Part shown: one piece after another, positions 1 to 32,423 of the stretch
How positions within the stretch are numbered: the first letter of the stretch is position 1
Layout of the letters: the number at the start of each line of letters is the position of its first letter
NCBI GenBank assembly: GCA_905235515.1
Contig: CAJOLV010000014.1
Span: 1-32,423, forward strand
Direction of reading: 5' to 3'
From: an uncultured Bacilli bacterium
Lineage (GTDB): Bacteria > Bacillota_I > Bacilli_A > RFN20 > CAG-826
Length of the DNA stretch: 32,423 nt
Made by a program: the position numbers and the translations under genes
The notes under the pieces: generated by a model
The model's database searches: none
What the model was told of the DNA's origin: nothing
The model's input: the letters and a program-made list of their open reading frames with translations, nothing else

Positions 1-39
1 AGAGCTGATTAAATTAATTATTTATAATTAAAAAGAAAA

Positions 40-81
40 ACGGGTTTTGCAATGTCTGGATATTTTTGTTGCAAAATCCGT
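40..81 (-). terminator. Intrinsic terminator of tRNA-His
   Basis: A 13-bp inverted repeat (40-52 and 69-81, one G-T wobble) has a 16-nt loop. On the minus strand it is followed by a T-rich run (TTTTTCTTTTT, the A-rich stretch at 30-40). It lies just downstream of the tRNA-His gene and so most likely ends its transcript. Confidence 0.8.
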
Positions 82-93
82 ATATCGTTCAAA

Positions 94-170
94 TGGGGCG
101 GTTGACCAGAATTGAACTGGCGCATGCCTGGTTCACAGCCAGGTGTGTTAACCCCTTCACCACAACCGCC
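94..170 (-). tRNA. tRNA-His (anticodon GTG)
   Basis: The minus strand folds as a complete cloverleaf of 77 nt. The anticodon loop reads CTGTGAA, giving anticodon GTG. The acceptor stem has 8 base pairs (GGCGGTTG with CAACCGCC), including the extra G-1:C73 pair that marks histidine tRNAs. The 3' CCA is encoded. The T-loop TTCAATT is in place. A promoter lies upstream and a terminator downstream, so this looks like a single-tRNA transcription unit. Confidence 0.97.
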
Positions 171-180
171 ATGCTAGATT

Positions 181-210
181 ATCTTAATCAATATCAACAT
201 CTTTTGTCAA
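181..210 (-). promoter_or_regulatory. Promoter of tRNA-His
   Basis: On the minus strand a perfect -35 TTGACA (205-210) is followed after 18 nt by TAAGAT (181-186), about 10 nt before the tRNA 5' end. It sits in the gap divergent to the aldehyde dehydrogenase gene. Confidence 0.7.
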
Positions 211-270
211 AGAGAAAATAACTATACTATTCAAAGGAATAGTTTTTATAATGAAAAAGAGGACATTTTT

Positions 271-1677
271 ATGGCATACACTAGAGACGATATTCACCAA
301 ATAGTAGAGAATCAAAGAGAGTTTTTCTTATCTGGACAAACATTAGACATTAAATTTCGTAAAGAACAATTGAAGAAATTAAAACAGGCTTTAATCAATA
401 ATCAAAAGAAATTAGAAAAAGCCTTATACATTGACCTAGGTAGAAGTGACGCTGAAGCTTTTTTCTGCGACATTGGTGATGTCATTATGGAAATTAATGA
501 ATGTATCCATGGCTTAAGAAAGTGGAGCAAACCAGAAACTCATTTCTCCGGCATGGCATGCTTCCCAAGTATATTTACTAAAGTTTATAAGATGCCTTAT
601 GGTGTATCTTTAATCATTTCCCCATTTAATTTTCCAATTCTTTTATCAATTGGTGTTTTAGCGGCCTCTATCGCTGGAGGTAATACCGCCCTAATTAAAG
701 CGAGTAGTAAATCCGCAGCGTGTACACAAGCCCTAAAAGAGATTATCGCAGAAACATTTGACCCTAACTATATTATAGTTATCGATGGAGGACATGATGT
801 CGCTGACTTCTGTTTAGAAGAAAGAACAGATAAAATCTTTTATACCGGTTCGCCAAATGTTGGCAAACACGTTATGGAATTAGCGAGTAAAAATCTCATT
901 CCTGTCACATTAGAACTGGGAGGAGAAACTGGTAACTGGTGCATTGTCAGAAAGGACGCGAATCTAAAAGACGCTGCGAGGAAAATTGCCTTCTTTAAAA
1001 TCTGTAATTCTGGACAAATTTGTATCAATATTAACCAAGTCGCAGTCGCTGAAGAAGTTGCGGATCAATTTGTGGAGGAATTAAAAAACGCAATTATTAA
1101 ACAAATTGGTGAAAAAGCTTACTTAAATGAAGAATATTCCAAATTAATCGCTTCTCGTGCCTATCAAAATATCGCTAAAGAAGCCGATGAATATCGTGAT
1201 CGTATCATCTTTGGTGGTGAAGGTGACATAGAAACATTAAAATATTCACCAACTATCATCTATCCAGTCGATATCAATGAATCAATTGTTCAACACGAAA
1301 TATTTGGACCACTACTCCCAATCGTTAAATATAAAGATAGTGAAGTCAATCAATTATTAGATATCATTGCTAGAAGAGAACATGGCTTAGCCTTCTACAT
1401 TTTCACCAAAAATAAAAAATGGGCGAAAAAAGTCATGCAAACTCAACAATATGGCGGTGGATGTGTTAATGAAGTTTGTCTTCACATAATGGTTAAAGGA
1501 GTTCCATTTAACGGAACAGGCCATTCCGGTATGGGGGCGTATCATGGAGAATGGGGTTTTAGAGAATTCACTCATCCATCCACTGTTCTTTTTGGTAAAA
1601 CTCATATGAACCTCTCGTTAAGAGAACATCCATATACAAAAAGAAAGAAGAAACTTTTTTCCAAATTCTTGAAATAA
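271..1677 (+). CDS. Aldehyde dehydrogenase (ALDH superfamily, class-3-like)
   Basis: The protein of 468 aa belongs to the NAD(P)-dependent aldehyde dehydrogenases, which oxidise aldehydes to acids. The length and the absence of an N-terminal extension fit the class-3/YwdH-like group. The catalytic Glu lies in TLELGG (E215), the nucleophilic Cys in NSGQICI (C251), and the EIFGPLLP motif near 343-350 is intact. Several usually conserved neighbours differ: GGE instead of GGK after the Glu motif, and IKAS instead of the common KPS in the cofactor loop. A lysine-rich C-terminal tail follows (TKRKKKLFSKFLK). A GAGGA Shine-Dalgarno lies about 8 nt upstream of the ATG. The gene is alone on its strand, followed by a bidirectional terminator. 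The substrate cannot be told from sequence; fatty aldehyde is one possibility. Confidence 0.92.
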   Translation: MAYTRDDIHQIVENQREFFLSGQTLDIKFRKEQLKKLKQALINNQKKLEKALYIDLGRSDAEAFFCDIGDVIMEINECIHGLRKWSKPETHFSGMACFPSIFTKVYKMPYGVSLIISPFNFPILLSIGVLAASIAGGNTALIKASSKSAACTQALKEIIAETFDPNYIIVIDGGHDVADFCLEERTDKIFYTGSPNVGKHVMELASKNLIPVTLELGGETGNWCIVRKDANLKDAARKIAFFKICNSGQICININQVAVAEEVADQFVEELKNAIIKQIGEKAYLNEEYSKLIASRAYQNIAKEADEYRDRIIFGGEGDIETLKYSPTIIYPVDINESIVQHEIFGPLLPIVKYKDSEVNQLLDIIARREHGLAFYIFTKNKKWAKKVMQTQQYGGGCVNEVCLHIMVKGVPFNGTGHSGMGAYHGEWGFREFTHPSTVLFGKTHMNLSLREHPYTKRKKKLFSKFLK

Positions 1678-1709
1678 AAAAAGATCAACCTTATGGTTGA
1701 TTTTCTTTA
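1678..1709. terminator. Bidirectional terminator
   Basis: Stem ATCAACC (1684-1690), loop TTAT and GGTTGAT (1695-1701) are flanked by an A-run on the left and a T-rich run on the right. It lies between the convergent aldehyde dehydrogenase and msrC genes and can serve both. Confidence 0.8.
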
Positions 1710-2150
1710 GAATAATTCTTCTATAATTAATGATATTTCTTCTAAATTCTTTTTATCTATTTCCTTAAATCTATGATATATCGGTGAATCAATATCTAAG
1801 ACCGCTTTAACTTGGTTATTTTTGATAATTGGTACGACAATCTCGCTTTTTGATAAAGAAGAACAAGCAATATGACCTTTAAATTGATTGACATCGTCCA
1901 CGACAATAGTAACCTTATTTTCAAACGCTGTTCCACAAACTCCTTTACCTTTTGCAATTACAGTGCACGCTACATCTCCTTGGAAAGGACCTAAATATAA
2001 ATGGTCGCCTTCCACTAAATAAAAACCACACCAGTTGAGATTATCTAACTGGTTAATAACCGCGGTTATATTAGAAAGATTAGAAATAAGTGGCAAATCT
2101 TTATCAATAATTCCCTTAATTTGTTCAATAATTACTTTGTAATCGTTCAT
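1707..2150 (-). CDS. msrC: Free methionine-(R)-sulfoxide reductase (GAF domain)
   Basis: A single GAF domain of 147 aa with the signature of fRMsr, the enzyme that reduces free methionine-R-sulfoxide in the cytosol. Family motifs are NWCGFYL (39-45), LGPFQG (53-58), GKGVCG (68-73), GHIAC (92-96), SEIVVP and LDIDSP. The three family cysteines are present (C62, C72, C96). The reductase cycle is known to depend on these cysteines and on thioredoxin. The start follows an AGAGG sequence inside the end of the tetR gene; only two bases separate the tetR stop from this ATG, so the two are co-transcribed. This links the TetR regulator to oxidative repair. Confidence 0.95.
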   Translation of the reverse strand: MNDYKVIIEQIKGIIDKDLPLISNLSNITAVINQLDNLNWCGFYLVEGDHLYLGPFQGDVACTVIAKGKGVCGTAFENKVTIVVDDVNQFKGHIACSSLSKSEIVVPIIKNNQVKAVLDIDSPIYHRFKEIDKKNLEEISLIIEELF

Positions 2151-2152
2151 AT

Positions 2153-2716
2153 TTATAAACCTCTAAAGACTTCTGTATAATAATCCGACATTTGTTCTGG
2201 TGTCTCTTTAAAATCGGATTTAATCCAATATTTTAAAGCGGTAATGAATAATTCAATGGCCAGTGATTTCTTTAAATCTAGTGGTATCGAATCATATTCT
2301 TTGACTGGGTAATTATTATAATAAGAATCCGCTAAAACGATGAGATGGGATCTAAATTCATCTAAAAAGATGTCGTTCCCCTTACTAGACATAATACCAG
2401 TAATTAATTCTTTTTCATCGCGAATGTGGTAAAAGATGTGAGTGATTAAATGTTTATAGTTAAATACGGCGTCTTTTGAAAAGTCATGAGTCTTTTCTTC
2501 TTGTAAGCTATGAGAGAAGACGTGATCAAAGATATCCTTAGATATTTTTAATAACAATTCATTTTTTGTTTTGAAATGACAATAAAATGTGGATCTGCCA
2601 ATATTAGATTCATCTAAGATATCTTGAATTGTGATATCATCATAATCCTTATTATTAATTAAATTAGTAAAAGCGCGATAAATAGCCTCTAATGTTTTTA
2701 CTTGCCTTTTATCCAT
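2153..2716 (-). CDS. TetR/AcrR family transcriptional regulator
   Basis: The protein of 187 aa has an N-terminal TetR helix-turn-helix (about 27-55): DITIQDILDESNIGRSTFY followed by CHFKTKNELL, a typical recognition helix and following helix. The rest is a mostly helical ligand-binding and dimerisation domain whose ligand cannot be read from sequence. The start is supported by AGGAG upstream. It is first in an operon with msrC and is divergent from two small membrane-protein genes. GAAC half-sites in the shared gap suggest self-regulation and control of the membrane-protein pair, as is common for TetR genes; this is inference. Confidence 0.93.
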   Translation of the reverse strand: MDKRQVKTLEAIYRAFTNLINNKDYDDITIQDILDESNIGRSTFYCHFKTKNELLLKISKDIFDHVFSHSLQEEKTHDFSKDAVFNYKHLITHIFYHIRDEKELITGIMSSKGNDIFLDEFRSHLIVLADSYYNNYPVKEYDSIPLDLKKSLAIELFITALKYWIKSDFKETPEQMSDYYTEVFRGL

Positions 2717-2727
2717 ACAACACTCCT

Positions 2728-2747
2728 AACGAACAATTAGTTCATTA
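2728..2747. promoter_or_regulatory. Candidate TetR operator
   Basis: An imperfect palindrome, GAAC-AATTA-GTTC, lies just upstream of the tetR start. More GTTC/GAAC half-sites occur near 2781 (TTTGTTCGAT) and 2811 (ATGAACAAA). TetR proteins usually bind such inverted repeats in divergent promoters. Only sequence symmetry supports the call. Confidence 0.35.
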
Positions 2748-2902
2748 AATAATCTACATTTTCTAGAATATATAACAATTTGTTCGATATCAAATAGTAT
2801 ATAGAAAATAATGAACAAAAATCGTGATATTATTCATTAGTTTTATTGTTTTTATGCATAAAAATGATTAGAATTATCTTAACAAATAAAGGAGATATTA
2901 TT

Positions 2903-3307
2903 ATGGCGTGTTTTGCTGTTTCCGCTGTTGCGGCAATCGGAGTTGGTATTGCTAAACATATCGTTAAACATCAAGAAAAGAAAGCGACAGAACCAACTGA
3001 ATATAAATTTGGTTCCGAAGTTAAATGGAGCAAAAAATTAGCGTATTTAGAATACACTTTATGGGGTGGCTCATTCATTTTAGCGGGTGAGCACTTGCTA
3101 CATGGAGAAGTTTCTCCATATCCACCTTTTTTAACCGCAGCAGGGGAAGGAAAAGAAGCTGTTAAAGAAATGCTCATAGAAATGGGCACAGTTGGTGTGA
3201 CAATGCTCTTAGCCTTATTGCTTGCCTGGGGTGTTGGAGTATTGCTAGTCGATTATTTAAATTTCAAAAAGCACAAGAGATCCGTTGAGGCAAAGAAGGT
3301 ATTATAA
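2903..3307 (+). CDS. Small membrane protein of unknown function
   Basis: I do not recognise a function. The ORF track begins at 2846, but ATG 2903 follows a strong AAGGAG at about 8 nt, giving 134 aa that begin MACFAVSAVAAIGVG. Visible parts are an N-terminal hydrophobic stretch (2-20), a charged segment, a second hydrophobic segment (about 47-66) ending in GEHLLHGEVSPYPPFLTA, and a third (about 96-120) followed by a basic tail. The His-containing loop EHLLHGE is striking. The stop overlaps the start of the next gene by one base (TAATG), so the two are translationally coupled and probably act together. The gene is divergent from tetR-msrC. Confidence 0.75.
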   Translation: MACFAVSAVAAIGVGIAKHIVKHQEKKATEPTEYKFGSEVKWSKKLAYLEYTLWGGSFILAGEHLLHGEVSPYPPFLTAAGEGKEAVKEMLIEMGTVGVTMLLALLLAWGVGVLLVDYLNFKKHKRSVEAKKVL

Positions 3308-3591
3308 TGTATTTTCTTACCGCGCTTGCCTGCGCTATTATCGCAGGCGTGTTATACTTCCTATTTAAAGATAGAAAAGCATTACACCTTGATATATTAG
3401 CCATCATTTTTGGTGCAGCTACACTGATGTGGTTAGTGGATTGCATTTATTCCGCTATTAGTGGTGAAGGCTTCTTAAGCTTTGATGATCCAGTTGATGG
3501 ATATATCGCCTTATTCACTGTATTAGGTGGTTTATTCCTCTGGATTATTCTTGGATTCATCCTCAATAACAAAGATAAAAAAGTGGCTTAA
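3307..3591 (+). CDS. Small three-helix membrane protein of unknown function
   Basis: The 94-aa protein has three predicted membrane segments (about 2-20, 29-49 and 66-87), separated by a short basic loop (KDRKALH) and an acidic loop (SGEGFLSFDDPVDGY). No enzymatic motif is visible. Its ATG shares one base with the stop of the upstream gene, which argues for a two-component membrane complex. It is followed by a good terminator, so the pair forms a closed two-gene operon. No function is proposed. Confidence 0.75.
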   Translation: MYFLTALACAIIAGVLYFLFKDRKALHLDILAIIFGAATLMWLVDCIYSAISGEGFLSFDDPVDGYIALFTVLGGLFLWIILGFILNNKDKKVA

Positions 3592-3608
3592 AATCAATTA
3601 AAATACCA

Positions 3609-3640
3609 AGAAATTGCACGAGAAATCGTGCTTTTTCTTT
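3609..3640 (+). terminator. Intrinsic terminator of the membrane-protein operon
   Basis: Perfect stem GCACGA/TCGTGC (3616-3621, 3626-3631) with a GAAA tetraloop, followed by TTTTTCTTT. Confidence 0.88.
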
Positions 3641-3689
3641 GAAATTTTGAAAATGTTAACAAAGTTAAAAAATATTTTTTAGAAAAAAA

Positions 3690-3716
3690 TTAGCAGACTA
3701 CTTGACAGAGTGCTAA
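3690..3716 (+). promoter_or_regulatory. CIRCE operator 1 (HrcA site)
   Basis: TTAGCAGAC, 9 nt, GAGTGCTAA. The right arm is a perfect CIRCE arm; the left arm matches 7 of 9 bases of TTAGCACTC. The spacer contains the -35 box of the hsp20 promoter, so HrcA binding would block RNA polymerase. Confidence 0.85.
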
Positions 3717-3730
3717 AAATGGTTGATAAT
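3702..3730 (+). promoter_or_regulatory. hsp20 promoter (sigma-A type)
   Basis: TTGACA (3702-3707), 17 nt, GATAAT (3725-3730). This is a near-consensus promoter wrapped by two CIRCE operators. Confidence 0.9.
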
Positions 3731-3737
3731 GTTGGTG

Positions 3738-3764
3738 TTAGCAGTCAAGGAGTGAGAGTGCTAA
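3738..3764 (+). promoter_or_regulatory. CIRCE operator 2 (HrcA site)
   Basis: TTAGCAGTC, 9 nt, GAGTGCTAA. The left arm matches 8 of 9 consensus bases and the right arm 9 of 9. It begins 7 nt after the -10 box and covers the transcription start and leader. Confidence 0.92.
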
Positions 3765-3785
3765 CGATATTTAGGAGGTATGGTT

Positions 3786-4190
3786 ATGTTTAACTATTTA
3801 ACAACTTATGATCCATTTTTCGATCTATTCTTCCCTGTCAAAGGTGAAACAAATAGACATCATCACAATCTTATGAAGACAGATATCGTTGAAAAGAAAA
3901 ACTCTTATCTTCTCAAGATTAATGTTCCTGGTGTAAAAAAAGAAGATATCAAAATTTCTTTAGAGAAAGGATATCTCACAATTGATGTCCAATATAAAGA
4001 AGAAATCAATGAAGATGAGAAATATTTATACCAAGAAAGAAGAATTGGTGAATATTCCCGTTCCTATAACGTAGGTGAGAATTTGACTGAGAAAGATATT
4101 GAGGCCAAGATGGATAACGGTGTCTTACTTGTCTCTATTAAGAAAGAACAACCAAAAGAAGAGAAAACGCAATATATTGATATTCATTAA
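3786..4190 (+). CDS. hsp20: Hsp20 / alpha-crystallin small heat-shock protein
   Basis: A chaperone that holds unfolding proteins in the cytosol. The alpha-crystallin domain covers about residues 30-125: it opens with YLLKINVPGVKKEDIKI and ends with the G-x-L-like strand NGVLLVSI. The short N-terminal arm is rich in Phe and Tyr (FNYLTTYDPFFDLFF), and the C-terminal tail ends YIDIH, an I-x-I-like motif used for oligomer contacts. The track start at 3780 touches the GGAGG ribosome site; the ATG at 3786 lies 7 nt from it and is the likelier start, giving 134 aa. Two CIRCE sites around the promoter indicate HrcA control, which is better known for groE and dnaK operons. Confidence 0.96.
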   Translation: MFNYLTTYDPFFDLFFPVKGETNRHHHNLMKTDIVEKKNSYLLKINVPGVKKEDIKISLEKGYLTIDVQYKEEINEDEKYLYQERRIGEYSRSYNVGENLTEKDIEAKMDNGVLLVSIKKEQPKEEKTQYIDIH

Positions 4191-4213
4191 TCGCAGATTT
4201 TACCCTTCCTTTT

Positions 4214-4245
4214 GACCTAGCAGGAATGCTAGGTCTTTTCTTTTT
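4214..4245 (+). terminator. Intrinsic terminator of hsp20
   Basis: Perfect 9-bp stem GACCTAGCA/TGCTAGGTC with a GGAA loop, followed by TTTTCTTTTT. It is strong in the plus direction only. Confidence 0.92.
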
Positions 4246-4265
4246 AATAATTGATTTAAACTATT

Positions 4266-4598
4266 TTAGTTTCTTCTCGCGATGACACCAAATAAGCCAC
4301 CTAAGAAATAGAAGATGTTACCACCGATAACTCCAAAAATGATGAATAAGACATCCCAGAATTTGCTGGTTCCGGCTTTTTTGGCTTTTCTCACTAAGGC
4401 GATTGTAATCCAAACAACGATGAAGATAATGATACAAATAATTAAGGTTTGTAAACCTAATTGAGACATATCAAGGCTACCGACTTGGACATTTGCCATT
4501 GCTAAAGCTGAGAAAACGATACCAAGAATACTGAATACAAGAAGAATCCAGTTAAAGATATTAGCAATGCTATACATTACTGCTGAGGCTTTTTCCAT
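4266..4598 (-). CDS. Small three-helix membrane protein of unknown function
   Basis: The 110-aa protein has three hydrophobic helices (about 8-34, 48-68 and 80-105) and basic loops (RKAKKAG, ARRN). No known motif is visible. The start follows AAGGAG at a good distance. It lies 43 nt downstream of the aminopeptidase gene with no terminator between, so it may be read from that transcript. No terminator of its own is evident before the hsp20 hairpin. Function unknown. Confidence 0.75.
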   Translation of the reverse strand: MEKASAVMYSIANIFNWILLVFSILGIVFSALAMANVQVGSLDMSQLGLQTLIICIIIFIVVWITIALVRKAKKAGTSKFWDVLFIIFGVIGGNIFYFLGGLFGVIARRN

Positions 4599-4641
4599 TA
4601 AATAAAACTCCTTTAAATTTTTATATATTACAATATAGAAC

Positions 4642-6000
4642 CTATTTTGCTAGTAAGAAAGCTTTATATCCACGATAAGCTTCGTAGACATCGACTTTAC
4701 TAACGATTTCCATTGGTGCGTGCATGTTAAGAACAGCAATACCAGCATCAATGACATTCATATTGTAGTTTCCTAAGATATAGGCGATTGTTCCACCACC
4801 ACCTTGATCAACTCTACCAAGTTCACTAGATTGCCAATTGACTTTGGCGTCATCCATGGTTTTTCTAATGAAAGCATAATATTCTGGGTTAGCATCATTG
4901 CTGCCTGATTTACCGCGTGAACCAGTATATTTATTAAAGACTAGACCTTGGCCAAAATAAGCAGCGTTTTTTGGATCGTTGACACCGGCATATAATGGGT
5001 CAAAGCCAGCGGAGACATCACTGGAGAGCATCTTTGATGCTTGCATGACTAATCTCGCTGTATATAAAGGATCCGCTAAACCTAATAATTTAGCTAATTG
5101 AGCAATCGCGTTTTCAAAGAATAAACTATGAGCGCCTGTCGCGCCTACAGAACCGATTTCTTCTTTATCCACTAAGATACAGCATGCTGTATATTCTGGT
5201 TTTTCAGTATCTAATAAGGCTTTTAAAGATGTGTAAGCACACACTCTATCATCATGGCCATAACCAGCGACCATTGATCTATCTAAACCATAATCTCTAG
5301 CTGGACCAGCCGGTACGACTTCAATTTCAGCAGAGATGAAATCTTCTTCTTCGATGCCATATTGTTTTTCTAATAAATCTAAAACATATGCTTTAGCGTC
5401 TTTATCTTTAAGTGGAATACTCCCTAAAGAAATATCGAGATTTTCCCCTTCAATTGCTTTACCTAATGGCTTAGCCATTTGGTCTGCGGATAAGTGAATT
5501 AATAAGTCAGTGATACCAACAACTGGATCATCTTCTTTTTCACCGATATGGATTTCCACGACTGTTCCATCTTTTTTGCAAACAACACCATGTAAGGCTA
5601 ATGGGATAGTGACATATTGATACTTTTTCACACCACCATAATAATGTGTGTCACCTAAAGCGAATCCATTCTTTTCATAAATTGGGGATTCTTTTAAGTC
5701 TAATCTTGGTGAGTCAATATGAGCACCTAAAATTCTTAATCCTTCTAATAATGGTTTTTTACCAACGACAAAGGCACAAATGTTTTTATTCTTGTTCACA
5801 AAATAGACTTTATCGCCCGCTTTTAAAGATTCGACTTTATCAGCGTTTTTATAACCAGCTTTTTCTAATAATTCCACTGATTCTTTGACAACCAATCTTT
5901 CGGTTTTACCAAAACTAATGAATTTCTTATAATCTTCAGCAAAATCCATCACTTCATTTAAGTTGTCTTGATATTTTTCCCATGCATTCTTTCTATACAT
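4642..6000 (-). CDS. apeA: M18 family zinc aminopeptidase
   Basis: A metallo-aminopeptidase of 452 aa that removes N-terminal residues from cytosolic peptides, probably acidic ones as in the aspartyl aminopeptidase family. The dinuclear zinc site motifs are LGAHIDSPRLD (H94), YGHDDRVCA (H249, D250 and D251), VDKEEIGSVGATG (E280/E281), and the C-terminal LNMHAPMEI (H427). The glycine-rich GRVDQGGGGTIA segment is typical of the bacterial M18 type 1 group, and the length fits. The start follows TAGGAGG at 8-9 nt. The upstream gene ends in a terminator, so this gene has its own promoter. Confidence 0.96.
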   Translation of the reverse strand: MYRKNAWEKYQDNLNEVMDFAEDYKKFISFGKTERLVVKESVELLEKAGYKNADKVESLKAGDKVYFVNKNKNICAFVVGKKPLLEGLRILGAHIDSPRLDLKESPIYEKNGFALGDTHYYGGVKKYQYVTIPLALHGVVCKKDGTVVEIHIGEKEDDPVVGITDLLIHLSADQMAKPLGKAIEGENLDISLGSIPLKDKDAKAYVLDLLEKQYGIEEEDFISAEIEVVPAGPARDYGLDRSMVAGYGHDDRVCAYTSLKALLDTEKPEYTACCILVDKEEIGSVGATGAHSLFFENAIAQLAKLLGLADPLYTARLVMQASKMLSSDVSAGFDPLYAGVNDPKNAAYFGQGLVFNKYTGSRGKSGSNDANPEYYAFIRKTMDDAKVNWQSSELGRVDQGGGGTIAYILGNYNMNVIDAGIAVLNMHAPMEIVSKVDVYEAYRGYKAFLLAK

Positions 6001-6094
6001 AAGTAAAGCCTCCTAATTGTTAAAACTATACAACAAAACTTTTGAAAAATCATTAAAGATGATTGTTTTTAAAAACAAATCTATTTATTCCCAA

Positions 6095-6120
6095 CAAAAA
6101 AGAGAGTGATTTTCACTCTC
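6095..6120 (-). terminator. Terminator of L-serine dehydratase gene, overlapping its stop codon
   Basis: Perfect 8-bp stem GAGAGTGA/TCACTCTC with a TTT loop, followed on the minus strand by a 7-T run. The TGA stop codon and the last codon form one arm of the stem. Confidence 0.9.
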
Positions 6121-7321
6121 CTTTAAATGCTTTTAGCGTTTTTCCTAACCCACTTAGACCGGTTTCTCGATAACCTTCATTAAGGTCTTTTCCAGTGAGA
6201 TACATCGTCTGCACTGATTGGTCAAAGGTAACCTTAGCTCCACTAGGTGGGACAATCCTCGCTAATATCGCAGCGTTAATGGCTTTTAAAGCAAAGATTG
6301 CGCATCTTTCAATACATGGAATTTGTACATATCCATCTACGGGGTCACAAGTTAATCCAAGGGAGTGTTCCATAGCTATTTCAGCGGCTTGGGTAATATT
6401 ATCAATATCATATTCACACACCGTTGCAATCATCGCCGCAGACATTGCACAGGCGACACCTATTTCTGCTTGGCACCCACATTCTGCACCGCTGATAGAA
6501 GCGTTCGTTTTAACAATGATACCAATTAAACCCGCCACACACAGGCCATCGATAATTTCTTTTCTGGAATAATTGCGCATTTTTAAGAATGTAATAGCCC
6601 CTGGTAACACACCAGCGCTGCCACAAGTTGGAGCAATAACAATAATACCACCGGCAGCGTTTTCTTCAGCAACAGCAAAAGAGGAAATAGCGACATTCAT
6701 TAAAATGTCGTTTTCAGCCCTTCTACTAGAACGCATATTTAAATACATTTGGCGAGCTTTTCTTTGAACATGCAATGTGCCAGGTAACTCTCCTGATGCT
6801 TTGATGCCATTAGTTCTACTTTCTTCGATTGCGTCATAGACTTTTCCTAAATAGGAAATAATCTCATCGCCTTCATATTTTTTGACATAATCAACAAGTG
6901 AAATCTTCTCTTTTTTACAATAATCAACAATCTCTGTTAACGTATGATGAGGGTAAACATCATCTTTTAATCCCACCACTTCATCATTAACGACAATTGT
7001 CCCACCACCAACAGAAAGAATCGTTTCTTCTACTTGTTCATTATTTGATAAAGTGATGGCAAATTGCATAGTGTTTGGATGTGAAACCTCAGTTTTTTCA
7101 TCAAAAACAATAGAGTGAGAGATATCCTTCAACTTCATATCAATAACCATGTCGGTCAAGTGTCCTTTTCCAGTTAAAGCTAAAGAACCAAAGAGGGTAA
7201 CTTTGATATTCTTAATATCGTTATATTTTTCTAAAATATATTCACAAGCAAAAGCTGGGCCCATTGTATGAGATGAGCTCGGTCCATAACCTATCACAAA
7301 TATTTCTTTTATTGATCTCAT
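6113..7321 (-). CDS. sdaA: L-serine ammonia-lyase (iron-sulfur L-serine dehydratase, single chain)
   Basis: Deaminates L-serine to pyruvate and ammonia with a [4Fe-4S] cluster. The small beta-type domain is N-terminal (GPSSSHTMGPA at 13-23). The catalytic alpha-type domain follows, with SGELPGTLHVQRKA, APTCGSAGVLPG (C233), SGAECGCQAEIG (C281, C283) and GLTCDPVDGYVQIPCIERC (C325, C336, C340). Bacillus uses two separate subunits; here both are in one chain of 402 aa, shorter than the enteric enzymes because the linker is reduced. The ATG lies one base after the esterase stop and has no clear ribosome site, so translation is probably coupled. The stop is TGA, evidence that TGA is not read as tryptophan. 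Confidence 0.96.
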   Translation of the reverse strand: MRSIKEIFVIGYGPSSSHTMGPAFACEYILEKYNDIKNIKVTLFGSLALTGKGHLTDMVIDMKLKDISHSIVFDEKTEVSHPNTMQFAITLSNNEQVEETILSVGGGTIVVNDEVVGLKDDVYPHHTLTEIVDYCKKEKISLVDYVKKYEGDEIISYLGKVYDAIEESRTNGIKASGELPGTLHVQRKARQMYLNMRSSRRAENDILMNVAISSFAVAEENAAGGIIVIAPTCGSAGVLPGAITFLKMRNYSRKEIIDGLCVAGLIGIIVKTNASISGAECGCQAEIGVACAMSAAMIATVCEYDIDNITQAAEIAMEHSLGLTCDPVDGYVQIPCIERCAIFALKAINAAILARIVPPSGAKVTFDQSVQTMYLTGKDLNEGYRETGLSGLGKTLKAFKGE

Positions 7322-7322
7322 G

Positions 7323-8171
7323 CTAACTTAACCAAAATTTAATCGCTTGTGGAAAATGTTCACTCCACGCCGCTTCGCAATGTGCTTTACTACCATCCAC
7401 TAACAAACTGACTTGGTTATGATCAAACCCGTGTTTTAAAAAGTATTGATACATGTCAATTGTCGGTTTTAAAAATAAATGTTCAAACTCCACATCTCCT
7501 GTATAAAAATAGAATTTTCCATATTCATTAGGATTAATATTTAATGAGTCGATGTATTTAAATAATTCTTTTTTATTATAAAGATGAAAAGCTGGAGAAA
7601 AACATAAAGCAAAACCAAATGTATCTTTATAAATTGTACCGAAGTTAAAAGCAGCAATGCCACCCATAGATGAACCACCAATACCGGTATATTCCCTTTC
7701 TTGTCTAGTAGAGAAGTGTTGATCAATAATTGGTTTTAATTCATTAACTATATAATCCATATAGACTTTGCTATAAGGTGTTTTGTCAGGATGTTTTCCA
7801 GCGTATCTAGGCATAATAGGAACATCTTGTAAAGTATATTCTTGGACGCGATAAATATATCCTACTTTTGGGCAATCTATACCGACGACAATAAATGGTT
7901 CTACTCCTGCTTTTCTTAATTCGTGTTGTCTCACGTCAATATCCCACGCTCCAAAAGCTGTTGTGTATTTATCGACGATGTTTTGACCATCCATCATATA
8001 AAGGACTGGATATCTATTATTCTTAGAATATCCATTTGGAAGATACACTCTTACTGTTCTTTTTTTACAATTAGGAACTGGTAAAATTACATCCATTGTG
8101 TAGAGGCAACCAAATTGAATATCATTTGGTTCTACTTCATATAATTTGAAAGGACCAATTCTTTTATTCAT
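7323..8171 (-). CDS. Esterase, alpha/beta-hydrolase of the esterase D/enterochelin-esterase type
   Basis: A cytosolic serine hydrolase of 282 aa without a signal peptide. The nucleophile elbow is GGSSMGG, an acidic residue lies in FYTGDVEFEH, and the His lies in the C-terminal SKAHCEAAWSEHF segment. The oxyanion region YMMDGQN is typical of the putative-esterase family that includes Fes and S-formylglutathione hydrolase; the substrate is unknown. The track start is a TTG at 8177, but the ATG at 8171 has an AAGGA 7 nt upstream and fits better. It is followed after one base by sdaA, forming a two-gene operon. An upstream mini-ORF with a good ribosome site may control it. Confidence 0.9.
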   Translation of the reverse strand: MNKRIGPFKLYEVEPNDIQFGCLYTMDVILPVPNCKKRTVRVYLPNGYSKNNRYPVLYMMDGQNIVDKYTTAFGAWDIDVRQHELRKAGVEPFIVVGIDCPKVGYIYRVQEYTLQDVPIMPRYAGKHPDKTPYSKVYMDYIVNELKPIIDQHFSTRQEREYTGIGGSSMGGIAAFNFGTIYKDTFGFALCFSPAFHLYNKKELFKYIDSLNINPNEYGKFYFYTGDVEFEHLFLKPTIDMYQYFLKHGFDHNQVSLLVDGSKAHCEAAWSEHFPQAIKFWLS

Positions 8172-8195
8172 AAGCAATTCCTTAATTAGTATATG

Positions 8196-8219
8196 CTAAT
8201 AACATAAGAAATAAAACAT
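8196..8219 (-). CDS. Candidate 7-codon leader peptide (uORF)
   Basis: On the minus strand AAGGAG, 9 nt, then ATG opens a 7-codon frame MFYFLCY ending in TAG, 24 nt before the esterase start. It is rich in aromatic residues. Such a well-placed ribosome site on a tiny frame may be a translated leader, but may also be chance. Confidence 0.3.
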   Translation of the reverse strand: MFYFLCY

Positions 8220-8239
8220 TTATGTTTTCTCCTTAAATC

Positions 8240-8283
8240 TTTACAGTTGTAAACATTATTTTTAATGCAAACATTATTGTTTG
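8240..8283. promoter_or_regulatory. Paired palindromes in the esterase/plsX divergent promoter region
   Basis: TTTACA-GT-TGTAAA (8240-8253) and CAAACA-TTAT-TGTTTG (8268-8283) are both perfect inverted repeats. They lie 29 nt apart centre to centre and share an AAACATTATT segment. They resemble two operator copies for a dimeric regulator. The regulator is not identified; no match to the FapR or FabT consensus was seen. Confidence 0.4.
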
Positions 8284-8318
8284 AGTATATTATTACGTAG
8301 GAAAGAGGAAACTATTAT

Positions 8319-9299
8319 ATGAATGAACGTAAACAAATCGTTATTGATACATTAGGTAGTGACAAAGGTCCAACCGCTATTATTCTTGGTGCTTCACTCA
8401 TCCTTAACGAACACAAGGATGTCGATGTCGTCTTAGTCGGCGATGAGAACTTAATTAAAGAAGAAATGGTCAAATTATCAATGGACGCTAATCGCGTTAA
8501 AATCATTGATGCGAAAGATACTATTAGAAACACAGACAATATCATGACGGCTTTTTATGATAAGCCAAACGCTTCTATCTTATTAGCGTTAAAAGAATTA
8601 GCCAGTAATGATAATACAATTGGTTTATTAAGCGCTGGCAATACTGGTGCGGTATTAGTGGGAACAATTAGATTCTTAAGAAGAGAAGATGGTGTTCGCC
8701 CATGCTTAGCCGCAATTATGCCAAACGCTGCTGATGCATTCACATGTTTGGTAGATACAGGTGCAACAATTGATTGCCAACCAGCCCAATTACACGAATT
8801 TGCTAAATTAGGCAGTTCCTTCATGCATGATCTTTATAAGATTGATAATCCAAGAGTTGCACTACTCTCTAATGGTGCAGAACCAACCAAGGGCAATAAA
8901 TTAGTGAAAGAAACACATAAATTGCTTGCCGCCGATGAAACACTCAACTTTGTTGGTAATGTCGAAGGTAATAGCGCATTCAGTGGTTGCTGTGACGTTG
9001 TTGTCGCTGATGGATTTGCTTCTAACCAATTATTAAAAGCAACCGAAGGCACCGCTACTAGATTAATTACTGATATTGTTAAATATTCCAAGATGAACAA
9101 TCGCCCAGATATTATGCCGTTAGTGGCTCACTTAATGGCCAAATACGATATCTCTAACTTAGGTGGAGGCATCATCTTAGGCGCTAAAAAATTAGTTATT
9201 AAATGTCGTGGCAACTCTGGAGAAAAAGCGATTCTCAATACAGCCACGATGTTAATCAATCTATCAACAAATCAAGTTTTATATAACGAGGTTAAATAA
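8319..9299 (+). CDS. plsX: Phosphate acyltransferase PlsX
   Basis: Makes acyl-phosphate from acyl-ACP for phosphatidic acid synthesis at the inner face of the membrane, working with PlsY. The 326-aa length is normal. Family motifs seen are the N-terminal DTLGSDKGP (usually DAMGGDxAP), LLSAGNTGA near 104-112, and the C-terminal LGGGIILGAKKLVIKCRGNS. The DTLGSD variant of the DAMGGD motif is unusual. The start follows an AGAGGAAA ribosome site. First gene of plsX-acp-degV, with one base between the stop and the next ATG. Confidence 0.96.
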   Translation: MNERKQIVIDTLGSDKGPTAIILGASLILNEHKDVDVVLVGDENLIKEEMVKLSMDANRVKIIDAKDTIRNTDNIMTAFYDKPNASILLALKELASNDNTIGLLSAGNTGAVLVGTIRFLRREDGVRPCLAAIMPNAADAFTCLVDTGATIDCQPAQLHEFAKLGSSFMHDLYKIDNPRVALLSNGAEPTKGNKLVKETHKLLAADETLNFVGNVEGNSAFSGCCDVVVADGFASNQLLKATEGTATRLITDIVKYSKMNNRPDIMPLVAHLMAKYDISNLGGGIILGAKKLVIKCRGNSGEKAILNTATMLINLSTNQVLYNEVK

Positions 9300-9300
9300 A

Positions 9301-9537
9301 ATGTACAAAGAATTGAGGGAAATTCTTAAAAGGGTAATGCCTGGTATCAATCCAGATAATTACACACCAGAATCACGTTTAGTCGAGGATTTAAAATTTG
9401 ATTCATTAGCCTTTATGGCTATGGCCAGTGAATTTGAAGCCACTTATGGCGTTGAATTCGAAGGTCCAATTCCATTTAAAACTGTGCAAGATGTTATGGA
9501 CTTTGTCCAAGAACAAAAAAGATTAGGAGAAAAATAA
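9301..9537 (+). CDS. acpP: Acyl carrier protein
   Basis: Carries growing acyl chains on a 4'-phosphopantetheine arm. The 78-aa protein has the attachment site FDSLAFM with Ser35; the usual form is DSLD, here DSLA, so helix II starts slightly differently. Acidic residues dominate, as usual for ACP. It lies one base after plsX and one base before degV, inside one transcript. The placement next to plsX matches its role as acyl donor to PlsX. A GAGG ribosome site lies in the end of plsX. Confidence 0.94.
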   Translation: MYKELREILKRVMPGINPDNYTPESRLVEDLKFDSLAFMAMASEFEATYGVEFEGPIPFKTVQDVMDFVQEQKRLGEK

Positions 9538-9538
9538 T

Positions 9539-10420
9539 ATGCCAGAACGTAACTTTGTCATATTCACAGATTCCGATTGCGATATGACCCCAGAAATTGC
9601 TAAAAAATATGGTTATGAATTAATTTCTATGCCATACACTATCGATGGTGTTGAAATCAAACCATATGTTGATTTTGATAAATTTGATTATCACGCTTTT
9701 TACGATCGTTTAAGAGGTGGTACAATTCCTACCACATCCGCTTTATCACCAACTGAATATATCAATTACTTTGAACCATTCTTCAAAGCTGGAAAAGATA
9801 TTCTTTATGTCCATTTCTCAGCCGCGATGAGTGCCACATTTAACGCCATGAGATTAGCGTTAGAAGAACTTGCCGAAAAATATCCAGAAAGAAGACTTTA
9901 TGAAGTCGATACCAAAGGTATCACCGTTCCAAGTTTGGCGATTGTTATGCAAATTGGTGATTTAATTAAAAAAGGCGCCAGCATTGAAGATGTCCTTGAA
10001 TGGGCAAAAGTTAATGTCGATAAACAAGCTTGCTATTTCTATGCCGACGATCTTAAATTCTTTCACAAATCTGGTCGTGTCTCAGGCTTTGCTGCCTTCT
10101 TTGGCGGTTTAGTCGGTATCAAACCAATCATCTGCATGGATGAAAACGGTGTTATGAGAACGAAAGATAAAGGTAGAGGAAGAGCGGCTACATTGAATAA
10201 ACTTCTCGATTACGTTATTGAATTAGAAGACCATATTAAAGATTATCCAGTTATCGTTTCACATTGTGACTGCGTTGAATTAGCTGAACAATTAGCGGAT
10301 ATGTTAAAGAAACAATTTGGTGATGACTTAAATATTTTATTCGATGTTGTTAACCCAACCGCTGGTAGTCACTGTGGTCCAAACGCGATGGGTGTCACAT
10401 TCCACGCAAAACACAGATAA
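9539..10420 (+). CDS. DegV family fatty-acid binding protein (FakB-like)
   Basis: DegV proteins bind a fatty acid; those acting as FakB present it to the kinase FakA, giving acyl-phosphate that PlsX can exchange with ACP. The 293-aa protein has the N-terminal FTDSDCDMT, the TIPTTSALSP loop (T65-S67), FSAAMSATF (S94), FFHKSGRVSG (R180) and the C-terminal TAGSHCGPNAMGV with the conserved His. Placement behind plsX and acp supports a FakB role more strongly than sequence alone. FakA is not in the window and would have to be elsewhere. The last gene of the operon, followed by a shared terminator. Confidence 0.93.
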   Translation: MPERNFVIFTDSDCDMTPEIAKKYGYELISMPYTIDGVEIKPYVDFDKFDYHAFYDRLRGGTIPTTSALSPTEYINYFEPFFKAGKDILYVHFSAAMSATFNAMRLALEELAEKYPERRLYEVDTKGITVPSLAIVMQIGDLIKKGASIEDVLEWAKVNVDKQACYFYADDLKFFHKSGRVSGFAAFFGGLVGIKPIICMDENGVMRTKDKGRGRAATLNKLLDYVIELEDHIKDYPVIVSHCDCVELAEQLADMLKKQFGDDLNILFDVVNPTAGSHCGPNAMGVTFHAKHR

Positions 10421-10436
10421 TTTGTTAATTAACAAA
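10421..10436. repeat. Perfect 16-bp palindrome
   Basis: TTTGTTAATTAACAAA lies directly after the degV stop and just before the shared terminator. It may only extend the terminator region. Confidence 0.5.
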
Positions 10437-10470
10437 AACGACCGACATATCACAATCGTCGGTCTTTTTC
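10434..10470. terminator. Bidirectional terminator
   Basis: Stem GACCGAC (10440-10446) with GTCGGTC (10458-10464) is flanked by AAAAA and TTTTT. It serves the convergent degV and acyltransferase genes. Confidence 0.85.
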
Positions 10471-11703
10471 TTATTTTTTATTTAAATACTTGTATAATTC
10501 TTCGCACGCTAACGACATTTTAGTGACTGAGAATTTATCACACTTTGGATAAATATAGAATGTGTCATTTAATGTGTTTAAATCAACACAATCGCCGTAT
10601 TTGAAGAGATATTCATATTCGATATGGACGGAATAATTATCTTTAGTGGGCCAATTTAATTCAAATGGCTCGCCATTATCGAACCCTTTTAATTTGAAGC
10701 CATTCATATCGTGAGTTAGTTCACCCATACCTAAATCAATAAATTTTTTCGCATTTGGGAGAGCGTCGATTCTCACCGGAGTGGAGAATGAATATTTTCC
10801 TTCCTCAATCTCTTTTTTGACATTACTTCTTTCCCATTCATACCAATCTGGAATATGGGAGAATTCAGTGTCACCATCTTCAGCGACTAGCTCAAGATGT
10901 TCATTGACATTCCAAACTTTTCCACAGTGATTGCACTTTATAAAAGTGCCACCACTCATCATTTCATATTCAGTTAAACAATGTGGGCATTGATATAGGA
11001 CTTTTTCTAATCCGATTGCCCTATCGTTATCTTTGACCAAGATACCTTTTTCTTTTAGCCAAGCATAGTCATCGTATTCAAGAGCTTTTTGCGTTCTCTC
11101 ATTAAGTTCTTCAGGAGATAATTTCTCAACCTCTTCTTTAGTGGCAATACATTGCAAAGTGGCCTCTAATCCTTTAAGCTTTCTCACTCTTCTCGTGTTA
11201 TAAAAAGGAGAAATGATGTGATCTCCATGAGTGGTTAAGGTCACTAATGGGACTTTTAAGAATTTAGCTAAAGCAGCATTACTTTCTGGAATTATTGATT
11301 TCGTGCCACATAATGAATATCTCGCTTCTGGGTAGATAACCATAATATCACCGTTATTAATAACGGTCTTAATATGTCTAAGGATATTCATATCATTAGT
11401 GAATTTTCTTTTGCAGATGCCACCGATGGAGCGGAGCAAACCTTCTCGACCGATAAAACCATCAATCGCGACAATATAATTGCAACGATTTGGTAATAAA
11501 GCTCTTTCTAAAACCATGAGGTCGTAATAAGAGTTATGATTACCCAATAAAAGATAAGGAGGCTTGATTCCTTCCATATTCACTCGATGAATCACTTGTT
11601 TATGGGGCTTAGTTTTAAGTGGAGCGATAATCTTCATCAAAAAACGAAGCTTTTGCCTCGTTGGAGGCTTTTTCATATCAAATCTTTTTACGTTATCTAA
11701 CAT
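10471..11703 (-). CDS. PlsC-like 1-acylglycerol-3-phosphate acyltransferase with zinc ribbon
   Basis: The 410-aa protein begins with a PlsC domain (about 30-210): the catalytic HX4D motif is NHNSYYD (H56, D61), and VIYPEARYS (E126) replaces the usual FPEGTRS. After it come two CxxC pairs, C239/C242 and C257/C260, a probable zinc ribbon, then about 145 residues of unrecognised sequence. Plain PlsC enzymes have about 200-250 aa, so the C-terminal half is extra. It probably acylates lysophosphatidate at the membrane, but a different acceptor is possible. It is the last gene of a minus-strand run and starts one base after the pyk stop. Confidence 0.88.
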   Translation of the reverse strand: MLDNVKRFDMKKPPTRQKLRFLMKIIAPLKTKPHKQVIHRVNMEGIKPPYLLLGNHNSYYDLMVLERALLPNRCNYIVAIDGFIGREGLLRSIGGICKRKFTNDMNILRHIKTVINNGDIMVIYPEARYSLCGTKSIIPESNAALAKFLKVPLVTLTTHGDHIISPFYNTRRVRKLKGLEATLQCIATKEEVEKLSPEELNERTQKALEYDDYAWLKEKGILVKDNDRAIGLEKVLYQCPHCLTEYEMMSGGTFIKCNHCGKVWNVNEHLELVAEDGDTEFSHIPDWYEWERSNVKKEIEEGKYSFSTPVRIDALPNAKKFIDLGMGELTHDMNGFKLKGFDNGEPFELNWPTKDNYSVHIEYEYLFKYGDCVDLNTLNDTFYIYPKCDKFSVTKMSLACEELYKYLNKK

Positions 11704-11704
11704 A

Positions 11705-13120
11705 TTATTTAATGGTGTCTAATTTAATTAAATTGGTGGAACCCGGTTTAGCACCCGCTGGACCACCAGTTAAAACGACATAATCACCTTTTTTTAGATT
11801 GTAATGCATTTTTGCGAGGTTTAAAGCGTTATTAAACATTGGAGTTGTGTGCTCAAAACGGCCCGCTATGGCAGGAGTAACACCCCAAGAGAGTCCTAAC
11901 TTATACCACACTTTTTCGCTTGTTGTGACGCCTAAAATATTCACTGGAGCGCGGAATCTGGAAATCATTCTGACGGTTTTGCCTGTCAAAGAGGAAACAA
12001 TAATTGCTTTAGCGTCAACATCTAACGCCATATCAACTGTCGCGTGAGAGACTGCATCAACACTACTTCTAATTTCAAAATTAGTTTCTTTGAAGATTTT
12101 AACATAATCGATATTACCTTCGGTAAATTCAGCAATTTTCGCCATATTAGCAGTAGATTCTACTGGGTATTTGCCATTAGCAGATTCGCCCGAAAGCATA
12201 ATCGCCGATGTGCCGTCATAAACTGCATTAGCAACATCAGAGATTTCTGCTCTAGTGGGTCGAGGATTATTAATCATTGACTCTAACATTTCTGTGGCGG
12301 TAATAACCATTTTGCCTTTCATACGACATTTTTTAATTAATGTTTTTTGAATAGTAGGAACTTCAATAAATGGGACTTCCACACCTAAGTCGCCTCTTGC
12401 CACCATCACGCCATCAGCGATTTCGCAGATTTCATCAATGTTTTCTACACCGGTTCTATTCTCGATTTTGGCAATAATTTCAATTTCTTGACCACCATTG
12501 TCATCTAAAAACTTACGCATATCGACCATATCTTGTTTGCAAGAGACAAAGGAAGCAGCGACAAAATCAGCGTCATTTTCAATGCCAAATAATAAATCTG
12601 ATTTATCTATTTCGCTGAGGAATGGTTGTTTTAAATGTTTATTTGGGAAAGACATACTCTTACGATCAGAGATCACACCACCATTAATAACTTCGGTTAA
12701 AATATCTTGACCTTTAATTTCTTTAACCTTAAAGATTACTAGGCCGTTGTTTACTAAAATTGTGTCACCTGGCTCTAATTCTTCATGGAGTTTCTTATAA
12801 GAAACTGAAACGATAGATTCATTACCGATGACATCTCTAGTGGTAAAAGTAAAGGATTGTTGAGGTTTTAAATCAACATTGCCTTCTTTGAATATACCAG
12901 TACGATATTCTGGTCCTTTAGTGTCTAACATAATGGCGATTGGAAGATTTAATTCTTCTCTCACTTTCTTAATCATTTCAAAGCGAACTTTGTGTTGCTC
13001 GTGATTGCCGTGAGAAAAATTACATCTTGCGACATTCATGCCCGCTTTCGCCATTGCGATTAATGTTTCCTCTTTGTCAGAGGCTGGGCCAATTGTACAA
13101 ATAATTTTGGTTTTACGCAT
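11705..13120 (-). CDS. pyk: Pyruvate kinase
   Basis: Converts phosphoenolpyruvate and ADP to pyruvate and ATP, the last step of glycolysis. The 471-aa enzyme has the TIM barrel, B and C domains. Visible residues are R32 and N34-S36 (RCNFSHG), LDTKGPEYRTG, K218 and E220 (AKIENRTG), the metal-binding ARGDLGVEVP (D244), and TATEMLESMINNPRPTRAE, in which E replaces the usual Q of TATQML. It lacks the extra C-terminal PEP-utiliser-like domain found in Bacillus pyruvate kinase. An AAGGA ribosome site precedes the ATG. It follows the mscS gene after 26 nt. Confidence 0.97.
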   Translation of the reverse strand: MRKTKIICTIGPASDKEETLIAMAKAGMNVARCNFSHGNHEQHKVRFEMIKKVREELNLPIAIMLDTKGPEYRTGIFKEGNVDLKPQQSFTFTTRDVIGNESIVSVSYKKLHEELEPGDTILVNNGLVIFKVKEIKGQDILTEVINGGVISDRKSMSFPNKHLKQPFLSEIDKSDLLFGIENDADFVAASFVSCKQDMVDMRKFLDDNGGQEIEIIAKIENRTGVENIDEICEIADGVMVARGDLGVEVPFIEVPTIQKTLIKKCRMKGKMVITATEMLESMINNPRPTRAEISDVANAVYDGTSAIMLSGESANGKYPVESTANMAKIAEFTEGNIDYVKIFKETNFEIRSSVDAVSHATVDMALDVDAKAIIVSSLTGKTVRMISRFRAPVNILGVTTSEKVWYKLGLSWGVTPAIAGRFEHTTPMFNNALNLAKMHYNLKKGDYVVLTGGPAGAKPGSTNLIKLDTIK

Positions 13121-13146
13121 AAATATGTCCTTCTTTTTTTATAAAC

Positions 13147-14028
13147 CTATTGATTGATGGTTAGTTGAGTGCTTGTGGCTATCTCGATACCTTTTTCTTT
13201 TAAGGCATCTAAAACCGCAATTCGAGCGGCGAACAAAGTGTCCCAATAATCTTCTGTCTTAATAAAGAATCTTAAATCACATTGCACGCCAAATTCTTTA
13301 TATTCTCCAATAACCGCTGAAGCAGCTGGATCTTTTAATACTTTTTCGTTTCCATTAATCGTTTCTAATAATGTTTGCAAAACTTGATGAATATCATTTT
13401 TATAAGAAACAATGACATTAATGACAGCGCGTCTATTTTCGTGTTGTGTGTAATTAGTGACATTTGCTTTAGTGATGTTGTTATTTGGGATGTGGATTTT
13501 TTGTCCATTAATATTAAGTAATGTAGTGTAAAGTAAGGAGATGCGAAAAACCTTTCCTTCTTCTTGGCCAAAACTATTCACTACTTTGACATAATCGCCA
13601 GTCTTGATGTTTTTCACATTTAAGATTAAAACACCAGAAGCAAACATGCCGATGATATCTTGTAAAGCTAAGCCTAATGCAACGGTAATTGCAGAGATTA
13701 AACCAACTGCACCATTGAGATTTATGCCGAGGATACCAACAACCACAAAAGCGAGAATTAAATATAAAAGAATTTTAAAAGCTTCAATGAAAAAGTTTTT
13801 GGCTGATAAGTCAGCGGCTACACCTTTTTTGATACCAGAAGCTCTTTTAACTAATGAGATTATTAATTTTATTAATAAAATGCCTAGCACAATAACAAAG
13901 ATAGCAATCAATATTCTTGTGAGCATGTTTAAATTTTTATCATCTTGGACAATAAAGAAATTTCCAATTGTGGTGAAAAAATATTTAATTCCTTCCCATA
14001 CCGTTTCCCAAAAATTACTTAAAACCAT
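13147..14028 (-). CDS. MscS-type mechanosensitive channel
   Basis: A small-conductance mechanosensitive channel of 293 aa that opens under membrane tension to release solutes on osmotic downshift. Three membrane helices are visible (about 35-60, 80-101, 107-137). The third, pore-lining helix is AVGLISAITVALGLALQDIIG, with the usual Ala/Gly packing pattern. The beta domain follows (IKTGDYVKV, HIPNNNI), then a soluble alpha/beta C-terminal domain. It starts after GGAGG, 11 nt past the upstream permease gene. The operon context does not point to a special role. Confidence 0.94.
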   Translation of the reverse strand: MVLSNFWETVWEGIKYFFTTIGNFFIVQDDKNLNMLTRILIAIFVIVLGILLIKLIISLVKRASGIKKGVAADLSAKNFFIEAFKILLYLILAFVVVGILGINLNGAVGLISAITVALGLALQDIIGMFASGVLILNVKNIKTGDYVKVVNSFGQEEGKVFRISLLYTTLLNINGQKIHIPNNNITKANVTNYTQHENRRAVINVIVSYKNDIHQVLQTLLETINGNEKVLKDPAASAVIGEYKEFGVQCDLRFFIKTEDYWDTLFAARIAVLDALKEKGIEIATSTQLTINQ

Positions 14029-14039
14029 GGAAACCTCCT

Positions 14040-15482
14040 TTATTTTTGTAATACTTTAACAAGTGTTTCAGCGGCAAAGGCAACGATGAATAAAGCGGCG
14101 ATTATATAGATTGGTAAGCCAACTTCTTTTCTTTTTCCTTGCACAGTCATGATCACACTATATGTGATTAAGGCAAATCCGATACCATTAGAAATGGAAT
14201 AACATAATACCGAGAATAAAATGCCGATAATCATAGAAAATGTTACCGCTAAATCTTTAAAGTCAATTTCGCCAAAAACACCTGCAATAATTGTGATACC
14301 AACGCAGACAAGCGCAGGAGCGGTCACACTACCAGCGGTAAAGATGGAGAAGATTGGATAGATAAAAGCACTTAATAAAAACATTAAAGCGGCAACGCAA
14401 GCGCTTAAACCCGTTTTAGCGCCAATAGAAACACCTACATTGCTTTCAGCAAAAGATGTGACAGCACTGGTTCCCATAGGTGCGCAAATTAATGTACCAG
14501 TAGCGTCTGCTAAGATGGCTTTATGGTAATTTTGCATTTTGCCATCTTCATCAATTAGGCCAGTCTTTTCACCAACAGCAATTAATGTTGCGGTCTTATC
14601 AAATAAGTTGACAAACATCATTGAGAAAATAGCGATATAGCTGATTGGATTTGTGAATACTTTAACAAGGTCTTTGCCAAATGCTTTAGTGTCATATCCA
14701 CTATTGGAGAATAAGCCATAGAGGAAGACGTCTTTATAAGGTGTTAATTGGGCAAATTTCTCCCCAGAAATCCATGGAGCAATTGGTAAATTAGCTGGGA
14801 TCGCTGTGATATCTTTTCCACTTGCATAATATAGGATTGAAGAAGAGATTAATCCTGCGATTGCGGCGAACAAAATACCTAAAGGTATCGCCATTGTTTT
14901 AATCATATTATTTTTTGAGAATAATAGGCAGATTGTGATGAATATAGAGATAATTGCAATCAGCATTCCTGGGTCAGAGAAATCGCCTAGAGTGACTAAA
15001 GTAGTATCGCTAGCGACGATAATTCCTGAACTTTTTAATCCAACAAACAAAATGAAAGCTCCTAAAGAAGCAGAAATCACACATTTAATACTCTTAGGGA
15101 TGGCTTCGATAATAATTCTTCTGATTGGTGTAAGAGAAAATGCAAAGAACAAAACACCACAGATGGTTAATAAAATCATTCTTTGTTGCCATGAATCAAA
15201 TGATGCAGATAATGTATATGCAACATAGGCATTAATGCCCATACCTGCAGATAAGACGATTGGATAATTCGCCACTAATCCCATAATCATTGTCACTAAA
15301 AATGAAATGAACGCTGTTGCAACAAAGACACCAGTAGGATTCATACCCATATCGCCTAAAATACGAGCGTTCACTGGTAAGATATAACACATTGCAATAA
15401 AGGTAACTAAACCACCAATGATTTCAGTTTTAAGGGATGTTTGTTTTTCTTCTAAATGGAATATTTTATTTAACAATTTCAC
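14040..15482 (-). CDS. NCS2/AzgA-type purine nucleobase permease
   Basis: A 480-aa membrane transporter with about 12-14 helices, related to PbuG/PbuO and AzgA, which import hypoxanthine, guanine or adenine with protons. Family features are GGLVTFIAMCYILPVNARIL near the N-terminus, ANYPIVLSAGMGINAYVAYT, and TSAVTSFAESNVGVSIGAKTG in the later half. The start codon is GTG, with GAGGA 7 nt upstream; the GTG lies only two bases after the stop of the secreted nuclease gene, so translation is coupled. This context points to uptake of bases released from extracellular DNA. There is no space for a purine riboswitch directly upstream. Confidence 0.94.
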   Translation of the reverse strand: MKLLNKIFHLEEKQTSLKTEIIGGLVTFIAMCYILPVNARILGDMGMNPTGVFVATAFISFLVTMIMGLVANYPIVLSAGMGINAYVAYTLSASFDSWQQRMILLTICGVLFFAFSLTPIRRIIIEAIPKSIKCVISASLGAFILFVGLKSSGIIVASDTTLVTLGDFSDPGMLIAIISIFITICLLFSKNNMIKTMAIPLGILFAAIAGLISSSILYYASGKDITAIPANLPIAPWISGEKFAQLTPYKDVFLYGLFSNSGYDTKAFGKDLVKVFTNPISYIAIFSMMFVNLFDKTATLIAVGEKTGLIDEDGKMQNYHKAILADATGTLICAPMGTSAVTSFAESNVGVSIGAKTGLSACVAALMFLLSAFIYPIFSIFTAGSVTAPALVCVGITIIAGVFGEIDFKDLAVTFSMIIGILFSVLCYSISNGIGFALITYSVIMTVQGKRKEVGLPIYIIAALFIVAFAAETLVKVLQK

Positions 15483-15484
15483 TC

Positions 15485-17227
15485 TTATTCCTCGAACTTT
15501 CTACGCTTTTTAATAAAGATTAAACCAGCGCCTAGTAATGATGTTGTAGATATTAATATGCTGGAGGCTATTACTGAGCCGGAGCAGCCTTGATTTTCGC
15601 TTTGACTATCAGATGGTTTTTTGTCGATTGTGACTGAGAAACTGGCCATTTTGGTGACACCATTTTCAGTATAACTAACAAAGATATATCTAGTTCCTTT
15701 TGATGAGGAATCTAATGGATCGACTTTTGCTTGAGAAGTGACATCCTTAGATGTGCCATTAGAATATTTAGCGGTAACTTTCATTCCAGTTGTGTCTAAT
15801 TGTTCACCGATGAAATATGTCAATTTATTTGGAGGTGTTACTTCAATGGATTCCAAAACGGATGCAACCGGTGTTGAGTCATTTACAACAACAGAACAAC
15901 TATCATATTTTGTAGTGTCGAAAGTTGAAGTTGCTTTAATTGTGACGTTGCCTTTTGCTAAAGCAGTAACAACACCATTATTTACAGATGCAATGGCAGG
16001 ATTACTTGTTGACCACGTTACACTTTCGGGTGCCCCATTTAATGAATAGACACTTGCGGTTAATGTGCTTGTTTTTATACCATTTAAATCTAGATTTAAA
16101 CTTGATGGAGAAATAGTGACAGAAACAACTTCCGGGTCAGGATTATTAGAATCTATAACAGTGACTGTACATTCACCATATTTAGCAATATTGAATGTTG
16201 ATGTTGCTCTAATTGTTGTTGTGCCTTTGCCAACCGCACTCACCACACCATTATTAACTGTTGCAACATTAGTATTCGAAGAAGACCAAGTTACTGTTTG
16301 AGGGGCATCATTTTTAACTGCTACTGTCGCTGTTAACGTTTCACTAGTTTTACCATTTAAATCAAGAGTGAGACTTGTTTTGGAGATAGATACCGATGTG
16401 ACATATGGCGTTCCGTCATCACCTAATGGATCTGGTTCGGAATAATTAGCACCATAAATTAAATTAGCGTAACTTGGATGATCAATAAATGGATTTCTAT
16501 TGCCTTGCAAATCATAAATAACATTGTTTCTATATATTTCTCTTGGGGTCACTGGAAATTGAGCGTGCCATTTTAAAGCGGTTTGTTCACTATCAAAGAT
16601 TTGTGACAAATCATATCCATAATAAATTGTGCAATATAAACACGCTCTCGCCACTTCCCCTTTAGCTTCATCACATGGTTCAAAATAAGAACCAGTAGAA
16701 TAACATTCAGTGACATGACCAAATTCGCTTACAGGATTATACTTGGAGTGGTCTATATCGGCAAAAGATTTATTTGCTCTTGTGTTATTAATTTGCCCTT
16801 CACAAGCAAAGATATTGTGATTATCTTTGTCACTGTTTGGAAAATTCCCTTGTGGATAGACATGCTCTCTGTTCCAAGTATCCCAAGAATAACTGCCAAC
16901 ATGAGCAGTCTTCTTAATGTTGTGTCTAGTATATAAACATAAAACAGAAGATGAATCATCTTGCGCTTCATCAGCAGCTTCATATCTAGACCAGTCGTAA
17001 CTTGGATTGTCGGGTTTGTTGAAATTTTTTAAAGCACTTTTTAAAGCACTACCAGTTTTGCCGTCGCATGCTGAATAATAATCGGCATCCACATTAGGTG
17101 TTTGATTGATGTTCCATGCAAGAGTTTCTTGAATTGGTTTTTCTTGTTTAGTAAAAATAGATAAGCTAAATGCACTAAGAGCCAGAACCCCCATTGCAAA
17201 GTATTTAGAAAATCTTTGTTGTCTCAT
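15485..17227 (-). CDS. Secreted endonuclease I family nuclease with bacterial Ig-like domains
   Basis: An extracellular nuclease of 580 aa. A signal-like segment covers about 1-38. The endonuclease I domain (about 45-262) has WNREHVYPQ (H122), NHNIFACEGQINNTRAN, KGEVARACLY, and QGNRNPFIDHPSYA near its end; this His-metal nuclease fold cuts DNA or RNA without strong sequence preference. Two BIG2-like domains follow (about 275-358 and 366-450), sharing VTWS-S-N and NNGVV motifs, then a group-3/4-like Ig domain (about 457-535). The C-terminus has GCSGS followed by a hydrophobic helix and KKRRKFEE. There is no LPXTG. It heads the minus-strand run and is coupled to the permease. Confidence 0.92.
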   Translation of the reverse strand: MRQQRFSKYFAMGVLALSAFSLSIFTKQEKPIQETLAWNINQTPNVDADYYSACDGKTGSALKSALKNFNKPDNPSYDWSRYEAADEAQDDSSSVLCLYTRHNIKKTAHVGSYSWDTWNREHVYPQGNFPNSDKDNHNIFACEGQINNTRANKSFADIDHSKYNPVSEFGHVTECYSTGSYFEPCDEAKGEVARACLYCTIYYGYDLSQIFDSEQTALKWHAQFPVTPREIYRNNVIYDLQGNRNPFIDHPSYANLIYGANYSEPDPLGDDGTPYVTSVSISKTSLTLDLNGKTSETLTATVAVKNDAPQTVTWSSSNTNVATVNNGVVSAVGKGTTTIRATSTFNIAKYGECTVTVIDSNNPDPEVVSVTISPSSLNLDLNGIKTSTLTASVYSLNGAPESVTWSTSNPAIASVNNGVVTALAKGNVTIKATSTFDTTKYDSCSVVVNDSTPVASVLESIEVTPPNKLTYFIGEQLDTTGMKVTAKYSNGTSKDVTSQAKVDPLDSSSKGTRYIFVSYTENGVTKMASFSVTIDKKPSDSQSENQGCSGSVIASSILISTTSLLGAGLIFIKKRRKFEE

Positions 17228-17271
17228 AATATTGTCCTTTTATCGTGTATTATTCTACTATTAGTTATTCT

Positions 17272-17312
17272 TTTATTCAAATAAAAGCAGAACCATTAGT
17301 ATATGATTCTGC
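17272..17312 (-). terminator. Terminator of the flavodoxin-like gene
   Basis: A 10-bp stem on the minus strand (GCAGAATCAT with ATGGTTCTGC, one G-T pair) is followed by TTTTATTTG. It separates the flavodoxin-like gene from the nuclease operon. Confidence 0.8.
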
Positions 17313-17336
17313 CATTTTCCTAATTGAGATATCTTA

Positions 17337-17786
17337 TTAAAGGTCTTTAATTAACTCTTTTGTCTCCTCTATATATTTGAGAGGATATGGAACCACAAGT
17401 GGTTCAAGGGTAAAACCTAATTTTTGTAATTGTACTTTAGATTTATTAGTGGTTTTGCCTGCTGGATAGAGAATGAATCTAGTGGTTTCTTTGTTTAGTT
17501 TTAATTGATCTAATACAGTACAAATTGGAGTGGATAATCTATCATTCCAAATAGGTGAACCAACGATTACTAAATCGTCATCATGTAGGTCAATTTTGAG
17601 TTCATTAATTTTTTCTCTTTTTTTGCTCATTGCCATACCACCATATTTAAGAATTGTAAAAAAGCCAACTTTCTTCGGTTTCTTCACCATTTCTACTTTG
17701 ATTGGTTTATAGCCTTTTTCTTTAAGCTGTTCAGCAAGGTTATCACCATTACCGGTTAAAGAGAAATATATAAAATACTTTTCCAT
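17337..17786 (-). CDS. Flavodoxin-like protein
   Basis: A small FMN-binding electron carrier or related protein of 149 aa. The phosphate-binding loop is YFSLTGNGDNLAE (about residues 6-18), and GSPIWNDRLSTPI resembles the flavin ring-binding loop. The middle is unusually basic (KKPKKVGFF, SKKREKINE), as in menaquinone-dependent protoporphyrinogen dehydrogenase or NAD(P)H-oxidoreductase-like flavodoxin proteins, so it is not a typical acidic flavodoxin. The track start is TTG at 17792; ATG 17786 lies at a better distance from AAGGAA. The partner is unknown. Confidence 0.85.
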   Translation of the reverse strand: MEKYFIYFSLTGNGDNLAEQLKEKGYKPIKVEMVKKPKKVGFFTILKYGGMAMSKKREKINELKIDLHDDDLVIVGSPIWNDRLSTPICTVLDQLKLNKETTRFILYPAGKTTNKSKVQLQKLGFTLEPLVVPYPLKYIEETKELIKDL

Positions 17787-17829
17787 AATCAATACTTCCT
17801 TTGTTATGTGTTTAGTTTAGCACAGCAAA

Positions 17830-17858
17830 AAGAAAAAGAGAAAATTCTCTTTTCGCTT
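17830..17858 (-). terminator. Candidate terminator of the frameshifted small ORF
   Basis: On the minus strand the inverted repeat GAAAAGAGAA/TTCTCTTTTTC is followed by TTTTTG. It lies about 30 nt after the stop of the broken ORF at 17887-18079. Confidence 0.6.
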
Positions 17859-17886
17859 TTGTATAGTTCAATGACGGCGTAATACC

Positions 17887-18079
17887 TCATCCATTTTTCT
17901 TTCTCATTTCCTCTCTCACTTGACGAATTATTTCGTTTATTTGTTCAAGAGTCATCTCGGAATTACCATTATTATTTAATTCTTCTTGGTTTTTTTAAAG
18001 CTTCTAAGGCTTTGCGAGTGTCTGTCTTTTGCTGTCTTTGGGGATTAAAGTTGCCGCCATTAAAGGTGACACTTTTCAT
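17887..18079 (-). pseudogene. Frameshifted small ORF (63 aa if repaired)
   Basis: It is absent from the ORF track. On the minus strand ATG 18079 opens MKSVTFNGGNFNPQRQQK and continues to ALEALKK, then stops after 35 codons at 17972. At a run of seven A's (17990-17996 on the plus strand), removing one A joins it to the frame NQEELNNNGNSEMTLEQ and on to REEMRKKNG, ending TGA at 17887. The joined frame would encode 63 aa, mostly hydrophilic, with a helical C-terminal half. No family is recognised. The cause may be a sequencing or assembly error, a real mutation, or slippage at the A-run. No clear ribosome site precedes the ATG, which lowers confidence. A likely terminator follows. Confidence 0.5.
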
Positions 18080-18127
18080 CTAGGGGTGTTATTTAACGAC
18101 GTTTACATATATCTCTTATTTAGATAT

Positions 18128-18154
18128 AAAAAAATCCTCGAGCGTGTTCAAGGA
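18128..18154 (-). terminator. Terminator of the tRNA-Ala/tRNA-Met unit
   Basis: Stem TCCTTGA/TCGAGGA (one wobble) with a 6-nt loop is followed on the minus strand by seven T's. It lies 16 nt after tRNA-Met. Confidence 0.85.
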
Positions 18155-18169
18155 CAATTAAGCAATATT

Positions 18170-18246
18170 TGGTAGCTGAGGACGGATTTGAACCGCCGAC
18201 CTTGAAGGTATGAACTTCCTGCTCTAGCCAACTGAGCTACTCAGCC
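18170..18246 (-). tRNA. tRNA-Met (anticodon CAT, elongator type)
   Basis: Complete 77-nt cloverleaf on the minus strand with encoded CCA. The anticodon loop is TTCATAC. The acceptor stem GGCTGAG/CTCAGCT has a G1:U72 pair and 5' GGC, as in the Bacillus elongator tRNA-Met, so it is not the initiator. The T-arm TTCAAAT is normal. Confidence 0.93.
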
Positions 18247-18251
18247 ATATC

Positions 18252-18327
18252 TGGTGGATCTGAAGGGAATCGAACCCTCTACCTCCTGAATGCAAATCAG
18301 GCGCTCTCCCAAGTGAGCTACAGACCC
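18252..18327 (-). tRNA. tRNA-Ala (anticodon TGC)
   Basis: Complete 76-nt cloverleaf on the minus strand with encoded CCA. The anticodon loop TTTGCAT gives TGC. The acceptor stem GGGTCTG/CAGATCC contains G3:U70, the main identity element for alanine. It lies five bases upstream of tRNA-Met in the same transcript. Confidence 0.96.
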
Positions 18328-18354
18328 ATGTGTCGCATAAATGCGGCATTAAAT

Positions 18355-18383
18355 AAAATACACGAGTGATATAAATTTTACAA
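18355..18383 (-). promoter_or_regulatory. Candidate promoter of the tRNA-Ala/tRNA-Met unit
   Basis: On the minus strand TTGTAA (18378-18383), 17 nt, TATTTT (18355-18360). It begins just after the cysE stop codon. A hairpin (18331-18348) would lie in the tRNA leader. Confidence 0.5.
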
Positions 18384-18384
18384 G

Positions 18385-19071
18385 TTATTTCTTTATATAA
18401 ACCAAATCTGGTTTAGAAATTGTCACCCTAGTGTGGCTTGGAATATCTTCGGTGACAAATACATTGCTGCCTAATATGACATCATCACCCACTACAATAT
18501 CACCAAGGATTGAAGCTCCTGAATAAATAGTGACATCGTCTCCAATTGTTGGATGTCTTTTTGTGCCTTTTAGGCTATGGCCTTTAGAAAGAGATAACGC
18601 TCCTAAGGTGACACCTTGATATATTTTGACTCTTTTGCCTACTATTGCGGTCTCACCAATAACTGTTCCTGTGCCATGGTCGATAAAGAAAGGAACTCCA
18701 ATTGTGCCGCCTGGATGGATATCAATACCTGTAATCTTATGAGCTTGTTCAGAAATGAATCTGGATTCAACTTTATATCCTAATAAATATAAAGGATGAG
18801 CAATACGATAATAGCAAATCGCTAAAAAGCCTGGATAAGAGAGGATAATTTCATCTAATGAATTAGCGGCAGGATCACTATCATAGAAGAATTTTAAATC
18901 TTCTTGTAATAGATTCTCGACAAGTAAAAGATGGTCGCAATATTCTCTGGCTTTTTCTAAATTGTTATCAACATTCTTTAAAAAAGAAAACTGGATATCA
19001 TTCTTTTGATTTCCAATAGCGTTGCCATAGCAATCATTAATAAACAAGTAAAGATTATTTGGTGAGTTCAC
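18385..19071 (-). CDS. cysE: Serine O-acetyltransferase (EpsC/CysE type)
   Basis: Transfers acetyl from acetyl-CoA to L-serine, the first step of cysteine synthesis. The 228-aa protein has an N-terminal helical part ending in DPAANSLDEI...YPG, the marker of the EpsC-like bacterial group, then a left-handed beta-helix with hexapeptide repeats. Catalytic-site motifs are TGIDIHPGGTIG and FFIDHGTGTVIGE. The start is a GTG with no clear ribosome site, and there is no internal Met at all, so the exact start is uncertain. The gene stands alone between a terminator and the tRNA unit. No cysteine synthase is in the window. Confidence 0.94.
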   Translation of the reverse strand: MNSPNNLYLFINDCYGNAIGNQKNDIQFSFLKNVDNNLEKAREYCDHLLLVENLLQEDLKFFYDSDPAANSLDEIILSYPGFLAICYYRIAHPLYLLGYKVESRFISEQAHKITGIDIHPGGTIGVPFFIDHGTGTVIGETAIVGKRVKIYQGVTLGALSLSKGHSLKGTKRHPTIGDDVTIYSGASILGDIVVGDDVILGSNVFVTEDIPSHTRVTISKPDLVYIKK

Positions 19072-19114
19072 GCTTATTATTTTACGAATAATTAGTTTTT
19101 AATCAATCAAAACG

Positions 19115-19142
19115 ATAAAAAACGAGATTTAACAATCCCGTT
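19115..19142 (-). terminator. Terminator of the rubrerythrin gene
   Basis: Stem AACGGGAT/ATCTCGTT (one wobble) with a 6-nt loop is followed by TTTT on the minus strand. Confidence 0.8.
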
Positions 19143-19164
19143 TCTTACCTAGATAAGATATCAA

Positions 19165-19716
19165 CTATTTGAAATATCTCTTTAACATCGCTTCTAAGGC
19201 CGCTCCATGGCGTTGTTCATCTTTGGCCATTTCATGGACAGCATCGTGAATTGCGTCATAGTTGAGTTCTTTGGCCTTTTTGGCAATATCTAATTTAGAA
19301 GCGCAGGCACCATTTTCACCCGCTAACATCTTTTCAATATTAGCTTTAGTGTCGGCAACAACAACTTCCCCTAATAATTCAGCGAATTTAGCAGCGTGTT
19401 CTGCTTCTTCTTTAGCGATTTGCTCAAAGAGCATGGCGATTTCTGGATACCCTTCTCTTAAGGCTTGTCTAGCCATAGCGAGGTACATCCCAACTTCACT
19501 GCATTCACCTTTGAAGTGATCTCTACAACCTTGTAAGACAAATGGGTCAACGCCTTGAGCAACACCGATATCATGTTTACAAGCCCACACTAACTTGTCA
19601 GATTTTGGTTCTTCTAAAATTGTTTCTAATTTTGAGAAATCAGCACCACAAATTGGACATGGATCGCCTTCTTTAACTTCAACAATTTGTCCACATACTT
19701 TACAACGATATTTCAT
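19165..19716 (-). CDS. Reverse-type rubrerythrin (N-terminal rubredoxin domain)
   Basis: A non-haem iron peroxidase that removes hydrogen peroxide, and possibly oxygen, in anaerobes. The rubredoxin iron site comes first (C5/C8 and C20/C23: RCKVCG, CPICG), then a ferritin-like diiron domain with E71/E74, the E-x-x-H of EEAEHAA (H107), and DEQRHG (H170). In classical rubrerythrin the rubredoxin is at the C-terminus; the order here matches the reverse rubrerythrins of Clostridium. The 183-aa length fits. An AAGGAG site precedes the ATG. It lies 34 nt after the Cof phosphatase gene without a terminator between, so they may be co-transcribed. Confidence 0.96.
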   Translation of the reverse strand: MKYRCKVCGQIVEVKEGDPCPICGADFSKLETILEEPKSDKLVWACKHDIGVAQGVDPFVLQGCRDHFKGECSEVGMYLAMARQALREGYPEIAMLFEQIAKEEAEHAAKFAELLGEVVVADTKANIEKMLAGENGACASKLDIAKKAKELNYDAIHDAVHEMAKDEQRHGAALEAMLKRYFK

Positions 19717-19750
19717 ATCAATTTTTCTCCTTAAATTAATTATATATTAG

Positions 19751-20542
19751 TTAAATTATTTTTAAATCCTCTAACGCTAATTTTACACCATGCTCATGGA
19801 TGGTTTCGGCAATGTAGGTTGCTCTTTCTTTCACTTCTTCTCTACCGTTTCCTACCGCAATAGATAGCCCTACTTCTTCAAACATCGCGATATCTCCATA
19901 ATCATCACCGATACCAATAGATTGTGCTTTTTTAATCTTTAAACATTTAAGAACTTTTTTAATTCCTAAACCCTTTGAACAATCATAATATCTAAGATCA
20001 ACACCGCATTTATCAAATCTAAAATAATTGATACTTTTAGGTATTAAAGGTTTTATCTCTTCATCCATTTCTTCAGGGGCAAATAAGAGCAGGGCAGAAA
20101 CGTGTTTAAAGTGATGATTTCTAACCTCTGGAATCGTTTCGACAAATCGGGTTAAATAGTCAAATACATAGTCATTCGGCGCTAAAGTGAAAAATCTTTC
20201 TCTTTCTGTGCGCACTTCAAGCGATAAATTTCTTTTGTCTGCGATGCCGTTAATTTTCTTTACCACTCTCGCTGGAATATTGTGAGCAAATATGAGTTTA
20301 TCATGAGCAAAAGCTACTTCTCCGTTTGTGCAAATAATACCATCAGGATTAAAGATATTTAATAGCCCTGTGCTCACTACACTATCATATGGACGAGCTG
20401 TGCATAGATAAATAAGAACGCCCTTATTTTGTGCTCTTTTTAAAGCATCGATTGATTCATAATCCCAATCGTGAATTTTATGATTGAGAATAGTCCAATC
20501 AATATCAACAAAGATGATTTTGTAATCGTTTTTATAATCCAT
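19751..20542 (-). CDS. Cof-type HAD hydrolase
   Basis: A cytosolic HAD phosphatase of 263 aa of the Cof (IIB) group, which usually acts on sugar phosphates or nucleotides such as FMN. Motif I is FVDIDWTIL (D-x-D-x-T), where the residue before Thr is Trp instead of the usual Gly; motif II is CTARPY; motif IV is GIGDDYGDIAMFEEVG followed by AVGNGREEVK. The cap domain lies between. Upstream there is no strong ribosome site, so translation may be weak. The substrate cannot be predicted. Confidence 0.94.
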   Translation of the reverse strand: MDYKNDYKIIFVDIDWTILNHKIHDWDYESIDALKRAQNKGVLIYLCTARPYDSVVSTGLLNIFNPDGIICTNGEVAFAHDKLIFAHNIPARVVKKINGIADKRNLSLEVRTERERFFTLAPNDYVFDYLTRFVETIPEVRNHHFKHVSALLLFAPEEMDEEIKPLIPKSINYFRFDKCGVDLRYYDCSKGLGIKKVLKCLKIKKAQSIGIGDDYGDIAMFEEVGLSIAVGNGREEVKERATYIAETIHEHGVKLALEDLKII

Positions 20543-20622
20543 AAAATAGGTTAATAGCGTTTCTAATCTATTCCTTTACAAATTGCTATCTTGATATTAT
20601 CGAAAAAAACTCACTATGTAAA

Positions 20623-20651
20623 TTGAAATGTATTTCAATATATGAAATAAT
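20623..20651 (+). promoter_or_regulatory. ackA promoter
   Basis: TTGAAA, 17 nt, AATAAT, with TG one base before the -10 (extended -10). The -35 is one arm of a palindrome, TTGAAA-TGTA-TTTCAA (20623-20638), a possible operator. Confidence 0.72.
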
Positions 20652-20678
20652 GTTAAGGTATATACGAGGTATTTTAAT

Positions 20679-21881
20679 ATGGCTAAAGTAATGACAATTA
20701 ACTCTGGTTCATCAAGTTTAAAGTTTAAACTTTATGAGATGCCAGAAGAAAAAGAAATCTGTTCTGGTAACTGTGAAAGAATCGGTTTAGCAGATGGTAT
20801 CTTCACTATTAAGTATGATGGTAAGAAAGAACAAACCACTCCTGTTTTCCCAAATCACGCAGTAGCCGCTAAAACAGTTGTTGATGCTTTATTAGAAAAA
20901 GGCATTATTAAATCATTTGAGGAAATAAAAGCAATTGGCCACCGTATCGTTCAAGGTGGTAAATATTTCTCTAAATCTGCGATGTTTGATGCTGATACAG
21001 AAGCAAAGATTGAATCTTTAATTCCTTTAGCACCACTTCATAACGCTGCTCACTTAACATGCTTTAGAGCGTTTAAAGAGGTTTTGCCAAATTGTCCTGC
21101 AATTGCGACTTTTGATACAGCTTTCCATCAGACTATGTCTGAAGAAGACTATACATTCGCAATTCCATATGAATTAACAGAAAAATATGATATTAGACGC
21201 TATGGAGCTCATGGTACATCACATAAATATTTAGCCGAAAAAGCTAATGCTTATTTACCAGGTGTTGAACATCCAAGATTAATTACTTGCCATATTGGTT
21301 CAGGCGCTTCAATTTCTGCAATTAAAGATGGTAAATGTGTAGCGACCTCTATGGGTCTCACACCATTAGGTGGCATTATGATGGGAACTAGAACTGGTGA
21401 TATGGATCCATCAGTGTTCAACTATGTTGTGACTGTGACTGGAAAATCTGCAGAAGAAGTTTATCAAATGTTTAATAAACAATCTGGTTTTAAAGGCGTA
21501 GCGGGCTCATCCGATTCCCGTGATGTTCTCGCTGGTGTTGAAACTGGTGATCAAAAATGTATCTTAGCCAATAAGATTTTCTTAAGAAGAATTTGTGATT
21601 ATATCGGTCAATATTATGTGAGATTAGGCGGATGCGACATGATTATCTTTTCCGCTGGTATTGGCGAAAACGAACCAAGAACAAGAAGAGATGTCTGTAA
21701 GATGCTTTATCCTTCATTAGGCACAGTTATTGATGAAGAATTAAATAGCACATTGCGTGGTAAGGAAGCCTTATTATCCACTCCAGAGAGCAAGATTAAA
21801 GTCGCAGTTATCCCAACCGATGAAGAAGTAATGATTGCTCGTGATGCCTATAAAATGTGCATTCTTAAGGAGGACTTATAA
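20679..21881 (+). CDS. ackA: Acetate kinase
   Basis: Interconverts acetyl-phosphate plus ADP with acetate plus ATP, a main ATP source in fermentation. The 400-aa length is typical. Family signatures are MTINSGSSSLKF at the N-terminus, RYGAHGTSHKYL (about 174-185) with the catalytic His, TCHIGSGASI, MGLTPLGGIMMGTRTGDMDP, and FSAGIGENEPRTRR near 324-337. A GAGG ribosome site lies about 9 nt upstream. Phosphotransacetylase is not in the window. The stop overlaps the start of nrnA by one base. Confidence 0.98.
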   Translation: MAKVMTINSGSSSLKFKLYEMPEEKEICSGNCERIGLADGIFTIKYDGKKEQTTPVFPNHAVAAKTVVDALLEKGIIKSFEEIKAIGHRIVQGGKYFSKSAMFDADTEAKIESLIPLAPLHNAAHLTCFRAFKEVLPNCPAIATFDTAFHQTMSEEDYTFAIPYELTEKYDIRRYGAHGTSHKYLAEKANAYLPGVEHPRLITCHIGSGASISAIKDGKCVATSMGLTPLGGIMMGTRTGDMDPSVFNYVVTVTGKSAEEVYQMFNKQSGFKGVAGSSDSRDVLAGVETGDQKCILANKIFLRRICDYIGQYYVRLGGCDMIIFSAGIGENEPRTRRDVCKMLYPSLGTVIDEELNSTLRGKEALLSTPESKIKVAVIPTDEEVMIARDAYKMCILKEDL

Positions 21882-22870
21882 TGGCCCTTGACCCAGTCAT
21901 TAAAGAATACGGAAAGAAGTTCATTAAAGAATATCGTCGTGTTTTAAGTGCGATTAAAAGATATGATCGAATTGCCATTTTCCGTCATACTATGCCTGAT
22001 TTTGATGCCTTAGGCACTCAATTAGGATTAGCCACTTGGATTAAAGACAACTTCCCAAATAAAGAAGTTAAAGTTTTTGGTGATAATCATGTCACTTTTA
22101 CTCCTCGACTTTATCGAGAGATGGATTCAGCTAATCAAACTTGGTTCAAAGAACCATTCCTTGCCATTATTTGTGATACTGGTAATACTTCCCGTATTGC
22201 GGATCCAAGATGGAAAAAGGGGAAATTTAAAATTAAAATTGACCACCATCCAGATGTTGAACATTATGGCAAAATCAGTATTGTCGATACCTCCGCTGCT
22301 GCAGCGAGTGAAATCGTTGTTAATATGTTATTAAACTTTAAAGGTAATTATTTCATCTCTAAAGAAGCAGCTTTCTATTTCCACTCTGCGATTGTCGGTG
22401 ATTCCGGTTCCTTTAAATATTCTTCCGTTTCCCGTCATACATTCGCGATTGCGGGTGAATTAGTCTCCACTGGCATTAGTGTTTCTGAAGTCTACCAAAA
22501 GATGTTCTTAAAGCAAATCGATGACTTAAAAGTAACGGCCTATGTTTTAAACCACTTTGAAGTTTCTGATAAAGGCGTTGCCTATTATGTATTAGACGCG
22601 AAGATTCAAGAAGAATTAAAAATTACCACTGAAAGAGGTAAAGAAAATGTCAATCTCTTCGCAAATATTGAAGGCATCAATTGCTGGTGTTCTGTTACCG
22701 AAGATGTCAAGGATCATTGCTGGAGAGTTTCATTAAGAAGCAAAGATATTCCAATCAATGGAGTGGCAGAGATGTTTGAAGGTGGAGGGCACGCTCAAGC
22801 GTCTGGTGCTAAACTTAATTCTTTAAACGATTTACCACGTTTGATTGAAGAACTCGGTAAATTATTCTAA
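21881..22870 (+). CDS. nrnA: DHH/DHHA1 phosphoesterase, NrnA-like
   Basis: A cytosolic phosphoesterase of 329 aa. NrnA proteins degrade very short RNA oligomers and dephosphorylate pAp (3'-phosphoadenosine-5'-phosphate); relatives act on pApA from c-di-AMP. The DHH domain has FRHTMPDFDALGTQ (H36, D40, D42), ICDTGN (D99) and KIDHHPD (D121-H123), which bind two metals. The C-terminal DHHA1 substrate-binding motif is EGGGHAQASGAKL (about 298-310). An AAGGAGG site lies within the end of ackA, and the ATG shares one base with the ackA stop, so the pair is translationally coupled. Which substrate dominates cannot be told. Confidence 0.93.
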   Translation: MALDPVIKEYGKKFIKEYRRVLSAIKRYDRIAIFRHTMPDFDALGTQLGLATWIKDNFPNKEVKVFGDNHVTFTPRLYREMDSANQTWFKEPFLAIICDTGNTSRIADPRWKKGKFKIKIDHHPDVEHYGKISIVDTSAAAASEIVVNMLLNFKGNYFISKEAAFYFHSAIVGDSGSFKYSSVSRHTFAIAGELVSTGISVSEVYQKMFLKQIDDLKVTAYVLNHFEVSDKGVAYYVLDAKIQEELKITTERGKENVNLFANIEGINCWCSVTEDVKDHCWRVSLRSKDIPINGVAEMFEGGGHAQASGAKLNSLNDLPRLIEELGKLF

Positions 22871-22888
22871 TCAGTCTAAATATTACTG

Positions 22889-22919
22889 AAAAAAGGTAGC
22901 AATTTTGTTACCTTTTTTT
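22889..22919 (+). terminator. Terminator of ackA-nrnA
   Basis: Stem GGTAGCAA/TTGTTACC (one wobble), extended by A/T runs, with a very short loop, followed by seven T's. It ends 23 nt before the dnaE start. Confidence 0.88.
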
Positions 22920-22930
22920 GTTGTATTATT

Positions 22931-22936
22931 TATAAT
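22931..22936 (+). promoter_or_regulatory. -10 element placing the dnaE transcript start at its ATG
   Basis: A perfect TATAAT ends 6 nt before ATG 22943. A normal -10 to start distance puts +1 on the start codon. The -35 region overlaps the preceding terminator and is weak (TTACCT at 17 nt). No ribosome site is present before the ATG. Confidence 0.5.
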
Positions 22937-22942
22937 ACTAGT

Positions 22943-25900
22943 ATGAGTAAGTTCGCACCCATACATATCATCAGTGGTTATTCCTTTCTACGTAGTGGAT
23001 TGACTATTAAGAAAATTGAAACTGCATTAAAAAATAATGATTATTTTGGGATGGGCTTAACTGATGAGGGGGTTTTACATGGCTATCCACCATTCTTCCA
23101 CCTCATGGAAAAATATCATAAGCCTTACATTCTTGGTTTATTTTTAAATGTTGATGAAGATTTCATTGCGGCGTACGCAATTAATGAGGATGGTTATAAC
23201 AACCTCATCAATATTTCATTAGCTATACAAAAAGAAGAATTCAATTTTGCTTATTTAAAAGAACATTCTTCTGGTTTAATTGGGGTTTTAGAGACTAATC
23301 ACGGTAAGTTCAAAGAACTATTTTCCCTTGTAGAGAAGGTTGATACTTCTTTCACTAAATATGTTTTAAAAATCTCTGATTTTTTTAAAGCGGGGTTTTA
23401 TCTTGGTGTCGAAGTAACTTCTAGAGAAGAAGTGAAATTTGCGAATAAAGTGAGAAGATTTGCTGATGAATTTACCTATGATTGCGTGGCTTTTCCAAGG
23501 GTAAAATATCTAAAAAAAGATGATGCGATTACTTTAGATATCGTAAATGCAATTCAACTAGGTGAGCAATTAAAAGATAAAGCAAAAGTTGGACAAGAAT
23601 ATTTTATGACTGAGTCTGACTATCATAAGATTTATTCTGGGATTGAAATTGATAATACGAATAGAATTATTAATTCAAACAAGCTAGATTTTTCTAAAAA
23701 TAGAGGGCAAATGCTCCACTATCCATGTGATGATAGCGATTTAGAATTAAGAAATCGTGGTTATAAGAAATTAGAAGAACTTGGCCTAAAAGACCACAAT
23801 GAATATATCGACCGATTGGAATATGAACTGAGTGTTATTAAATCAATGGGATATTCTGATTATTTCTTACTCGTTCAAGACTATGTTAATTGGGCAAAAA
23901 ATAACGATATCTTAGTCGGCCCTGGCAGAGGCTCCGCAGCCGGATCGTTGATTTCTTATTTACTTAATATCACTGAAGTTGATCCTTTAAAATATGGTTT
24001 ACAATTTGAAAGATTTTTAAATCCCAATCGTTTAACAATGCCTGATATCGATGTCGACTTCATGGATATTAAAAGAGATGATGTCGTTCAATTTATGCGT
24101 GATAAATATGGTAACCATCGGGTTGGCAATATTGTTGCTTTACAAACCATCGGTGCCAAGCAATCTTTACGAGATATTGGTAGAGTCTATAATATTCCGG
24201 AAAGACATATTTCTTTACTTAGTAAAACCATTAGAGAAGATAGGGAAGATAGGGATATGACTTTAGGCAAAGCCTATCGTTATAATGAAGACTTTAAAAA
24301 GCTCTGTGATTCCGACCAATATTTTAAAGAAATTGTTTCACTAGCAGGCAAGATTGAAGGTTTGCCAAGACAGACTGGTCAACACGCTGCTGGTATTGTT
24401 TTAAATAATGTCGACATGGAACAAGCCATGCCTGTATCTATTGATTTAAACGATAATTATATTTCTCAGTACGAATTCAAATATTTAGAAGAGCAAGGTT
24501 TCTTGAAGATGGACTTCTTAGGCTTAAGAAACCTCACTACCGTCAGTTATTGCGTGGATTTAATTAATCTCCACTATCCCGATTTGCATTTAGATAAATA
24601 TCAAATTCCCTATGACACTCCGGAAGTCTTTGATTTGATTAAAAGTGGACAAGTCATTGGTTTATTCCAAATTGAAACACCAGTGATGAAAAAAGGTATC
24701 CAAATATTAAAGCCAAGTTGTTTTGATGATGTTGTTGCATTACTCGCTTTAAATAGACCTGGTCCAATGGCGTTTATTCCTAGTTATGCTAAACGGAGAG
24801 ATGGTAAGGAGAAAATTAGTTATATCTCTAAAGATTTAGAAGATATTTTATCTAGCACCTATGGAATTATTGTCTACCAAGAACAAATTAACCAGATCGC
24901 CACCAAGATTGCTGGTATGACACCTGGAGAAAGCGATTTATTTAGAAGGGCGATTTCTAAAAAAGATAAAGATGCTTTAACAAAGAATAAAGAACTATTC
25001 ATAAAAGGATGTTTAGCCAAAGGCTATAGTCAAAAAACCGCTGATGAGATATTTGAACATATCGCTAAATTTGCTAACTATGGGTTTAATAAATCTCACT
25101 CAGTAGCCTATGCTGTTTTGACTTGCCGGATGGCGTGGTTAAAAGCTAATTATCCTTTAGAATTTTATTCGGCAATTTTACAAACTGGTACTTCTAGTGA
25201 GACTAAATTTGGTGAATATATCTCCGAGATGAGAAAGCGTAACATCAAGATATTGCCACCAAGTATTAATCATTCATCAATGTTATTTGATGTAAAAGAA
25301 GAGGCTTTGTTATTCCCATTCTCTTCTATTCATGGGCTCAATTCTTTAATGGCCAAAAACATTATTGAAGAAAGAGAAAAAGGTCTTTTTACTGACTTCT
25401 TTAATTTTGTTAGTCGTTTATACCCTTATAAGATTAACGAATTACAAATATTAGCGTTAGTTAATTCTGGGGCTTTAGATGAGCTATATCCATCAAGAGC
25501 CTCAATGCGTATCACTATCAAAGCCGCTTTGCAATATGCGGAACTCAACTATTCCGAAGATGGACAAATGAATTTAGGTATCTCGGCAATTAATCCACCG
25601 ATTATGAATGTTGAGACCGATCGACCAATTGATAATCTCGACTTTGAATATGACGCAATCGGTGTGATGTTATCAAGTAATCCTTTGGATTATCATAAAG
25701 AACAATTAGATAAATTAGGTGTTGTTAATATTAATAACGCAAATCAAACTAAGGTCAATAAGATGGCTGGTGTTATTAAATCAGTCAAACAGATTAAGAC
25801 CAAAAAAGGCGACCAAATGGCAATCATTAAAATATATGATCAAACCGGTGATTTAGAAGTCACAGTCTTCCCAAAAGTATTTGATTTAGTAAAAGGATAT

Positions 25901-25999
25901 TTGGTGAGGAATGCGATAGTCATTGTGACAGGCCGATTTGAACAAAGAGAAGAATTATCGTTCTTTGCGGATAATATTGAAAAATTGGAGGTTGAATAA
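22943..25999 (+). CDS. dnaE: DNA polymerase III alpha subunit, DnaE (Gram-positive type)
   Basis: A replicative C-family DNA polymerase of 1018 aa, which in Firmicutes extends primers before handing over to PolC. The N-terminal PHP domain is degenerate: IHIISGYSF replaces the HxHxxYS metal motif and LTDEG replaces LTDHG, so it should not bind metal or proofread. The palm has GPGRGSAAGS (about 326) and PDIDVDF (about 367-373) with two catalytic aspartates. FNKSHSVAYA and the helix-hairpin-helix region follow. A C-terminal OB-fold lies at about 930-1010. The length is short for Firmicutes DnaE but near that of Mollicutes. Start lacks a ribosome site. Next gene, polA, starts one base after the stop. 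Confidence 0.96.
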   Translation: MSKFAPIHIISGYSFLRSGLTIKKIETALKNNDYFGMGLTDEGVLHGYPPFFHLMEKYHKPYILGLFLNVDEDFIAAYAINEDGYNNLINISLAIQKEEFNFAYLKEHSSGLIGVLETNHGKFKELFSLVEKVDTSFTKYVLKISDFFKAGFYLGVEVTSREEVKFANKVRRFADEFTYDCVAFPRVKYLKKDDAITLDIVNAIQLGEQLKDKAKVGQEYFMTESDYHKIYSGIEIDNTNRIINSNKLDFSKNRGQMLHYPCDDSDLELRNRGYKKLEELGLKDHNEYIDRLEYELSVIKSMGYSDYFLLVQDYVNWAKNNDILVGPGRGSAAGSLISYLLNITEVDPLKYGLQFERFLNPNRLTMPDIDVDFMDIKRDDVVQFMRDKYGNHRVGNIVALQTIGAKQSLRDIGRVYNIPERHISLLSKTIREDREDRDMTLGKAYRYNEDFKKLCDSDQYFKEIVSLAGKIEGLPRQTGQHAAGIVLNNVDMEQAMPVSIDLNDNYISQYEFKYLEEQGFLKMDFLGLRNLTTVSYCVDLINLHYPDLHLDKYQIPYDTPEVFDLIKSGQVIGLFQIETPVMKKGIQILKPSCFDDVVALLALNRPGPMAFIPSYAKRRDGKEKISYISKDLEDILSSTYGIIVYQEQINQIATKIAGMTPGESDLFRRAISKKDKDALTKNKELFIKGCLAKGYSQKTADEIFEHIAKFANYGFNKSHSVAYAVLTCRMAWLKANYPLEFYSAILQTGTSSETKFGEYISEMRKRNIKILPPSINHSSMLFDVKEEALLFPFSSIHGLNSLMAKNIIEEREKGLFTDFFNFVSRLYPYKINELQILALVNSGALDELYPSRASMRITIKAALQYAELNYSEDGQMNLGISAINPPIMNVETDRPIDNLDFEYDAIGVMLSSNPLDYHKEQLDKLGVVNINNANQTKVNKMAGVIKSVKQIKTKKGDQMAIIKIYDQTGDLEVTVFPKVFDLVKGYLVRNAIVIVTGRFEQREELSFFADNIEKLEVE

Positions 26000-26000
26000 T

Positions 26001-28604
26001 ATGCGAAAAATAACAATTATCGATGGCAATTCATTGCTCTTTAGAGCGTATTACGCAACTGCATATCCTGGCGTGGAGATTATGCGTAGCCAAGATGGCA
26101 CTCCTACTAACGCTATCTTTGCTTTTAGTAACATGATTAATAAGATTCTTTCTGATGTTAAAGAAGGCGACGCCATTATGGTGGCCTTTGATACTGGAAA
26201 GCCTTCTTTTAGAAAAAAAGAATTAGAAACTTATAAAGCGAATAGAAAACCGGCTCCTGAGGATTTAGTAACACAATTCCCAATTTCTCGTGATTTTTTA
26301 AAAGCTTTAGGTATTTTTCAATTCGAAGAAGAAGGATTTGAAGGTGATGATATCGCTGGTAGCGTCGCAAAATTAGCGGAAAAAGAGGGGTTTGAAGTTC
26401 ACTTATATACATCCGATAGAGACTTCCTCCAATTAGTGGACCCTAATATCTATGTCCACATTATTAAAAGAGGCCTTTCTGATGTCGCGATTATGACACC
26501 AGAAAAAGTCGTTGAAGAATGGGGATTTGAACCGCTCAAGATTATTGATTATAAAGGTTTAAGAGGAGATTCTAGTGATAACCTACCAGGTATACCAGGA
26601 ATCGGTGAAAAAACCGCGGTTAAATTAATTCAAGAATATGGGAGTTTTGATAATATTGTCGCTAACGCTAGTAATATTACCGGTAAAGTTGGTGATGCTA
26701 TCAAAAATAACGCTGAAATCGGTCGAGTCTCTCGTGATTTAGCAATTATTCTTACTGATTTGGACTTACCATTTACTACTGAAGACCTTGTTTATACTGG
26801 TTATGACTTTAAGGAAATCAATGATTTCTGCCAAAAATATGGTTTAAAACAATTTATCAGCAAAGTTAGTCCAAAATGGAAAAAGAAAGATGTCACTTCT
26901 TTAGAGGATTTTAAACCAGAAGTCATTAATTCATTAAAAGAGATTAATATTCCTAACGAAATTGGTTTTGCAGTTGATTTTAGTGATGATGACTACACTA
27001 ACGCTGATATCTATGGTGTCGCATTTGAAATTAATAATCGCCACTATTACATTCATCTTGGAGATTTAAAAAATGATGAGTTCGCTTTAAGGGTTTTAAA
27101 AGATAAAAATATCAAAAAATATTGTTATGATTTCAAGGCTATTAAAGTTGGTTTAGCCTTCCAAGGCATTGAAATTGAAGGTTGCGTATTTGATTTATTA
27201 ATCGCTTCATATTTACTCGATTCTTCAATTAAGAGTAATCCTGATATCGTCATGAATTTATTTGGAGCGGACCTCTCTAGTAATGAAGATGAGTCGATGT
27301 CATTATTTACATCAGAAAAAGTCGAAAGAACTGCAAAAATCGCTTATTTTGCGAAGAATTTAGCAAAAAAGGTCTATAAAAATTTAGAGGAAGTAAGCGC
27401 TGATACTTTATATGAGAATCTTGAAATTCCTCTAATTAGCACTCTTGCCGAGATGGAAATTGAAGGCTTCCCACTAGATTGGAAAACATTAGAATCCTTT
27501 GGCGTGGAGTTTAAAAAGAATATTGATACATTAAGTGAAGAAATCTATGAACTAGCAGGAGAAAAATTTAATATTGCGAGCCCTAAACAATTAGGAGAAA
27601 TTCTCTTCGATAAATTGCAACTAAAAGGTAACCGCAAAGGCTCAACATCATTTGATTATTTAAAAGAATTAATTGATGAACATCCTATTATTCCAAAGGT
27701 TTTAGAATATCGTAAATATGCGAAATTATTATCCACCTATGTTGATGGGATGAAAGTTCATATTCATAAAGATGGAAAGATTCACGCTAAATTCAATCAA
27801 GCTTTGACCACTACCGGTAGATTATCAAGTAGCGATCCAAACTTACAAAATATTTCTATTCGTGATGAAGAAGGAAAAACAATTAGAAAAGCTTTCTATT
27901 ATCCAAATCATGAATATGAGATTCTTTCTTTAGACTATTCACAGATCGAATTAAGAGTTTTAGCCTCTTTATCTAACTGTAAAGGTCTATTAGATATTTT
28001 TAGAAGTGGTGAGGATATCCACTCCGCTACCGCTAAGACTATTTTTAACCTCGATAGTGAGCCAACAGACCAGCAAAGAAGAAAAGCTAAAACTGTTAAT
28101 TTCGGTATTGTCTATGGCATCTCTGATTGGGGGTTATCAGAACAATTACAAGTATCCGTTTCAGAAGCTAAAAATATTATTTCTAGTTTCTACACTAACT
28201 TCCCAGAAATTGCCACTTTCTTCCAAGGTGTCGTTAATGAGGCATTAAAGAATGGGTATGTTTCTACATTAATGGGGAGACGCAGATATTTAAGAGAATT
28301 GCACGATTCTAATTATCAAACTCGAGAATTCGCTAAACGCGCAGCGATGAACGCACCAATCCAAGGCACTGCTGCTGATTTAATTAAAGCCGCGATGATT
28401 AAAGTAAATCAAAAGATTAAAGAAGAAGGTTTACAAAGTAAAATGGTTCTTCAAATCCACGATGAATTAATTTTCAAAGTCGTGAAGGAAGAAAAAGATA
28501 AATTATATAAATTAGTAAAAGAAACAATGGAAAATGCAATCGATTTATCAATTCCATTAGAAGTAGATGGAGGATTTGGCCTCGATTGGTATAGTGCCAA
28601 ATAG
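26001..28604 (+). CDS. polA: DNA polymerase I
   Basis: Fills gaps and removes RNA primers in Okazaki fragments. The track start at 25938 is too early; ATG 26001 has GGAGG 9 nt upstream and begins MRKITIIDGNSLLFRAYYA, the normal start of the 5' nuclease domain, giving 867 aa. The 5' nuclease domain (1 to about 290) has EGFEGDDIAG, TSDRDFLQL and GDSSDNLPGIPGIGEKTA. The middle domain lacks the DxE motif of the proofreading exonuclease (AVDFSDDDY instead), as in Bacillus. The polymerase domain has motif A LDYSQIELR (about 644), motif B KAKTVNFGIVYG (about 694) and motif C QIHDEL (about 820). Confidence 0.98.
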   Translation: MRKITIIDGNSLLFRAYYATAYPGVEIMRSQDGTPTNAIFAFSNMINKILSDVKEGDAIMVAFDTGKPSFRKKELETYKANRKPAPEDLVTQFPISRDFLKALGIFQFEEEGFEGDDIAGSVAKLAEKEGFEVHLYTSDRDFLQLVDPNIYVHIIKRGLSDVAIMTPEKVVEEWGFEPLKIIDYKGLRGDSSDNLPGIPGIGEKTAVKLIQEYGSFDNIVANASNITGKVGDAIKNNAEIGRVSRDLAIILTDLDLPFTTEDLVYTGYDFKEINDFCQKYGLKQFISKVSPKWKKKDVTSLEDFKPEVINSLKEINIPNEIGFAVDFSDDDYTNADIYGVAFEINNRHYYIHLGDLKNDEFALRVLKDKNIKKYCYDFKAIKVGLAFQGIEIEGCVFDLLIASYLLDSSIKSNPDIVMNLFGADLSSNEDESMSLFTSEKVERTAKIAYFAKNLAKKVYKNLEEVSADTLYENLEIPLISTLAEMEIEGFPLDWKTLESFGVEFKKNIDTLSEEIYELAGEKFNIASPKQLGEILFDKLQLKGNRKGSTSFDYLKELIDEHPIIPKVLEYRKYAKLLSTYVDGMKVHIHKDGKIHAKFNQALTTTGRLSSSDPNLQNISIRDEEGKTIRKAFYYPNHEYEILSLDYSQIELRVLASLSNCKGLLDIFRSGEDIHSATAKTIFNLDSEPTDQQRRKAKTVNFGIVYGISDWGLSEQLQVSVSEAKNIISSFYTNFPEIATFFQGVVNEALKNGYVSTLMGRRRYLRELHDSNYQTREFAKRAAMNAPIQGTAADLIKAAMIKVNQKIKEEGLQSKMVLQIHDELIFKVVKEEKDKLYKLVKETMENAIDLSIPLEVDGGFGLDWYSAK

Positions 28605-28608
28605 ATTT

Positions 28609-30015
28609 ATGCCTGAATTACCAGAAGTTGAAACTGTTAAAAACGTTCTTATTCCAATAGTGAGAAATCAAACTATTAATAGAATAGATGTTTTAAGAAT
28701 GTCCACTATTCATGGAGATATTAAAGAATTTGTTTCAACTTTAACTAATAAAACATTTTTAGACGTCACTCGTATCGGTAAATTTTTAATATTCCACCTT
28801 AGCGATGATGTTGTCATCATCTCTCATTTAAGAATGGAAGGAAAATATTATGAACTATTAGAAGATGAGTCAAACACTAAATATTCTCGAGTTGTCATTC
28901 ATTTAAAGAATGGTCATAAACTTTGTTACGATGATTCTCGTTGTTTCGGGATGATGAAATTATCCACCGAAAAAGAATATCGTCATGTCAAAGATATCGC
29001 TCAATTAGGGCCAGAACCATTTGATATTAAAGATGTGAAATATCTTTTGGATAGGTGCAAAAAATCATCATTGCCAATTAAATCCACATTATTAGATCAA
29101 ACATTAATGACTGGTTTAGGTAACATTTACGCTGATGAAGTCTTATTTGCTAGTAAGATTCATCCACTTACACCCGCTAATAAAATTACAAAGGCCGAAT
29201 GGACCACTATTATAAATAACGCGCAAAGAATATTGCATGAAGCTATTCATGCCGGTGGTTCCACCATCAAGAGTTATCACCCAGGAAAAGATATCGATGG
29301 TAATTTCCAAAGCGCTTTATTGGCCTATGGCCATAAAGGTGAGCGTTGTCCGACCTGTGGAATGATTATGCGCTTTATCAAAGTGGGCGGTAGAGGCACA
29401 ACTTATTGTCCAAAATGTCAAAGACAAAAAGCTGAGAAACTCTCGATTGCTATTTATGGAAGAATTGCCTCAGGTAAATCAACAGTGTTAGAAACATTTA
29501 AAGAAAATGGTTACTACACTATTTCATCTGATGATATTGTCTCTAACTTATATAAGAAAAAAGAAGTAGTTGAACAGATTAATAACGCATTTAATCTCGC
29601 TTTTAAAGATGAGGCAGATAAACAAACCTTAAGAGAATTAATTAGAAAAGATGATAAGAATCGTAAAAAGTTAGAAAAGATTGTCCATCCTTGGGTAAAG
29701 AAGGAAATTGTTAATACAATTAAAACTATTAAGGCTCGTATGATTGTGGTTGAAGTTCCACTTCTATATGAATCTAAGATGGATAATTTGTTTGATGTTG
29801 TTATCGCAGTGGATGTATCTAGTGAAAAACAAATTAAATTCTTGACAAATCGTAATCCAGAAACCGCAAAATCTCTTTTAGAGATTAACGCTAATCATCA
29901 ATTTGCTAAAAATAAAGAAAAAGCCGACTATCTATTGGTCAATGATGCCGGCTTAGATAAATTAAAGAATAAGACTCAAAAAATTATTAATGAGCTACAA
30001 TGTCGCCTAGATTAA
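28609..30015 (+). CDS. mutM-coaE: Fusion of formamidopyrimidine-DNA glycosylase (MutM) and dephospho-CoA kinase (CoaE)
   Basis: A single 468-aa frame encodes two enzymes. Residues 1-273 are MutM, which removes 8-oxoguanine: the catalytic Pro2-Glu3 (MPELPEVE) fixes the start at 28609 and not 28567; K58, the LLDQTLMTGLGNIYADEVLF H2TH helix and the zinc finger C247/C250, C267/C270 are intact. After a linker of about seven residues (QRQKAEK) comes CoaE (about 278-468), the last step of coenzyme A synthesis: P-loop YGRIASGKST (G284-S291), SSDDIVSNLY, VVEVPLLYES and a normal C-terminal part. The reading frame is continuous at the junction. It starts four bases after the polA stop and its 3' end overlaps dnaI by 29 bp, tail to tail. 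Confidence 0.95.
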   Translation: MPELPEVETVKNVLIPIVRNQTINRIDVLRMSTIHGDIKEFVSTLTNKTFLDVTRIGKFLIFHLSDDVVIISHLRMEGKYYELLEDESNTKYSRVVIHLKNGHKLCYDDSRCFGMMKLSTEKEYRHVKDIAQLGPEPFDIKDVKYLLDRCKKSSLPIKSTLLDQTLMTGLGNIYADEVLFASKIHPLTPANKITKAEWTTIINNAQRILHEAIHAGGSTIKSYHPGKDIDGNFQSALLAYGHKGERCPTCGMIMRFIKVGGRGTTYCPKCQRQKAEKLSIAIYGRIASGKSTVLETFKENGYYTISSDDIVSNLYKKKEVVEQINNAFNLAFKDEADKQTLRELIRKDDKNRKKLEKIVHPWVKKEIVNTIKTIKARMIVVEVPLLYESKMDNLFDVVIAVDVSSEKQIKFLTNRNPETAKSLLEINANHQFAKNKEKADYLLVNDAGLDKLKNKTQKIINELQCRLD

Positions 30016-30877
30016 TTTCTTTACCGGCGACATTTTTAATAATTGAACCGATTTGTTTGGCTCTAATTTCACCTGCTTTACTAGTGCTATATAAGGTCAC
30101 TAATTCATTAACCGTAAAATCACTGGTGATAATTGTGAATAATTTTTTGCTCGCCCTAGTCGAGAGAATTGGGAAGATAATCGCATCTCTAATCAAATCG
30201 GTTTTAACTTCGTTACCAAAGTCATCTAAGACTAAAACTGGAACAGTGCAATATCTATCGAGTTCTCTTTTAAATCTCTCTTTATCTTTAAAATAAAGAT
30301 CAGTTAATTCTGCGATACGTCTATTTGCGTTTGCAAAGATGATTGGTCCTTGTTTATTTTTCGCGATATCAACCGCAATCGCGGTGACCGCAAAGCTTTT
30401 ACCAGTATTAGCCATACCTGTAACATATATCCAATTATTAATTTTATGTCTCTTAAATTGAATATATTTATCGATAATCTCTAACTTTGGTTGATTGTCT
30501 TCAACATCTTTAAATGTGACATCGAGCAAGTCGCTATCAAAATCTCTAATCAAAAATTGATTTTGGAATTCCACTCTTTGGAGGAATTTTTTACACGGGG
30601 AGATTTCTCTATCTACATAGCCATTACGATAAGTCACTCTAGTGCAGAACAAAGGATTCTCTTTTTGACATTTATCAACACCAGGACATTTATCGCAATA
30701 TTTTAAATCCATCACAAAGTCATAGACTTTGGCGATGTTATCTCTGATTTGTTGATCAGTGAGACCTAATTTTGCTAGATATCTAATTGCCTGTGGGCAA
30801 GTTAAGTATTCGCGATACATTTCCTCTAAAATGTCATCACTACTTGTAACGTTTAAGTCGACTTTAATTTTCTCCAT
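29987..30877 (-). CDS. dnaI: Primosomal helicase loader DnaI
   Basis: An AAA+ ATPase of 296 aa that loads the replicative helicase onto DNA at initiation and restart. The N-terminal domain carries a probable zinc site (YCDKCPGVDKC, then C78: C61, C64, C70, C78), as in Bacillus DnaI, where it binds the helicase. The ATPase part has Walker A GMANTGKS (G154-S161), Walker B VLVLDDFG (D218, D219) and sensor-1 TIITSDF. A GGAGGG site lies in the end of dnaB, whose coding region overlaps this one by 14 nt. The 3' end overlaps the convergent mutM-coaE gene. Confidence 0.96.
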   Translation of the reverse strand: MEKIKVDLNVTSSDDILEEMYREYLTCPQAIRYLAKLGLTDQQIRDNIAKVYDFVMDLKYCDKCPGVDKCQKENPLFCTRVTYRNGYVDREISPCKKFLQRVEFQNQFLIRDFDSDLLDVTFKDVEDNQPKLEIIDKYIQFKRHKINNWIYVTGMANTGKSFAVTAIAVDIAKNKQGPIIFANANRRIAELTDLYFKDKERFKRELDRYCTVPVLVLDDFGNEVKTDLIRDAIIFPILSTRASKKLFTIITSDFTVNELVTLYSTSKAGEIRAKQIGSIIKNVAGKEINLGDIVAH

Positions 30878-32144
30878 TGTTGTCGCCCTCCTCTAATTGT
30901 CTAAGCAAATCTTCTTTATTCAAAATTCTCTTTGGCTCTTCTTTTGTTTCTTCCACAACTGGTAATTCTTCTTGAGACTGTTCATATGTTGGTTTTTTCC
31001 TCTTTGAGGAAACTTTCTTCAAATAGTTCATTGCATCGATTGCGGTTGTAATTCCTTCTCGAGCAACACTACCAGCGATTTTTTCCACGAATGGCTTAGA
31101 TAAGACATTGTCGTTTACTGTGAGAACATAATCTATGATTGCGTTGATAACACTATTTGGTAAACGGAATTTACTTGAGATTGTATTCACTATCATTAAG
31201 TCGCTGATAGATGGTTGTGAACCATTTTGTAAGATGGAAAGATAACGTTTAGGATTAGCTTGCTCCATGATGTTAATCTTTCTAGCTAAATCGGTATTAC
31301 CCGCCATTTCACCATTCAATTTGTTTTTGGCGTGATTTGTTAAAGAGCGATAATTGATTTCTTCCGCAAAGATTTTGGTTATTTGTTCAAAATCTAAACG
31401 ATGATTTTTATCCGCTAACGGGTTGTAATTATTGCGAACTGTATTAGCTGCACTTTCTTCACTCACTCCATACAGAGTAGCGAGTCTTTCAACTTCTTTC
31501 ATATCCTTCTTAGAGAAGGCTTCGGCTTTAATTTGCGATATTTCACTTAATGTTTTGAAGAATAATTCATAGGAGAATCCACTATTGAGCTTAGCGCTTT
31601 GTCTAGTGACAATATTACTATCTCCATTTTCCATTGCCTTTACAAAGGCAGGGTTATCGAAGTCCGGAGAGAACACTTCAATAAATGAGGCTGTGATTTC
31701 TTTCCCTTCGGGACGATTTTTAATTGTGTAAAGAGTTTTAAGTTTATTAGCCTCTGTTTCTCCTATACTTTGTATCAACATTCCATAAAGCAATGTGTTA
31801 TCGAAGAATAATTTAGGAGTCTTTGGAGCGTATAACTCATATTGATAAAGTTTCAAACCCTTTAAATCAGAGACAAATGTCTTTAATAGACCAATGGCTT
31901 CTAAATTCTTTCTCGCATCAACGAACTCACTAGCATTCATCATTGTGCGGTTAAAGAGTATTTCGTGGCTCACTATTGGATTGATTTTTTGATTATCGTA
32001 TTCCGATAGTAAGGTGAAGTATAAACTCACTGCTTTATAACCGATGATTGGTTGATACAAGTTTGTTAATGTCAAACGATCATAATCGGCGATTAATGAG
32101 TTAACACTTACTTCGAGATAGTCTTTTTCTTTTAATATCAGCAT
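30864..32144 (-). CDS. dnaB: Replication initiation protein DnaB (DnaB/DnaD family)
   Basis: In Firmicutes this DnaB is not a helicase; it helps DnaI load the replicative helicase and attaches the origin to the membrane. The 426-aa protein starts with the family winged-helix region (YLEVSVNSLIADYD, LTNLYQPIIGYKAVSLYFTL). The C-terminal part carries the DnaB/DnaD helical domain, with PNSVINAIIDYVLTVNDN (about 333-352) resembling the YxxxIxxxW-type region, and then a charged tail. It forms an operon with dnaI, overlapping it by 14 nt. A good promoter and five DnaA boxes lie upstream. Confidence 0.93.
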   Translation of the reverse strand: MLILKEKDYLEVSVNSLIADYDRLTLTNLYQPIIGYKAVSLYFTLLSEYDNQKINPIVSHEILFNRTMMNASEFVDARKNLEAIGLLKTFVSDLKGLKLYQYELYAPKTPKLFFDNTLLYGMLIQSIGETEANKLKTLYTIKNRPEGKEITASFIEVFSPDFDNPAFVKAMENGDSNIVTRQSAKLNSGFSYELFFKTLSEISQIKAEAFSKKDMKEVERLATLYGVSEESAANTVRNNYNPLADKNHRLDFEQITKIFAEEINYRSLTNHAKNKLNGEMAGNTDLARKINIMEQANPKRYLSILQNGSQPSISDLMIVNTISSKFRLPNSVINAIIDYVLTVNDNVLSKPFVEKIAGSVAREGITTAIDAMNYLKKVSSKRKKPTYEQSQEELPVVEETKEEPKRILNKEDLLRQLEEGDNNGEN

Positions 32145-32167
32145 ATTTGTCCCTTCATTTGCTCATT

Positions 32168-32196
32168 ATTATCTTAATAATTCCACTACTTTTCAA
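32168..32196 (-). promoter_or_regulatory. dnaB-dnaI promoter
   Basis: On the minus strand TTGAAA (32191-32196), 17 nt, GATAAT (32168-32173). The transcript would start near 32160, about 16 nt before the dnaB ATG, which leaves room for the AAGGGA ribosome site. Confidence 0.78.
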
Positions 32197-32219
32197 CGTT
32201 AAAAAACAGGGTCAAAAAT

Positions 32220-32321
32220 TGGGGATAATTTGTCCACATCAGTAAAAATTCAATTTATATATAAATTAACTTCTTATCCACAATAAATAAGGAAGTTTTC
32301 CACATTAAAATTTGTGGATAA
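32220..32321. promoter_or_regulatory. Cluster of five DnaA boxes upstream of dnaB-dnaI
   Basis: Two exact boxes TTATCCACA: 32274-32282 (plus) and 32313-32321 (minus). Three boxes with one mismatch: TTGTCCACA 32230-32238 (plus), TTTTCCACA 32296-32304 (plus), and TTATCCCCA on the minus strand at 32220-32228. An AT-rich palindrome, AATTTATATATAAATT (32252-32267), lies within. The cluster starts 24 nt upstream of the dnaB -35. DnaA binding is likely; whether it acts as a transcription control, a titration site or an origin is not shown. Confidence 0.75.
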
Positions 32322-32324
32322 ATA

Positions 32325-32423
32325 TTATGCGAAACGCATGAAATTAATTTCATAATTACCCCAACCCATGACCTTTCTGGTTTTGCCTAGAATATTAGCT
32401 AAATTGATGAAAATACATGAAGA
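32325..32423 (-). CDS. Partial CDS at window edge (C-terminal 32 aa)
   Basis: An open frame enters from the right edge and ends in TAA at 32325. The visible end reads INLANILGKTRKVMGWGNY followed by EINFMRFA. I do not recognise the family. Its composition looks protein-like, and the direction matches dnaB. In Bacillus nrdR precedes dnaB, but this tail cannot be assigned to it. The exact DnaA box at 32313-32321 starts right after the stop. Confidence 0.5.
   Translation of the reverse strand, partial: SSCIFINLANILGKTRKVMGWGNYEINFMRFA

Follow-up and report, generated by a model that had tools for sequence, protein, structure and literature searches.

The DnaA-box cluster upstream of dnaB in this uncultured member of the Bacilli is best read, from the arrangement of its sequence, as a region through which DnaA controls the dnaB-dnaI operon, probably by upstream activation; we put the probability of this reading at roughly 0.75. 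The window, meaning the whole stretch of 32,423 nucleotides that was analysed, is the end of one contig (C14) of a 1.2-Mb genome assembled in 49 contigs, and its relevant features are these:

32220-32228, minus strand: DnaA box with one mismatch, TTATCCCCA
32230-32238, plus strand: DnaA box with one mismatch, TTGTCCACA
32274-32282, plus strand: exact DnaA box, TTATCCACA, extra to both pairs
32296-32304, plus strand: DnaA box with one mismatch, TTTTCCACA
32313-32321, minus strand: exact DnaA box, TTATCCACA
32220-32238: proximal inverted pair of DnaA boxes, on the plus strand TGGGGATAA, 1 bp, TTGTCCACA
32296-32321: distal inverted pair of DnaA boxes, on the pfkA side, TTTTCCACA, 8 bp, TGTGGATAA
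32252-32267: AT-rich palindrome, AATTTATATATAAATT, separated from the proximal pair by 13 bp
32168-32196, minus strand: predicted dnaB promoter TTGAAA-17-GATAAT, conserved in relatives
30864-32144, minus strand: dnaB, helicase-loading/DNA-remodelling initiation protein (DnaB_2; DnaD/DnaB family)
29987-30877, minus strand: dnaI, helicase loader AAA+ ATPase, overlapping the end of dnaB by 14 bp
32317-32328: 12-bp target duplication GATAAATATTAT of an insertion sequence, with the same 12 bp upstream of pfkA on contig C40
32329-32423: end of the insertion sequence, cut off by the contig end; its terminal repeat is GCGAAACGCATGAAA

The five boxes reported in the earlier note (two exact, three with one mismatch, at 32220-32321) are all present, as is the AT-rich palindrome beside them. 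Its description of boxes in both orientations is true and can be refined to two inverted pairs plus one exact box (32274-32282) that is not conserved in relatives, the order of the layout being distal inverted pair, palindrome, proximal inverted pair and then the dnaB promoter. That such a cluster is rare by chance was borne out: the 1.2-Mb genome holds 27 exact boxes and 563 that are exact or have one mismatch, from which a Poisson scan estimate gives about 1.2e-4 clusters of five within 102 bp per genome, and about 0.03 pairs of exact boxes within 48 bp. The two exact boxes of the cluster are 39 bp apart, by far the closest among the genome's 27 listed exact boxes. Consensus DnaA boxes hence adjoin the dnaB promoter beyond chance.

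Both downstream genes show homology to Bacilli DnaB and DnaI, as a helicase-loader operon should. For DnaB, the NCBIfam DnaB model was the best match yet fell below its curated cut-off (E 1.7e-41), and a profile comparison matched the solved DnaB structure 29km with E 4.5e-69; for DnaI, the NCBIfam DnaI model was likewise the best match yet below its curated cut-off (E 1.1e-27), and the solved DnaI structure 4m4w was matched with E 1.8e-18. The two genes probably form an operon. Elsewhere in the window, a single frame on the plus strand (28567-30015, 482 aa), downstream of polA, fuses MutM (formamidopyrimidine-DNA glycosylase) with CoaE (dephospho-CoA kinase).

The earlier note had proposed scanning related genomes for conserved boxes and had named a lack of conservation as grounds for refutation; in this comparison, run mostly on MAGs, the boxes withstood that test. 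The dnaB gene was found in 54 of 58 relatives plus 15 named MAGs, many of them from rumen and gut, and the same box layout precedes it in about 25 relatives, most of them at 40-59% DnaB identity, while the sequences flanking the layout do not align. The position of the distal pair is kept in about 20 relatives, and further members of the family also carry the layout. It was absent from all 30 dnaB upstream regions taken from other Bacilli families, each with at most one near-match within about 260 bp, and from the sampled members of other families in the same order; within the family itself there are exceptions with a dnaB gene lacking boxes (e.g., G012 and G029). When the inverted-pair pattern TTWTCCACA-N6-12-TGTGGAWAA was sought in 58 genomes, it occurred at 25 places, of which 15 were dnaA/oriC, nine were pfkA-dnaB and one lay in a coding frame, where it is a chance occurrence; a reversed control pattern occurred at three.

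The proximal box keeps a fixed spacing to the dnaB promoter. The near-consensus promoter noted earlier is real, with TTGAAA at 32196-32191 and GATAAT at 32173-32168 on the minus strand separated by a 17-nt spacer, and the predicted start lies 17 nt before the ATG. In 19 of 21 genomes the centre of the proximal box falls at -73/-74 relative to the predicted start of dnaB, as against at most 6 of 21 in a shuffled-sequence control, a statistic that is overstated to the extent that the relatives share ancestry and are not independent, and that the start sites are predicted. In the same 21 genomes the distance from predicted start to ATG ranges from 4 to 23 nt, and the spacing between box and start is unaffected. 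The genome comparisons thus show a layout fixed across much of one family, an inverted pair nearly exclusive to oriC and this locus, and a proximal box locked to the predicted promoter. The same spacing bears on the suggestion, also made in the earlier note, that the cluster soaks up DnaA as a reservoir and so tunes the timing of initiation, its place before dnaB being incidental. Dense, good boxes outside oriC are what marks a titration cluster, and deletion of six such clusters in B. subtilis leads to early initiation (PMC5295017). However, boxes that serve titration need not keep a set distance from the dnaB promoter, nor stay next to dnaB in about 25 genomes, and two pairs are few for the purpose. 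We consider this explanation distinctly unlikely, the promoter-locked spacing being left unexplained by it, and suggest that titration may be a by-product.

DnaA is well known to act as a transcription factor in many bacteria (PMC8203912, PMC4447404), and the proposal that it controls the helicase-loading genes here is strongly supported, as far as sequence can speak, by the conserved architecture, the near-exclusivity of the pair genome-wide and the promoter-locked spacing. We propose that DnaA would bind both inverted pairs, and that the proximal complex, in a class-I-like upstream position, would contact RNA polymerase and activate dnaB-dnaI, so tying production of the helicase loader to times of abundant active DnaA. 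The distal pair would stabilise the DnaA complex across the AT-rich palindrome, and may also act on pfkA. The sign of the regulation is the least certain step: activation seems somewhat probable, and is favoured because the location of the proximal pair (about -78 to -59) suits an upstream activator, whereas repression has a slightly less than even chance. In its full form the opposite-sign variant, which we regard as possible if tentative, holds that DnaA represses dnaB-dnaI (and pfkA), the pairs bridging across a flexible palindrome to shut both promoters in a negative feedback. The separation of the two pairs by an AT-rich stretch that varies in length fits looping or bridging, a near-consensus dnaB promoter may need no activator, and the B. 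subtilis DnaA targets ywlC, vpr, trmE-noc and ywcI-sacT appear to be directly repressed (PMC4447404). Yet the boxes are clear of the -35 and -10 elements, the proximal pair occupies a position usual for an activator, and the distance between the pairs ranges from 59 to 75 bp across relatives with no helical phasing between them.

The palindrome itself is a regular part of the layout. Where it is present, its right edge nearly always lies 13-14 bp from the proximal box; the stems, often of 7-9 bp around three-base loops, exceed those of dinucleotide shuffles in length (mean 7.2 vs 4.8), and they change in concert, as in TTGTATC-AAA-GATACAA (L044), ATTTATACC-AAA-GGTATAAAT (L037) and GATTTAC-ATA-GTAAATC (L040). 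A hairpin or the site of a second regulator is possible, and no credible Rfam match to a structured RNA was found. It is also conceivable, if unlikely, that the two inverted pairs and the AT-rich hairpin form a single family-specific nucleoprotein switch that would couple replication initiation, via dnaB-dnaI, to glycolytic flux, via pfkA; the hairpin, extruded or recognised, would supply a second input. An identical 14-mer palindrome occurs at oriC and at dnaB, with a looser pattern at one further place. Beside oriC, a conserved palindrome, CATTTATNNATAAATG, lies within the -35/-10 spacer of the rpmH promoter in about six relatives (L054, L055, L057, L060, L062, L064) and resembles that at dnaB. 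An operator shared with oriC was considered and rejected; because the oriC copy sits in the rpmH spacer and is found in few relatives, the likeness may be a coincidence.

On the other side of the cluster, the divergent neighbour in relatives is either a ROK sugar kinase or pfkA, the latter with thrS-infC-rplT-like genes after it (neighbours being named from recognisable sequence, without a family search), whereas pfkA of the source genome lies on contig C40. There, its upstream flank has GATAAATATTAT beside an inverted GCGAAACGCATGAAA, and at the window edge the same 12 bp is followed by the repeat in the opposite direction. Because both the 12 bp and the oppositely directed repeat are found at the two places, we infer that an insertion sequence split dnaB from pfkA, with a 12-bp duplication that takes in part of the distal box, and that the control region was originally the divergent intergenic region between pfkA and dnaB-dnaI. 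Contig C31 ends in the same insertion sequence (C31:1-102, L004; the C40 copy is in L122), which apparently has at least two copies and whose body is absent from the binned assembly. Joint DnaA control of the divergent pfkA would be possible, since the distal pair adjoins the pfkA promoter in many relatives, with the -10 box about 29-38 bp beyond it. The same placement could be taken to mean that the cluster is a pfkA element linking glycolysis to replication, with dnaB as a passenger. G005 has kept the layout beside pfkA on another contig, with other genes separating it from dnaB, and a genetic link between glycolysis and replication is known in B. subtilis (PMC1866360), although a pfk mutation was among the non-suppressing ones in that study. 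However, the layout remains before dnaB where pfkA has moved off, with genes intervening between the two (L044), or has been replaced by the ROK kinase (L050, L027), and the tight spacing is that to the dnaB promoter, the spacing to the pfkA -10 box being looser; we therefore judge this reading very unlikely. Upstream of dnaB in G005 are zinc-ribbon membrane-protein-like genes (L084, L086).

A replication origin, secondary or relocated, had also been suggested, and the absence of dnaA-dnaN had been taken to argue against the standard oriC. That absence is true of the window and not of the genome, where the search for dnaA/dnaN and the skew switch, proposed earlier and now carried out, located a normal dnaA locus on contig C6, with the order rpmH, boxes, dnaA-dnaN-recF-gyrB-gyrA, its own DnaA boxes (genes named from recognisable sequence) and a skew minimum. 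A minus-to-plus change in GC skew marks dnaA in both the source genome and relative G030. At dnaB, by contrast, G030 shows a change from plus to minus, contrary to what an origin would give, and G013 and G028 have no sustained minus-to-plus switch there, so that, with skew judged in these three relatives, the dnaB locus has neither the dnaA-dnaN/rpmH neighbourhood nor the skew switch of an oriC. The DnaA boxes, the adjoining initiation genes and the AT-rich 14-mer palindrome that also occurs near oriC would fit a second origin. We nonetheless reject it as having next to no likelihood, because the dnaA locus with its skew switch lies elsewhere and no such switch is found at dnaB in the relatives tested. 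A scan for DnaA-trios and unwinding elements had no hit in 24 of 25 layouts, and it also misses most true oriCs. The plus-to-minus skew near dnaB in G030 (C29, around 45-50 kb, L113) is terminus-like, and in G020 and G012 dnaB and dnaA share a contig, about 0.6-0.8 Mb apart.

If control of dnaB-dnaI by DnaA is correct, the initiator would determine the supply of the very proteins needed for the following step at the origin, in a feed-forward or a feedback loop. This loop would have been kept across much of an uncultured gut and rumen family of Bacilli, in which the site pair is almost exclusive to oriC and the dnaB locus. The presence of pfkA and dnaB on one DnaA-bound region would, moreover, make the reported link between glycolysis and replication testable at a defined promoter.

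No report of DnaA control of dnaB-dnaI, or of the Bacilli helicase loader, was found in the open-access papers searched. In B. subtilis, dnaB follows nrdR in an operon and is not known to follow a DnaA-box region. Several known systems share part of the arrangement. The B. subtilis DnaA targets sda, ywlC, vpr, yyzF-yydD, trmE-noc and ywcI-sacT likewise have promoter DnaA boxes outside oriC in a member of the Bacilli, but dnaB-dnaI is not among the targets described there (PMC4447404). In Caulobacter crescentus, dnaB belongs to the DnaA regulon and, as here, predicted DnaA boxes lie upstream of a gene for the helicase step; that dnaB, however, is the replicative helicase itself, unrelated to the dnaB of Bacilli, and no paired layout is described for it (PMC8203912). 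The DnaA-box clusters (DBCs) of B. subtilis and datA of E. coli are also dense groups of boxes outside oriC, but are defined by titration or inactivation of DnaA, whereas the boxes described here are locked to a promoter. There is also a likeness to the double DnaA box of E. coli (purH, polA, DARS2), where DnaA prefers close pairs and the boxes are 2-3 bp apart, as compared with 1-2 bp in the proximal pair (PMC11317965); unlike those of E. coli, the boxes here are inverted and accompanied, about 70 bp away, by a second, wider inverted pair with 8 bp between its boxes. Within a known kind of regulation, the choice of target, the layout of two inverted pairs and a possible coupling to pfkA appear to be new.
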